A model generated the notes under the pieces. The model was given only the letters and a program-made list of their open reading frames with translations, made no database searches and was not told where the DNA came from. From assembly GCF_022879595.1 (NCBI RefSeq), contig NZ_CP084270.1:62001-126000 (forward strand): DNA of 64,000 nucleotides. The letters are read 5' to 3'. The position numbers and the translations under genes are program-made. This document shows, piece by piece, positions 1-64,000 of the stretch. Numbering within the stretch: position 1 is the stretch's first letter; each line of letters opens with the position of its first letter. The stretch comes from Caballeronia sp. Lep1P3 (GTDB taxonomy: Bacteria; Pseudomonadota; Gammaproteobacteria; Burkholderiales; Burkholderiaceae).

Positions 1-226
1 GGACGACCCCTTCGCGGACAGGGGCGTCAATCCATTCGCGCGCCCAGGTTCGTGCATAGACGATGGCATCTTCGCGCTCCTCGAAAGCGGCTAAGTCACC
101 GCTCATCAGAACTTGAGGCTCTTGACCGTCAACGGCGGGCGTCGTTATTTTTGCATGTGCCATGTACTCGCCGTCCGCCCTACGTGGCGTAGGATCAACA
201 CTGAAACTTGGTTCGATGAGCGTCAT
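1..226 (-). CDS. small conserved protein, PTPRRADGEYMAHA family (partial)
   Basis: The reverse strand is open from an ATG at 224-226 to the window edge, so the C-terminus lies outside. About 75 residues are visible. They contain DPTPRRADGEYMAHA near the N-terminus and an MSGDLAAFEEREDAIVYA stretch further on. Both match, with substitutions, the protein encoded at 3759-3974, so the two are paralogs. I do not recognise a named domain. The size, lack of membrane segments and acidic/aromatic makeup suggest a small cytosolic protein. Function unknown. Confidence 0.6.
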   Translation of the reverse strand, partial: MTLIEPSFSVDPTPRRADGEYMAHAKITTPAVDGQEPQVLMSGDLAAFEEREDAIVYARTWAREWIDAPVREGVV

Positions 227-532
227 CTCGTTCTCCGCGAAGTTGACCGACCATTCGCCAAGGGACGGCTAGGTGATGATGATATCCCAGCACCGATTGG
301 GCCCGACCGGCCGCTAGAGAGCTGAAGAGCATCACATCTCACTTACATCGGTGCTGGTGATTTGCTCGAGCGACGAAGACGGTTACATCGTCTTGCTCCC
401 GCGGGAAGTCGCGGTAAGCACGGCAGCGATGATGGCCGGATGACGCACAGCCAGCCGACGCGGAAGTTGAGATCCGGACGCAATCGATGCTGACTTCGTC
501 GGCTAGCGAGAGCAGCCCCGCCCAACCTCCGC
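227..532. other. intergenic, no gene recognised
   Basis: Open frames here overlap in several phases and none has a convincing ribosome-binding site or recognisable protein. It probably contains the upstream region of the gene at 1-226. Confidence 0.5.
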
Positions 533-1177
533 TCAGGTTCGGCGATTTTCCTCACAATCGTCCCAGTAGCGCAGTGGGTCGCGATGGTCCGGGTAATGTA
601 AGTCAAGCCACGTTGCGAGCTTGGTCCAATCGGGATGGTGGGTTCCCGTTCGCGCCGACCAGTTCGATGATCGTTCGAGAATTCGACCATTTCCGCGATC
701 GCGAACAAGCACACTCGCGAGACCGTTCGAAGTGTTGGCCTGTGATTCGATAAAGTAACGTGGCAGGAGCCTGAGTTCAGCATCCTTGGCCCATCCGTAT
801 AAGCCGCGAACCGCGCCAGAAGCATCTCGCAATTCGATGGGGCCGCTTTCCGGACGAACCGCTGTCCAGCCTTCAGGAAACTCCCCGACAACCTCGTCTT
901 TGCTTTCTCTTACCCACTTCACACGAAGAGCGCGCGTCATCGCTTCGCGCATGCGAGGCACCGATGGGTAGCCCGGCGGCAATTCGATCGACACCGGCAG
1001 CGTGACCAGGCTGTCCTTCCAGAGGGTGAGTTCGTCCTCGACGCGCTTCGCGACATCGGACACGTCTGGGCCGAACGGATTCTCGGGGCGCCTTGACCCA
1101 CTCGACTTCGTCGGCGGCAACCCCTCGAAAAGGCGCTCAGCGTCCTGACGGGTTAGTTTTGACTTTCCTTTGTTCAT
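533..1177 (-). CDS. hypothetical protein, 214 aa
   Basis: I chose the internal ATG at 1177 (protein starts MNKGKSKLTRQDAERLF) because a GAGAGA-type ribosome-binding site lies just upstream. The longer open frame begins with atypical residues. The protein is charged, with a basic N-terminus followed by an NPFGPDVSDVAKRVEDEL segment and a Trp- and Pro-rich C-terminus (HPDWTKLATWLDLHYPDHR). No signal peptide or membrane segment is evident. I do not recognise the family. It stands alone among other short leftward genes. Confidence 0.55.
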   Translation of the reverse strand: MNKGKSKLTRQDAERLFEGLPPTKSSGSRRPENPFGPDVSDVAKRVEDELTLWKDSLVTLPVSIELPPGYPSVPRMREAMTRALRVKWVRESKDEVVGEFPEGWTAVRPESGPIELRDASGAVRGLYGWAKDAELRLLPRYFIESQANTSNGLASVLVRDRGNGRILERSSNWSARTGTHHPDWTKLATWLDLHYPDHRDPLRYWDDCEENRRT

Positions 1178-1501
1178 GCTCTCTCGGTACAAAATATAGA
1201 TCGGCTTGAACGCGCACGACCCCCGTGACCGCAAAGCGGTCCAGTCGAGCGACGACGCTCGCGCATAAGATCTCACCGTCAATCTAACGCTCATCGTCGC
1301 GACTCACCCGTTGGTCCCGGGGCGACGCCGTGCGGCGCGAAGCAAACGCCAGTCACGATGTGACGCTGGCATTCGTGCAAATCGTGTCCCAAATCAGATC
1401 GGCGCGCAAACATGCCAGCGATAGGTGGGCAGCGATAGTTGGCCCAACAGGTTGCCAGCGACCGTGACGATCACGATGCTTCGCTGCGACGGATCATTCG
1501 C
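1178..1501. other. intergenic, no gene recognised
   Basis: Short frames only, none with a convincing start. It probably holds the promoter of the gene at 533-1177. Confidence 0.5.
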
Positions 1502-1762
1502 CTAACTCACGACTGTTACCGGGTTCATCGCTTTCAGGTCGGGGAAACGCCCCGCTTTCAATATCCGATCCAGCTGCGCCTCGGCGAGCTCAGTTCGGTG
1601 AAGGGGCGTGGAGGCGAACTGCGTGTCGCGCGCGCGTAGGACCGCCTCGATCGCCTCGCACTGATCGTCGGCGATGGCCCACGGGTGATTCGTCTCCGAA
1701 TCGTGAATGCACTCCCTCAGGACTGCTTCCGCCCTAAGATACGTTGCGATGGGGTGGGTCAA
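1502..1762 (-). CDS. hypothetical protein, 86 aa
   Basis: This short acidic protein (MTHPIATYLRAEAVLRECI at its start) reads from a TTG at 1762 that overlaps the last 29 bp of the upstream gene at 1734-1976, so the two are probably translationally coupled. It looks helical, with many Ala, Glu and Arg, and ends in a DLKAMNP segment. No known domain. The overlap with a recognisable Burkholderia-type small gene supports it as a real coding sequence. A later start cannot be excluded. Confidence 0.5.
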   Translation of the reverse strand: MTHPIATYLRAEAVLRECIHDSETNHPWAIADDQCEAIEAVLRARDTQFASTPLHRTELAEAQLDRILKAGRFPDLKAMNPVTVVS

Positions 1763-1976
1763 ACCGATCCTGCTCGCAGATGAAGTAGGTCAGGTAGAGG
1801 ATTTTAACTAGTTCACTCGCGAGGTCAGCGTTGACCCGGCCGTTGCGCATTGCAGCCAGCGCCAGATGGTATCTCAGCGAGAAAGCCCGCGCCGTCGCCG
1901 GGGCAATCGGCAACAGCTTCGCCAGGGTTAGCTGCGGGCGGCGCATCATCTTCGCGTTCTTTGGTTTCTTCGACAT
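1734..1976 (-). CDS. small basic Burkholderia-type hypothetical protein, 80 aa
   Basis: The start is the ATG at 1976 (MSKKPKNAKMMRRPQLT). The longer upstream frame is proline-rich and unlike a protein N-terminus. A Lys/Arg-rich head is followed by a helical ARAFSLRYHLALAAMRNG segment and an Ala/Leu-rich ADLASELVKILYLTYF segment. From memory, small proteins with this RAFSLRYHLALAA pattern are common in Burkholderia and sometimes carry a Fis-like label, but no HTH is clear here. It overlaps the gene at 1502-1762 and probably forms a two-gene unit with it. Confidence 0.6.
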   Translation of the reverse strand: MSKKPKNAKMMRRPQLTLAKLLPIAPATARAFSLRYHLALAAMRNGRVNADLASELVKILYLTYFICEQDRFDPPHRNVS

Positions 1977-2085
1977 GGTGGCGATTGTCAGCGACCGCCC
2001 CACGTTAGAAACCTTGGATGCCAGGGCGCGACGTGTGGGAGAGTCGTTTTGCAGTGAGCTCCGAGCAGGAGCACTGTGCTGCAGA

Positions 2086-2915
2086 GGCTCTGTCAACTTG
2101 TCGAGACTGAGTCGGAAAGACGGCAAGAAAAAGCGTCCCTCAGAAGGCGCTGGACGGATTTCGGGTGACCCCGGTGAACTCGCGCCAGGCAACAAATCGC
2201 CCTTCGAGTTGTTTCCGATAGAGTGAAGCGCGCAGCAGATGCCGCTTGAGCGCGAAGTGTTGCCTGATCGGCCCGAAGCACGAGAGAAATTTCTGTGTGC
2301 GTTTCGGGTTGCGAAAGCCGCGCATACGCCGTTCGCGTTCGCGGGTCGGTTGGTGGCTGTTCTCCGCGCGGTTGTTCAGTCGGGCGGCCGCTTTGACGAA
2401 CACGTGCTTCACGTTCGCAAGTTCGGGGATCTCCGCCTTTGCCGCCGGATAGCTGCGCAACTGATCGGTGACGATCTTGCGCGGTACCGGGCTCGAGCGC
2501 AGCACACGCTCGAAGAAGCGTTTGGCCGCGGCTTTGTCGCGCCGCTTTTGTAGCAAGATGTCGAGTTCCGCGCCGTGCTGGTCGACCGCGCGCCACAGCA
2601 GGTGCGGTTCGCCACGCAGCGTGACGAACATCTCGTCGAGGTGCCAGGTGCTACCCGGCTTGCGTCGCGCGGCTTTCACCCGGTGAGCGAAGCCGTTGCC
2701 AAACTTATCGCACCAGCATCGGATTGTCTCGTATGTCACGGTCACGCCGCGCTCGAAGAGCAGTTCCTCGATGTCGCGCAAGCTCAACTGAAAGCGGAAA
2801 TACCAACGCACAGCGCAACTGATGACCTCGGCCGGGAAACGGTGACCGTGATAGAGCGATTTCGATTTCTTCATCGCATCATCTTACGTGACCGACCCAA
2901 CAACCTGACAACGCC
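2086..2915 (-). mobile_element. IS6-family insertion sequence
   Basis: An 830-bp element around one transposase gene. The left end reads GGCTCTGTCAACTTG (2086-2100) and the right end, reverse-complemented, reads GGCGTTGTCAGGTTG (2901-2915), giving an 11/15 inverted match. Length and end sequence fit IS6. The 8-bp flanks differ (GCTGCAGA and TTACGGCA), so no target duplication remains. This is consistent with replicon fusion or deletion events typical of IS6 elements. Confidence 0.75.
2140..2874 (-). CDS. IS6-family transposase
   Basis: 244 aa, the usual IS6 length. The N-terminal part (FPAEVISCAVRWYFRFQLS, then LSLRDIEELLFERGV) is the characteristic zinc-less HTH head of IS6 transposases. 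The DDE triad can be placed at WHLDEMFVTLRG, VTDQLRSYPAAKAEI and NRAENSHQPTRERERRM. The frame is complete and undisrupted, so the transposase may be active. It catalyses replicative cut-and-copy transposition acting on the element ends at 2086 and 2915. Confidence 0.9.
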   Translation of the reverse strand: MKKSKSLYHGHRFPAEVISCAVRWYFRFQLSLRDIEELLFERGVTVTYETIRCWCDKFGNGFAHRVKAARRKPGSTWHLDEMFVTLRGEPHLLWRAVDQHGAELDILLQKRRDKAAAKRFFERVLRSSPVPRKIVTDQLRSYPAAKAEIPELANVKHVFVKAAARLNNRAENSHQPTRERERRMRGFRNPKRTQKFLSCFGPIRQHFALKRHLLRASLYRKQLEGRFVAWREFTGVTRNPSSAF

Positions 2916-3161
2916 TTACGGCACAATGCAACAAGGGATGCTTCCCACTACCGGGCTCATGCTCTCGGCAAAAGACAGTTGCCTACTGTCGTTTCTGAGC
3001 GGAATCCTGGAAGGGCGCTTTGTTGCCGGTTGAGAATCGGGGCGCACCGATGTTCCTTTTCGTACGCGGGTAACCGTCAATCTAACCTTACCCCCGAAAC
3101 CGGCTAGGCGCGGTCCACCAACAAATTACTGCGTGTAGTGGGTCGGGAAACAAACATGCAG

Positions 3162-3401
3162 TCAATCGACGGGACCGAGTAACACGTCGATTGCAGCTTG
3201 GCCGGCAATTTCGGCCACCAGATAGGCCCAACGCTCAGTAAAAGGTCCGTTGCGCAACGGGATGCGGCCTCCCCGCGCACCGAGCACTTCGAGGTTCGTG
3301 GTGCCTCTTATCTGAAAGGTCACGTCAAAGGTGTTTTCGTCAGCAGCCGAAGTCAGTTCGATCTGAATTTCGAAGCCGCGGTATGCGATCGTTCGGTGCA
3401 T
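3162..3401 (-). CDS. small conserved protein, YRGFEIQ family (79 aa)
   Basis: I chose the ATG at 3401 (MHRTIAYRGFEIQIELTSA). The protein is predicted to be a compact beta-rich fold: FEIQIELTS, then FDVTFQIRG, then a GPFTERWAYLVAEIAGQAAID helix. A decayed paralog with the same MxRxIxxRGF start and a YDVTFQIKG segment lies at 4597-4703. I know of no named domain. Together with the genes at 3759-3974 and 3943-4353 it forms a leftward cluster of small genes. Confidence 0.6.
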   Translation of the reverse strand: MHRTIAYRGFEIQIELTSAADENTFDVTFQIRGTTNLEVLGARGGRIPLRNGPFTERWAYLVAEIAGQAAIDVLLGPVD

Positions 3402-3758
3402 GAAAGCCTCCCTTTCGTCTTCGGACACTAACATGAGTCAGCATCAGATGGTCTACGCAACCTTTGGGATAGTAGTCATGCATGCGCCACCACGCGTACT
3501 CAAATATCTACATACAGGAACCTTCAGGACCGCAACTACCGATTCCATGAATGCTTCTTGACCACTTCGACGAATCTCGCGCGCGGGCAACTTCTTCATC
3601 GGCTGTTGGGGTGGTCACAACGATAACCGGAAAGTCTGTACCGGTGCGTTAGCGCATTTGTTGAACGACCTCGAAGCCGTCGAGGAATGGCCGGCAACCA
3701 GCGCAGACCGACGGCACGGCGCAGTGTGCCGCCGTAAGGGGCGCGCGGGCCGCTCGCA
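3402..3758. other. intergenic, no gene recognised
   Basis: Only antisense or shadow frames are visible. It holds the probable upstream region of the gene at 3162-3401. Confidence 0.5.
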
Positions 3759-3974
3759 TCAACCGAAGCGTGTCGCAAGCCACTCTTGCGCCCACTTGGT
3801 CGCAAATTCGACGGCATCTGCGCGAAGGTCGAAGCCCCCGAGGTCACCGCTAATAAACACGTCGGTCAGGCTGCCATCCGCGGCGTTACCGCTGATGCGT
3901 GCGTGCGCCATGTACTCTCCGTCTGCCCTTCGAGGCGTCGGGTCAATGCGAAAGCTCGTCGGACTCGTTTGCAT
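3759..3974 (-). CDS. small conserved protein, PTPRRADGEYMAHA family (71 aa)
   Basis: Start chosen at the ATG at 3974 (MQTSPTSFRIDPTPRRADG), inside the end of the gene at 3943-4353 (32-bp overlap), which implies coupled translation. The RIDPTPRRADGEYMAHA and FISGDLGGFDLRADAVEFA stretches align with the partial protein at 1-226, so this family has at least two members in the window. It ends in a Trp-rich ATKWAQEWLATRF helix. No known domain. Probably cytosolic. Function unknown. Confidence 0.65.
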   Translation of the reverse strand: MQTSPTSFRIDPTPRRADGEYMAHARISGNAADGSLTDVFISGDLGGFDLRADAVEFATKWAQEWLATRFG

Positions 3975-4353
3975 GATCTTCAACTGTTCTATCGACCTGT
4001 TTGAAAGGCTGGGGCGCTTGGGTCGTTGCATCCTGCTGGGTCGCTCCTTCCCGCACGCGATGGTTTGTTTGCGCGCCGAAAAACGCGCGGCTCGTTGGGC
4101 AAGTGTCGATCACTTGCTCTGCATACGCCGTGCAGGCGCGCCGTGCATCGCCCGCGCTCTGATACCCGCTTTGGGCGGGGAGCCTGAACACGCAACTGCG
4201 CGACTGACCGTCTTCCGCTTCCGGCTCTTTAATACGCACGGCGGCATCGAATCCGTCCTCATAGTTGTGACCGTGACCGGACAAGGTCGGTTGGCGTGGA
4301 AAGACGAGCGGATAGATTTCCAGCCCACGATATAAGCGGAAATTGACTGTCAT
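3943..4353 (-). CDS. hypothetical protein, 136 aa
   Basis: Starts at the ATG at 4353 with GAGGG eight bases upstream. The N-terminal NFRLYRGLEIYPLVFPRQP resembles the YRGFEI motif of the small protein at 3162-3401, suggesting a shared fold. The middle contains EDGFDAAVRIKEPEAEDGQS and a two-cysteine helix (RRACTAYAEQVIDTC). The C-terminal third is polar and probably disordered. It overlaps the next gene (3759-3974) by 32 bp. No named family recognised. Confidence 0.55.
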   Translation of the reverse strand: MTVNFRLYRGLEIYPLVFPRQPTLSGHGHNYEDGFDAAVRIKEPEAEDGQSRSCVFRLPAQSGYQSAGDARRACTAYAEQVIDTCPTSRAFFGAQTNHRVREGATQQDATTQAPQPFKQVDRTVEDHANESDELSH

Positions 4354-4596
4354 GAGTGAGCCCTCGCGCCGTTCAGGCGCCAAAGTAGACTGTGTGCAAA
4401 GCAGCTTCGGTAGTACTGAGAGATTGATCGGGTTGCACGGCCTCCGATGCAGGACGGACTTCGGTAGTATCGTCGAAGGACTGCTGGAACCCAAAGCGGC
4501 ATTCGGTCCAGCCTGCACGTCCCATCCTACCCGCTTCCCAGACTTGTATAGCTAACTTTGAGCGCACAACTTGGGCTGATGTTGAAAGGAAGCGCG

Positions 4597-4703
4597 CTAT
4601 ACCAGTAAGCCGCCTTTGATTTGAAACGTCACGTCATACATGTTTTCGGCTGACACCGCCAGGCTGACGTGGCGAAGCCGCGGAATGGAATGATCCGGTA
4701 CAT
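4597..4703 (-). pseudogene. decayed paralog of the YRGFEIQ-family gene
   Basis: From an ATG at 4703 the frame reads MYRIIPFRGFA. After a one-base shift it continues HVSLAVSAENMYDVTFQIKG and then hits a TAG at 4597-4599. These two halves match the start and middle of the 79-aa protein at 3162-3401, so this is a frameshifted, C-terminally truncated copy. No target duplication or IS end marks the break. Confidence 0.55.
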
Positions 4704-5177
4704 AGGTGCTCCATTGGGAGAGACAGGCGCCTCTTCGGACTTACGAAGAATGCTTAAGTAAGCCCGTTAATTCAGCTGCCACCGGATCAAACCATAGCCA
4801 GGCGCCCGACGTACTCAGCAGATTACCTGCTTACCAGTTGGGCACGTCACCGAATCGGTTGCGCCCGGGAAGGATACGATCTACGTGACTCCGCTTGGCA
4901 AAAGGCTATCGCTAATCGACTGCCACGCTCGTCTGACGGATCCCGAACCCGCCCCGCTATCCGCCGACCTCGATCGACCGTTCCTTATGAGCTTCCGAGA
5001 CAGTGAATGTTCCGCTACGGTTTCTGCGCGTTCACGGAACTCACCCTGTCTGAACGCAAACTCAGGATGCAACGGACGTGCGCCCCGTCGAGATGGCATG
5101 CCGCAGCCCGAGCAGCCTGCATTGTCGTGAAACGGTGCCGCCAGCTGACGTCGGCAACTGCCGAACAACTACGGAGA
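4704..5177. other. intergenic, no gene recognised
   Basis: Overlapping frames in both directions have atypical composition and no ribosome-binding sites. I see nothing assignable. Confidence 0.45.
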
Positions 5178-5375
5178 CTACCTCTGGGAATAGCCCTCTC
5201 GCCACAACGTGGCACCGACGGCCACCAGAACTTGGGCGTCTCCTTCCTCTAGACGATCCCACGCCGACGCCAGCCACTGCGCGAGTCCGTTGCACGCGTC
5301 ATTCAACGTGACGTAGTCTCTTCCCTCAACGTTGAACTGCTCAAAGGTAGCGAGTACGTTTTCTTCTGTCGCCAT
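5178..5375 (-). CDS. small acidic hypothetical protein, 65 aa
   Basis: A strong GGAGG ribosome-binding site sits six bases before the ATG at 5375, which decides this start over the longer frame. The protein (MATEENVLATFEQFN at its start) is acidic and helical, with NACNGLAQWLASAWDRLEEGD-like composition in the middle. It has no membrane segment or known motif. It probably belongs with the gene at 5577-5927 in a set of host-specific small genes. Confidence 0.55.
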   Translation of the reverse strand: MATEENVLATFEQFNVEGRDYVTLNDACNGLAQWLASAWDRLEEGDAQVLVAVGATLWREGYSQR

Positions 5376-5576
5376 GTCAATCCTCCGGGTATGTCCCCAC
5401 TCGACGAGCATAGCCGCGAGTTGCTTGAAATATACTGGACTGTCCGCGCGCACTTCCCGCGCGCCTCCGTACAGGCTTCGCTGCACGGGCCTATCACGGA
5501 TGCAGTCCAGTGTGGTGTGGTGACTGCCACGGGGCGCGAGCCCGAGCGATGCATATGACGTCGATAGCGCCGGCCT

Positions 5577-5927
5577 TCAACTGTCGTCGGTCGCACGCGC
5601 CGGCGAAACGTAGATCGATTTCGAAAAAAGCGTCTCACCGCCCATCGATCGATCGAGTACACCGATCGCTCGGTTCAGCAGGCCGATCTCGGCGCCCATG
5701 CTACGCGCTTCACGCATATAGAAGTTCACAGCATCGAGTCCGTCAATGGTGCAGGCGTCGCCTAGCGGTTGCCCCGGCCACCGAGCGAGAAGTACTGGAT
5801 CCACCTCGGGCCCGTAGCTGTCCCTACGCGACAAAGTGCACCCGGTGCCAATGTGGACCACTTCGCTCCGAGCACGATCTGCGTGGAACTGCGGAAGTGT
5901 CGAAAGAAACTCTAGTAAAGGATACAT
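5577..5927 (-). CDS. hypothetical protein, 116 aa
   Basis: The start at 5927 is preceded by GGAGG with normal spacing, a good sign that this is a gene. The N-terminus (MYPLLEFLSTLPQFHADR) is followed by a GTGCTLSRRDSYGPEVDP stretch and a helical DAVNFYMREARSMGAEIGL segment. No signal peptide or recognised domain. Its neighbours do not suggest a role. Confidence 0.55.
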   Translation of the reverse strand: MYPLLEFLSTLPQFHADRARSEVVHIGTGCTLSRRDSYGPEVDPVLLARWPGQPLGDACTIDGLDAVNFYMREARSMGAEIGLLNRAIGVLDRSMGGETLFSKSIYVSPARATDDS

Positions 5928-6436
5928 TTGCCCTCCGGGGCCTGTGCCTGCGATAGGTTGGGGGGATCATTCAGCGCGTTGCAACGGTGGGGACACCGAT
6001 CATGCAGTCGCTAGGAGTACAGACGTTGTCGACCCAACGCTATCGCCCGCTTTGCAGGAGTCGCTCTGCTTTAATCCTTGAAGGCCGAAAGGGCAATCGT
6101 TGATGAGGTCGCAGACTGCGGCAGACCCGCTCATAGCCACGCTCCCTTGATCGCTAGCGATGACATGTGGGCTGGCGCTGGCTCTGTTCAGCCGCCGAAA
6201 CGGTCGCGTATATCGACTTATAGCAGACCGCCGTAGTACTGCGCGTCACCTTGCCGGCAAACAGCTATGACCCGACGATCCCATCACCGGTAGTCGACCC
6301 CCGATTCCCGGGAAAGAGATGACTGGCAGGACGAGCTGACTATATGGTCTGACGCATCGGACAGAGAGGTTCCGTTAAAGCGCGCCAAAGCGATCGCGGC
6401 AAGTCGCGCCGCGCCGGTGTCGACTGTACCGACAGG
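5928..6436. other. intergenic, no gene recognised
   Basis: About 500 bp between the gene at 5577-5927 and the cold-shock terminator. Only short frames without starts. Confidence 0.5.
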
Positions 6437-6438
6437 AA

Positions 6439-6460
6439 AAGGGCCGGTAGACCGGCCCTT
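6439..6460 (-). terminator. intrinsic terminator of the cold-shock gene
   Basis: Perfect hairpin: AAGGGCCGGT, loop, ACCGGCCCTT. On the reverse strand the stem is followed by TTTTCC. It lies just beyond the stop of the cold-shock gene. Confidence 0.85.
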
Positions 6461-6469
6461 GAAACTGCG

Positions 6470-6673
6470 TTACAGCGGCGAGATATTCGCGGCTTGCATG
6501 CCTTTCGGGCCGCGCTTTGTCTCGTAGCTTACTTTCTGATTTTCCGCGAGCGTCTTGAAGCCGTCGCCTTTAACTTCTGAGAAGTGAGCAAAGAGATCGT
6601 CCCCACCAGCATCAGGGGTGATGAAACCGAAGCCCTTGCTATCGTTGAACCACTTAACTGTACCGGTATCCAT
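6470..6673 (-). CDS. cold-shock domain protein (CspA family)
   Basis: 67 aa, the standard length of a single cold-shock domain. The nucleic-acid-binding motifs RNP1 (KGFGFI) and RNP2 (DLFAHF) are intact, and it starts [18 protein letters not shown] like other CspA proteins. It binds single-stranded RNA and DNA and acts as an RNA chaperone in the cytoplasm. It is monocistronic: a consensus promoter lies 137 bp upstream and a strong terminator directly follows. The long leader is typical of csp genes whose mRNA structure responds to temperature. Confidence 0.95.
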
Positions 6674-6809
6674 GAGAATTCCTTGAAAAAATAAGAGCTC
6701 GCGTGCGGAGCGACAAAAACTTCAAGGAAGAAGAGAGGACAGCGAGTACCGCGCCGAGGACGCGGATAATGGTGATCAGCAATCGAGCTTCTTGAAAATT
6801 TCATTTTTC

Positions 6810-6838
6810 ACAATATAGGGCTGGCGTGGCCTTGTCAA
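6810..6838 (-). promoter_or_regulatory. sigma-70 promoter of the cold-shock gene
   Basis: On the reverse strand a perfect -35 box TTGACA (6833-6838) is followed by a 17-base spacer and a TATTGT -10 box (6810-6815). Transcription would start near 6803 and give a leader of about 130 nt (6674 to about 6803) before the csp ATG. Confidence 0.75.
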
Positions 6839-7069
6839 TTCTTTTCTGGTCGATTCTCAGTGGAACTGTGGCGGTAATTGCGCCCTCATGACGAGGCGAT
6901 TATCAATCGCCTCTTGACATGCGGAAGCCGGCCGTGAGCCGTTGCAGCCCCAAGCCGTAACGCCGACGCACGTGCCGTTGCGGCAATCGTCCCGCCGAAC
7001 AGCATGATGGTTGTACCTCGGACGGTTGACCAGTTGACCACTCAGCTCGTTAAGCCGTTTAGGCGTCTC

Positions 7070-7204
7070 CTAGAGGTCTTCGTACGAATCTCTAGGTTCG
7101 CGTTCCCGTGTTTCCCGCGGAATGCTGTCGTTGTTGTTCTCGTTAGCGAGATACAAGATGAGCCATGCACCAAGGACCAACATAATGACCGTCATCGCTA
7201 TCAT
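7070..7204 (-). CDS. small single-pass membrane protein, 44 aa
   Basis: I chose the ATG at 7204, which has an AAAGGTG ribosome-binding site. The first 20 residues (MIAMTVIMLVLGAWLILYLA) form one hydrophobic helix. They are followed by a polar, charged tail (NENNNDSIPRETREREPRD). The arrangement fits a small inner-membrane protein with a cytoplasmic tail. No family recognised. A start at 7261 is possible but adds an unlikely N-terminus. Confidence 0.45.
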   Translation of the reverse strand: MIAMTVIMLVLGAWLILYLANENNNDSIPRETREREPRDSYEDL

Positions 7205-7549
7205 TGATGCACCTTTCAGTAGTTGCCGTGCCGGCGTCGCACTTCCCACGCTGAAAGCCATGGGACCAGCAGGCCTCTTAGCAACGCCAAGTCAAACATG
7301 ATGCGAGGCACCTACCAATGCCCTGCGCAGCTTTCGTCTCGCTTGTTTCGGTGGCATTCCGCAAAGCCAAGCAGATCAGCTGGCATTGGGACGATGAGCG
7401 CTAGGACTGCGACACGCAATTCAGGTCGGTCGTCTCCCATACGAACATCAAGATGGCGCCTAATACTTGTAGCCGCCGCTCGCTGGAACAGGACACGCTC
7501 GATGCCGCAGTAGTGCGAAACGTCACAGGCCCCATAGGGTGGTCATCGC
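7205..7549. other. intergenic, no gene recognised
   Basis: No supported gene on either strand. Confidence 0.45.
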
Positions 7550-7738
7550 CTAGGCATTCGGAGGTAGCGTACTTATTTTATTGCTCCTTTTACGACAACC
7601 TTTGGCATCGGCGACGGATCGTAGCGTCCGCACCATTTCGCGCGCTTTTTCCTTTGAGCGATGCGCGCCCATTTCTTCGATCAAGTGCGTAAAGCCTCGA
7701 AGCCCACGGTGCACGGCACCTTTTTCATTTGCGTTCAT
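7550..7738 (-). CDS. small basic hypothetical protein, 62 aa
   Basis: The ATG at 7738 has AAGGAAG just upstream. The sequence (MNANEKGAVHRGLRGFTHLI) is rich in Lys, Arg, His and Glu, helical, and hydrophilic throughout. It could be a small nucleic-acid- or protein-binding protein, but nothing specific can be read from it. Confidence 0.4.
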   Translation of the reverse strand: MNANEKGAVHRGLRGFTHLIEEMGAHRSKEKAREMVRTLRSVADAKGCRKRSNKISTLPPNA

Positions 7739-8360
7739 CAAACTTCCTTGAGCATGCGCAAGCTCATTATGCGCCCCCGGTACGAGGGGCGCGTGATTCT
7801 TGCTGCAATGTCCGAGACGGCACCTGATCACGGCGGGTCAGAAGACGCCTCGCGCGTCGTCGCGCTGACGTCGTGCCGGTCGAGACATGAATGACACGAG
7901 ACACGAATGCCCTCAACACCGGACGCGCAGGAACATTGTGCCGTTCTCGAGACAACGTCCCGGAAAGCTGTTGCTCGCGTTAAATCAGTGCCCGAGATGT
8001 TCCGTCTCGTATTGCGCAGCCCTGGCGCGAGTACGAATGCAGCTGTCCTGACGGGCCCGGCACTAGGCAAGCTCACCAATGAAGCGGAGTAACCGCACGA
8101 AAGTAAACGGTGCATTATTGACCAACCAGTTTCGAACCGTTGCGCCGTAAGCTGCACTAGCGCAATCGTACCCAATGCGCACTGTATCGCCAATTGTCGG
8201 TGAAGCACGCCAGCGCACGACGGATCGATACGTTGGCTTTATCAAGTTCGGGATCGATCGTAGCGTTTTGCCATCGAGGCGCAACTAGGATCACCGTCAT
8301 CGCGGAATTGATCGTGCCAGGTTTGAGCCCGCTCTAAGTCCCTCCTCAGAGGATCACTTA
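7739..8360. other. intergenic, no gene recognised
   Basis: About 620 bp up to the left end of the deleted IS3 element. No frame has both a start signal and protein-like composition. Confidence 0.45.
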
Positions 8361-8429
8361 TGAGCTTCCCCCGAATTTCGACTTCCAGCGGGTCGTGTGT
8401 AAACTCGATCTGAAGGAAGGAAAAGAACA

Positions 8430-8585
8430 ATGTTCAAGGTACCAAACCAAGCCTATACGGCGGAGTTCAGGGCGGCCGCCGTGCAGCGGGTCAAGGACGG
8501 ACAAAGCATCCGTGCCGTGTCTCGTGAATTGAAGATGTCACCGCAGACACTGCGCAACTGGGTGAAAGCTGCAGAGACATCGTGA
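8430..8585 (+). pseudogene. truncated OrfA of the deleted IS3 element
   Basis: 51 residues (MFKVPNQAYTAEFRAAAVQR at the start) carry the HTH head typical of IS3 OrfA, with RAVSRELKMSPQTLRNWV as the recognition region. The frame stops at the deletion junction, so the leucine zipper and frameshift region are missing. A GAAGGAAGG ribosome-binding site remains upstream. Confidence 0.8.
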
Positions 8586-8959
8586 TTGACGCGCTGACGA
8601 TGGCGTGGTTCCGACGTCGGCCTGAGCCCGGCGCGCTGCATCATTCCGACAGGGGTAGCCAGTACGCAAGCCACGACTTCCAGCGCAAGCTGACGGAATA
8701 TGGCATGCGCTGCCCGATGAGTCGCAAGGGAAATTGCTGGGACAACGCGCCGACGGAAAGCTTTTTTAACAGCCTGAAAAACGAGCGCGTCCATGCGACT
8801 CGCTACCGCACGCATCGGGAAGCGATGGCAGACTTGTTTGAATACGTGGAAGTGTTTTATAACCGCAGTCGTCGTCATTCGTCGCTCGGCTTCGTATCAC
8901 CGGTTCAGTTTCTGCAGAACTGGATCAAAGCTCAGCAGACCAAGGATGCTGCTGCATAA
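8582..8959 (+). pseudogene. C-terminal remnant of IS3 OrfB
   Basis: This keeps the second Asp and the Glu of the DDE core (HHSDRGSQYASHDF and NCWDNAPTESFFNSLKNE) and the C-terminal YNRSRRHSSLGFVSPVQF segment. The first catalytic Asp and the N-terminal half are deleted, so it cannot catalyse transposition. It joins the OrfA remnant at about 8580. Confidence 0.85.
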
Positions 8960-8998
8960 CTCGGGACCCGTGGAAGGCGAAAAACCGAGGGAAGCTCA

Positions 8999-9702
8999 CT
9001 TATGCTTGCCGTCTTGATCGTACTTGCCCGAGAGCCATATGGATGAAGATGGAAGCTATATGGCGGATGGGAAAGAGACGTTGGAGCGCTGGGGTGACAG
9101 CATGAACGAACCGATCACGACGGTGTTGGCGTGTCGACGCGGACTAACCGATTCGCTCGTCGGAGAGGGCTTCTCGAACCGCGCTGATCTGCCGTCGTGT
9201 ATTCCCGCGTCGCCTCTATCGTTGAGTGCTGTGATTTGGCAGGTCCGAGAGAGAACCAGTCATTCGAACGGCGTCGACGAGGCGAGACTGACCGACCGCA
9301 ATTGGCCGGTTGCTGAAATTGAAGTTCGAGCGAGGTCCAACGCGACCGTTCTTCGGCAGCCGACCCGAAACAGCCACTCAGGCAATCGTGACTTCAATGG
9401 CTGCTTTCGAGGTGCTTTGGACGACCGGCCGGGCTACTCAGTCCTGGTACCTCGGCGATCAGTCCGGGGGCGCGGTGGGCTTCGCTGCGTTGCGTGTCGT
9501 CAGGGACTTGTGCGATCACGCCTGAGCGAGCCCGTCGCGCGTCATGTCGCAAAGCGACTCTCAACACAAATCCAGCTGGCCAAGAGAAACTAGGCAGCGC
9601 GCAGGTGCTCCGTGAATCGAAGAAACGAAAGAGTGTCGATGTGTCGGCCTACCGCACAAACGTGACGGAGAACGTTGCTGTGGGTCGCGTCATCCTGAAG
9701 CC
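8999..9702. other. intergenic, no gene recognised
   Basis: Several overlapping frames (for example 9024-9593 and 9310-9525 on the plus strand) have no ribosome-binding site and no recognisable protein. Confidence 0.4.
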
Positions 9703-9890
9703 TCAAGCTTGCAAGAGAATCGCGACCACAGCGATGATGCCCGTTGCAGCGATCGCGGCCGTCGCTAGTACGCAGCGCGGCAGGCCGCAGTTCGTCATCG
9801 ATGCGGCTGTCGTTCAGCGCTGCGGTCGTGCCCAGCAACTCGCGCAATGCGCCGTTCAGATTTTCAGCAGAAGCTCGGGGGAATGCATGC
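9703..9890 (-). other. possible decayed small membrane-anchored protein
   Basis: On the reverse strand one frame gives NLNGALRELLGTTAALNDSR, and a shifted frame then gives a hydrophobic ATAAIAATGIIAVVAILLQA segment before a stop at 9703. Together these would make a soluble helix plus a C-terminal membrane anchor. It needs one frameshift and has no visible start codon, so this is weak. Confidence 0.25.
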
Positions 9891-9929
9891 GGACCTCGTG
9901 TTGTGTGATGTGTTTTTTTGTTTTGCCGG

Positions 9930-9944
9930 CGGCGGTTCCCGCCG
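9930..9944. terminator. hairpin after the helicase stop codon
   Basis: CGGCGG, loop TTC, CCGCCG lies four bases beyond the helicase stop. On the reverse strand it is followed by A-rich rather than T-rich sequence, so it is not a canonical intrinsic terminator for the operon. A T tract follows on the plus strand. Confidence 0.35.
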
Positions 9945-9947
9945 TTT

Positions 9948-12900
9948 TCATGCGGCGCCTTCGCAGCCCTTAGCGCCGGACCACGGGTAGTAGTGGATCG
10001 GCGCGAGATCGACGAGCAGCGCGCGGCGGATCTCATCGAGATCGACATCGGTATAGGCGCGCATGAGCAAATTCTCGATCAGCTCCTGCTGGCGCGGCTG
10101 TCCGAACGACAGTCGATAGAGCGAGACGATGCGCAGAATCTCCCGCAAGCGCGTGCATTCGACGCTGAATGGCGCAGCGGGTACGATCCGCTCGATGGTC
10201 GCCACGCCACGCGGCACGTGCCAGTAGGGCACGAGATCCGTGCGGCGCTGATCCTTCAGCGCCAGTTCGAACAATTCGCCCCAGAGATCCGCGCCGAAGG
10301 TCGTCCGGAGCGCAGGGCCATAGGCCTGCGCCACGCGCTGGCGCACGACAAGCGACTTGAAGCGGTTGATCCGTCCTTCGCGCTGTTCGAGATCGATAGG
10401 ATTGGGCGGCAGGCTCCAGTGCACGATCCGGCGGCAGTACCAGTGGAAGTCGAGTCCTTCCTGTCCGATCGAAGTCGAGTTCAGCATGAACGGCCAGAAC
10501 GGCGAATTGAAGGACGCGCGGGCGTTCGTGATCCGGTTGATGCTTTTCTCGTCTGTACCTCGCTGATTGCCGAACGGGACGGCGTAGTGACAATGGAAGG
10601 TCTTGTCGGACTGCTTCGGATCGGACAAGCGCGACGCCGGCAGCGTCTGCGCGGTCAGCGACACCGCGCCCGTGCCGATCGCGGTATGAAAGGCGTCAAT
10701 CGAACCGTCCAGCGTTCCGTCGGCCGACTTCAGCAAATGCAGATACTCGTCGAACACGGCTTGCAGATTGCCCATGGCGCCGTACTCGGCGACCGCCATC
10801 CACGGCTTTGCGCGCGGCAGAACGGCGCGCAGCACGCGCTGCGACTCCACGCGATTCATCTTGTCGATGAACCAGAGCGCGGCATCGGTCGCGCGCGCGA
10901 TCAGGAAATTCCGCCGCGCCACCTCCGGCGTTTCAGTAGTGCTGGCGCGCGAATGACGGATCACGTCGATGCCGTACTCGGCGTGACCGTTTTCGGGCGG
11001 CCAGATTGCCGTGAGCGTGCGCCGCATGCAGACGCCCGGACCGGCGATGGCGAGATCCGTGAGCCAGTCGAGCAGGTCGACCGGCGGTTCGCCCAGTCCC
11101 GCGGCGCCGTCGTTCAGCATTGCGCCGATGCGCTGCGCCTGCGCCGTGCGGGTGGCGGGCGCAGCGGACCATTTGGGGAACCGCGTGACCCATCGCCAGA
11201 CGTCTGCTTCGCTTTCACCGCAGACGAGATCGAGAAGGAACGGCGCGAGCGCATACCAGCGGCCCTTGAGATTGGCGCGCGTGGCGCCGGAACCGAAGCG
11301 CTCGCACATCCGATCGACGTCGCGCTGAAGGTCGACGCGCACGCGCTCACGAACGTCCTCGAGACTTGCATCCGGATACCGCATCGAAACCGACGCGAGA
11401 CGCGTCGAAGGATAGACGAGCCCCCAGACCGGCCCGACCGAATTGCCGTCGAGACGGAAGGTGCGCGAATGATCCTCGCGTTTTTCGAAGTAGCTCCGGC
11501 GTTTCCTGCTCTTCGACAACAGCCGCCGTTCACACTCGTACGACACGTAGCTCGAGATCGCACGAGGCGCCAGCACCAGCGATGAGAACAACAAGGTTTT
11601 GCTGAAGCTTTCCAGCCCTTTAAACGGTCCGTCTGCGGCGTAATTGGCGAGACTCGGCGGCACCCACAACAGTCGCTCTGCCCCTTCGGGTGCAGCTGCC
11701 CGCAACACCTGAGCGAACCGGCCGCCCGGCGCGTCGCGGGTCAGATCGAGACTGTAGTTCTCGAACTTCCTGTACGGAATCCACGCAGTCTCGGACTGTG
11801 CCAGCGCGGAGGCCACGCCCTTCTCCCCGCGGTACTGGCGTAGCGTCTCACGAAGCTGGTAGCCACTGAGAAACGACAGGCTCCACGGCGCCGCCTTGTG
11901 AAACTGCATGACATCGCTGCCCGCCTTTCCGTTTGACGCGTCCCTGAGGGCCTGTGCAAGCTGAGCGAGCGCGACGAAGCTCGCGATCTCCGCGATGGAG
12001 GTCGCGCCGTCGGCCGCATCCGCCGGCACCGTGCGGAAGATTTTCTCGATATCTGGTTCGATCGCCGCGCGCTCAGTGCGGCAGATGTACGGCCGCAGCG
12101 TGGTCTGCACGCGATCGCGCTCGACGGTGCGGAGCGAGTTCGGTGCGAGCGGGCTGTCGGGCAAGCGCAGCAGTTGTCCCAGCAGCGCCTCGCGGCCAGT
12201 CTTGTAGTTTGCGAGGACGGTGGCATCGCCGCTGCAAAGATATTTCAGCAGTTCGATGAGTTGCTGTTCGTGCGCTCTTCCTTCCTCCTCGTCGGCGAGA
12301 TGTGTGAGCGCCTTGAAGGGGGTGGCGGACAAGAGCAGCGTCGCGTAGTCGGAACCTTCGTGCAGCACGCGCCGCGCGATGACCTGCTCTTCCGAAACGG
12401 CGTCTTCGTCCGTTGCCTCGCCCGGACCAGGCGCGTCGATGTTCAGCAATGCGGAAAATCGCTGAAACTCATCGAGGATGAACAGATCCGCCTTGAGGTT
12501 GCGCGCGCATGCCTCGACGAACATCTGGCGGATGCCTCCGCGCACGCACGTCGTGAGATGCGTGCCGTCGGTGACCTGCCCGGCGTCCGTTTCGGAAAGC
12601 GTCCTCAGGAGGCTTCGCCAGGAGCGAACGGACAAACCCAGCGCTTTCGCCGCACGCAGCGCGCGTGCATCGAGTCTGGGCGGTTCGCCCAGACTCGTCA
12701 GGAATTCGCGGCGCGACGCGGATTCGAGCGGATCCTGACAGACCCTCTCGGCTTCTTCCCACGCGCCCTTGACGTTCTGCTGGAAGAATTTCCTGAGCGC
12801 ATCCGTCGGAAGCAGTCCGCCGCCGGACGTCGCCGCGCGCCAAATGATGTAGCGCTCCTTCGCGTTGCCGCCGCCCCGGCTCAGCACGAACGACGTCGCG

Positions 12901-13313
12901 GGGGTGAGCGAGCACGTTTCCATCAACGGCACGTGTTCGGGTGGCGGTTGTTTGAGACCGAGTTCGGCGAGCCGTCCGAATTTGAGCGAGCTCACCCACT
13001 GATCCGCCAGCGCGCCGCGGAATACCGCGAGCTTCTTGACGTTTTCGTGCGCCAGCGCCTGATTGGAGCAAATGTATTCGACTCGAAAAGGCCGCTCTAG
13101 CGGGCCCAGACTCAAGCGATTGCGCAACAGCGTGGCGACTACGCCACGTGCCACCAGCGTCTTGCCCAACCCGACCTCGTCGCCGACGAGCAGCCGTCCG
13201 CCCAGTCCGTCCACGCCGTCGAGCCGCGCACATGCCGCTTCGACCGTGGCGCGCTGGAAGTCGGTGAGGCCGCACAGCGCTTCGTCAATGGGTCCGATCG
13301 CTTCATGCATCAT
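9948..13313 (-). CDS. large SNF2-like/superfamily 2 helicase of a defence-type operon
   Basis: 1121 aa from the ATG at 13313, which overlaps the TGA of the upstream PLD gene as ATGATG. Superfamily-2 motifs appear in order: motif I GDEVGLGKT near residue 44, a DEFQ Walker B near 279, SATPF (motif III) near 328, then in the C-terminal half GLDFHWYC and QREGRINRF (motif VI) around 955-985. It should be an ATP-dependent DNA or RNA translocase in the cytoplasm. With the DUF6361-like and PLD genes it makes a three-gene cassette resembling the Azaca anti-phage system as I recall it. That identification is inference. The reading frame is intact. Confidence 0.85.
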   Translation of the reverse strand: MMHEAIGPIDEALCGLTDFQRATVEAACARLDGVDGLGGRLLVGDEVGLGKTLVARGVVATLLRNRLSLGPLERPFRVEYICSNQALAHENVKKLAVFRGALADQWVSSLKFGRLAELGLKQPPPEHVPLMETCSLTPATSFVLSRGGGNAKERYIIWRAATSGGGLLPTDALRKFFQQNVKGAWEEAERVCQDPLESASRREFLTSLGEPPRLDARALRAAKALGLSVRSWRSLLRTLSETDAGQVTDGTHLTTCVRGGIRQMFVEACARNLKADLFILDEFQRFSALLNIDAPGPGEATDEDAVSEEQVIARRVLHEGSDYATLLLSATPFKALTHLADEEEGRAHEQQLIELLKYLCSGDATVLANYKTGREALLGQLLRLPDSPLAPNSLRTVERDRVQTTLRPYICRTERAAIEPDIEKIFRTVPADAADGATSIAEIASFVALAQLAQALRDASNGKAGSDVMQFHKAAPWSLSFLSGYQLRETLRQYRGEKGVASALAQSETAWIPYRKFENYSLDLTRDAPGGRFAQVLRAAAPEGAERLLWVPPSLANYAADGPFKGLESFSKTLLFSSLVLAPRAISSYVSYECERRLLSKSRKRRSYFEKREDHSRTFRLDGNSVGPVWGLVYPSTRLASVSMRYPDASLEDVRERVRVDLQRDVDRMCERFGSGATRANLKGRWYALAPFLLDLVCGESEADVWRWVTRFPKWSAAPATRTAQAQRIGAMLNDGAAGLGEPPVDLLDWLTDLAIAGPGVCMRRTLTAIWPPENGHAEYGIDVIRHSRASTTETPEVARRNFLIARATDAALWFIDKMNRVESQRVLRAVLPRAKPWMAVAEYGAMGNLQAVFDEYLHLLKSADGTLDGSIDAFHTAIGTGAVSLTAQTLPASRLSDPKQSDKTFHCHYAVPFGNQRGTDEKSINRITNARASFNSPFWPFMLNSTSIGQEGLDFHWYCRRIVHWSLPPNPIDLEQREGRINRFKSLVVRQRVAQAYGPALRTTFGADLWGELFELALKDQRRTDLVPYWHVPRGVATIERIVPAAPFSVECTRLREILRIVSLYRLSFGQPRQQELIENLLMRAYTDVDLDEIRRALLVDLAPIHYYPWSGAKGCEGAA

Positions 13314-15139
13314 TGTTTGCTCCCGTGGTATCGAGCGAACCCGTCGAACAGGGTGTCGAGTCCTTCCGGAAGAGCGTCGAGCTCGTGGCGTATGCGCTCG
13401 AAAATCTCGATGGCGCGGCTCATGCGCCGCGGCGCGCGCGAGGCAGCGCGCAAGAGTTGCTCGTAGAGCGCGCCCCGGCCGTCGAGTCCGAAGATATCGA
13501 CCGACTTGCCGTCGCCGTCGGCGCGCGTCCAGTCGCCGCGTGATGGACCCGTATCCAGCACGAGTGCGAGATATCGCAACAGCTTTTCGCCGTTGCCGAT
13601 GACATCGCAGAAAATGGCCCGCTTGCGCGCTTCCAGCAAGTCGGCCGAGAACGCCGCCTGAATCACGAAGCGCTCGCACTGCGCGTCCGCCGCGCGCACT
13701 TCGACGGAGACGAACGCGCTCACGTCGGTGAGACTCACGTTGGACCATGAAACTGCCGGCGCAAGCACACGTTCATCGGCGCGGCACAGCATCCGCACGC
13801 TGATGTCGAAGTCCGGCTGCGGCTCGAACGGCGTCACTTCGAGGCGCATGTCGAAGTGCGCCGGTTCGGTCTCCTCCGCATGCAGCCGCCAGGCGGCCGT
13901 CCTCAGCGCGTCAACAATCTGGCGCATGCGCTGCTCGCGCTCCGCGGCGTCCGGCGCGGTTTCCTTGAACGTGTGCGGTTGAAACACGTTCGCCGCCGAC
14001 CACATATCGAGCAGCTTCGCAGGGCCGACCTTCTGATTGCGGCCGGTCAGGCGCACCATCAGTTCGCAGTTGCGCGGATACACGTTCGCACTCGGCCGGC
14101 CGAACGCGGCGTTCGTCATGTTGGCCGATCCCATGTGCCACGCTGCCATCCCTTGCTGCCGGACGACGATCAGTTTCGCGTGCAGGTTCTGCAACGCCGG
14201 CGTTTTTTCTTCGTTGGACTCTTCCCCATCGATGACGCGCTCCGACAACGACAACACCTTCCAGTCTTTGAGCCGCTCGGGCCCGATCTTGTCGAGCGTG
14301 TCGCCGCGGCTGATGAGCGTGCGCGAGCCGCTGGCGCGCACGCGGCATGCGAGCGCGTCGAGCATGCTGTGTTCGCCGGCATCGACGAACGGCGAGACGA
14401 CCAACAGGTCGTCGAGCTTCCCCTCGATGACTTCGTCGAGCGCGAACGGCATGGCCGCCGGCCAGTGCGCGTCGCCATGACGGCCAGGGAGGATGGCGAC
14501 TTCCGCATCGAATGAATCTGGAGCGGTCCACGCGACCGATTCGAGCCCTTCGCACATGCCTTCGATGAACGCGGCATGCGCCGGATCTCGCGAAAGCGAA
14601 CGGAGAAAGTCTACGAGCCGTTTGTCGCTGTTGGCCCGACGCCCGGCCGACTGTCCGTCTAACGACACGGCGACATCCCAGCTGCGGTCGAATGTCAGGT
14701 TGCGCGACAGCACCAGCAGCCGCCAGCGATCGGGCGCGTCCGCTTCGTCCGGCTCGAAGCGAAGTAGCCACATCTTGGGGTGAAACGATGCAAATGCACC
14801 CGCTGCCCCTTCGAGCGCGATGACGGGCGCGATGAGCGGCTCCAGCAGCGCGAACAACCGGTTGAACTTCTCGGGCACCTTGATGCTTCCGCTCTGGTGA
14901 AAGACCAGCAAGCGGTTCTGAAGCCGGTCGATAGCTTCGAGCAGCGCCAGGCGTTCGCCCGACAGTTCGACTTCGTCGTCTTCCTTGATCACCTGATCGA
15001 GCGTCAGGGCCAGCGACGCGGCTGCGAGCGTTTCAAGATCGAGCGAGTAAGTCGTGGTCAACGCGGAATGGAGTCGATAGCCGTCGGGCGCGCGCAGTTG
15101 GTCGCCATAGTCGAGGCGGTCGGTTTCGAGCTTCAGCAC
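13310..15139 (-). CDS. PLD-family nuclease-like protein of a defence-type operon
   Basis: I start it at the GTG at 15139, which has a GAAGGAG site and overlaps the end of the DUF6361-like gene by 7 bp, giving 609 aa. Two PLD half-sites are visible. The first is FHPKMWLLRF near residue 121 with LSRNLTFDRSWD. The second is HAKLIVV near 320 with GSANMTNAAFG about 20 residues later. These HxK and N/S residues form the usual phosphodiesterase site, so it is probably a DNA-cutting nuclease. The stop overlaps the helicase start, so translation is coupled. No membrane segments. Confidence 0.8.
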   Translation of the reverse strand: MLKLETDRLDYGDQLRAPDGYRLHSALTTTYSLDLETLAAASLALTLDQVIKEDDEVELSGERLALLEAIDRLQNRLLVFHQSGSIKVPEKFNRLFALLEPLIAPVIALEGAAGAFASFHPKMWLLRFEPDEADAPDRWRLLVLSRNLTFDRSWDVAVSLDGQSAGRRANSDKRLVDFLRSLSRDPAHAAFIEGMCEGLESVAWTAPDSFDAEVAILPGRHGDAHWPAAMPFALDEVIEGKLDDLLVVSPFVDAGEHSMLDALACRVRASGSRTLISRGDTLDKIGPERLKDWKVLSLSERVIDGEESNEEKTPALQNLHAKLIVVRQQGMAAWHMGSANMTNAAFGRPSANVYPRNCELMVRLTGRNQKVGPAKLLDMWSAANVFQPHTFKETAPDAAEREQRMRQIVDALRTAAWRLHAEETEPAHFDMRLEVTPFEPQPDFDISVRMLCRADERVLAPAVSWSNVSLTDVSAFVSVEVRAADAQCERFVIQAAFSADLLEARKRAIFCDVIGNGEKLLRYLALVLDTGPSRGDWTRADGDGKSVDIFGLDGRGALYEQLLRAASRAPRRMSRAIEIFERIRHELDALPEGLDTLFDGFARYHGSKQ

Positions 15140-16371
15140 GGCAGCTCCTTCGCGATGTCCGTCAACATGCGCCGCGCAGTCTGCCAACGATAATCGAGCG
15201 CGCTCATGCCGTACCAGCTGGCTTCATTGGGTTCACGCAGCAGCAACGAACGCTTCGGCTTGTTCTGGATGGCCTGATTGAAGACGAGTTCATCCAGAGC
15301 GGACTGATTCGGATCTGCGACGCTGTTGAGCGTGTTCCATCTATCCAGAAACTGGCAGGTAAGCGACTTCACGCGACTGCCGCTGGCGTCGTTGGCACTC
15401 ATCCATTGCTGCGGGGCATTATCGTGAAAAATGCGTGCGACGCGCGCTTCGGCCTGCCAGCTTGCGTATCGATCCGCGCATAGCTGCGCGAGCTTGCCAT
15501 TTTGGGTCTTCCCCTCGGCGATCAGGCGGTTGAAGATGATATGGGCGCCCTAGATGGCGAGGCTGAAGCGCTGTGCCCGCTCGACGTTCTCGCAGCATGC
15601 CGCGCTGAGCGCCGTCTGTTTCGCGGCCCAGTCGCTGAATGCGGCAAAACTCGCGTAGTCTTTTTTCAGCGCCGTCCTGGCCAGTCCGTGCGAGATCAGT
15701 TGCGCAGCAACCGTGTGTTCGAGACCGGGCGCATTCGTGAAGCGCTCGCGCAGGAATTTTGCCTCGGGCGCGGTGAGCTCGAGGAGCATGCCGTCCGGCC
15801 ATCCTCCAGGCGAGCCGGGCGGCCGGCGCATGACAGCCTCGAATCGATGATCATCGTCGTTGCTGCCTTCGTCGCTCGTCACGATTTCATGCCCGGCGGC
15901 ATCGCGCTGCCAGTGACGACAAAATTCCGCCAGCGACTGCCTGGTCCGCACGATGTCGAACACACGCAGTCCGTTCCAATAGGTCGTCGATGGACGCCTC
16001 GACACACCGCCCTGCTCCACGGCGGTGTGACCGATCACATCGGTCGGCGGCTCACCGATCTTTTCGTAATTGTCCTTGAGCAGGCTCGCAAGCTTGTTCT
16101 CCGCCTCACGCAGATACATGGCGAGCGGACGCGCGTTGCGCTTCGACGGCGACCATGCGGCTCAGTCGAGCATCAGCCGCGGAATCGCGAGAAAGTAGCG
16201 GGCGCGCGTCTGGATGGTGTTGAAGCCGGGAAACAGCAAATCGGCATAAGCGTCGCGAATCTGGCCTACGCCGAGTTCGTCGAGCGTGCCTTTTTCCTTC
16301 ATCATCGCGAGCACATCATGCACGCGCCGACGGTCCGACGCGGAAAAATCAATCCAGCCAGTACTGCTCAT
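15133..16371 (-). pseudogene. DUF6361-like gene with two in-frame stop codons
   Basis: From the ATG at 16371 (MSSTGWIDFSASDRRRVHDV) one frame runs 413 codons to the TGA at 15133, but it is broken by TGA at 16162-16164 and TAG at 15550-15552. The start, DELGVGQIRDAYADLLFPGF and TIQTRARYFLAIP stretches are hallmarks of DUF6361 proteins as I remember them. The restored length, about 412 aa, fits the family. Both stops could arise from single C-to-T changes (CGA to TGA, CAG to TAG). It heads the operon with the PLD and helicase genes. Readthrough or sequencing error are alternatives to true inactivation. Confidence 0.7.
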
Positions 16372-16857
16372 CGCGACTTGCCCCGTTCTTGTTTAGGTCT
16401 TCGTGCCTGCACGGCCCGCTACTGTATAGATGCGGTTTCACTATGTCGTTGAACCGGCATCGAATTGTAATCCGACGTCGGGACAAATCGTGTCCTAGAA
16501 TGCCGCCTTGGCCCGCAGCCCTACTATCGGCACTAGGCGACGACGTTGAAGTCCTTGGTGGATCGGCGGCGATGGCTTGCAACGAGTCTGCGCGCATGCC
16601 GCGTGCGATGGCGGTCGCGACTCGGTGTTGATTCGCAACACGCAAGGTACGGGATTAGACTTGACGCCGTCTGCAGGCGTTACGATGGCACCGCTTGCAA
16701 TGACATGCCGGACCCAAAGGACGAAGGCTCAAAGCCTGGCGTGCGTGGCTACCCGCCGTTTGGGACAAGCCAGGCAATCGAATGCAACGCTCGCGCGCCA
16801 CGCCGCATGAAACGTTGTTTTCATCTGTCAGCTTTCGTCAGCGGGGCAGGCGGGCGA
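16372..16857. other. upstream region of the defence-type operon
   Basis: No gene recognised. It must contain the operon promoter for the leftward genes, but I cannot point to convincing -35 and -10 boxes. Confidence 0.4.
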
Positions 16858-16887
16858 AGAAAAAGCGCCCAACCGATGCGTGGGCGC
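16858..16887 (-). terminator. intrinsic terminator, leftward
   Basis: Stem GCGCCCA/TGGGCGC with a 9-base loop. On the reverse strand it is followed by TTTTTC. It would end transcription coming from the GNAT remnant and insulate the defence-type operon. Confidence 0.7.
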
Positions 16888-17087
16888 ATCGAGCCGGGGA
16901 ATCGGTTTCGATAGCGAGAGTGTGTAGCAAAGGGACAATGTGAGTAACGGACGACCTTACGACGAAACTGGCGAGTGAATGGCCGTTTGCAGGTTGAAGG
17001 AGACTCTTGAACGTCTACGTTGACGCCACAGCGGACGACAGTTTGTGGCCGTCCGGCGCCTTCTGAGCCGTGTACCCGATGCGTCTA

Positions 17088-17390
17088 TCAAGCGAACCGC
17101 AGGGACATATGTACCTCGTCGTATGCCTCGTCGCCAACCATCAAAGAGTGGCGTTCCAACCCGAATTCCTGAAATCCTAGCGACGCATAGACGTTTATAG
17201 CGGCTGTACTTGTCGCATTGGCCGTTAGATTTACCTGTGTGATACCCGGCACGGATTTGGCGAAATCCAGGGCTTCTGCAATAAGCCTTCTGCCAATGCC
17301 CAAACCTCTCATGTCGGGCGCTACATAGTCTCACCTGCAAAATTCGATCTCGCTCGCGCGTGCTCCCGAGTGGTCGATCGGGGCGCAGTC
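17088..17390 (-). pseudogene. GNAT acetyltransferase remnant
   Basis: The C-terminal part is clear: APDMRGLGIGRRLIAEALDF is the acetyl-CoA-binding motif A (R/Q-x-x-G-x-G/A), followed by NVYASLGFQEFGLER, the end of the GNAT fold. Upstream the same frame reads ASEIEFCR and then a TGA where CGA would give Arg. Before that a frameshift at a CCCC run probably interrupts LRPIDHSGA. The N-terminal half is missing, cut off at the edge of the neighbouring IS5 element. Inactive as it stands. Confidence 0.65.
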
Positions 17391-17682
17391 CCACCTTTCC
17401 ATCTCAGACGGTCGCGCGGGGCGCGAACAAGGCTTCGGGCGAGTCTTTGAACCAGCAGCGCAGCCACGCAAGAACAAAAAATATGGGCGCAAGCCCCAGG
17501 CGGACGATGGCGCGCAACAGCCAGCGCAAGTTGTAGCCCGCCGCGCACAACACTGCGTGTAACGCGTCGCCGATTTGCCCTTTTAGCCAGCAACGCCGCA
17601 TGCCGTGCTCCTGTTTTACGTGCCCGATGATCGGCTCGATCGCTTGGCGGCGCTTTAACCACTTTCGCTGCGTACTGCTTAG

Positions 17683-19021
17683 CAGGTTGCTGAAATACAG
17701 GTGCTTACGACGCAGCTTTGGTCTGTCGCCGCGGCCTTTGCCGCGATTTTTCGCAGTGTGCAATTTCAACGCGAATTCACCGTCTTTTTCGACGGTTTGA
17801 GGCCGATTGTTGGCCTCGTGACTACTCATTGCGCCACTATGGGCGGACTTGTCCCAGTGACCGCATGCGCACGAGGTTATAGGCGGCCATGTTCAACACG
17901 AACATCTGGTCAACCTTCTCCAAACTACGCACCATCACTTGGCGCATGCGCCCCACGGTCTTGGCCCACCCGAAGCCTTGTTCGATCAACTTGCGCTTTC
18001 GCTGCGAAATGGAATAGCCCAGGCTTGATGCAATCGCGTCGGCCACCGCTGAACGCCGCCCAGAAGTGTTTTGCGCAACGTGCGGGGTGACCTTCATTTG
18101 CTGGCAGGCTTCAATGAATTCCTGTGCGTCGTAACCCTTGTCTGCACCCAGCGTGATTTCTGCGTTCGCATCTTCTGCCGCTTGCCGCGCATCGTTGATC
18201 ATGATCTTGGCCGCTTCACGCTCGGCATGCCCATCAGCGTGTGTCACGCGAGCGTTGACCACCAGGCCGTGCCGATTATCGGTCAGCGTATGGCCCATGT
18301 ACCGCAATTGGCTGGCCGTTTTGCCTTTGCGATAGAGCCGCGCATCAGGATCAGTCTTGGACTGATGCGTCTCGTTGCTGCGCTTGCTGCCTTTGAAGTC
18401 GCCCGCGCTGCCGTCATCGTTGTCCTGATCGTCACGGTCCTTGCGCACGAAGCTCTTGTGGCCCGCCCACGCCTGAATCAAGGTGCCGTCCACGCTGAAG
18501 TGCTCACCTGAGAGCAGGTCCTTCTTCTCGGCAATGGCCACCACTTCGTTGAAGAATTTGATGACCGCGTCGTGCTTGATCAACCGCTCGCGGTTCTTCG
18601 TGAACACGGTGGGCACCCACACCACATCATCCATTGCCAAGCCGACGAACCAGCGAAACAGGAGGTTGTATTGCACCTGCTCCATCAATTGTCGCTCCGA
18701 GCGGACACTGTAGAGGATCTGAATCAGCATTGCCCGCAGCAGCTTCTCCGGCGCGATGCTCGGCCGTCCACCTTTTATGTCGACCTCGTACATCTCGGAG
18801 AACAGCCGATCCATCTTGGCGAGCGCTTCGTTCGCCATGACGCGAATCGAGCGCAGCGGATGCGACGCCGGAACGAAGTCGTCGAGCTTGCGAAAGGAAA
18901 ACAAACTCTCAGTGAACGTGTCGGCGCCGCGCATGATCTCCGGGGGGGCAAGTTAGGTCCTTCTATCAACGCTTCAGGCACATCCCGCGATGACCTCTGC
19001 GATCAGTATTTCAGCGGCCTG
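17683..19021 (-). mobile_element. IS-B copy 1 (IS5 family, 1339 bp)
   Basis: The ends CAGGTTGCTGAAATACAG and, reverse-complemented, CAGGCCGCTGAAATACTG match at 15/18. The 4-bp direct repeat TTAG (17679-17682 and 19022-19025) fits the YTAR target of the IS5 group. Removing the element plus one repeat restores the outer transposase exactly. A second copy of the same length is at 47923-49261. Confidence 0.93.
17837..18934 (-). CDS. IS-B transposase (IS5 family)
   Basis: 365 aa, intact. The N-terminal region MRGADTFTESLFSFRKLDDF and RSERQLMEQVQYNLLFRWFV form the DUF772-type head of IS5 transposases. Catalytic Asp residues lie in HFSVDGTLIQAWAGHKSF and ITLGADKGYDAQEF, and the Glu lies in RKLIEQGFGWAKTVG. 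Differs from copy 2 at one visible residue (GGRPSIAPE here, GGRRSIAPE in the other). It carries out cut-and-paste transposition at YTAR sites. Confidence 0.93.
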   Translation of the reverse strand: MRGADTFTESLFSFRKLDDFVPASHPLRSIRVMANEALAKMDRLFSEMYEVDIKGGRPSIAPEKLLRAMLIQILYSVRSERQLMEQVQYNLLFRWFVGLAMDDVVWVPTVFTKNRERLIKHDAVIKFFNEVVAIAEKKDLLSGEHFSVDGTLIQAWAGHKSFVRKDRDDQDNDDGSAGDFKGSKRSNETHQSKTDPDARLYRKGKTASQLRYMGHTLTDNRHGLVVNARVTHADGHAEREAAKIMINDARQAAEDANAEITLGADKGYDAQEFIEACQQMKVTPHVAQNTSGRRSAVADAIASSLGYSISQRKRKLIEQGFGWAKTVGRMRQVMVRSLEKVDQMFVLNMAAYNLVRMRSLGQVRP

Positions 19022-20249
19022 TTAGCGCCTTGTGTTTACCTCGATGAATCAGCTGCACCGGCGCAACATCGGCATCCACACCGCGAAATCCGAGGTCGGC
19101 CAGCACGATCTTCGGCGTCGGCGTGCCCGGCAAATCCTGCAGCAAGATGTTCGTTTGTTCAAGTTGCGCGGCCAGCGTGTGCCCGTCGTAAGGGTTGCCT
19201 GCAAACGAGCGCGCACCGACGATCAGACCCTGCTTCTCCGTGATCGCGAGACTGACTTTGACACCGAATTCGTAGGGCTGGCGGGCCTTGCCTTTGGATA
19301 TGCATTCCACTTCTGGCGCGTGAAGCGCGTAGAGTTTGTGCTTGTCCTTCGCACGCTGACGGCAGATACGCCAGGCGCGCTCCAGCCAGATTCGCAAGGA
19401 TGCCTGTTGCTCAGCGGATGCACCCGATAATTTGCGTTCGATGTCACGCAGCAATCGTCCGAGTATCGTGCGCTGACGCTTGAGCACCCGGCGCAGACGC
19501 TTGAACTGTTTGGCATGCGCATAGCCGCCTGCCCGGCGACGCAACTGTTTCCCCTCGCGCTGGTAGGTCTGCTTGAGCGTCAGTCCGGCGCGTTGGGCGA
19601 GCCTTGCGAGTTTTCCTCGTGCAACCTCCAGCAAGCGGCTGTCAGTCGGGTAGGCAATTGCTTTCTCCTGGACCGTCGTATCGACAATCACGCGCTCGAA
19701 CTCGGCCGGCCTTACGGCTTTCATTTGCACGGCCGCCGCAATTGTTGTCGCGAGCATCTCCTCGACGCCGGCTTCGCCCAGCGCCTGCCGAAAGCGCACG
19801 AGGTTGGTCGGATCGCATGGCAGGCGCGGCTGGAAATAGTCCTCGCCGCAGAAGTACTGGAAGTACACGTCTTGTGCCCAGCGCTCGCAAACCGACTCAT
19901 CACTTTCGTTGTATGCGTGCTTCAGGTAGAGCAGTCCGACCATCAGCCGGGTCGACAGGCGCGGACGTCCGGCAGCGCTATGGCCCGCGCCCGCCAGCTT
20001 GGGCGCCGTGCCGAACAGATCAACCTCTGCGCTCAGCCGGCCTTCGCGAGCACGCCGCTCGAAGATCGGTGTCAACGTCGCTTCTATCGACGTCCAGGGC
20101 ATTCGGTTAGCCAGTACGGCCAGCGGGTGCCGCAAATCGATCATTGCATCCAGGCGGCTGCGGAAGAAATCCGGTGTGCTCATCGGCGCTTCTCACTCCC
20201 AGAACATAGGCCAATTCCATATTGGAACTGGGAGTTCCGCAACCCTCTG

Positions 20250-20551
20250 TTTGCACCTATTACCACGCAGCGCCTGGCTTCACGGCATTCTGCAAGACCG
20301 ACTAACTAGACGCGCCTCTCCCGGCCCAAGTTCTTGTCGCCGTCACGCCTCACAAGAGAATCAGGCGGACCCGCGCGCGCGAGGCCGCGAGTCGCCGGAC
20401 GCACTGCACCGGTCCTCTACGACGGATCGTAGCCGGCTCACGTCAGGATTGCCGGATCGGCTGTGCCAATCTTTTGACGCCTTCGGTGAAAACCAATGGC
20501 CTGCCGATTGCTTTTCATTTGGCCTGTCGCCGACGCACAAGGCTTAAACGC
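20250..20551. other. intergenic, no gene recognised
   Basis: It lies between the IS-A end and the sensor kinase. No clear promoter could be assigned. Confidence 0.4.
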
Positions 20552-21766
20552 ATGATATCGCGCTCACTGAAGGCCACTCTTGCTGCCTCTATCAATGCGC
20601 TCACGTTTTCGCCAGACGAAACGGTCTCGCTTGTTGACGTCATCCGTCACCGGCAGACGTTTGCGCAAATGATCGACGCCTGGCACAGCGATACGGATGC
20701 GTCGATCGAGGCAATCCTCGCTGCGGCAGCCCGGTGCGCCGCGCTCGGCTGCAACGCCCCAATGGCAAAGGTCCTTGAAGTACGGCGCTCCGACAACGTT
20801 CTTGTTGTTAAAGCGCAGTTCGGCCTGAGTGAAGAGGCGCTTGGCCGGTCAGCAGGAAATGTGGACCCGGTCAACCCAGCGGGGGAAGCGCTAGCCAACG
20901 CCGAGCCTGTGATCGAGCCCGACGTTCGTCGACGACCGCAAGAAAAGCTGCCGCAGATCCTTCTTGACTACGGCGTCGTGACGTCAGTGAGCTTACCGTT
21001 GATCAACCACATTGGGCCCTACGGCATTCTCGAGGTGGATTATCGTGAACCAACTGAATTCGGTGCGTTTGAATTGTCGTTCCTTGCATCCGTCGCCGGC
21101 GCGCTCGCCGAAAGCATCGAGAAGTACCACGCGCGATCATCGCTAGCGGCCGATCGTGACGCCAAGGTGGACTTATTGCGGGAACAGCAGCACCGTATTC
21201 GCAATAACTTCCAGCTCATCGTCGCTTTGCTTCAACGCAATGCGAGGCAAGCGGACGATCCCCAGGTCCGCAGCAGCTTCAGGGACGTCGAGCGCCGGGT
21301 CTTTGCAATGGCGTCGCTCTACGATCATCTCCTCGGTCTCGGTCAACACGGCGAACAGATCGACCTTGGCCGGTACCTTGGTTCCATGGCCGACAGCTTC
21401 CACGAGTTTTACGGACTGCGGGAAAACCGAACCACGCTGCAGGTAGACCTCGAGTCTGGCGTCCTGTTGTCGCCCGACATCTGCACCACCATCGGGACGG
21501 TGGTGAACGAACTTGTCGCAAACGCCGTTGAACATGCCTTTGGTGGGGAACGTGGGCGAATCAAGATAAGTTTGAGGCAGCAGCCCGAACTTGCGATCTG
21601 CGTGGTAGACGACGGCAAAGGGTTTGACGCGAGCGCATCGGAGAACGTAGGGTTACGGACAATTCGGCGGATAGCTATGAGCATCGGTGCAAAATTGGAG
21701 CACCGTTCGGAAGCCGGCCACGGCACAGCATGCGAGTTGACACTTCCTGGGCACGCTTTCAACTGA
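20552..21766 (+). CDS. GAF-domain sensor histidine kinase (HWE/HisKA_2 type)
   Basis: 404 aa from the ATG at 20552 (MISRSLKATLAASINALTF). An upstream start at 20474 is possible and the ribosome-binding site is weak. Residues about 30-190 look like a GAF sensor domain (VRRSDNVLVVKAQFGL, SVSLPLINHIGPYGILEVDY). The dimerisation/phosphoacceptor helix is EQQHRIRNNFQLIVALLQ near 210, of the HisKA_2 kind. The ATPase domain has NELVANAVEHAF (N box) near 319 and DDGKGFD (G1) near 352. No membrane segment, so it is a soluble sensor. No partner response regulator is adjacent. Confidence 0.88.
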   Translation: MISRSLKATLAASINALTFSPDETVSLVDVIRHRQTFAQMIDAWHSDTDASIEAILAAAARCAALGCNAPMAKVLEVRRSDNVLVVKAQFGLSEEALGRSAGNVDPVNPAGEALANAEPVIEPDVRRRPQEKLPQILLDYGVVTSVSLPLINHIGPYGILEVDYREPTEFGAFELSFLASVAGALAESIEKYHARSSLAADRDAKVDLLREQQHRIRNNFQLIVALLQRNARQADDPQVRSSFRDVERRVFAMASLYDHLLGLGQHGEQIDLGRYLGSMADSFHEFYGLRENRTTLQVDLESGVLLSPDICTTIGTVVNELVANAVEHAFGGERGRIKISLRQQPELAICVVDDGKGFDASASENVGLRTIRRIAMSIGAKLEHRSEAGHGTACELTLPGHAFN

Positions 21767-21871
21767 GAGTCCTATCGCTGACTTAAACACTATCCCTATG
21801 CTGGGCAATCGTCGAACGCGCCGATGTGTTCAACGTGAGCAATGTGAAGAAGAAACTGGCTTACGGAGCGG

Positions 21872-23179
21872 ATGTTGACCATTGAAGCCATTTGGTTTTT
21901 GATAGTCGGGGCCTTGATGGTTGTCATGGCTATCGGTCGAAAGATCGTCGAGCGGTTGCCGATGACCGGCGCGATGATCTATCTCGTCGTCGGGTTCTTG
22001 CTTGGTCCAGCATTCGTCGGATTGCTGAGAATCGACATCGAGCGCGACGTTGTGCTATTGCGCACGCTCACCGAGGCAGGCCTTGTCGTTTCGCTGTTCG
22101 CGATCGGGATGTATCTTCGCGTTGAGCTTTCGAATCCGCTCTGGAGATTGACATTGCGGCTGGCCGGTCCTGCCATGCTCATCACCATCGCCGTTATGTT
22201 CTTCGCGGGGCATTGGGGTCTGGGACTTGCCGCAGGGCCTGCCCTGCTGTTGGCATCTGCATTAGCGCCGACCGACCCTGTCCTCGCCAACGAACTGCGC
22301 GTTGAAGAGGCCGGCGACGATGAGCCTCTGCGCTTCGCCTTGTCATCCGAGGGCGGGCTTAACGACGGCGCGGCGTCGCCAATGGTCTATATCGCGCTAG
22401 CGATTTGCGGCGTCGGAAGCCTCGGCAGCAGCAATCCGTGGACGTTCCCACTTGCGATCCTATGGGGACTGACAAGCGCCGTCGTCATCGGATGGGCGTT
22501 GGGCACAGGCATCGTCGTGCTCGTGACTTGGCTGCGCACGCGTTACGACCATGCGCTCGGCTTAGAGGGCTTTCTTGCACTCGGCCTCGTTGCTTTGGCG
22601 TACGGGGCGACGCTCATCGTTGACGGCTACGCCTTTATCGCAGTGTTCGTCGCAGGCGTTGCGCTGCGGCGCCGGGAGATGAAGGCGACCGGTGAGAAGC
22701 CGCCGAGCGAGGCGCTCGAGTCGGTGGAACGCGGCAATCGAGATGAGGCTGCAAAAGACCCCGAATTGGCTCACGCCTACATTGCGGAAAAGATGATGGG
22801 GTTTTCTGTGGAGATCGAGCGATTCATTGAACTTGGGCTGATGGTTGTTATCGGTAGCGTCGTGTCCGCACATTGGCGCGAATTGCTGCACTGGTCCGCG
22901 GTCTGGCCGGTTTTGTTCTTGTTCGTCGTCGCCCGTCCGCTGGGCAGCAGTCTTTCGCTGCTCGGCTCATCGATGGACCGCCATCAGCGGGTGTTATCGG
23001 CATGGCTCGGGTTGCGCGGTGTCGGCGCCTTTTACTACCTGTTGTTTTCCTGGGAAAGGGCTGGAGGCAGCACCGTCGCTGCAATTGCGCCGATCATCCT
23101 TTCAGCTATCGTCCTATCGGTTCTCATGCACGGAACGACGGCCACGGTGCTGCTTGATCGTTATATGCGCCGAAAGTAG
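21872..23179 (+). CDS. CPA1-family cation/proton antiporter
   Basis: 435 aa, starting at the ATG at 21872 with GGAG upstream. About 11-12 hydrophobic segments are visible. The hallmark DPVLANEL stretch (ALAPTDPVLANELRV) carries the conserved Asp of CPA antiporters, and SSEGGLNDGAASPMVY is the second conserved ion-site motif. The central cytoplasmic loop (RRREMKATGEKPPSEALESV) is hydrophilic. It exchanges Na+ or K+ for H+ across the inner membrane. It lies 105 bp after the sensor kinase on the same strand, possibly but not necessarily co-transcribed. Confidence 0.92.
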   Translation: MLTIEAIWFLIVGALMVVMAIGRKIVERLPMTGAMIYLVVGFLLGPAFVGLLRIDIERDVVLLRTLTEAGLVVSLFAIGMYLRVELSNPLWRLTLRLAGPAMLITIAVMFFAGHWGLGLAAGPALLLASALAPTDPVLANELRVEEAGDDEPLRFALSSEGGLNDGAASPMVYIALAICGVGSLGSSNPWTFPLAILWGLTSAVVIGWALGTGIVVLVTWLRTRYDHALGLEGFLALGLVALAYGATLIVDGYAFIAVFVAGVALRRREMKATGEKPPSEALESVERGNRDEAAKDPELAHAYIAEKMMGFSVEIERFIELGLMVVIGSVVSAHWRELLHWSAVWPVLFLFVVARPLGSSLSLLGSSMDRHQRVLSAWLGLRGVGAFYYLLFSWERAGGSTVAAIAPIILSAIVLSVLMHGTTATVLLDRYMRRK

Positions 23180-23239
23180 AAAACCCGAGGTTGCGGAATT
23201 TGCCTTGCTTTTCACCGATGGAGTAACCCGGAGGATGGC

Positions 23240-23452
23240 ATGGGTGGACGACACAGTCCCGGTGAACGAGTGCAGACATCGGGCACCTACAAAGTTTGCA
23301 TACACGGCGATGCCAAGTCAGGCTTCGAAGTCAGATGGGTCTAAGGCGAACATTTTCCGCCGATCCCCGGCGGGGCCAGCGCCCATTACGAGCTGCTGTA
23401 CTTGGCCGCGGGCTCGAAAGAGGAAAGCAAACTCTGCACCGATCGTAATTGA
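23240..23452 (+). pseudogene. YjzC-like small protein with one internal stop
   Basis: From an ATG at 23240 with CGGAGG upstream the frame reads MGGRHSPGERVQTSGTYKVC, continues GFEVRWV, meets TAA at 23342-23344, and resumes in frame with GEHFPPIPGGASAHYELLYL before TGA. The SGxY start and the GExFPPxP motif are those of YjzC-family proteins, about 60-70 aa, function unknown. One substitution would restore 70 codons, so this is a recent or point-inactivated copy. Confidence 0.55.
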
Positions 23453-24599
23453 TATCGTCGAAGCCGCTGGAAGCGCGCTGTCTGAGGAGCCGAATTTTCA
23501 CCAGAATTGGCTCGAGATCGGCCAGACTCTGCTGCGCAAGGTGAGCCAAACCCTTCAGTACACCGGCCCGCGAGCGCCCAGACGGGCAGACGACTCTTGC
23601 GCCGCTAATTTTTATCCGAATTGCGCGTGAGTTGGCAACGACCGGTTATGACCACACTGCAGCCGGTTGACCGTTCCTTGTTTCAGCATTCCGAGTGACT
23701 CAAAGTGGCCGGTTGCTGCCTGCGACGGTCGCATCCGTCTGCCGTGATACGCGACCACCATCGTCCGTGCATCGCAGGCTTCCCGAATCAGAAGCGAAGC
23801 GACGTCATTTCTTGCGCCGCGATTAGAATTGCACCGCATGTGTCGCCCAGGCGTCTTCGAGCACTCGCCTACCGATGTTTCGTGCACCGTCACAAACCCT
23901 AGCTACTTCAGGCGCTTAACAAGTTACCGAGGGCGTTCCTCACAGACTTTTCAACTGAATCTGTGGATAACTTTGCAACGCGCATGGCCATTGTGTCCGA
24001 GGCAAGTACCCTAAGAAGACGTATTCCTAGGGCTGAAGGCGGTCGACGTGTCACGCTAGCAACGTTTTCATCTTCTCCATAAACGCTTAGCACTGACAAT
24101 CCGCTGCATAAAACGACTGCTTGGGCCCGCGCAGTGGGGCTCAGGGCGACATTACCGACCGGTCCGTGGCCTCGTCGGTCAAAGGGTTATCGCTTCTGTT
24201 GCAACGTTTCCAAATTAGCTAAGTAAAATGAAACTTAGCGACGCGCGCATCGAAGCATCAGGCGTCGCAAACGTAAAAGCGAATTCGCGACGCGACGACC
24301 CTGCAACGCATCCAGCTTTCCGAGACGTTCTTGTCTGTTCAAATCTGAATCAAAAACGGTTCGGGCGCCGCATGTGCGCGGCGGCACGCTCGACGCACTT
24401 CCCCACTGGTATGACGTTTGGGCTGGTTGGCACGGCCTTCGCATATGTATGACGAAGCACTAAAGACATAGCCGCCAAAGTTGGCAAACAGACGGCAAGG
24501 TGCTACGGGGCTGGCGCAGACCGATGAAGACCGTCGATGCTTTGCGAACAGCAGGCCAGAGAAATACAGCGCAAAGCGCACAGACCAAGCGGAATAATC
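23453..24599. other. gene-poor stretch
   Basis: More than 1.1 kb without a convincing gene. Frames at 23612-23893, 23908-24099 and 24228-24452 have no start signals or recognisable content. The promoter of the Crp/Fnr gene should lie at its right end. Confidence 0.5.
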
Positions 24600-25334
24600 A
24601 TGTTGACCCTTCAGTCCGACCTGCACGGCAATCATTTGTTGGGCGCGCTTCCCGCGCATGAATGGAGCGCCCTGGCGCCCCATCTCGAACTCGTTCAATT
24701 GCGCGCCGAGCAGTTGCTGTGCGATTCAGGACGACGCATTAACCACGTCTATTTCCCGACCACCGCCGTTATTACGCTCTTGCACACGATGGAAGATGGC
24801 GGTTCCGTCGAAGTCGCGGCCATCGGTCGTGAAGGGATGACGGGCGTGCCTGTGCTGACCGGTGGGGATACGATGCCGACTCGCGTCCAGGTGCAGGCCC
24901 CAGGTTTCGCTTACCGGATGAGCGCGAGCGCACTGCGTGAGCACTTCGGCCGCTCCGACTTTCTGCGTCGCATTATGCTTTTGTACATGCAAGCACTGCT
25001 GACCCAAGTGGCGCAAACGGCTGCATGCAACCGACACCATGCGCTGAGTAAGCAACTGTGCCGCTGGCTGCTGATTCAGGCAGACCGTACGCCGTCGGAT
25101 GAACTGAGGGTGACGCAGCAGACCATCGCCGACATGCTGGGCGTGCGCCGGGAAGGCGTCACTGAGGCTGCGGGCAAGCTGCACGACGCAGGACTGATCC
25201 ATCACAGCCGTGGTTGCATCAAATTGCTCGACCGCGCTGCGCTCGAATCCCGTGCGTGCGAATGCTACGGCATCGTTAAACGCGAGTTTGAGCGGATGCT
25301 GCCTAAGATTCGACAAGCCGAGGCCGTTGCATAG
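24600..25334 (+). CDS. Crp/Fnr-family transcription regulator
   Basis: 244 aa from the ATG at 24600 (MLTLQSDLHGNHLLGALPA). Residues about 10-130 form the cyclic-nucleotide-type beta-roll (INHVYFPTTAVITLLHTMED, then AIGREGMTGVPVLTGG). The long helix YMQALLTQVAQTAACNRHH leads to a C-terminal winged HTH with VTQQTIADMLGVRREGVTEA as recognition region. There are no FNR-type N-terminal cysteines, so it is not an iron-sulfur oxygen sensor of that type. It stands alone, followed by IS66 debris, and its targets are unknown. Confidence 0.9.
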   Translation: MLTLQSDLHGNHLLGALPAHEWSALAPHLELVQLRAEQLLCDSGRRINHVYFPTTAVITLLHTMEDGGSVEVAAIGREGMTGVPVLTGGDTMPTRVQVQAPGFAYRMSASALREHFGRSDFLRRIMLLYMQALLTQVAQTAACNRHHALSKQLCRWLLIQADRTPSDELRVTQQTIADMLGVRREGVTEAAGKLHDAGLIHHSRGCIKLLDRAALESRACECYGIVKREFERMLPKIRQAEAVA

Positions 25335-25411
25335 TCACTGAACCGCAGGACGGGCGCAGAGCAGCCACCGCCACCGCGGCGGGAGCTTCCTTGCGTGACT
25401 GGAGATCGTTT

Positions 25412-25722
25412 GTAAGCGCGAATTTATGCGCACATAGCGTCTGGGTTCGGAGCAAGGCAAGCTGCGTCCACTGATATTCTGTGGACACACCCATGACTCA
25501 AACAGGTCCAGATACGGCGCTTCTCGCCGTTACCCTAGTCGGGCGCGACGGCAAGCGTCGCTACGACTCCCAATCCAAACTTAGGCTCATCGAGGCCTGC
25601 CTGCAACCTGGTGTTTCAGTGGCCGGATTGGCGCTCAAAGCCGGCGTCAACGCGAATCTGCTGCGCCGATGGATCAAGCTGCATGAGCAACGCCGCCGCG
25701 CCGCGGGGGCGCCGGATATTGT
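25412..25722 (+). mobile_element. 5' fragment of an IS66 element (IS66-H)
   Basis: It begins GTAAGCGCGAATTTATGCGC, the same end as the complete element at 29725-32347. It then carries the first part of tnpA and stops at IS-D copy 1. The middle of the element (rest of tnpA, tnpB, start of tnpC) is absent. A tnpC fragment of the same element is found on the far side of IS-D copy 1. Confidence 0.88.
25493..25722 (+). pseudogene. tnpA 5' fragment of IS66-H
   Basis: It encodes about 75 residues (MTQTGPDTALLAVTLVGRDG at the start, KLHEQRRRAAGAPDI at the end) identical to the TnpA of the IS66 element at 29725-32347. It keeps the HTH (SVAGLALKAGVNANLLRRWI) and is cut off by IS-D copy 1. Confidence 0.88.
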
Positions 25723-26286
25723 CCCCCGGCGTCAGACTAGTTGTCGCCTCTGAACTTTCTTATCGAGAAGAGTCAGAGGTACAGGGTGAAGGCGAAACAA
25801 ACGTATTCTGTTGAATTTAAGGAACAGGCGCTGTCGAAGGTCCTGCAGCGCGGCCCCCGAACGGTTGGAGCAGTGGCCGACGAATTGAACGTGAACGTAC
25901 TGACGTTAAGGAAGTGGATGAGAGGCGCCGCCGCCGCGAAGCGGAGCTCGGGCTCCGAACACGCAAGACGTCCGGAAGACTGGTCGCTGGAAGAACGGCT
26001 GATGGCCTTGCAGGAGAGCCACGGGTTGGTCGACGAAGCGTTGAACAGCTGGTGTCGCGAGCGCGGCCTGTTCGCACATCATCTCGCGCAGTGGCGAGCG
26101 GATTTTTGCACGGTCGGTGGAACCGGTAGTCGGCGCGAGAGCGCCACGGAAGTCCGGGATCTGAAGCAGGCCAATTTCGAGCTGCAGCGCGAACTCAAAC
26201 GTATGCGGTCCTTAAGGGACGCCCTAGCAATGGACGAGTGATTCTCTGATGCTACCTGTCCACGTGGACAGCTGGGATGAGAGTAC

Positions 26287-26787
26287 ATGACAGAAGATCG
26301 AGACTTGCGTAGCCGTCTGGTAGTCGGCGCGAAACGGGATGGTCGCCGGGAATACGATCCGCAAGCCCGCGAGGAACTGGTCCAGTTGTGCATGACGTCC
26401 GGCGTTTCGATAGCCCGGACGGCGATGCAATACGGCTTGAACCCGAATCTGTTGCGCGAGTGGATCACGCGCTATCAGAAGACACATGCGGCGCGGAATT
26501 CGGCGGATAAGGAACTGAGACCAGCAGACAGGGCATCGCTTGATGTCACGCCGCCTGCCTTGCGGACTGACGCGACCGACGTGCCATCACCATTTGTACC
26601 GGTCGTTCAGGGGGCTGTGACGGTTGAACGAGCGGTGTCCGCGCGCACACCATCGATCACGGTTGCCTTGCACATACGTTTGCCTAACGGTGTTGAGTTC
26701 GACATCGCAGAGGCGACCATCGACGAGCTGACCACCGTGGTCCAGATGCTCGGGAGGATGCCGTGTTCCGGTTCGACGATAATCTGA
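26287..26787 (+). CDS. IS66 TnpA accessory protein (I1)
   Basis: 166 aa. The N-terminal half is an HTH domain (REELVQLCMTSGVSIARTAMQ, then LNPNLLREWITRYQK) as in IS66 OrfA proteins. The C-terminal part ends in HIRLPNGVEFDIAEATIDEL. It overlaps tnpB by 25 bp. It is required with TnpB and TnpC for transposition in characterised IS66 elements. Confidence 0.88.
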   Translation: MTEDRDLRSRLVVGAKRDGRREYDPQAREELVQLCMTSGVSIARTAMQYGLNPNLLREWITRYQKTHAARNSADKELRPADRASLDVTPPALRTDATDVPSPFVPVVQGAVTVERAVSARTPSITVALHIRLPNGVEFDIAEATIDELTTVVQMLGRMPCSGSTII

Positions 26788-27116
26788 AGGTCTACCTGCA
26801 CCGCGATCCTGTCGACTTCCGCTACGGCATGAACAGTCTGTCGATTCTCGTCGAGCAGTCGATGCGCCTAAATCCGATGGACACGTCGCTTTACATCTTC
26901 GGAAACCGACGTCGTGACCGGATAAAGATACTTGGCTGGGACGGCAGTGGTTTCTGGCTTTTTATAAAACGATTGGAGAGCAGCCACTTCATCTGGCCAG
27001 ACAACAAGGCTGAGATCGTGACGATGACGAGCAACGTGTTGCACGCGTTGCTCGATGGCGATGACATCACCGCGATACGACGGCATCCGAAGCAGGAATA
27101 TCGCCGCGTGAGCTGA
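26763..27116 (+). CDS. IS66 TnpB accessory protein (I1)
   Basis: 117 aa from a GTG at 26763. It has the standard IS66 TnpB pattern: DPVDFRYGMNSLSILVEQ, then IKILGWDGSGFWLFIKRLE. Length and motifs match the family (IS66 Orf2-like). It overlaps the end of tnpA and lies 31 bp before tnpC. Confidence 0.93.
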   Translation: MFRFDDNLKVYLHRDPVDFRYGMNSLSILVEQSMRLNPMDTSLYIFGNRRRDRIKILGWDGSGFWLFIKRLESSHFIWPDNKAEIVTMTSNVLHALLDGDDITAIRRHPKQEYRRVS

Positions 27117-27147
27117 ACAGTGAGGCCGTGCGCCGGTCTAACCGGCC

Positions 27148-28728
27148 ATGCCGATCAATGTCACGATCACCGCCGAGGAATTGAAGGCGTTGCTCGCCGA
27201 GCGCGATGCTGCTCGTGCATTGCGAGAAGAACAGGAGGCCTTACGCGGCGCCTTGCGGCTTATGACCGCAGAGCGCGATCTTGCTGAGGAGCGACTCCGA
27301 GCCTACCGTCGCGAACTGTTCGGCGCCAAGAGCGAGGCACGAGATTCTGATCAACTTGGCTTGTTCAACGAAGCCGAGGTGCTCGGCGCGAACAGCGCGC
27401 CTGCTCAAGAAGACACGCCGGAGACGACGGTTGGCGCGCACAAGCGCAAGAAGCGCGGTCACCGCAAGCCGCTTGATCCCAATCTACCGCGCGAGGTCGT
27501 GCGGCACGAACTGCCCGAAGCCGAACGCTTTTGCACGAACGATGGACAAGCGCTCGTCGAGATCGGCGCGGAGATCAGCGAGCAGCTCGATGTGATCCCC
27601 GAGCAGCTTCGAGTGATCCAACACCAGCGCGTTAAATATGCGTGTCCGTGCTGCGATCTCGGCATCAAGGTCACTCCAGCGCCGCCGCGCATCATCGCGC
27701 GCGGACTGTTGAGCGAAGCGGCGCTCGCATGGATCGCCACCGGCAAATATCAGTTCGGCGTGCCGCTCTATCGCCAGGCCGGTTTGCTGTGTCGCTTCGG
27801 CGGAGACATCTCGTCGAACACGATCGCCGCCAGCATGGTTCGCGTTGGCCTCGCGACCCAGCCCGTGATCAACCTCATGCGCGATGCGTTGCTTGATGCC
27901 GAACTGATCTACTGTGACGAGACGACGTTCCAGGTACTGAAAGAGAAAGGGCGCAAGCCGCAAACGAAGAGCTACCTCTGGGCGCAGATGACCAATTCAG
28001 GCATCCCCATCCGCTGCTTCAGCTATACGCCCGGACGCGGTGCCAAGCTGGCCGACAAGCTGTTCACGGGGATCCGCAAGGGCGCCGTTCTGATGACTGA
28101 TGGCTACGAGCCCTACAACGACATCGCTCAACGCTACGACCTCGTGCACCTCGGGTGTTGGGCACACCTAAGACGGTACTTCATCAAAGCGGAGGAGAAC
28201 GTGCCGAAAGCCGCGCGTTCGCCCGATCTGCTCGCGACACGCTTCATCACGCTGATCGGCAAGCTGTTCACTGCGGAGGCCCGCTCTAAGAAATGGGCAG
28301 CTGAGCGACGACAGCGACTGCGACGTCGATACAGCACGCGCATACTCGACGCCATCTACGCTTTAGCCCTCGCGGAGTCGCCCGGCGTCGTACCAAAAAG
28401 TTTGCTCGGAAAGGCACTGACCTATCTGCGCGAGCAGTGGCCGAAGCTGATCCGCTACGTCGAGAACGGCACTTGGGCCATCTCGAACAACCCTTGCGAG
28501 AATGCGATTCGCCCCTTCGTCGTCGGGCGCCGCTCATGGCTTTTTAGCGACACCGTAGCGGGGGCGAACGCAAGTGCAAACCTCTACAGCCTGATCGAAA
28601 CCTGCAAAGCCGGGGGCATCGATCCCTATCGCTACCTTCACTGGTTGTTCCAACGTCTTCCTCTGGCGAGGACCGTTGACGACTACGACGCGCTGCTTCC
28701 TTGGAAGATGCCCGCAGATCTCCGCTGA
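27148..28728 (+). CDS. IS66 TnpC transposase (I1)
   Basis: 526 aa. An N-terminal coiled coil (ERDAARALREEQEALRGALR) is followed by the zinc-finger-like region (VKYACPCCDLGIKVTPAP). The DDE core shows CDETTFQVL, LMTDGYEPYNDIAQRY and CENAIRPFVVGRRSWLF. Complete and apparently functional. It shares only family-level similarity with the TnpC at 29778-31364, so the two IS66 elements are different species. Confidence 0.95.
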   Translation: MPINVTITAEELKALLAERDAARALREEQEALRGALRLMTAERDLAEERLRAYRRELFGAKSEARDSDQLGLFNEAEVLGANSAPAQEDTPETTVGAHKRKKRGHRKPLDPNLPREVVRHELPEAERFCTNDGQALVEIGAEISEQLDVIPEQLRVIQHQRVKYACPCCDLGIKVTPAPPRIIARGLLSEAALAWIATGKYQFGVPLYRQAGLLCRFGGDISSNTIAASMVRVGLATQPVINLMRDALLDAELIYCDETTFQVLKEKGRKPQTKSYLWAQMTNSGIPIRCFSYTPGRGAKLADKLFTGIRKGAVLMTDGYEPYNDIAQRYDLVHLGCWAHLRRYFIKAEENVPKAARSPDLLATRFITLIGKLFTAEARSKKWAAERRQRLRRRYSTRILDAIYALALAESPGVVPKSLLGKALTYLREQWPKLIRYVENGTWAISNNPCENAIRPFVVGRRSWLFSDTVAGANASANLYSLIETCKAGGIDPYRYLHWLFQRLPLARTVDDYDALLPWKMPADLR

Positions 28729-29777
28729 CCCGCATTGCTGACGCACATCACGCGCTCTCCACCTTACTCCGAGGGGCGTCGTTCGTGGATCGCGTACACT
28801 CAAACGCAAGGAGAAGGCGCTGGCTGAAGCTGCGGCGCTGTTGGTGCTGCAAAAAAAGCACCGTGCGCTGTTCGGGGGCGAGGCCGAATGACGGTCCCTG
28901 AAGAGCGCAAGGCATTGATCGACCTGATCAGCGAGGCGACCCTGGCCGGGGCTCGCCAGGCGCGTGCGTGCAGCATTCTAGGACTCAGTGCTCGAACGGT
29001 TCAGCGCTGGCAGCGCGGCGAACCTGACGCGGTGGACGGGCGCTCGTTACGGCATCACGCGCCGCGTCACAAGCTCTCTGCCGACGAACGCGCCGAGCTT
29101 CTGGCGATCGCGAACTCGCCCGAATTCGGTCATCTGCCGCCAAGCCAGATCGTGCCTCGACTGGCAGACCAGCAACGCTATATCGCCTCCGAATCGACGT
29201 TCTACCGGGTCCTGAAGGCCGAGAAGCAACTCGCACACCGGCGCAGCGAACGGCCGGCACAGGCACGCAGCAAACCCCGTTCGGTTTGCGCCGATGCACC
29301 GAACCAATTGTATAGCTGGGACATCACGTATCTGCCGACCACGGTTCGTGGGCAGTACTTCTACTTGTATCTGTTTCTCGACGTGTTCAGTCGCAAAATT
29401 GTCGGCTGGCAGGTGTATGCCGAGGAAAGCAGCGTGCTGGCCAGCGAAGTCCTCAAGGACCTCTGCGCGCGCGAAGCGATACAGCCCGCCCAGGTGATTT
29501 TGCATTCGGACAACGGCGGCCCGATGAAAGGCGCGACGATGCTTGCCACCCTTCAGGCGCTGGGCGTCATGCCGTCGCTGAGTCGCCCGGGCGTGAGCAA
29601 CGACAACCCTTACTCCGAGTCGTTGTTCAAGACCCTAAAGTATCGACCTGCTTATCCGCTCAAGGCATTCGATACCCTGTTTGCCGCGCGCACGTGGGTG
29701 GGCGCACTGGTGCGCTGGTACAACGTAAGCGCGAATTAACACGCACCACGGCGGACCACTGAATAATCTGCGCTCGA

Positions 29778-31364
29778 TCACGTTGACGCGGATTCGTCGT
29801 TCCGCTTCGTGAAGTTGAATGGGAGCAGGTCCCGGATATCGGCATCCGCTGAGCGCTGCGGCAGCTCGGTCAGCACGCGCAGCAGATAGGCATACGGCTC
29901 GACTCCGCATGCACGGCACGTCAGCATCAAGCTGTAGATGATCGCACTGGCCTTCGCGCCAGCGACTGTGTCGCTGAACAGCCATGCCTTTCTTCCGGTC
30001 GTAAATGGGCGGATGTCGCGCTCGAGCAGATTGTTGTCGATGGGTGAGACCCCATCATCGACATAGCGTCGCAGGTATGCCCACTGATTGCGTGTGTAGC
30101 TGATAGCCTTGCCGGTCAGACTTTCAGGCAGCACTTGCGACGCCTGTTCATCGAGCCAGATTTTGAACGCCTCCAGCAGAGGCACGCTGTGCGCCTGGCG
30201 CAACTCATACGTGTGCTCGGCACGGCTTCGACCTTCGGGCAGTACGCCGCGTGCGAGGGTCTCAACCTGGTAAAGCGCCTTGAAGTATTCGAGCGCCTTG
30301 CGTGCGCGGCCGTCGGGTTTCCTGTGAGCCTTGTACGCCTCATCAAACCCGCGGCGCGCGTGAGCCATGCATCCGAGATGGGTCACACCTTCCAGCGTGC
30401 GCCACGCACTGTACCCGTCGGTCATCAGCGTTCCGGCGTAGCCGCCCAGAAAGGCCTGCGGATATTGCTGCCCGCGTCCTGGCTGATATTCGAACAGCAC
30501 GACCGGTTCGGTACTGTCTTTGGCGCTGCGATACACCCACATGTACGACTTGCTCTGCGCTGTCTTGCCGTCTTCCTTGAGCACCTGCACTGTCGTCTCG
30601 TCGCCATGAAGCAGGGACTGCGCAAGCAGTGTTCTGCGCATCGCTTCATACAGACGGGACAGGTGCAGCTCGGCGGGACGGATAATCCAGTGTGCCAGCG
30701 TACCGCGACTGACCGCAATGTTCGAGCGAGTCAGCGCCTCTTCCATGCGATACAGCGGTGTGCCGTCCGCGTATTTGGCCGTCATCACCGTAGCGATCAT
30801 TGCCGGGCTCGCGTTGCTTCCTGGCAGCGGCTGCGTCGGCATGGAAGCGATCACAACCGGCGTATGTTCGGCGTGGCGCTCGCAATGGCGACACGCATAT
30901 TTGAAGCGCACGTGTTGCAATACCGATGCCTTGAGCTCGATATGCAACTGCTCACAGGTCTGCTCGCCCATCCGGTGCATCGCGCCCTTGCAGCACGGGC
31001 AGACCTTTTGGTCTTCGGGCAGGTCGTATTCGATACGGGTGCGGGGCAGATCGGCGGGCAGTGGTTTGCGACCGCGCTTCTGATGGGGTGGAGCATCCAC
31101 GGCAGGCAGGCTGGTGGCGGGCAACGCGAAGACACCGTCCGGATCGTCTTCGACAGGTTCCACCGCGGCGACCTGCTCGGCTTCGTCGAACACGCGATCC
31201 TTGAGCTTCTCGCTGCTCGGCGCGAAGCGCTTGAGTTGCGCGAGGCGAAACAGCTCCTCGAGTTGCTCGACGCGTGCCTTCAAGTCCCGGTTGCTTGCCT
31301 CGAGCTCGCGGATGTAGGCGAGCACTTCGGGCGGCAGACCGGCGGTGGAATCGGGGGCTGACAT
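29778..31364 (-). CDS. IS66 TnpC transposase (I2)
   Basis: 528 aa. N-terminal coiled coil (YIRELEASNRDLKARVEQLE), a cysteine-rich zinc-finger region (KVCPCCKGAMHRMGEQTCEQ), and the DDE core at HGDETTVQVLKED, LMTDGYSAWRTLEG and LLERDIRPFTTGRKAWLF. Frame complete. Part of its sequence is duplicated in the 32638-32829 fragment. Confidence 0.95.
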   Translation of the reverse strand: MSAPDSTAGLPPEVLAYIRELEASNRDLKARVEQLEELFRLAQLKRFAPSSEKLKDRVFDEAEQVAAVEPVEDDPDGVFALPATSLPAVDAPPHQKRGRKPLPADLPRTRIEYDLPEDQKVCPCCKGAMHRMGEQTCEQLHIELKASVLQHVRFKYACRHCERHAEHTPVVIASMPTQPLPGSNASPAMIATVMTAKYADGTPLYRMEEALTRSNIAVSRGTLAHWIIRPAELHLSRLYEAMRRTLLAQSLLHGDETTVQVLKEDGKTAQSKSYMWVYRSAKDSTEPVVLFEYQPGRGQQYPQAFLGGYAGTLMTDGYSAWRTLEGVTHLGCMAHARRGFDEAYKAHRKPDGRARKALEYFKALYQVETLARGVLPEGRSRAEHTYELRQAHSVPLLEAFKIWLDEQASQVLPESLTGKAISYTRNQWAYLRRYVDDGVSPIDNNLLERDIRPFTTGRKAWLFSDTVAGAKASAIIYSLMLTCRACGVEPYAYLLRVLTELPQRSADADIRDLLPFNFTKRNDESAST

Positions 31365-31446
31365 GACCCTTACCTTAGCGAAATCGCCGGGCGCGTGGGT
31401 TTACGGAAGTTGTAACGACGAGGCCAGTTCAAGGGTCACGGATGCG

Positions 31447-31797
31447 TCAACCCGTGTGTCGATACTGTCGCGCAGGATGACGACGTACTGCGTCGATATC
31501 AATCCCCTCAAGCAACCAGTGCAGTTGCTCGGCGGTCAATTCCATCACGGCCTGCTGCCGGCGTGGCCAGGCGAAGCGGTCTTCTTCGAGACGCTTCATC
31601 ATCAGCCAGAAGCCGTTGCCGTCCCAGCCAAGCAACTTAATGCGATTGTGGCGCTGGTTGCTGAACGCGAATAGCGCTGGCGCAAACGGGTCCAGCCCTG
31701 CCTGTTCTACCAGGGCGGCGAGTCCGTTGATCGACTTCCTGAAATCGACGGCTTCGCGATGAACATACACCTTGAGTCTAGCGTCGAGTCTGAACAT
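31447..31797 (-). CDS. IS66 TnpB accessory protein (I2)
   Basis: 116 aa with the TnpB pattern EAVDFRKSINGLAALVEQAG and IKLLGWDGNGFWLMMKRLEE. It overlaps tnpA by 20 bp and precedes tnpC by 82 bp. Complete. Confidence 0.93.
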   Translation of the reverse strand: MFRLDARLKVYVHREAVDFRKSINGLAALVEQAGLDPFAPALFAFSNQRHNRIKLLGWDGNGFWLMMKRLEEDRFAWPRRQQAVMELTAEQLHWLLEGIDIDAVRRHPARQYRHTG

Positions 31798-32278
31798 CGC
31801 AGCGTCCCAGACTCTCGATCATGGCCGATACCAGCGACGCATCGCCGGCTGTGCAGTCCAGCCGCAGCGTCACTCCGTTGGGCATCTCCACCGTCAGTTG
31901 CGAGCGCAAGGCCGGATTTGTGCCCACAGGCTCGGAGTCGGGCTTTGAGATGCTGGTCCGCTCAACGACCCCACTGCGGCCAGCCTCGCGGACCATCACA
32001 AATGCCGACGGCACGGCGAGTGTCGTCGCATCATCGACAATATCCGGCGCCCCCGCGGCGCGGCGGCGTTGCTCATGCAGCTTGATCCATCGGCGCAGCA
32101 GATTCGCGTTGACGCCGGCTTTGAGCGCCAATCCGGCCACTGAAACACCAGGTTGCAGGCAGGCCTCGATGAGCCTAAGTTTGGATTGGGAGTCGTAGCG
32201 ACGCTTGCCGTCGCGCCCGACTAGGGTAACGGCGAGAAGCGCCGTATCTGGACCTGTTTGAGTCATGGGTGTGTCCAC
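31778..32278 (-). CDS. IS66 TnpA accessory protein (I2)
   Basis: 166 aa from a GTG at 32278; an ATG at 32266 is the more usual choice. HTH in SVAGLALKAGVNANLLRRWI. The C-terminal part ends in LTVEMPNGVTLRLDCTAGDA. The first 75 or so residues are identical to the IS66-H fragment at 25493-25722. Confidence 0.88.
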   Translation of the reverse strand: MDTPMTQTGPDTALLAVTLVGRDGKRRYDSQSKLRLIEACLQPGVSVAGLALKAGVNANLLRRWIKLHEQRRRAAGAPDIVDDATTLAVPSAFVMVREAGRSGVVERTSISKPDSEPVGTNPALRSQLTVEMPNGVTLRLDCTAGDASLVSAMIESLGRCDVQTRR

Positions 32279-32637
32279 AGAATATCAGTGGACGCAGCTT
32301 GCCTTGCTCCGAACCCAGACGCTATGTGCGCATAAATTCGCGCTTACGGTACAACGAGGAGCATCGTCACAGCGCGATCCGGTTCGTCACGCCGGCGCAG
32401 CGTCATGCCAACCTCGATCAGGACATTCTGGATCGACGCGCGGCGCTCTACGAGTACGCCCGGCAACGCAATCCGCTTCGGTGGAAAGGCCCAACGCGCA
32501 ACTGGCAACGCGTCGATGCTGTGCACCTGAACCCGGATCGAATCGATAACCAGGGCGGTACCCCACGACGCCCTAACCAGGAGAGAAAGGCAGCCTGAAA
32601 TTATTCGTTGAGGCGACAACTAGCTTGAAAATTTCCG

Positions 32638-32829
32638 CTGGAAGGTGTGACCCATCTCGGATGCATGGCTCACGCGCGCCGCGGGTTTGATGAGGCGTAC
32701 AAGGCTCACAGGAAACCCGACGGCCGCGCACGCAAGGCGCTCGAATACTTCAAGGCGCTTTACCAGGTTGAGACCCTCGCACGCGGCGTACTGCCCGAAG
32801 GTCGAAGCCGTGCCGAGCACACGTATGAG
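32638..32829 (+). pseudogene. tnpC internal fragment of IS66-H
   Basis: 192 bp trapped between IS-D copies 1 and 2. It encodes EGVTHLGCMAHARRGFDEAY through RSRAEHTYE, identical to an internal part of the I2 TnpC. It shows that one IS66 element was cut up by IS-D copies and lost most of its length. Confidence 0.92.
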
Positions 32830-32868
32830 CGGAAATTTTCAAGCTAGTTGTCGCCTCAACGAATAATT

Positions 32869-33948
32869 TCAGGCTGCCTTTCTCTCCTGGTTAGGGCGTC
32901 GTGGGGTACCGCCCTGGTTATCGATTCGATCCGGGTTCAGGTGCACAGCATCGACGCGTTGCCAGTTGCGCGTTGGGCCTTTCCACCGAAGCGGATTGCG
33001 TTGCCGGGCGTACTCGTAGAGCGCCGCGCGTCGATCCAGAATGTCCTGATCGAGGTTGGCATGACGCTGCGCCGGCGTGACGAACCGGATCGCGCTGTGA
33101 CGATGCTCCTCGTTGTACCAGCGCACCAGTGCGCCCACCCACGTGCGCGCGGCAAACAGGGTATCGAATGCCTTGAGCGGATAAGCAGGTCGATACTTTA
33201 GGGTCTTGAACAACGACTCGGAGTAAGGGTTGTCGTTGCTCACGCCCGGGCGACTCAGCGACGGCATGACGCCCAGCGCCTGAAGGGTGGCAAGCATCGT
33301 CGCGCCTTTCATCGGGCCGCCGTTGTCCGAATGCAAAATCACCTGGGCGGGCTGTATCGCTTCGCGCGCGCAGAGGTCCTTGAGGACTTCGCTGGCCAGC
33401 ACGCTGCTTTCCTCGGCATACACCTGCCAGCCGACAATTTTGCGACTGAACACGTCGAGAAACAGATACAAGTAGAAGTACTGCCCACGAACCGTGGTCG
33501 GCAGATACGTGATGTCCCAGCTATACAATTGGTTCGGTGCATCGGCGCAAACCGAACGGGGTTTGCTGCGTGCCTGTGCCGGCCGTTCGCTGCGCCGGTG
33601 TGCGAGTTGCTTCTCGGCCTTCAGGACCCGGTAGAACGTCGATTCGGAGGCGATATAGCGTTGCTGGTCTGCCAGTCGAGGCACGATCTGGCTTGGCGGC
33701 AGATGACCGAATTCGGGCGAGTTCGCGATCGCCAGAAGCTCGGCGCGTTCGTCGGCAGAGAGCTTGTGACGCGGCGCGTGATGCCGTAACGAGCGCCCGT
33801 CCACCGCGTCAGGTTCGCCGCGCTGCCAGCGCTGAACCGTTCGAGCACTGAGCCCTAGAATGCTGCACGCACGCGCCTGGCGAGCCCCGGCCAGGGTCGC
33901 CTCGCTGATCAGGTCGATCAATGCCTTGCGCTCTTCAGGGACCGTCAT
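32869..33948 (-). CDS. IS-D OrfB transposase (copy 2)
   Basis: 359 aa. N-terminal HTH (ARACSILGLSARTVQRWQRG), rve-type core with YSWDITYLPT, ILHSDNGGPMKG and YSESLFKTLK, and a C-terminal RRPNQERKAA tail. It overlaps OrfA by ATGA. A fusion protein could be made by frameshifting or reinitiation. Intact. Confidence 0.95.
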   Translation of the reverse strand: MTVPEERKALIDLISEATLAGARQARACSILGLSARTVQRWQRGEPDAVDGRSLRHHAPRHKLSADERAELLAIANSPEFGHLPPSQIVPRLADQQRYIASESTFYRVLKAEKQLAHRRSERPAQARSKPRSVCADAPNQLYSWDITYLPTTVRGQYFYLYLFLDVFSRKIVGWQVYAEESSVLASEVLKDLCAREAIQPAQVILHSDNGGPMKGATMLATLQALGVMPSLSRPGVSNDNPYSESLFKTLKYRPAYPLKAFDTLFAARTWVGALVRWYNEEHRHSAIRFVTPAQRHANLDQDILDRRAALYEYARQRNPLRWKGPTRNWQRVDAVHLNPDRIDNQGGTPRRPNQERKAA

Positions 33949-34445
33949 TCGGCCTCGCCCCCGAACAGCGCACGGTGCTTTTTTTGCAGCACCAACAGCG
34001 CCGCAGCTTCAGCCAGCGCCTTCTCCTTGCGTTTGAGTTCGCGCTGCAGCTCGAAATTGGCCTGCTTCAGATCCCGGACTTCCGTGGCGCTCTCGCGCCG
34101 ACTACCGGTTCCACCGACCGTGCAAAAATCCGCTCGCCACTGCGCGAGATGATGTGCGAACAGGCCGCGCTCGCGACACCAGCTGTTCAACGCTTCGTCG
34201 ACCAACCCGTGGCTCTCCTGCAAGGCCATCAGCCGTTCTTCCAGCGACCAGTCTTCCGGACGTCTTGCGTGTTCGGAGCCCGAGCTCCGCTTCGCGGCGG
34301 CGGCGCCTCTCATCCACTTCCTTAACGTCAGTACGTTCACGTTCAATTCGTCGGCCACTGCTCCAACCGTTCGGGGGCCGCGCTGCAGGACCTTCGACAG
34401 CGCCTGTTCCTTAAATTCAACAGAATACGTTTGTTTCGCCTTCAC
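33945..34445 (-). CDS. IS-D OrfA (copy 2)
   Basis: 166 aa from the GTG at 34445 (VKAKQTYSVEFKEQALSKV). A TTG at 34490 within the element end is an alternative start. HTH near residues 15-40, central Trp-rich segment, C-terminal coiled coil. It recognises element ends together with OrfB. Confidence 0.9.
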   Translation of the reverse strand: MKAKQTYSVEFKEQALSKVLQRGPRTVGAVADELNVNVLTLRKWMRGAAAAKRSSGSEHARRPEDWSLEERLMALQESHGLVDEALNSWCRERGLFAHHLAQWRADFCTVGGTGSRRESATEVRDLKQANFELQRELKRKEKALAEAAALLVLQKKHRALFGGEAE

Positions 34446-34543
34446 CCTGTACCTCTGACTCTTCTCGATAAGAAAGTTCAGAGGCGACAACTAGTCTGAC
34501 GCCGGGGGGAAAATGAGGTGACCCGTGAGGCGTTACGAAAAAA

Positions 34544-34972
34544 ATGGTAAGCGCACCGTCACGCCGAGACTTGGTGCGCCACATGACCCACGGCGGCTTG
34601 AGCGAGCGACACGCGCTGCGGGTGATAGGCATGAGTGCGAGCTCCTATCGGTACGCGGCAGCAGCGGATAGGAATGAGGCCCTGCGCGAGCAGATCGTGG
34701 CGCTCGCGCAGCGACATCGACGGTACGGCTCGGGCATGGTTTATTTGAAGCTGCGCCAATCAGGTCTGGTCGTCAATCACAAGCGTGTGGAACGGCTGTA
34801 CGCCCGCGAGAACCTGCAAGTACGTCGCCGCAAGCGCAAGAAGGTGCCGGTTTCTGAGCGTCAGCCCTTGGGCCGGCCGTCAGCGGCCAACCAGATGTGG
34901 TCGATGGATTTCGTCTTCGACCGCACCGCCGAAGGCCGCGCGATTAAGAATTTGACGATAGTGGACAATGCG
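34544..34972 (+). pseudogene. N-terminal remnant of an IS3-family OrfB (IS407-like)
   Basis: About 143 residues. SERHALRVIGMSASSYRYAA and HRRYGSGMVYLKLRQSGLVV are the typical N-terminal domain of IS407-type OrfB, and NQMWSMDFVFDRTAEGRAIK contains the first catalytic Asp. It breaks off after VDNAT, before the second Asp. The 5' side ends at IS-D copy 2. Confidence 0.8.
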
Positions 34973-34990
34973 ACGCAAGCGGATCCGGTG

Positions 34991-35260
34991 TTAAAGGCGG
35001 ATCCGTTCGACCTCATCCAAACTGATGTCGTCACGGCGCCGGTCGTAGAGCTGCGTAGTGCGGGTCGACGCGTGATTCGCCATCACCGCGGCGTTCTCAA
35101 GCGTACCGCCGTTTTTGAGATACGCGGTGATGCCAGTCGCGCGGAAGGTGTGATTACCGATCAGCGTGTCGATGCCGGCCGCTCGCGCTCGGCGGCGCAC
35201 CATCGCGTAGGCCGTCGCCACTACTGATGCATAGAAGGGCGGCATGTTCGCCGCGAATGA
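34991..35260 (-). pseudogene. C-terminal remnant of a tyrosine recombinase
   Basis: The last 80 or so residues keep the second half of the catalytic site: GNHTFRATGITAYLKNGG (H-x-x-R), VMANHAST (third His) and TTQLYDRRRDDISLDEVE with the nucleophile Tyr. The first catalytic Arg and the core-binding domain are missing. The upstream frame continues with unrelated sequence. XerD/phage-integrase family, inactive. Confidence 0.75.
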
Positions 35261-36259
35261 TTTGAACTGCGCTCTTGCGACACCAGGCAGAGCGCGTGTT
35301 GCGTCAGTCAAGGCGCATCTCCAAATTACTGCGCCCACGGCTACAGCGCTGGCCGGAACGGTGCGATTTGCGTCATTGAGTGCAGCGTGTCGACGGTCGG
35401 TTGCTCTCGTAGGGAGGCGCGACGGCGGGTCAAAGGAAAACATGCCGCAGCACGCCGCGGCTTCTTACTCATGCGACGCTTTGACTAGAAGGCCGACCAG
35501 TCGCCATTAGCAGAAGCGATCACCGATGCGCTCAATCGGCGGCTTGGCCGGACGCGTCGCCGTTCGTGCTGGCGCGGGCGTCGGCGCACGCTTCGCCGCG
35601 ACCACGCTGTTGACTACCGGCGATGACGTGAACGTCTGACCGGTACGAAAGACGCCCACAGCTGCGGTCAGTTGCTTCGCTTGGTCTTCCATCGAGCCGG
35701 CCGCTGCCGCCGCTTCTTCAACCAGGGCGGCATTTTGCTGCGTGACCTCGTCCATCTGCGAGATGGCCTGATTCACCTGCTCGATGCCGCGAGTTTGCTC
35801 ACTCGAAGCGGACGCAATCTCGCCCATGATGTCGGTGACTCGTTGGATCGCGGTGCCCACCTTCTTCATCGTCTCTCCAGCTTGTGCAACGAGCTCCGTT
35901 CCCTCATTGACTCGGGTACCGGATGTTTCAATGAGGTCCTTGATTTCCTTCGCGGCGGTCGATGAACGCTGCGCGAGGCTGCGCACTTCGCTCGCGACGA
36001 CGGCGAAGCCACGACCTTGCTCGCCAGCGCGTGCAGCTTCCACGGCAGCGTTGAGTGCCAGGATGTTGGTCTGGAATGCGATGCCTTCGATGATCCCGAT
36101 GATTTCGGCGATCTTGCCCGAGCTCTGCTCGATCCCATCCATCGTTTGTATCACCTGACCGATGATGGCGCTGCCCTCGTTGGCGACGGCGTTTGCGTTG
36201 TCTGCCAGTCCGCTCGCTTGCTGAGCGTTTTCCGAATTCTGCTTAACGGTCGCGGTTAA

Positions 36260-37482
36260 GGAAACTCTGCGTAACCCTGTCATGGCATCGATTAGGAATG
36301 CTACTATTGACGTTACAGACATGGAGGCATTGTGATGACGCAACTTCATCTCGGTTTGAACCTTTCGACCAAGCGAACGCGTAAGCGGGAGTTTTTGGAC
36401 GAGATGAGACGAGTGGTGCCATGGTCAAGATTGATCGAGTTGATCGAGCCGCACTATCCAAAGGGCAAAGCCGGACGTCCTCCTTTTCCAATCGCGACGA
36501 TGTTGCATATTCACTTCCTGCAACAATGGTTTAGTCTGTCGGATCCAGCGATGGAAGAGGCCCTCTACGATGTGCCGCTGTATCGGGAGTTCGCGGGTCT
36601 CGACGGCGCGATGACCCGCCTCCCGGATGAAACGACCATCCTGCGGTTTAGGCACCTGCTCGAAGCACATGGGATCGCTGCGCAAATCCTGGCGGTGGTC
36701 AATGAGATATTGCGCGACAAGGGATTGATGCTCAAGGCGGGATCGGCCGTCGATGCCACGTTGGTCGCGGCGCCCAGCTCGACCAAGAACGGCTCGGGCA
36801 CACGCGATCCCGAGATGCAGTCGACTCAGAAAGGCCGCAACTGGTACTTCGGCATGAAAGCCCACGTGGGCGTGGACGCAGAATCAGGCTTGGTTCACAC
36901 GGTCATCGGCACGGCAGCTAACGTGCACGACATCAATGTGGCACATGCGTTGTTGCACGGGGAGGAGACGAGTGTTTATGCCGACGCCGCATACCAGGGC
37001 ATCGAAAAGCGTGAGCAAGCGGGTTCGGCCCGATGGCACGTTGCAATGCGGCCCAGCAAGCGCAGGAAACTGAATCTAGACGACCCTGTCGACGCGATAT
37101 ACGACAAGATTGAAAGGCTGAAGGCTGGTATTCGGGCGAAGGTTGAGCATCCTTTCCGAATACTCAAACGACAATTTGGCTACACGAAGACGCGATACCG
37201 GGGGCTGGCGAAGAATACCGCTCAAATCACTACGTTGTTTGCGTTGGGCAATCTATGGATGATGCGCAACGCGCTACGCCACTCGTAGAGAGGCCGCCAG
37301 ATGAACGTGGCCTTCATGTCCTTGCTAAAAGTCACAACCTCTTAACCGCATCGACGTGGTGACCTAATTCAGCAATCGACAGGCTTGCGCGAGGGAAAGT
37401 GGAGCTCCAACGCATACTGTTTACAACGAGTCTTCGTCCACGCCTGTCGCATGCGCCTCGAAACGCATTGTGCAGACGCTCC
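36260..37482 (+). mobile_element. IS5-family element J (1223 bp)
   Basis: The ends GGAAACTCTGCGTAACC and, reverse-complemented, GGAGCGTCTGCACAATGC are imperfect inverted repeats. TTAA is duplicated at 36256-36259 and 37483-37486, fitting the YTAR target rule. Inserted in the chemotaxis receptor gene. Confidence 0.93.
36332..37288 (+). CDS. IS5-family transposase (element J)
   Basis: 318 aa. A GTG at 36332 and an ATG at 36335 both follow a GGAGG site. Typical IS5-group protein: [20 protein letters not shown] head, DDE residues in [30 protein letters not shown] and [15 protein letters not shown]. Intact. Confidence 0.95.
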
Positions 37483-38401
37483 TTAACTCTTCCATGCTCG
37501 CGGCCGTTTCCTCCAGCGAGGCGGCCTGCTCTTCGGTGCGAGACGACAAGTCAGTATTGCCAGCGGCGATTTGCTTGCTCGCGCTCGCAATGGCTTCGCT
37601 GCTACTTCGAACAGTAAGGACGGTTGCGGCAAGCTTGTCTTTCATGGAAGCCACCCCGGAGAGCAGCTGGCCCATTTCATCATGCGTCTTCACGGCGACA
37701 ACGCGCGTCAGATCGCCTGCAGAAATGTGTTCGAAGTGCTCAAGCGCTTCTGCGATCGGGGTCATGATCGCGCGGCGCAGCAGGAACCAGCCAGCGAATG
37801 CAGCAATCAAACCAGCGGCAATAGCGGCAATCGCTACTACCGCAGCCGTACGACTAGCGCCCGCGTTTTCAATGCGTTGATGATCTGCCGACGTCTGCTG
37901 ATAGTCGCGCAACGCTTTTGAGGCATCCGTCATTTCCGCGTAAGCCTTAGGCAGTGCAACCATCGCCACCTGACGGATCTCGCTCTCGTTGGCGCGATCC
38001 AGTGCAGCACCGAATGCAAGCACCGCTTCGCGTAGCGCCTTGCGCTTTACTGCGAGATCGCCAGCCATGCCCGACTCTTGCGCATCTTGCGGCAACGACA
38101 TGTATTCTGCGAACGCCTTGTCTGATCCGTCGAGATAGCCTAGCACGCGCTCGCGCTGCCGTGCGGCGTCGGGTGAGTTTGGCTCCATGGCAACGTGATC
38201 GAGGACAAGCCTTGCACGTGCGAGACGAATTTCAGCGCTAGCCAGTGCTGCAGTCGACGGCAAGAGGTCCGTGCTCATTGCATCGGCCGAAGAACGGATC
38301 TTTTGCATGCCTAACAGGCCTACCGCGCCTACCAGTAGCAGCATAAAAGCAAGGAACGACATCGTAAGCGCGAGGCGCATACGGATTGTGAGAGTCTTCA
38401 T

Positions 38402-39184
38402 TTCTGTGATTTTCCAGCGCCACCCATAAAAGGCGATGCGACTGCGCCCACGCACCTGCCTGCCGCTCACCAATTGAAAGCGACCTTTGTATATCGACGC
38501 CGATTCGATATTCTGCAATCAGAATTTGTACAGTCGGATGCGATTGGAAGCAGTAGAAAATACCTCTCCAAACTGATTCATCGGACTTGCCGGTGAAGTC
38601 TCCCGCAGACTGAACGCTGCAGCTGAATGCGCGAATTGCAACGGCGAAGAAGCGATCCGGCTCGACCATCTCGAACAGGTGAGCAGCATTGCCGTCTAAT
38701 GACCTGCGTCGGTGGCCGGTTGCGCCCCGCCCGTTGTCCGAAGAGGCGTTCGGAAGCTGGCTGGGACATGTCGCCAGTCGCTACTAGATAAGTGTCGCGC
38801 AGATATAGGATTTCACTCAGCTGGGCACATTCCCCGCCCTTCGCAACATCGAATGGATCGTGTTTCCTCCAATATCCGAAGGTACGCTTGCCACGCAATC
38901 GGCAGTCACCCGTGAATCCTGACCGGCTTGCGCGGATCCAAACCCCGTCCGGCTGGGGAGCACGGGCAACACTCGAGCAATTTCCGGTAGCAATCGCACG
39001 GCGCGTACGTAACATGGATCGGTTGCTTGTGCTGGTGAGCAAATACCGGCACAAACTCAAAAGCGGCCCATCAAGGTCGATCATAGAATTAGTGCACCCC
39101 CAAATAGCAAAATTAGCGTACATCAACATCAACTTAAACCAACCAGCCTCCACGCCTCCACGATTCCCCGGGCGCTTCACTACG
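38402..39184. other. upstream region of the chemotaxis receptor; no gene recognised
   Basis: Nearly 800 bp in which two overlapping leftward frames (38238-38669, 38578-39180) lack ribosome-binding sites and protein-like content. It ends where the istA remnant begins. Confidence 0.45.
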
Positions 39185-39385
39185 ACGGCTTCGTCATTCG
39201 ACTACGACTACAACGATGAAGAATTGGCCGGACAGCTCGACGTGTTGCTGGAAGCCGGCAAGCTGCCCGATCTCAAAGCGCTGCGTGAGCAGTACGCACC
39301 CCGTGAGGCATCGTGTCCTGAAGTGGATGTTCAGATGCCGCCCGTTGCCGTCTATGACGAACTGCTCGAGGAGATGGCAGCATGA
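39185..39385 (+). pseudogene. istA 3' remnant of IS21 element G
   Basis: The last 65 or so residues of an IstA protein (NDEELAGQLDVLLEAGKLPD, ending VYDELLEEMAA). The stop overlaps the istB ATG as is usual in IS21 elements. Everything upstream is missing, with no IS end at the break. Confidence 0.8.
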
Positions 39386-40346
39386 ACGCGCCCGCATATG
39401 ATGGTGGCCGCCTGGCCCTGATGCTCAACGAGCTGCGCTTGCCAACGATCGGCAGGTTGTGGCCCGAGTTCGCCGAGCGCTCGGACAAGGAAGGCTGGCA
39501 GGCGACGCGACTGCTTGGCGCGCTGCTTGAGCACGAGCTGGCTGAGCGCGCCAAACGGCGTATCGAGCGGCACCGTACCGAGTCGCATCTGGACCCAACC
39601 AAGACACTCGCCACCTTCGACTTCGGAAATTTTCAAGCTAGTTGTCGCCTCAACGAATAATTTCAGGCTGCCTTTCTCTCCTGGTTAGGGCGTCGTGGGG
39701 TACCGCCCTGGTTATCGATTCGATCCGGGTTCAGGTGCACAGCATCGACGCGTTGCCAGTTGCGCGTTGGGCCTTTCCACCGAAGCGGATTGCGTTGCCG
39801 GGCGTACTCGTAGAGCGCCGCGCGTCGATCCAGAATGTCCTGATCGAGGTTGGCATGACGCTGCGCCGGCGTGACGAACCGGATCGCGCTGTGACGATGC
39901 TCCTCGTTGTACCAGCGCACCAGTGCGCCCACCCACGTGCGCGCGGCAAACAGGGTATCGAATGCCTTGAGCGGATAAGCAGGTCGATACTTTAGGGTCT
40001 TGAACAACGACTCGGAGTAAGGGTTGTCGTTGCTCACGCCCGGGCGACTCAGCGACGGCATGACGCCCAGCGCCTGAAGGGTGGCAAGCATCGTCGCGCC
40101 TTTCATCGGGCCGCCGTTGTCCGAATGCAAAATCACCTGGGCGGGCTGTATCGCTTCGCGCGCGCAGAGGTCCTTGAGGACTTCGCTGGCCAGCACGCTG
40201 CTTTCCTCGGCATACACCTGCCAGCCGACAATTTTGCGACTGAACACGTCGAGAAACAGATACAAGTAGAAGTACTGCCCACGAACCGTGGTCTGAGATT
40301 GACCCGCCAAAACGGACACCTATCCTTTGGAAAAGGGGGTGCCAAA

Positions 40347-40661
40347 ATGGGCAAGCATCGAGCACCGTACCCGGCGGAGTTCCGGGCTCACATAGTCGAG
40401 CTGGTGAAGGCGGGGCGAACACCCGAGGAGCTTGCGCGAGAGTTCGAGCCTAGTGTGCAGACGATAATCAACTGGGTGGCGCAGGCGGATATTGACGCCG
40501 GCGTGCGTCAGGAGGGGTTGACCACGGCTGAGCGCCAAGAGCTCTCCCGTTTGCGCCGCGAGAATCGGCAATTAAAGACGGAGCGCGACATTCTCTCTCA
40601 CGCCGCAGCCTGGTTCGCCCGCGAGACAGGAGCCGTGTCCTCGAAGGATACGGATTCATGA
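40347..40661 (+). CDS. IS-E OrfA (copy 1)
   Basis: 104 aa from the ATG at 40347, preceded by an AAGGGGG site. MGKHRAPYPAEFRAHIVELV and LAREFEPSVQTIINWVAQAD form the HTH, and LSRLRRENRQLKTERDILSH is the leucine-zipper region. It overlaps OrfB by ATGA. Confidence 0.93.
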   Translation: MGKHRAPYPAEFRAHIVELVKAGRTPEELAREFEPSVQTIINWVAQADIDAGVRQEGLTTAERQELSRLRRENRQLKTERDILSHAAAWFARETGAVSSKDTDS

Positions 40662-41629
40662 GAGCAAACCAGGCCCGTTGGCCCATTGCTACGATGGCGC
40701 GGCTGCTGGGAGTCTCGACCAGCGGTTACTACGCGTGGCTGGTGCGGGAGCCATCAAGGCGGTCACGTAGCGATGCTCAGCTACTGACGCGCATTCGTAC
40801 GCTGTATGCGAGTTCGCGAGGTACGTATGGGGCGCCGCGCATCCATGCGCAACTTGCGCGCGAGGGAGTGCACGTGGGACGCAAGCGAGTCGCGCGCCTG
40901 ATGCGCATCGCGGACCTACGGGGAGCAAGCCGACGGCGCTGGCCCCGTACAACGCGCCAGCGTGCGGGGGCACGGCGTGCGCCGGACCTCGTGCGCCGGC
41001 ACTTCAATGCTGAAGGGCCCAACATACTGTGGGTCGCAGATGCCACCTACATTCCGACGACAGAAGGCTTTCTCTATCTGGCCGTGGTGCTTGATGTCTT
41101 CAGCCGGCGCATCGTCGGCTGGGCAATGTCGAACCACTTGTACACCGAACTGATGTTGCGCGCGCTCGACATGGCCCTCCAGCAGCGACGTCATGAGGGT
41201 GTGATTTTGCATTCCGACCAGGGGGCCCAATACACATCCATTGCCTTTGGAAAACGCTGCCGCGAAGCCGGCGTGCAACCGTCGATGGGTACAGCCGGCG
41301 ACGCGTACGACAATGCGATGTGCGAATCCTTCTTTGGGACGCTTGAAGCAGAGCTCCTGGCGCGCGAACACTTCGCGACCCATGAACAAGCACGGAGGCG
41401 CATCTTCTCCTTCTTGGAAGGCTGGTACAACGTACGCCGCCTGCATAGCAGCATCGGCTATTGTTCACCGCTCGAATTCGAAAACCTGAGCGCGAAGACA
41501 AAAACCGCATCACCCTGCGAGTTGCCCACCGACGGGCAGCGTCGCGGTCGTGAGAAGCGACCCGCTGCCCATCCGTGGACAACCCGCAACTCAACGCTTA
41601 ACGGAGGCCGGGCCACGACAAATCTTTAA
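40658..41629 (+). CDS. IS-E OrfB transposase (copy 1)
   Basis: 323 aa. HTH_21 region (SSRGTYGAPRIHAQLAREGV), DDE core at LWVADATYIPTTEG, ILHSDQGAQYTSIAFG and NAMCESFFGTLEAEL, and a C-terminal LHSSIGYCSPLEFE segment. Complete; identical in product to the other two copies, so recent transposition is likely. Confidence 0.96.
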   Translation: MRANQARWPIATMARLLGVSTSGYYAWLVREPSRRSRSDAQLLTRIRTLYASSRGTYGAPRIHAQLAREGVHVGRKRVARLMRIADLRGASRRRWPRTTRQRAGARRAPDLVRRHFNAEGPNILWVADATYIPTTEGFLYLAVVLDVFSRRIVGWAMSNHLYTELMLRALDMALQQRRHEGVILHSDQGAQYTSIAFGKRCREAGVQPSMGTAGDAYDNAMCESFFGTLEAELLAREHFATHEQARRRIFSFLEGWYNVRRLHSSIGYCSPLEFENLSAKTKTASPCELPTDGQRRGREKRPAAHPWTTRNSTLNGGRATTNL

Positions 41630-42353
41630 CTGCAAATCTGTCCGTCGGAGCGGGTCAATCTCACCGTGGTCGGCAGATACGTGATGTCCCAGCTATACAA
41701 TTGGTTCGGTGCATCGGCGCAAACCGAACGGGGTTTGCTGCGTGCCTGTGCCGGCCGTTCGCTGCGCCGGTGTGCGAGTTGCTTCTCGGCCTTCAGGACC
41801 CGGTAGAACGTCGATTCGGAGGCGATATAGCGTTGCTGGTCTGCCAGTCGAGGCACGATCTGGCTTGGCGGCAGATGACCGAATTCGGGCGAGTTCGCGA
41901 TCGCCAGAAGCTCGGCGCGTTCGTCGGCAGAGAGCTTGTGACGCGGCGCGTGATGCCGTAACGAGCGCCCGTCCACCGCGTCAGGTTCGCCGCGCTGCCA
42001 GCGCTGAACCGTTCGAGCACTGAGCCCTAGAATGCTGCACGCACGCGCCTGGCGAGCCCCGGCCAGGGTCGCCTCGCTGATCAGGTCGATCAATGCCTTG
42101 CGCTCTTCAGGGACCGTCATTCGGCCTCGCCCCCGAACAGCGCACGGTGCTTTTTTTGCAGCACCAACAGCGCCGCAGCTTCAGCCAGCGCCTTCTCCTT
42201 GCGTTTGAGTTCGCGCTGCCCCCGGCGGGCACCCAAATTCCTCCGGGGATGGGCGCTTCAAATTCCTCCACCCCGCGCCCCCGGTTGAGTAGCCGGTAGC
42301 GACATCGCAGGACGTTTATTTTCTTCTCCTTCAGGCATGAAGGAGACCGAGAG

Positions 42354-44006
42354 GTGAACGTCTTGAAGCAGCATCTCCAAGCCACGATATTCACGCTGCT
42401 CGAACGCGGGGCAAGTCAGCGCAAGATCCACGAGGTCACGGGGATCGACCGCAAGACGATCCGCCGCTATCAGTCGATCTTTGAATCGCAGCGAGTCACG
42501 GGCGACGCAAATTCCTCCACCCCCGCGCCCGCCGGCATGGCGGAGCCGGTGGGCGCGCAAATTCCTCCACCGCAAACTCCTTCACTTTCGCGCCCGCCGG
42601 CTTCTCGGATCGTCGCACCGGTCAAACCGTTCAATTTCGCCCGTTCCGCCAGCGAACCCTATCGCGAGTGGATTGAGCAGCAGATACGCTTGAAGCGCAA
42701 TGCCCAAGCGATTTACCAGGATCTGGTCGACCAGTTCGGCTTTACTGCGAGCTACGACAGCGTCAAACGCTTTGTGCGCGCCCTCCGGCACGTCGATCCC
42801 GAGCAGTTTGACCGCCTCGAGTTTGCTCCGGCTGAGGAAGCTCAAGTCGATTATGGTGAGGGCGCGCCGACGCGTGATCCGAGGACGGGCCGGTATCGGC
42901 GCCCGCGCTTGTTCGTCATGACGCTACGCTATTCGCGGCGCAGCTTCCGGCAAGTGGTCTGGAAGTCGAGCAAGCAGGTTTGGGCGCAACTACATGAGGA
43001 CGCCTTCCGGTACTTCGGTGGCAGCGTGAGTTACGTCGTCCTCGATAACCTCCGGGAAGGTGTCATCACCCCCGACCTATATGAGCCGGAGCTGAACCGG
43101 CTCTATGCGGCGATGCTTGAGCATTACGGCGTCGTGGCCGACCCTGCTCGCGTACGAGACCCGAATCGAAAGGGCACCGTAGAGAACGCGATCCAACACA
43201 CGCAGAACACCGCGCTCACCGGCCGGCGTTTCGAATCACTCGAAGCTCAGAACGAATTCCTTATGCATTGGGAGGAGAACTGGGCAGCCAGGCGCATCCA
43301 CGGCAGAGCGCGGCGGCAGGTCGAAGCGATGTTCCAGGAGGAGAAGCCACATCTGCGGCCGCTGCCGGCCACCGCGTTCCGCTACTTCACCGAAGTCGTA
43401 CGCACCGTCTGGGACGACACCACAGTAAGTATCGAGCGCAGCAACTATGCGGCGCGCCCTGCGCCCATCGGCAGCCTCGTCAGCGTGCGCATCTACGACA
43501 CCACGATTGAGATCCGCGACCGGCGCACTCAGGAGTTGCTGCGCACCCATCCACGCCACACGCAGCCCGGTTCACTCGAATTGCCCGAGAGCGAGCGACC
43601 GTTCAATCCGTCGCGCCAGACGAGCCTGGCGCTCGCTAGCGCCGGCGACATCGGCCCACAAACGAAGGCACTTTGCCAGCATCTGTTCGACGCCGAAGGA
43701 CGCGTCGGACATCGCGGCATGTGGGGCATCGTCGCGCTGGCGAAGAAGTATCCCGCCTGGCTCGTCGAGCAAGCCTGCGACCACGCGCTGCATCATCACC
43801 TGTATCGCTACCGGCAGGTGCGCACCGTTGTCGAACGGCTGTTCGAACAGGCACTTGAGCGCCTCGATCGGGCGCCCCAACTCGCCTTGCCGCTCACCCA
43901 GGAGCACCCGTTGATCCGGCCCGCAACCGAATACAGCGAGCTCTTCGACGCCGGCGCGCAGCACAGCGCCACATCTCGATCCTCCACGACGGGAGAAACC
44001 GTATGA
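42354..44006 (+). CDS. istA: IS21 transposase IstA (element F)
   Basis: 550 aa from a GTG at 42354. HTH at GASQRKIHEVTGIDRKTIRR, then a low-complexity Pro/Ser-rich linker (residues about 50-80) encoded by repeats of the element's own end motif. The rve core starts at EEAQVDYGEGAPTRDPRTG (first Asp), with VLDNLREGVITPDLYEPELN (second Asp) and KGTVENAIQH (Glu). IS21 DDE transposase. The stop overlaps istB. Confidence 0.95.
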   Translation: MNVLKQHLQATIFTLLERGASQRKIHEVTGIDRKTIRRYQSIFESQRVTGDANSSTPAPAGMAEPVGAQIPPPQTPSLSRPPASRIVAPVKPFNFARSASEPYREWIEQQIRLKRNAQAIYQDLVDQFGFTASYDSVKRFVRALRHVDPEQFDRLEFAPAEEAQVDYGEGAPTRDPRTGRYRRPRLFVMTLRYSRRSFRQVVWKSSKQVWAQLHEDAFRYFGGSVSYVVLDNLREGVITPDLYEPELNRLYAAMLEHYGVVADPARVRDPNRKGTVENAIQHTQNTALTGRRFESLEAQNEFLMHWEENWAARRIHGRARRQVEAMFQEEKPHLRPLPATAFRYFTEVVRTVWDDTTVSIERSNYAARPAPIGSLVSVRIYDTTIEIRDRRTQELLRTHPRHTQPGSLELPESERPFNPSRQTSLALASAGDIGPQTKALCQHLFDAEGRVGHRGMWGIVALAKKYPAWLVEQACDHALHHHLYRYRQVRTVVERLFEQALERLDRAPQLALPLTQEHPLIRPATEYSELFDAGAQHSATSRSSTTGETV

Positions 44007-44773
44007 CCACCACCTTACCGGACATCGAACGCGCGCTAAGGCTATTGCGTCTGTCAGGCGTACGCGACACGCTCGAGACACGCGTGCTGCAGGCCCAAGG
44101 GAGCCAGCAACCATTTCTGGAGACCTTCGCGCTGATTCTGCAGGACGAACTCGACCGGCGACAGTCGCGCCTCATCGAGCGTCGCTACCAGCAATCGGGT
44201 CTCGAGGAGAGGCTTACCCTGACGGAATTCGACTGGTCGTTCAATCCAAAGCTGCCTCGCCAAGCCTGCTTCCAGCTACACGCACTGAAGTTCATCGCCG
44301 CTGGCGAAAACGGTTTAATTGTCGGCAAGCCTGGCACCGGCAAGTCGCACGTGGCGAAGGCCGTCGCATATCAGGCCGTCCTCCACGGGCACAAGGTGCA
44401 GTATCTCGAGACCGATGACTTCTTCAACCGTTATGCGCTGAGTGCGCAGGAACAACGGCAGGCGCGGCTGCGTGCCATTCTCGATTGCGACCTGCTCGTG
44501 CTCGACGACCTGTTCCTCTCACGTACGATCCCCGACGACGCCGGCGCACTATTGCAGACCCTGATCCATCAGCGCTACAAGTTGCGTCGAAGCGTGGTGG
44601 TCACCTCCAATCGCGTCGTACAGGACTGGGGCGCCTATCTTGGCGACAACACGATGAGCACCACGATCCTTGACCGCCTTATGCATCATTGCCACCTCCT
44701 CGAATTCAATGGTCGCAGCTACAGGCTCAAGGAAGCTGCCGAGGCGCTTGCGCAGAAAACGAAAGAAGGCTAA
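44003..44773 (+). CDS. istB: IS21 helper ATPase IstB (element F)
   Basis: 256 aa. Walker A GKPGTGKSH near residue 110, Walker B LLVLDDLF, and sensor motif SVVVTSNRVVQDWG. DnaA/DnaC-like AAA+ protein that loads on target DNA and directs IstA. Starts with ATGA overlap to istA, the standard arrangement. Complete. Confidence 0.95.
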   Translation: MTTTLPDIERALRLLRLSGVRDTLETRVLQAQGSQQPFLETFALILQDELDRRQSRLIERRYQQSGLEERLTLTEFDWSFNPKLPRQACFQLHALKFIAAGENGLIVGKPGTGKSHVAKAVAYQAVLHGHKVQYLETDDFFNRYALSAQEQRQARLRAILDCDLLVLDDLFLSRTIPDDAGALLQTLIHQRYKLRRSVVVTSNRVVQDWGAYLGDNTMSTTILDRLMHHCHLLEFNGRSYRLKEAAEALAQKTKEG

Positions 44774-45779
44774 AACTCGACGACGTCCTGCGTTACGGGG
44801 TGGGGGAATTTGGGCGCCCATAAGTGGAGGAATTTGAACTGCCCGTCCGGGCGCGCTGCAGCTCGAAATTGGCCTGCTTCAGATCCCGGACTTCCGTGGC
44901 GCTCTCGCGCCGACTACCGGTTCCACCGACCGTGCAAAAATCCGCTCGCCACTGCGCGAGATGATGTGCGAACAGGCCGCGCTCGCGACACCAGCTGTTC
45001 AACGCTTCGTCGACCAACCCGTGGCTCTCCTGCAAGGCCATCAGCCGTTCTTCCAGCGACCAGTCTTCCGGACGTCTTGCGTGTTCGGAGCCCGAGCTCC
45101 GCTTCGCGGCGGCGGCGCCTCTCATCCACTTCCTTAACGTCAGTACGTTCACGTTCAATTCGTCGGCCACTGCTCCAACCGTTCGGGGGCCGCGCTGCAG
45201 GACCTTCGACAGCGCCTGTTCCTTAAATTCAACAGAATACGTTTGTTTCGCCTTCACCCTGTACCTCTGACTCTTCTCGATAAGAAAGTTCAGAGGCGAC
45301 AACTAGTCTGACGCCGGGGGACTTCAGCGCTGTGCCAATGGTCTCGAAGGCTCATGTGACGGCGCTGGCCACCGGCGAGTCATGGCTGGAGAAAGGCGCC
45401 ACGGTCCTCCTGTTCGGCCCACCTGGGGTCGGGAAAAGTCATCTAGGTTCGGCCATCGGACACGCCTTGATCGATGCTGGCTACCGCGTGCTGTTCACGC
45501 GCACCAGCGAGCTCGTTCAGAAACTGCAGGCGGCACGCCAGAGCCTGCAGTTGCCTTCAGCACTGGCCAAGCTCGACCGCTTCGACCTCATCGCCCTCGA
45601 TGATCTGTCGTACGCGCGCAAGGACCAGGCCGAGACCAGCGTGCTGTTCGAACTGATTGCGGAGAGGTACGAGCGTAAAAGTCTTCTCATATAAGTTATT
45701 TGGAATTGGATTCGTGCTACGGTAGGCCAACGTTTTTTGTTCGTGTGGCACGCTGGGGGGCCTGAAACGAGATCACGCA

Positions 45780-45844
45780 GGGTTATCCACGGGGCCGCCG
45801 CCCGCTTCTCTATAGCGAGAGGCGAGCGGCCCGGTGGATAACCC
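45780..45844. repeat. 65-bp inverted repeat with DnaA-box-like ends
   Basis: Arms of 19 bp: GGGTTATCCACGGGGCCGC (45780-45798) and its reverse complement with one mismatch (45826-45844). Both ends contain TTATCCACG/C, one base from the DnaA-box consensus. The 27-bp centre also folds partly on itself. Confidence 0.8.
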
Positions 45845-46094
45845 GTGCCGAAGGCGATGCCGCTTTTACCTGCTCGTGCTGAATCGTCGTGGTGACGGGG
45901 CGGCATCCCTCGCGAGAGGAGCAAATCATGGCTGCCAGCAGCGCTGTCGTCGAACCGGTCTGGGAACGGTATCCGCTAATCGCCTCGAACTCTTACGCTC
46001 GACGATGGATACAGAGTTGCGTGATGCTTGGTCTGGCAAGGCTGCCGCGCGTCAAACAACATGAGAGCAGCGCGTCAATCAGGATGAGAGTACT

Positions 46095-46145
46095 GGCGTT
46101 GCGGCAGCGGTGAAGGGCGTAGCCTGGAACCGCTGCCGCAACGCC
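46095..46145. repeat. perfect 17-bp inverted repeat upstream of istA (element K)
   Basis: GGCGTTGCGGCAGCGGT at 46095-46111 is exactly reverse-complemented at 46129-46145, with a 17-base loop. No T tract follows, so it is not an intrinsic terminator. It could be a regulatory or recombination site. Confidence 0.8.
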
Positions 46146-46225
46146 GCGCCGAGGAGTCCGCCCCGCTGCCGGGGCGCTTTATCGGTGGTCGCGGTAAATC
46201 GGGTATGAACAGCTCTTTCGTGTAG

Positions 46226-49827
<3,602 letters not shown>

Positions 49828-49861
49828 TGAGATTGACCCGCTCCGACGGACAGATTTGCAG

Positions 49862-50833
49862 TTAAAGATTTGTCGTGGCCCGGCCTCCGTTAAGCGTTGA
49901 GTTGCGGGTTGTCCACGGATGGGCAGCGGGTCGCTTCTCACGACCGCGACGCTGCCCGTCGGTGGGCAACTCGCAGGGTGATGCGGTTTTTGTCTTCGCG
50001 CTCAGGTTTTCGAATTCGAGCGGTGAACAATAGCCGATGCTGCTATGCAGGCGGCGTACGTTGTACCAGCCTTCCAAGAAGGAGAAGATGCGCCTCCGTG
50101 CTTGTTCATGGGTCGCGAAGTGTTCGCGCGCCAGGAGCTCTGCTTCAAGCGTCCCAAAGAAGGATTCGCACATCGCATTGTCGTACGCGTCGCCGGCTGT
50201 ACCCATCGACGGTTGCACGCCGGCTTCGCGGCAGCGTTTTCCAAAGGCAATGGATGTGTATTGGGCCCCCTGGTCGGAATGCAAAATCACACCCTCATGA
50301 CGTCGCTGCTGGAGGGCCATGTCGAGCGCGCGCAACATCAGTTCGGTGTACAAGTGGTTCGACATTGCCCAGCCGACGATGCGCCGGCTGAAGACATCAA
50401 GCACCACGGCCAGATAGAGAAAGCCTTCTGTCGTCGGAATGTAGGTGGCATCTGCGACCCACAGTATGTTGGGCCCTTCAGCATTGAAGTGCCGGCGCAC
50501 GAGGTCCGGCGCACGCCGTGCCCCCGCACGCTGGCGCGTTGTACGGGGCCAGCGCCGTCGGCTTGCTCCCCGTAGGTCCGCGATGCGCATCAGGCGCGCG
50601 ACTCGCTTGCGTCCCACGTGCACTCCCTCGCGCGCAAGTTGCGCATGGATGCGCGGCGCCCCATACGTACCTCGCGAACTCGCATACAGCGTACGAATGC
50701 GCGTCAGTAGCTGAGCATCGCTACGTGACCGCCTTGATGGCTCCCGCACCAGCCACGCGTAGTAACCGCTGGTCGAGACTCCCAGCAGCCGCGCCATCGT
50801 AGCAATGGGCCAACGGGCCTGGTTTGCTCTCAT
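49862..50833 (-). CDS. IS-E OrfB transposase (copy 2)
   Basis: 323 aa, same product as copies 1 and 3, all DDE residues present. Overlaps OrfA by ATGA. Confidence 0.95.
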   Translation of the reverse strand: MRANQARWPIATMARLLGVSTSGYYAWLVREPSRRSRSDAQLLTRIRTLYASSRGTYGAPRIHAQLAREGVHVGRKRVARLMRIADLRGASRRRWPRTTRQRAGARRAPDLVRRHFNAEGPNILWVADATYIPTTEGFLYLAVVLDVFSRRIVGWAMSNHLYTELMLRALDMALQQRRHEGVILHSDQGAQYTSIAFGKRCREAGVQPSMGTAGDAYDNAMCESFFGTLEAELLAREHFATHEQARRRIFSFLEGWYNVRRLHSSIGYCSPLEFENLSAKTKTASPCELPTDGQRRGREKRPAAHPWTTRNSTLNGGRATTNL

Positions 50834-51144
50834 GAATCCGTATCCTTCGAGGACACGGCTCCTGTCTCGCGGGCGAACCAGGCTGCGGCGTGAGAGAGAA
50901 TGTCGCGCTCCGTCTTTAATTGCCGATTCTCGCGGCGCAAACGGGAGAGCTCTTGGCGCTCAGCCGTGGTCAACCCCTCCTGACGCACGCCGGCGTCAAT
51001 ATCCGCCTGCGCCACCCAGTTGATTATCGTCTGCACACTAGGCTCGAACTCTCGCGCAAGCTCCTCGGGTGTTCGCCCCGCCTTCACCAGCTCGACTATG
51101 TGAGCCCGGAACTCCGCCGGGTACGGTGCTCGATGCTTGCCCAT
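50830..51144 (-). CDS. IS-E OrfA (copy 2)
   Basis: 104 aa from the ATG at 51144; identical product to copy 1. HTH and leucine zipper intact. Confidence 0.93.
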   Translation of the reverse strand: MGKHRAPYPAEFRAHIVELVKAGRTPEELAREFEPSVQTIINWVAQADIDAGVRQEGLTTAERQELSRLRRENRQLKTERDILSHAAAWFARETGAVSSKDTDS

Positions 51145-51460
51145 TTTGGCACCCCCTTTTCCAAAGGATAGGTGTCCGTTTTGGCGGGTCAATCTCACAA
51201 CTGCGAAGCGCAACTGGCTCAGGCGCTGCAGCAGTGCTTGGACGATGGACAGTTACCCGACCTGGACGCATTGTGTTCTCGTTTCGAAGCGAAGCGCGCG
51301 AACAGCATGCCGGAGGTGAACGTCAAACTGGCACCGCTGAGCGACTACGAAGCCCTACTTGATATGGCAACGGAGGTGACGGCATGAGCCTCGACATCCC
51401 CCGGCGTCAGACTAGTTGTCGCCTCTGAACTTTCTTATCGAGAAGAGTCAGAGGTACAGG

Positions 51461-51961
51461 GTGAAGGCGAAACAAACGTATTCTGTTGAATTTAAGGAAC
51501 AGGCGCTGTCGAAGGTCCTGCAGCGCGGCCCCCGAACGGTTGGAGCAGTGGCCGACGAATTGAACGTGAACGTACTGACGTTAAGGAAGTGGATGAGAGG
51601 CGCCGCCGCCGCGAAGCGGAGCTCGGGCTCCGAACACGCAAGACGTCCGGAAGACTGGTCGCTGGAAGAACGGCTGATGGCCTTGCAGGAGAGCCACGGG
51701 TTGGTCGACGAAGCGTTGAACAGCTGGTGTCGCGAGCGCGGCCTGTTCGCACATCATCTCGCGCAGTGGCGAGCGGATTTTTGCACGGTCGGTGGAACCG
51801 GTAGTCGGCGCGAGAGCGCCACGGAAGTCCGGGATCTGAAGCAGGCCAATTTCGAGCTGCAGCGCGAACTCAAACGCAAGGAGAAGGCGCTGGCTGAAGC
51901 TGCGGCGCTGTTGGTGCTGCAAAAAAAGCACCGTGCGCTGTTCGGGGGCGAGGCCGAATGA
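51461..51961 (+). CDS. IS-D OrfA (copy 4)
   Basis: 166 aa from the GTG at 51461; TTG at 51416 is the alternative start. HTH and C-terminal coiled coil intact. Overlaps OrfB by ATGA. Confidence 0.9.
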   Translation: MKAKQTYSVEFKEQALSKVLQRGPRTVGAVADELNVNVLTLRKWMRGAAAAKRSSGSEHARRPEDWSLEERLMALQESHGLVDEALNSWCRERGLFAHHLAQWRADFCTVGGTGSRRESATEVRDLKQANFELQRELKRKEKALAEAAALLVLQKKHRALFGGEAE

Positions 51962-53037
51962 CGGTCCCTGAAGAGCGCAAGGCATTGATCGACCTGATCA
52001 GCGAGGCGACCCTGGCCGGGGCTCGCCAGGCGCGTGCGTGCAGCATTCTAGGGCTCAGTGCTCGAACGGTTCAGCGCTGGCAGCGCGGCGAACCTGACGC
52101 GGTGGACGGGCGCTCGTTACGGCATCACGCGCCGCGTCACAAGCTCTCTGCCGACGAACGCGCCGAGCTTCTGGCGATCGCGAACTCGCCCGAATTCGGT
52201 CATCTGCCGCCAAGCCAGATCGTGCCTCGACTGGCAGACCAGCAACGCTATATCGCCTCCGAATCGACGTTCTACCGGGTCCTGAAGGCCGAGAAGCAAC
52301 TCGCACACCGGCGCAGCGAACGGCCGGCACAGGCACGCAGCAAACCCCGTTCGGTTTGCGCCGATGCACCGAACCAATTGTATAGCTGGGACATCACGTA
52401 TCTGCCGACCACGGTTCGTGGGCAGTACTTCTACTTGTATCTGTTTCTCGACGTGTTCAGTCGCAAAATTGTCGGCTGGCAGGTGTATGCCGAGGAAAGC
52501 AGCGTGCTGGCCAGCGAAGTCCTCAAGGACCTCTGCGCGCGCGAAGCGATACAGCCCGCCCAGGTGATTTTGCATTCGGACAACGGCGGCCCGATGAAAG
52601 GCGCGACGATGCTTGCCACCCTTCAGGCGCTGGGCGTCATGCCGTCGCTGAGTCGCCCGGGCGTGAGCAACGACAACCCTTACTCCGAGTCGTTGTTCAA
52701 GACCCTAAAGTATCGACCTGCTTATCCGCTCAAGGCATTCGATACCCTGTTTGCCGCGCGCACGTGGGTGGGCGCACTGGTGCGCTGGTACAACGAGGAG
52801 CATCGTCACAGCGCGATCCGGTTCGTCACGCCGGCGCAGCGTCATGCCAACCTCGATCAGGACATTCTGGATCGACGCGCGGCGCTCTACGAGTACGCCC
52901 GGCAACGCAATCCGCTTCGGTGGAAAGGCCCAACGCGCAACTGGCAACGCGTCGATGCTGTGCACCTGAACCCGGATCGAATCGATAACCAGGGCGGTAC
53001 CCCACGACGCCCTAACCAGGAGAGAAAGGCAGCCTGA
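51958..53037 (+). CDS. IS-D OrfB transposase (copy 4)
   Basis: 359 aa, complete, with the triad in YSWDITYLPT, ILHSDNGGPMKG and YSESLFKTLK. Same product as the other intact copies. Confidence 0.95.
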   Translation: MTVPEERKALIDLISEATLAGARQARACSILGLSARTVQRWQRGEPDAVDGRSLRHHAPRHKLSADERAELLAIANSPEFGHLPPSQIVPRLADQQRYIASESTFYRVLKAEKQLAHRRSERPAQARSKPRSVCADAPNQLYSWDITYLPTTVRGQYFYLYLFLDVFSRKIVGWQVYAEESSVLASEVLKDLCAREAIQPAQVILHSDNGGPMKGATMLATLQALGVMPSLSRPGVSNDNPYSESLFKTLKYRPAYPLKAFDTLFAARTWVGALVRWYNEEHRHSAIRFVTPAQRHANLDQDILDRRAALYEYARQRNPLRWKGPTRNWQRVDAVHLNPDRIDNQGGTPRRPNQERKAA

Positions 53038-53076
53038 AATTATTCGTTGAGGCGACAACTAGCTTGAAAATTTCCG

Positions 53077-53170
53077 CAATCCGCATCCCATCATCCGTCG
53101 CATTCGCTGCGGCCTGCCTGCTACTCCTGCTCTCCGTCAATCCTTCAGCATCTACCTGTTTATCGATCAT
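53077..53170 (-). pseudogene. 5' end of an unknown gene cut by IS-D copy 4
   Basis: An ATG at 53170 with a strong GAGGAGG site opens a frame (MIDKQVDAEGLTESRSSRQA) that runs into the IS-D end after about 31 codons. The start signal is good, so a real gene probably began here. The rest is not in the window. Confidence 0.45.
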
Positions 53171-53202
53171 GGCCTTTTCCTCCTCATCGAAATGAGCTAC
53201 GA

Positions 53203-53286
53203 CTAGCGTTGCGCTCGTACCTCACGTTGAGCGATACGAACGACCAGAAGTCCTTGGTTCTTCATGTTCTTGACTTCAATGCCCAT
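53203..53286 (-). CDS. possible 27-aa open frame
   Basis: MGIEVKNMKNQGLLVVRIAQ followed by EVRAQR and a TAG. The content looks protein-like and could be a small gene or the tail of a decayed one. No clear ribosome-binding site. Confidence 0.2.
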   Translation of the reverse strand: MGIEVKNMKNQGLLVVRIAQREVRAQR

Positions 53287-53332
53287 TAATGTTCGATCCG
53301 CAGCCGCGCGCCACGGCGGGAGTTGCGGACGT

Positions 53333-53737
53333 TCACCCATTTCTAGGATCCCTAACCTCACGTGCCGCAGCTAGTGCAAAGAACGCCGAGCGCGTCAAAT
53401 GCCGCTGTTTCGCGCTCGCATCGACTTCGTGCAGCAGGCTCGCTGAGAGGCTGAACTCAACGCTTACAGCCTGCGATTTAACCCGCAGCAGGTTGATCTC
53501 GACGAACATCCAAATGCCGTGGCCATCGTCCATTTCCAACGACTGGAGTTCCGACATGCTGCCGGTCGGACCGGGTATGAGTTGCTCACTTCTGTCGTAC
53601 TGCAGTTCGACCGCGCCCTGCGCACTAGAGCGGAGTTCATCAAGCGTGGCGCCACGAGCAGAGGCTAAAGGTAGATCGGCGAAACTAGCGCGGAAACCGT
53701 TACGGCTATCACCGTGCACATATAGCGGGTATTGCAT
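53333..53737 (-). CDS. HicB-like protein (antitoxin-type fold)
   Basis: 134 aa from the ATG at 53737, which has a GGGAGC site. The N-terminal part (MQYPLYVHGDSRNGFRASFA, then ADLPLASARGATLDELRSSA) is a HicB/UPF0150-type partial RNase H fold. The C-terminal part (SLLHEVDASAKQRHLTRSAF) resembles a ribbon-helix-helix DNA-binding tail. In HicAB systems this protein neutralises the HicA RNase and represses its operon. No hicA is adjacent, so it may be an orphan regulator. Confidence 0.6.
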   Translation of the reverse strand: MQYPLYVHGDSRNGFRASFADLPLASARGATLDELRSSAQGAVELQYDRSEQLIPGPTGSMSELQSLEMDDGHGIWMFVEINLLRVKSQAVSVEFSLSASLLHEVDASAKQRHLTRSAFFALAAAREVRDPRNG

Positions 53738-53986
53738 AAGGTGCTCCCTCACACTGCCCACATCGGGGCAGATATCTCACAATTTGGTGGCGGCAACTTT
53801 CCGTCAACGATGTCCAAGTGCCCGCGCGGCGTCAGTAGTGGGAAACCGTGGCAATCGCGAGCTGCCCGCACAGGGTGCTTCGCGGCTACATTTTCCACGG
53901 TGACATGGGCGTACCGGTACAAGCGGGTCCACGTGCAACCTGCACTGTTCCGGCCCTTCATAGAGACGTTAGACTTGATTGGCGAA

Positions 53987-54451
53987 TCACTGTGCCTGAA
54001 AGTCAACGAGTCGACGCCAATGTTCATCTTGACGGCCCTCCGGACTTCCCTCCTGCTGCCAGAGAACGTAGGCCCGTTCCCGAAGATGCTGATCACGCGC
54101 CCGCTGCCAGTATTCTTCCGCGCGCCCATCCGGGCGTCCGTCTTTCTCCCAGAGCAGGTATGCGCGCTCCTGCACAGCTTCGTCCAGAGCGCGTTTCGTT
54201 TCCGAATTGCTCTCGATGTCGTCGCCGTAAGGCGCCATCTGACCGCCCCGATCAATATGTTGCCTGGCTGTCAAGGTGCTAAGTTCAGTGTCGGCCACGA
54301 GCCGGCCGTGGGCTGCCGCTTCGAGCGCCTTAGCGCGGTATTGCGAATCGTCGAAGGCGTCGGTGGTGTGGGCCGACTCGTTGAGTGTAATTGGGTACGT
54401 GTGCAACACGGTGCCGTTGCGGTCTACTACATCGATCAATCGCTCGTTCAT
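53987..54451 (-). CDS. protein with two DUF2934 motifs, 154 aa
   Basis: The N-terminal region (MNERLIDVVDRNGTVLHTYP) is followed by a helical ALEAAAHGRLVADTELSTL segment. Two tandem motifs, RAYLLWEKDGRPDGRAEEYW and RAYVLWQQEGSPEGRQDEHW, match DUF2934. Function unknown. The family is common in plant- and soil-associated proteobacteria. Start at 54451; no operon partner evident. Confidence 0.75.
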   Translation of the reverse strand: MNERLIDVVDRNGTVLHTYPITLNESAHTTDAFDDSQYRAKALEAAAHGRLVADTELSTLTARQHIDRGGQMAPYGDDIESNSETKRALDEAVQERAYLLWEKDGRPDGRAEEYWQRARDQHLRERAYVLWQQEGSPEGRQDEHWRRLVDFQAQ

Positions 54452-54699
54452 GACTGGCTTCCTGGTGTCTATCCGTTTAATGCAAGGGCTCGACGCTTCA
54501 ATCTATCTGCAATCGACGGCGCTATGGAATGCCGCGCTTATCTGGCCCGGTAGCGCCTTGCTTGGACACGGAACAGACGAATTACTTGGCGGGGTCAACG
54601 GCACGTCGATCGCGGCTGGGCAGCGACTCTGTCCATCAAATATGCCCATCGTTCGGAGAACAACGCGTCGCACCGCGCTTCTAGGTAAGTGCGTCAAGA

Positions 54700-54891
54700 T
54701 CAGCCTCTCATACCGACAGCAGAATATCGCCACTTGCTCAGAGTCGAATCGATGAGCGCATAGCTGATGCGCCTTTGCTCTGCCCGCTCAGCGTCCTCAG
54801 CTTGTAGAACGAGGTGGCGTGCCCGACGGTCCCGGTTGTAAGCAGTTTCGTTTGCCGCAGCGGGAAGTGCATTCGTATTTCCTAGCCGCAT
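54700..54891 (-). CDS. small basic hypothetical protein, 63 aa
   Basis: The ATG at 54891 has AGAGG seven bases upstream. The sequence (MRLGNTNALPAAANETAYNR, then a charged helix) has no known motif. Confidence 0.4.
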   Translation of the reverse strand: MRLGNTNALPAAANETAYNRDRRARHLVLQAEDAERAEQRRISYALIDSTLSKWRYSAVGMRG

Positions 54892-55085
54892 AAGTACCTC
54901 TGAAGGCCGCCTCCATTAAACGCGAAGCGTGTTCCGACTGTACACCTTTGAACACCGCGGAAGATGCTTTATTTTCGCCTGCTCATGCGATTGGTTTATC
55001 GTCCTTTGTACTCCCGATCGCGCTGATGCTGAATCGCCCCGGGTTTCGGAAATTTTCAAGCTAGTTGTCGCCTCAACGAATAATT

Positions 55086-56165
55086 TCAGGCTGCCTTTCT
55101 CTCCTGGTTAGGGCGTCGTGGGGTACCGCCCTGGTTATCGATTCGATCCGGGTTCAGGTGCACAGCATCGACGCGTTGCCAGTTGCGCGTTGGGCCTTTC
55201 CACCGAAGCGGATTGCGTTGCCGGGCGTACTCGTAGAGCGCCGCGCGTCGATCCAGAATGTCCTGATCGAGGTTGGCATGACGCTGCGCCGGCGTGACGA
55301 ACCGGATCGCGCTGTGACGATGCTCCTCGTTGTACCAGCGCACCAGTGCGCCCACCCACGTGCGCGCGGCAAACAGGGTATCGAATGCCTTGAGCGGATA
55401 AGCAGGTCGATACTTTAGGGTCTTGAACAACGACTCGGAGTAAGGGTTGTCGTTGCTCACGCCCGGGCGACTCAGCGACGGCATGACGCCCAGCGCCTGA
55501 AGGGTGGCAAGCATCGTCGCGCCTTTCATCGGGCCGCCGTTGTCCGAATGCAAAATCACCTGGGCGGGCTGTATCGCTTCGCGCGCGCAGAGGTCCTTGA
55601 GGACTTCGCTGGCCAGCACGCTGCTTTCCTCGGCATACACCTGCCAGCCGACAATTTTGCGACTGAACACGTCGAGAAACAGATACAAGTAGAAGTACTG
55701 CCCACGAACCGTGGTCGGCAGATACGTGATGTCCCAGCTATACAATTGGTTCGGTGCATCGGCGCAAACCGAACGGGGTTTGCTGCGTGCCTGTGCCGGC
55801 CGTTCGCTGCGCCGGTGTGCGAGTTGCTTCTCGGCCTTCAGGACCCGGTAGAACGTCGATTCGGAGGCGATATAGCGTTGCTGGTCTGCCAGTCGAGGCA
55901 CGATCTGGCTTGGCGGCAGATGACCGAATTCGGGCGAGTTCGCGATCGCCAGAAGCTCGGCGCGTTCGTCGGCAGAGAGCTTGTGACGCGGCGCGTGATG
56001 CCGTAACGAGCGCCCGTCCACCGCGTCAGGTTCGCCGCGCTGCCAGCGCTGAACCGTTCGAGCACTGAGCCCTAGAATGCTGCACGCACGCGCCTGGCGA
56101 GCCCCGGCCAGGGTCGCCTCGCTGATCAGGTCGATCAATGCCTTGCGCTCTTCAGGGACCGTCAT
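55086..56165 (-). CDS. IS-D OrfB transposase (copy 5)
   Basis: 359 aa, complete, same product as copies 2 and 4. Confidence 0.95.
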   Translation of the reverse strand: MTVPEERKALIDLISEATLAGARQARACSILGLSARTVQRWQRGEPDAVDGRSLRHHAPRHKLSADERAELLAIANSPEFGHLPPSQIVPRLADQQRYIASESTFYRVLKAEKQLAHRRSERPAQARSKPRSVCADAPNQLYSWDITYLPTTVRGQYFYLYLFLDVFSRKIVGWQVYAEESSVLASEVLKDLCAREAIQPAQVILHSDNGGPMKGATMLATLQALGVMPSLSRPGVSNDNPYSESLFKTLKYRPAYPLKAFDTLFAARTWVGALVRWYNEEHRHSAIRFVTPAQRHANLDQDILDRRAALYEYARQRNPLRWKGPTRNWQRVDAVHLNPDRIDNQGGTPRRPNQERKAA

Positions 56166-56662
56166 TCGGCCTCGCCCCCGAACAGCGCACGGTGCTTTTT
56201 TTGCAGCACCAACAGCGCCGCAGCTTCAGCCAGCGCCTTCTCCTTGCGTTTGAGTTCGCGCTGCAGCTCGAAATTGGCCTGCTTCAGATCCCGGACTTCC
56301 GTGGCGCTCTCGCGCCGACTACCGGTTCCACCGACCGTGCAAAAATCCGCTCGCCACTGCGCGAGATGATGTGCGAACAGGCCGCGCTCGCGACACCAGC
56401 TGTTCAACGCTTCGTCGACCAACCCGTGGCTCTCCTGCAAGGCCATCAGCCGTTCTTCCAGCGACCAGTCTTCCGGACGTCTTGCGTGTTCGGAGCCCGA
56501 GCTCCGCTTCGCGGCGGCGGCGCCTCTCATCCACTTCCTTAACGTCAGTACGTTCACGTTCAATTCGTCGGCCACTGCTCCAACCGTTCGGGGGCCGCGC
56601 TGCAGGACCTTCGACAGCGCCTGTTCCTTAAATTCAACAGAATACGTTTGTTTCGCCTTCAC
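56162..56662 (-). CDS. IS-D OrfA (copy 5)
   Basis: 166 aa from the GTG at 56662 (TTG at 56707 as alternative). Intact HTH and coiled coil; overlaps OrfB by ATGA. Confidence 0.9.
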   Translation of the reverse strand: MKAKQTYSVEFKEQALSKVLQRGPRTVGAVADELNVNVLTLRKWMRGAAAAKRSSGSEHARRPEDWSLEERLMALQESHGLVDEALNSWCRERGLFAHHLAQWRADFCTVGGTGSRRESATEVRDLKQANFELQRELKRKEKALAEAAALLVLQKKHRALFGGEAE

Positions 56663-56725
56663 CCTGTACCTCTGACTCTTCTCGATAAGAAAGTTCAGAG
56701 GCGACAACTAGTCTGACGCCGGGGG

Positions 56726-57046
56726 GCTTTCGCGCGCTATTGAAACACGTTCGCGTCTCGGACTATGTCAGGACAAGTCCCGTAAAGGTTCACGGTGACC
56801 GCGGCAGTCGCGGCGCCGTGGGTGCCTTGTCGCTGCTCTTCGAGCGATATCCGCCGCTGGCCGCATGGCTGCTGTTACAGGTAAAACAACGCCGTGTACT
56901 ACTGCAACAGGTCGGGACGGACGGCCGCCTTCGTACGCGGCTGCGTGGGCTTCGATCGCTGCACGACGAGTTCTTGCGGCAATGCCGCGCCGTCGGACTC
57001 ACGGCGGCGGACTATCCCTTCAACACGGCGGGGCACGCGATCCGAA
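56726..57046 (+). pseudogene. N-terminal fragment of a large DDE transposase (TnsB/integrase-like, tentative)
   Basis: About 105 residues in one frame, KHVRVSDYVRTSPVKVHGDR through LRSLHDEFLRQCRAVGLTAA and DYPFNTAGHAIR. I associate this pattern with the N-terminal region of TnsB/Mu-type integrase-like transposases from memory, so the label is tentative. It is cut by IS-D copy 5 on the left and ends in unrelated sequence after 57046. Confidence 0.4.
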
Positions 57047-57324
57047 GATATGCTCGGATGTGGTGTACGGGGGAGTTGAGGCGGGCGATTGAAGGCGGTG
57101 GAGGTTTTAGCTGAGAATCTGATTGTCGAAGTCGGAAACCAGCAAACAACAAACCATCCACCATGAGCAAGCTCTCGCGTGGGCGCTCGACCGGGCGGCG
57201 CCGTCGACGTCTTGTTTCGGTGCCCTCGCGTCTCGGCAGCGCCCCGACCGGCCGTCAGGTCTTCCAGCTGCGCCTCGAGTTTTTCGATCTGCCGGGCCAG
57301 TTTCTCGGACTTGCTCAACGAGCC

Positions 57325-57531
57325 GGCGCAACAACTTCGGAGCTGGCGCGTCTGAAGGAATTGGAGCGCGAGAATCGTGAGCTGCGCACGGCCAACGAGA
57401 TCCTGCGCAAGGCCTCCGCATATTTCGCGCAGGCGGAGCTCGACCGCCGATCGAAGCCATGATCGCGTTCATCGACGAGCATCGCGACGTCTACGGTATC
57501 GAGCCGATCTGCCGCCTGCTGCCGATCATTA
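57325..57531 (+). pseudogene. IS3-family orfA/orfB junction remnant
   Basis: [20 protein letters not shown] and [16 protein letters not shown] are the end of an IS3 OrfA. Four bases before its stop an OrfB frame starts with [20 protein letters not shown] and breaks off after about 23 residues. A third IS3 species, distinct from IS-D and IS-E, reduced to about 200 bp. Confidence 0.75.
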
Positions 57532-57607
57532 CCGAAAGGTGCACGGCTATGGTTCCGCGATCACCTTTCGCCGCCCAAAGGCATCGCCTCACGCCCTCCG
57601 CCAAGTT

Positions 57608-57880
57608 TCACGACACCGCGTTCGCGCCATCCGCGTCGAACAAATCGAGCGTCTTTCGTTCGTCCAGCAACTCGGGCATTGCACCGCTTCGAACCTTGGC
57701 CAGCGTCTTGGGCGACAGCCAGATTTCCTCGATCGCGTCGATGCCTTCTTCAATCATCCGCTGCAGAAAAAACGACTGTTTGCGCCCGCTGGCCTCGGCC
57801 AGCACGCGCAAGCGCTGTTCGAGGACGGGATCGATGCGCACCGCCACGACCTTCAATTTATTCTCTGCTGATCTTCTCAC
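57608..57880 (-). CDS. ribbon-helix-helix antitoxin-like protein
   Basis: 90 aa from a GTG at 57880 with GGAG upstream; an ATG at 57955 gives a longer, atypical N-terminus. KLKVVAVRIDPVLEQRLRVL followed by SGRKQSFFLQRMIEEGIDAI is a clear RHH DNA-binding domain of the CopG/RelB type, and the C-terminal half would bind a toxin. No RelE/ParE toxin follows: the downstream DNA is cut by an IS3 remnant after about 70 bp. It sits just after the kfrA-like gene. Confidence 0.7.
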   Translation of the reverse strand: MRRSAENKLKVVAVRIDPVLEQRLRVLAEASGRKQSFFLQRMIEEGIDAIEEIWLSPKTLAKVRSGAMPELLDERKTLDLFDADGANAVS

Positions 57881-58138
57881 CGGTTCGCTCCATTCGGATG
57901 GGCAACTGGGCAGCCACCGACCGCCACTGCGCCATTCGCCAGTTGTACAGGTCATTATCTACGCCCGGCTTTTCGCTCGAGCCGTTCTGCCAACGGCGGC
58001 CTTGCGCCCCGCTCGCCTGGGCGGCGAAGCGGACTCTGCGCGCGGCGCGCGGCGCGGTGTGCCCTGCGGCGTCGTGCGCAAGGACTGAGATTGACCCGCC
58101 AAAACGGACACCTATCCTTTGGAAAAGGGGGTGCCAAA

Positions 58139-58453
58139 ATGGGCAAGCATCGAGCACCGTACCCGGCGGAGTTCCGGGCTCACATAGTCGAGCTGGTGAA
58201 GGCGGGGCGAACACCCGAGGAGCTTGCGCGAGAGTTCGAGCCTAGTGTGCAGACGATAATCAACTGGGTGGCGCAGGCGGATATTGACGCCGGCGTGCGT
58301 CAGGAGGGGTTGACCACGGCTGAGCGCCAAGAGCTCTCCCGTTTGCGCCGCGAGAATCGGCAATTAAAGACGGAGCGCGACATTCTCTCTCACGCCGCAG
58401 CCTGGTTCGCCCGCGAGACAGGAGCCGTGTCCTCGAAGGATACGGATTCATGA
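58139..58453 (+). CDS. IS-E OrfA (copy 3)
   Basis: 104 aa, ATG at 58139; same product as the other copies. Confidence 0.93.
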   Translation: MGKHRAPYPAEFRAHIVELVKAGRTPEELAREFEPSVQTIINWVAQADIDAGVRQEGLTTAERQELSRLRRENRQLKTERDILSHAAAWFARETGAVSSKDTDS

Positions 58454-59421
58454 GAGCAAACCAGGCCCGTTGGCCCATTGCTACGATGGCGCGGCTGCTG
58501 GGAGTCTCGACCAGCGGTTACTACGCGTGGCTGGTGCGGGAGCCATCAAGGCGGTCACGTAGCGATGCTCAGCTACTGACGCGCATTCGTACGCTGTATG
58601 CGAGTTCGCGAGGTACGTATGGGGCGCCGCGCATCCATGCGCAACTTGCGCGCGAGGGAGTGCACGTGGGACGCAAGCGAGTCGCGCGCCTGATGCGCAT
58701 CGCGGACCTACGGGGAGCAAGCCGACGGCGCTGGCCCCGTACAACGCGCCAGCGTGCGGGGGCACGGCGTGCGCCGGACCTCGTGCGCCGGCACTTCAAT
58801 GCTGAAGGGCCCAACATACTGTGGGTCGCAGATGCCACCTACATTCCGACGACAGAAGGCTTTCTCTATCTGGCCGTGGTGCTTGATGTCTTCAGCCGGC
58901 GCATCGTCGGCTGGGCAATGTCGAACCACTTGTACACCGAACTGATGTTGCGCGCGCTCGACATGGCCCTCCAGCAGCGACGTCATGAGGGTGTGATTTT
59001 GCATTCCGACCAGGGGGCCCAATACACATCCATTGCCTTTGGAAAACGCTGCCGCGAAGCCGGCGTGCAACCGTCGATGGGTACAGCCGGCGACGCGTAC
59101 GACAATGCGATGTGCGAATCCTTCTTTGGGACGCTTGAAGCAGAGCTCCTGGCGCGCGAACACTTCGCGACCCATGAACAAGCACGGAGGCGCATCTTCT
59201 CCTTCTTGGAAGGCTGGTACAACGTACGCCGCCTGCATAGCAGCATCGGCTATTGTTCACCGCTCGAATTCGAAAACCTGAGCGCGAAGACAAAAACCGC
59301 ATCACCCTGCGAGTTGCCCACCGACGGGCAGCGTCGCGGTCGTGAGAAGCGACCCGCTGCCCATCCGTGGACAACCCGCAACTCAACGCTTAACGGAGGC
59401 CGGGCCACGACAAATCTTTAA
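58450..59421 (+). CDS. IS-E OrfB transposase (copy 3)
   Basis: 323 aa, complete DDE core, same product as copies 1 and 2. Confidence 0.95.
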   Translation: MRANQARWPIATMARLLGVSTSGYYAWLVREPSRRSRSDAQLLTRIRTLYASSRGTYGAPRIHAQLAREGVHVGRKRVARLMRIADLRGASRRRWPRTTRQRAGARRAPDLVRRHFNAEGPNILWVADATYIPTTEGFLYLAVVLDVFSRRIVGWAMSNHLYTELMLRALDMALQQRRHEGVILHSDQGAQYTSIAFGKRCREAGVQPSMGTAGDAYDNAMCESFFGTLEAELLAREHFATHEQARRRIFSFLEGWYNVRRLHSSIGYCSPLEFENLSAKTKTASPCELPTDGQRRGREKRPAAHPWTTRNSTLNGGRATTNL

Positions 59422-60348
59422 CTGCAAATCTGTCCGTCGGAGCGGGTCAATCTCAGACATCACCTGTTCTTGCAGCGACGTGTAGGTCGCCTCAAGCGCG
59501 GCGAGCTTGCCCTTGCCATACGCCCGCCTGATGGCGGGCATCGCCCTGCTGTTGCTCGCGCTTCGACGGTGCGCCGATGCTCAGCGTCGCGCTGTTCCGC
59601 GCGCTTGGCCGCCCCGGCCACTTCTTTCTGCGCCTTGGCGGCGGCCCTGCGTTCGTGATCGATCTCTAGCAGCGCCCGCTTTTCGGTCGCACGCACGCGC
59701 TCTTCGGCACGCTGCGCCGTCTCCCGGAGTTTTTCCAGATCACGCGAGAACGTGTCGCGTACTTTCTCCAGTTCGCGTTCGCGCGCGAGCGCGTCCTCGT
59801 TCAGGCGCTTGGTTTCGGCCTCCACCGCTTTGCGGCGGGCGACTTCCACCGCCTGCTGCCGCTCCAGTTCCCGAATTTCGACCTGCGCCGCGAGCAGTGC
59901 GGCAGTGCGCTGTTCGAGTGCGGTCTCGGTCCGCCCGAGCTCCTCGCGCGCGGCGACGACCTTCTGCTCGGCTTCGGCGTGAGCTGCCTCGACCTCATCG
60001 CGAAGCAGCGTCAGCTCGGCGTGCGCGGAGGCCGCCGCGCGGGTCCAGAGCGCCCCGATCAGTTCGCCGGCGGCCTCGCTCAGGTCCGTCGGCAGGTCCG
60101 GATGCTCGATGCGCACCCGGCTTTTCTCGCGCAACTCCGCCCAGAACTCGCTCAGCACCGAGGCCGGCGTGCTCATCGTGCCGCGTCGGACCAGGTTGTA
60201 GAGCCGATTGGCAGTCGGGGCGACCCCGAAGCGGAAGAACAGCAGCGCGCACACCTCGCGGTAGAGCTCGCGGGTCTTCGGAAATTCCGCTTTGAGTCGG
60301 TCGATGTCGGCCGCCAGACGGGCGTCATCAGAGAGAAGGTCGGACATT

Positions 60349-60738
60349 GAGGGGCTGAGTGCCCTGCCCTCGCCCACCGAGGACGCGCCGCTTGTTTTGC
60401 CGATCGGCGCCAGCGCACCGAATCGACCCAGCGAGACCTGTGCGCCGCTGACGCGCGCGGGCTTGCACGCGATCGTCAAGTCGGTATTCGCAGGCGCCGC
60501 AACACGACTGCGTGATCGCGATGAGCAGTCTGAAGCGCGCGCCGACCTGTTGGATAAAGCCTCTGCGCATTGGCTGCGGCATAGCGCGGGTTCTCACATG
60601 GCCGACCGAAAGGTGGATCTGCGCATGGTCCGCGACAACCTCGGCCATGCCTCCTTGACTACCACCAGCATCTACCTGCATGTTGACGACGATCGGCGTC
60701 ACCAGGAGACCGAGGACAAGCACCGAGTCGACTGGTAG
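60349..60738 (+). pseudogene. C-terminal half of a tyrosine recombinase
   Basis: The frame carries LTRAGLHAIVKSVFAGAA, then SAHWLRHSAGSHMADR (H-x-x-R), LRMVRDNLGHASLTTTSIYL with the conserved His and nucleophile Tyr, and ends EDKHRVDW. The core-binding domain and first catalytic Arg are missing: the fragment starts at the kfrA-like ATG on the other strand, so two genes have been fused at a deletion point. Integrase/XerC family. Confidence 0.75.
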
Positions 60739-61307
60739 CCTAGGCAGCCAAGCCGGCAGCCTGTGCTGCCACCGAGCGTGCGCCGGATCGGTTCAGAGCC
60801 CCTCGTCATCGATAGGTCAGTCCGTGAAAGTGCGTGTTCCTGGGCCGCAGTTCGGCGACCTAGACGAAGCTTGAAGGTCGTTCCCATTTGACCCGTCGGA
60901 ACGGTGACGTGCGTCGCGTCGCGGTGTTGAAGTCCCATTTCTGGCTGCCGCGGCACGCGGACGATGTCCGGAGGGTGAACGTTTTCAGGGACCGGTTGTG
61001 CCGCCTTGAAAACATTGCCCACCGAAACCTACGCGCGCATTTAGTCACAGCCTTAAACAACACGCGTGAGTTCGCGAAAGCGCAATGTCTGATCGGGTAT
61101 CCTGAAACGTCCGAACTGGGCAGTGGGTGCGGCAAGCACCATTAGTTGCGTAGTCTGGCACAGTATTAAGTACAGATCCCTCCTGCGTTACGTGGTTGCC
61201 GTTGATTGCGTCTCAAACAGGACAAGTCACCTGGGGCTAAAGCGGTCGACCCGCCGTTCGCCTCCTATGCCATATTGGCGCATGGGCTGCGGCTTCCGGG
61301 ACACATC
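60739..61307. other. intergenic, no gene recognised
   Basis: A leftward frame (60699-61022) has no start signal or recognisable content. The DUF6933 gene's promoter should lie in its right part. Confidence 0.45.
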
Positions 61308-61796
61308 ATGCTATATCTTCACTGCACCCAGAAGCTGCTCGATCGCCTGAAGCCCGAAGTGACCGAGGGTGGAAGCAGTTCTACCAAGCTTGGCAGTTGG
61401 TACGCGACTGTCTTGAAATGGAAGCGACCCGTTGCGATGCTTGTAAACGAACGAACGTTACTGCCGGTGTTAATGCCCTTGTCTCCGGCGGCCAGCTTTT
61501 GCACTCGGTTCCCTGACGCCTTGGCAGAGATCCTGGCCGCCCACGGCGTTCAGCGCGCATTCGTCGAGTCCGAAATCTCGGAGATGCAAGTTTTCAGGTA
61601 CGCAAGGACGCAGAACCGCAGCGTTGTCGGCATCATGACGCAGTTCGCGTATCTCGCCGAAGGGCGCCGGGCCTACGACCAAGTGAACGAGCTCTCTGCG
61701 CTGTCGCTGAAACTAGCGCGCACGCCGTGTAGCCCCCTTGGCAAGGGACCGTTGTTCCCGGACAAAGCATTGAAAGAGCTGACGGGCGATGAGTGA
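61308..61796 (+). CDS. DUF6933-like protein, 162 aa
   Basis: Start chosen at the ATG at 61308 (MLYLHCTQKLLDRLKPEVTE). The N-terminal LHCTQKLLDRL, the KLGSWYATVLKWKRPVAMLV beta region, LVNERTLLPVLMPL, and NRSVVGIMTQFAYLAE in the C-terminal third are the hallmarks of DUF6933 proteins as I remember them. They are usually about 160 aa, and this is full length. No enzymatic residues are known. Monocistronic. Confidence 0.75.
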   Translation: MLYLHCTQKLLDRLKPEVTEGGSSSTKLGSWYATVLKWKRPVAMLVNERTLLPVLMPLSPAASFCTRFPDALAEILAAHGVQRAFVESEISEMQVFRYARTQNRSVVGIMTQFAYLAEGRRAYDQVNELSALSLKLARTPCSPLGKGPLFPDKALKELTGDE

Positions 61797-61993
61797 GCGG
61801 ACATTCGATGGCGGCGACTGCAGCGTACTCCGTTTAAACGGGCTGTCGCGCGGCCTTGGCTCGGTCAACCATTGCCTGAACCGATCGGGCGCAGCCGACT
61901 CACCGGCGGTCGGCGCTGACGGTGCCGCGTTAGCTGATGTAATAATGCTCGCAGTCACGGGCCCGACACCGTTCTCGCAGGCACCCAGTAGCG

Positions 61994-62635
61994 TTAAAAG
62001 CGCTGCGCCGACCTCGAACGCAAATAGGAAAGCAGCATGTCAACATGCATGGCCGAAATTCCGTTTTGAGCTGATTGTTCTGAGTAGTCCCGCCCTGTGA
62101 ACGTCCGGAGCGTGAAACGGTTCGAGACCACGTAATAGCCCATCCCGACGACTGTCACGTAGAAATCCAGCGCATCGACATCTGCACGGAATTCGCCGGC
62201 AGCTGCCCCGCGTGCGAGCGTTGTGCGGAAGAGCCCAACGATTGGAGAGATTGTCTCCCGAAGTTTGCTCGAGCGTTCGATGAACCGGCCCTCATGCAGA
62301 TTCTCGTTATTGATCAGGCGCAGCCACCGAGGGTTTTCTCGAAGATGCGTCCATATGGACCCCGCGAGCGAGCGCACTGCGTCTGACGGTTGCAGTCCTG
62401 ACAAGTTGAGGCTGCCTTCTCGACTGGCAAAGTCCGCATACATCGCCTCGAGGACTGCGACATACAGCCCTTCCTTGCTCTGGAAGTAATAGTAGAGCAT
62501 TCGCTCATTTGCGCCGGCGGCGGATGCAATCGCGTCAATGCGCGCTCCGGCAAGTCCAAAGCTTGTGAACTGTTCCGTGGCCGCCTTCAGAATCTTCCGG
62601 CGCGTGCCTTCGGGGTCTCTCTTGTATTGGCTCAT
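61994..62635 (-). CDS. TetR-family transcription regulator
   Basis: 213 aa from the ATG at 62635 (MSQYKRDPEGTRRKILKAAT); a GTG at 62665 would add 10 residues. The N-terminal HTH is classic: EQFTSFGLAGARIDAIASAA with ANERMLYYYFQSKEGLYVAV as the recognition helix region. The helical C-terminal domain (ENPRWLRLINNENLHEGRFI, DALDFYVTVVGMGYYVVSNR) would bind a small ligand. A palindrome upstream may be its own operator. No divergent target gene is recognisable. Confidence 0.9.
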   Translation of the reverse strand: MSQYKRDPEGTRRKILKAATEQFTSFGLAGARIDAIASAAGANERMLYYYFQSKEGLYVAVLEAMYADFASREGSLNLSGLQPSDAVRSLAGSIWTHLRENPRWLRLINNENLHEGRFIERSSKLRETISPIVGLFRTTLARGAAAGEFRADVDALDFYVTVVGMGYYVVSNRFTLRTFTGRDYSEQSAQNGISAMHVDMLLSYLRSRSAQRF

Positions 62636-62656
62636 GTCTCGGTAGCTAGGTTCATC

Positions 62657-62674
62657 ATTAGACACTTACCTAAT
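62657..62674. promoter_or_regulatory. possible TetR operator
   Basis: ATTAG and CTAAT form an inverted repeat with an 8-base spacer, 22-39 bp upstream of the TetR ATG, the usual place for an autoregulatory site. Confidence 0.35.
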
Positions 62675-62859
62675 CCGAGTCATTATGAACGGCCGTTAGG
62701 GCGAAGTGTTGTCTTTCGCGTTAAGGAATGTGCCGACTTGACTGCGGCAAGGACGAACGTTTGTAACGGCGGGCTATTTAATTCTTACACCAACCGAAGC
62801 GTCCGGAACGGCGGATGCGCCGATATGCCTTCGCGCGGAGACGTTACCTAGGGCCAGTG

Positions 62860-63212
62860 ATGACAGGGCGGGGGCGGCAGCCTTGGCCGCTGCGCTTGCC
62901 ACTGAGGGATTCCGCACAATTGTCGCCGAGGGCGCATGTGCCGCCTTTCGAACGCCGTCCGCGTGGACGCCGCACGGATTCTGGACATGCAGATGCCCGA
63001 TAGCCACGGTTTCGCCGTGGCGTCGGCGATGCGCGGGTCAGGCCGTTTCGCGAACGTACGATCATCGCGTACTCGTCCCTGAACGAGACGGAGCTAATCG
63101 AGCAGGGCAGAGAAGCGCAGATCGACGCGTTCTGCCGAAAAGGACATTCTATCCGGGCGCTCCTCGCGTTAATCGATTACCTCGCTCCGTCGACGCTGCC
63201 GCGAGCAAGGTA
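62860..63212 (+). pseudogene. response-regulator receiver domain, frameshifted
   Basis: Three successive frames together give a receiver domain: LAAALATEGFRTIVAEGACA (after the acidic pocket), ILDMQMPDSHGFAVASAMRG with the phospho-accepting Asp, and IIAYSSLNETELIEQGREAQ with IDAFCRKGHSIRALLALIDY (Lys switch region). Two frameshifts separate them, so it is a decayed single-domain CheY-like gene. Confidence 0.6.
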
Positions 63213-63225
63213 AGGCGCAGTCGGT

Positions 63226-63318
63226 AACGCGCGCGCTCACGGCCGTCTGCGTCGGGTGCAGGCATTCTGCGGCCACAATGACGCTGCCGAACTCGGCGAC
63301 CTCGAGAAACGCGCGAGG
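63226..63318 (-). pseudogene. LysR-family HTH remnant
   Basis: About 31 residues, RAFLEVAEFGSVIVAAECLH and PTQTAVSARV, match the N-terminal winged HTH of LysR regulators. The effector-binding domain is absent and no start codon remains. Confidence 0.6.
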
Positions 63319-63330
63319 CGGGCAATTATC

Positions 63331-64000
63331 GGCAGGCGTCGCTGGCGGCGCTCTTCGTATCGGCCGACAGGTCGCCCCGTCCAATTGGACCATGAACCGT
63401 ACCCCTCATTGTGCGTTCGGGTCGCCGAAGGGAGATGCCGCGTCTAACCGCATAAGACCATGGAAACAATGGCCGTCGTTATCGTAGCGGAATTGGGATC
63501 AGCTACTTACCGTACCTTGCCACCGCAGGATGCACGCGGAGGGCATTTTCTGCAACGCTGCTCAGTCTCGATTGCCGTTTGCAGATGCCCACCTTCCCGC
63601 TCACGCCGCGAAGACCGCACAGATCGAGACAAAACATGTACGAACAGAATTGAGCGCGCTGCTGTGGCAACCCTTTCATAGGCGACCTCACAGTGGCAAG
63701 GCAAACGGAATTGTCTACATTCCTGGCAGTCGGCAGCGACGCTACATGTATCACGGCATGCGTCGACCGGCAACCAACGATCGGACTAGCGTTCGTTCGG
63801 AGGAGGTACCGACGCACCGGAGAAGTAAACCAAGCGGACCGCGATCGCGGGCGAGTTCATCGGGTTTTCTTAGCTTGCCTGCGGGCGGTGAGACGACTGT
63901 CGTAAGTCCAGCGGCTTACCTTTGTGAAGCGCAGCCGCGCCGCGTCCGGATGGGCGGGGTTCACGAGGACATTGGCCTCCTGCGGCACAATCACTGACGG
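63331..64000. other. no gene recognised to the window end
   Basis: Several overlapping frames on both strands, none with a convincing start or recognisable content. A gene may begin beyond the edge. Confidence 0.4.

What the first reader, a model, noticed from the sequence alone, without database searches (positions are those of the whole stretch)
9948..16371. Three-gene DUF6361-PLD-helicase operon resembling an anti-phage system
Sequence shows three same-strand genes joined by overlapping stops and starts: GTGCTGA between the DUF6361-like and PLD genes, ATGATG between the PLD and helicase genes. The PLD protein has two HxK half-sites and the 1121-aa helicase has all main SF2 motifs. From memory this gene set is like the Azaca system, but the exact match is inference. 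Such a PLD plus helicase pair without DISARM's DUF1998 gene is uncommon.
Basis: partly seen in the sequence, partly recalled or inferred. Interest (0 to 1): 0.75.

Follow-up and report, generated by a model that had tools for sequence, protein, structure and literature searches.

The report
Degraded Azaca anti-phage operon in Caballeronia
This is a copy of a known but mechanistically unsolved bacterial anti-virus gene set (Azaca) whose first gene is broken by two stop codons, so it is probably a decaying, ordinary member rather than a new kind of system.

The parts
15133..16371 (-). zacA (DUF6361), interrupted by two in-frame stop codons; pieces 16371-16165, 16161-15553, 15549-15136
   Evidence: PADLOC ZacA on each piece apart: 1.9e-33, 7.7e-31, 3.5e-20; Pfam DUF6361 5.6e-18 on piece 1 only; translation with stops shown
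16162..16164 (-). premature TGA, codon 70 of zacA
   Evidence: also counted
15550..15552 (-). premature TAG, codon 274 of zacA
   Evidence: also counted
13310..15139 (-). zacB, PLD-superfamily protein, 609 aa, GTG start overlapping the zacA stop
   Evidence: PADLOC ZacB 4.3e-151, residues 4-607; junction; two-lobed PLD fold in an AlphaFold2 model
14675..14782 (-). ZacB half-site 1 (H120, K122, N147, D151, D155)
   Evidence: each of the five residues identical in 79 of 79 aligned relatives
14063..14182 (-). ZacB half-site 2 (H320, K322, GSAN with N340, E359)
   Evidence: H320, K322, N340, E359 identical in 79 of 79 aligned relatives
9948..13313 (-). zacC, SF2 helicase-like ATPase, 1121 aa, ATG overlapping the zacB stop
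   Evidence: PADLOC ZacC 3.7e-253, residues 11-1107; junction
13158..13184 (-). ZacC motif I (Walker A) GDEVGLGKT
   Evidence: conserved in the alignment with 71 relatives
12462..12479 (-). ZacC motif II (Walker B) ILDEFQ
12315..12329 (-). ZacC motif III SATPF
10362..10466 (-). ZacC motifs V and VI (GQEGLDFH to QREGRINR)
   Evidence: Pfam Helicase_C residues 944-986, 2.8e-4, 21.6 bits, just below its cutoff of 23.5

Best explanation
This is a degraded Azaca (zacABC) anti-phage operon on a 202-kb, repeat-rich, plasmid-like contig of a Caballeronia. SHOWN by sequence: family identity of the three genes, conserved gene order, intact motor and phosphodiesterase motifs in ZacC and ZacB, and two premature stops in zacA. 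INFERRED: in intact relatives ZacC is an ATP-driven DNA translocase or sensor that hands invading DNA to ZacB, a PLD-superfamily phosphodiesterase that builds one active site from two half-sites in the same chain; ZacA, an all-helical protein, is the adaptor or regulator that couples the two or senses the target. INFERRED: in this genome the system is probably inactive or much weakened, because ZacA ends after 69 residues and ribosomes translating it no longer arrive at the zacB start that overlaps the normal zacA stop.
Against: No activity was measured. ZacB and ZacC are open and little changed: in ZacB 15 window-derived versus 9 sister-derived changes (4 versus 1 at columns conserved at 70% or more), in the zacA pieces 6 versus 2 (1 versus 0 at such columns); these small numbers do not by themselves show loss of function. 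Sequencing or assembly error cannot be excluded (no reads seen). The coupling of ZacC to ZacB and the role of ZacA are inference. Pfam PLDc_2 matches ZacB at 14.9 bits, below its cutoff of 27. The ZacB C-terminal part (after about residue 400) was barely tested by the fold comparison.
Confidence: 0.62

Rival explanations
1. The operon is still functional: the stops are assembly or sequencing errors, or ZacA pieces or internal restarts (for example the 189-aa ORF at 15550-16119) give enough product.
For: zacB and zacC are open with their catalytic motifs; the zacA pieces are 96-99% identical to an open relative, so the breaks, if real, are recent; an internal ATG ORF exists.
Against: Two separate stops of different type in one gene make chance error less likely; ZacA is 380 aa or longer and open in 78 of 80 loci examined, and of the other two one is cut by a contig end and one has an interrupted 5' end in the frame read; several neighbouring genes also look broken (GNAT remnant; chemoreceptor halves).
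Confidence: 0.2
2. ZacB and ZacC alone form a two-part ATP-dependent PLD nuclease of the CglI/NgoAVII type and ZacA is dispensable, so the locus still restricts DNA.
For: CglI and NgoAVII are two-subunit PLD plus SF2 enzymes (PMC5737866, abstract and passages; PMC7913695, passages); the NgoAVII R-protein is the top Foldseek hit for ZacB. In DISARM the PLD protein DrmC is reported as dispensable (PMC9142583, passages), so parts of such sets can be.
Confidence: 0.12
3. The operon is a type of DISARM or another helicase-centred system rather than Azaca.
For: ZacC matches PDC-M27C, DrmD, DrmA, DpdE and BrxH models around its C-terminal helicase motifs.
Against: Those matches are at 8.5e-17 or weaker, their best stretches some 35-60 residues long, against 3.7e-253 over the whole protein for ZacC; no DUF1998/DrmB match was listed for any of the three genes.
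Confidence: 0.02

Closest known systems
Azaca (zacA-zacB-zacC)
   Same: All three protein families, order, strand and overlapping junctions
   Different: zacA is interrupted by two stops here; anti-phage activity of this copy untested
CglI / NgoAVII ATP-dependent restriction enzymes
   Same: PLD nuclease plus SF2 ATPase as separate subunits; the NgoAVII R-protein is the only PDB hit for ZacB at E<=0.001 in Foldseek
SauUSI type IV enzyme
   Same: PLD nuclease and SF2 motor in one enzyme; translocates with ATP (PMC7913695, abstract and passages)
Tdp1 tyrosyl-DNA phosphodiesterase
   Same: Two-lobed fold, best Z (15.6), and an HxK...N pattern in both halves without Asp five residues after Lys in the window's ZacB (Tdp1 HKN motifs, PMC6895789 passages)
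   Different: 13-14% identity; Pfam Tyr-DNA_phospho only 0.059, below its cutoff; ZacB has about 200 further residues. From recall, BfiI also has an HKN-type site, so the pattern is not unique to Tdp1
DISARM
   Same: Helicase plus PLD-domain protein
   Different: No DUF1998 (DrmB) match in the three genes; DISARM typically has a methyltransferase and its PLD protein is dispensable (PMC9142583, passages)

Membership tests
Azaca | ZacA (DUF6361) homologue | tested here: met
   Three pieces of one frame match ZacA positions 3-69, 75-252, 255-394 of 396
Azaca | ZacB homologue with two PLD half-sites | tested here: met
   4.3e-151; H, K, N of both half-sites in the window and in 79 of 79 aligned relatives
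Azaca | ZacC SF2 helicase homologue | tested here: met
   3.7e-253; motifs
Azaca | Order A-B-C on one strand | tested here: met
   Window junctions; 78 of 80 loci, the other 2 end at contig ends
Azaca | All three genes open (a complete system) | tested here: not met
   zacA has TGA at codon 70 and TAG at codon 274; filed as a degraded Azaca locus, not as a complete system
Azaca | Protection against phage | not testable with these tools
   Needs a plaque assay
DISARM | DUF1998 protein DrmB beside helicase DrmA | tested here: not met
   No such match listed for the three genes
Tdp1 (PF06087) | Match above the Pfam gathering score | tested here: not met
   12.7 bits against a cutoff of 22
Tdp1 (PF06087) | Two-lobed PLD fold with HKN motifs | tested here: met

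The most novel reading that the evidence does not exclude
ZacB is a Tdp1-like, single-chain HKN phosphodiesterase, and Azaca therefore acts at DNA ends or on protein-DNA linkages of invaders (terminal proteins, relaxase or topoisomerase adducts, recombination ends) delivered by the ZacC motor, rather than as a sequence-specific endonuclease. The near-identical open and twice-stopped zacA copies found in nature would then allow a comparison of what ZacA contributes.
Probability: 0.12. Interest if true: 0.6.

Novelty: new member of a known kind. Interest (0 to 1): 0.22.

Why it matters
A 2026 review lists Azaca among systems of unknown mechanism (PMC12926258, passage). The analysis gives a concrete, testable anatomy for the family: a three-gene unit for which no widely shared fourth gene was seen, a two-half-site HKN phosphodiesterase, an SF2 motor, and an all-helical ZacA. 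The window copy itself mainly shows such a system decaying on a repeat-rich replicon, which matters when counting defence systems, since ZacB and ZacC could be counted although zacA is broken.

Full report
What is there. On the minus strand of window 9948-16371 lie three coding frames in the order zacA (16371-15133), zacB (15139-13310) and zacC (13313-9948). zacB (609 aa) and zacC (1121 aa) are open. zacA is not: its frame is cut by TGA at 16164-16162 and TAG at 15552-15550, and the whole-genome family search counts the same '1 TGA, 1 TAG' inside its match.

Identity. Against PADLOC, ZacB scores 4.3e-151 (residues 4-607) and ZacC 3.7e-253 (residues 11-1107). The three zacA pieces, searched apart, match ZacA at 1.9e-33, 7.7e-31 and 3.5e-20, covering model positions 3-69, 75-252 and 255-394 of 396; piece 1 also matches Pfam DUF6361 at 5.6e-18, pieces 2 and 3 do not. 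Other helicase families (PDC-M27C, DrmD, DrmA, DpdE, BrxH) match ZacC at 8.5e-17 or weaker, around the C-terminal helicase motifs.

Host. The window is part of contig C6 (202,006 bases) of a 6.18-Mb genome in 6 contigs. I take its genus as Caballeronia: the same-genus genomes G005 and G010 have contigs of the same lengths as records of C. fortuita LMG 29320 and C. telluris LMG 22936, and the nearest ZacB is 95% identical and named from C. novacaledonica. In the relatives search 50 of 101 genomes matched the ZacB model at E<=0.001, but only 3 over its full length, all in this genus (the window's own, G005 and G010); the others match mostly over the PLD part. By DNA, 22 of 58 genomes of the genus gave some match, at length only the window's own and G005 (68-74% identity), in six pieces G010, the rest short stretches. 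Contig C6 is rich in repeats: 38% of its bases have another copy of at least 400 bp on the same contig; many of the window ORFs scanned are transposases; a protein with a KfrA_N plasmid domain lies at 59460-60479.

Conservation. A scan of genome contigs with a ZacB alignment confirmed 309 loci, of which the best 80 were kept and examined. In all 80, ZacA lies directly upstream of ZacB on the same strand; ZacC follows in 78, and the two without it (L055, L061) reach contig ends. ZacA is at least 380 aa and open in 78 of 80; L086 is cut by its contig end and L083 has an interrupted 5' end in the frame read. zacC is short or split in L089 and L092 although contig remains (351 and 481 aa), so single broken genes in such operons are not unique to the window. 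The 80 were chosen by ZacB similarity, so they say nothing about loci without ZacB. In 300 genomes of the order, ZacA and ZacB were found in the same 2 genomes. No flanking family (ORFs of 150 aa or more, flanks of up to 7 kb) is shared by more than 9 of the 80 loci, so Azaca looks like a three-gene unit without a widely shared methylase partner; the flanking families were not named by a database search.

State of the copy. The open protein P0135 (412 aa) is 98.6%, 96.1% and 97.8% identical to the three zacA pieces. Intact close copies therefore exist and the breaks are recent. Against a sister and an outgroup, changes on the window side versus the sister side are 6 versus 2 in the zacA pieces (stops not counted) and 15 versus 9 in ZacB, with 4 versus 1 at conserved ZacB columns. 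That direction fits relaxed constraint, but the numbers are too small to prove it. ZacC shows no departure at columns conserved at 95% or more in 71 relatives.

The best reading is that ZacC is an ATP-driven motor or sensor, ZacB a phosphodiesterase with both half-sites in one chain, and ZacA an adaptor or regulator. CglI and SauUSI are precedents for PLD plus SF2 enzymes that are proposed to move along DNA with ATP before cutting (PMC5737866 and PMC7913695, abstracts and passages seen). Everything beyond family, fold and motif is inference. In this genome ZacA should end after 69 residues, and ribosomes would not reach the zacB start that overlaps the normal zacA stop, so expression of zacB and zacC is probably also lowered (inference).

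Known or new. Azaca was described by Millman et al. 2022 (paper not seen; cited in passages of PMC10952713 and PMC12926258). A 2026 review lists it among systems of unknown mechanism. Of the 12 papers in the library that hold 'Azaca' and 'phage' I read passages of four; none of the 12 titles or abstract starts is about its mechanism. Further searches listed no mechanistic paper on it, but they list only part of their hits and the library lacks most subscription journals. The present locus is a degraded new member. What might be new to specialists is the Tdp1-like, single-chain HKN anatomy of ZacB. Against reading too much into it: identity to Tdp1 is 13-14%, several other PLD enzymes score only a little lower, and from recall BfiI also has an HKN-type site.

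Noticed in passing
17090-17330 (-): C-terminal remnant of a GNAT acetyltransferase upstream of zacA; the Pfam match covers only the C-terminal half of the domain and a stop codon precedes it in frame.
   Followed up: partly
35507-36349 (-) and 37421-38518 (-): Chemoreceptor apparently split in two: one ORF matches only the MCP signalling domain, the other the TarH and HAMP domains.
   Followed up: no
whole contig C6, window 1-64000: 38% of the 202-kb contig lies in repeats of at least 400 bp with another copy on the contig; transposases of several Pfam types (IS66, DDE_Tnp_1, IstB/IS21, rve, IS240) are common among the window ORFs scanned.
   Followed up: partly
59460-60479 (-): Protein with a KfrA_N plasmid DNA-binding domain (8.3e-17), suggesting that C6 is a plasmid-type replicon.
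   Followed up: no
L036, L039, L048, L049, L056, L078 (flanks): In 6 of 80 Azaca loci a family whose longest member looks RecB/UvrD-like lies beside the operon, and in 5 of 80 (four of them the same loci) another that looks RecC-like; in 9 of 80 an HsdR-like one (labels by eye from the first residues, not from a database).
   Followed up: no
MT835621.1 14270-16084: One phage record, from human fecal samples, carries a full-length ZacB relative at 27% identity.
   Followed up: no
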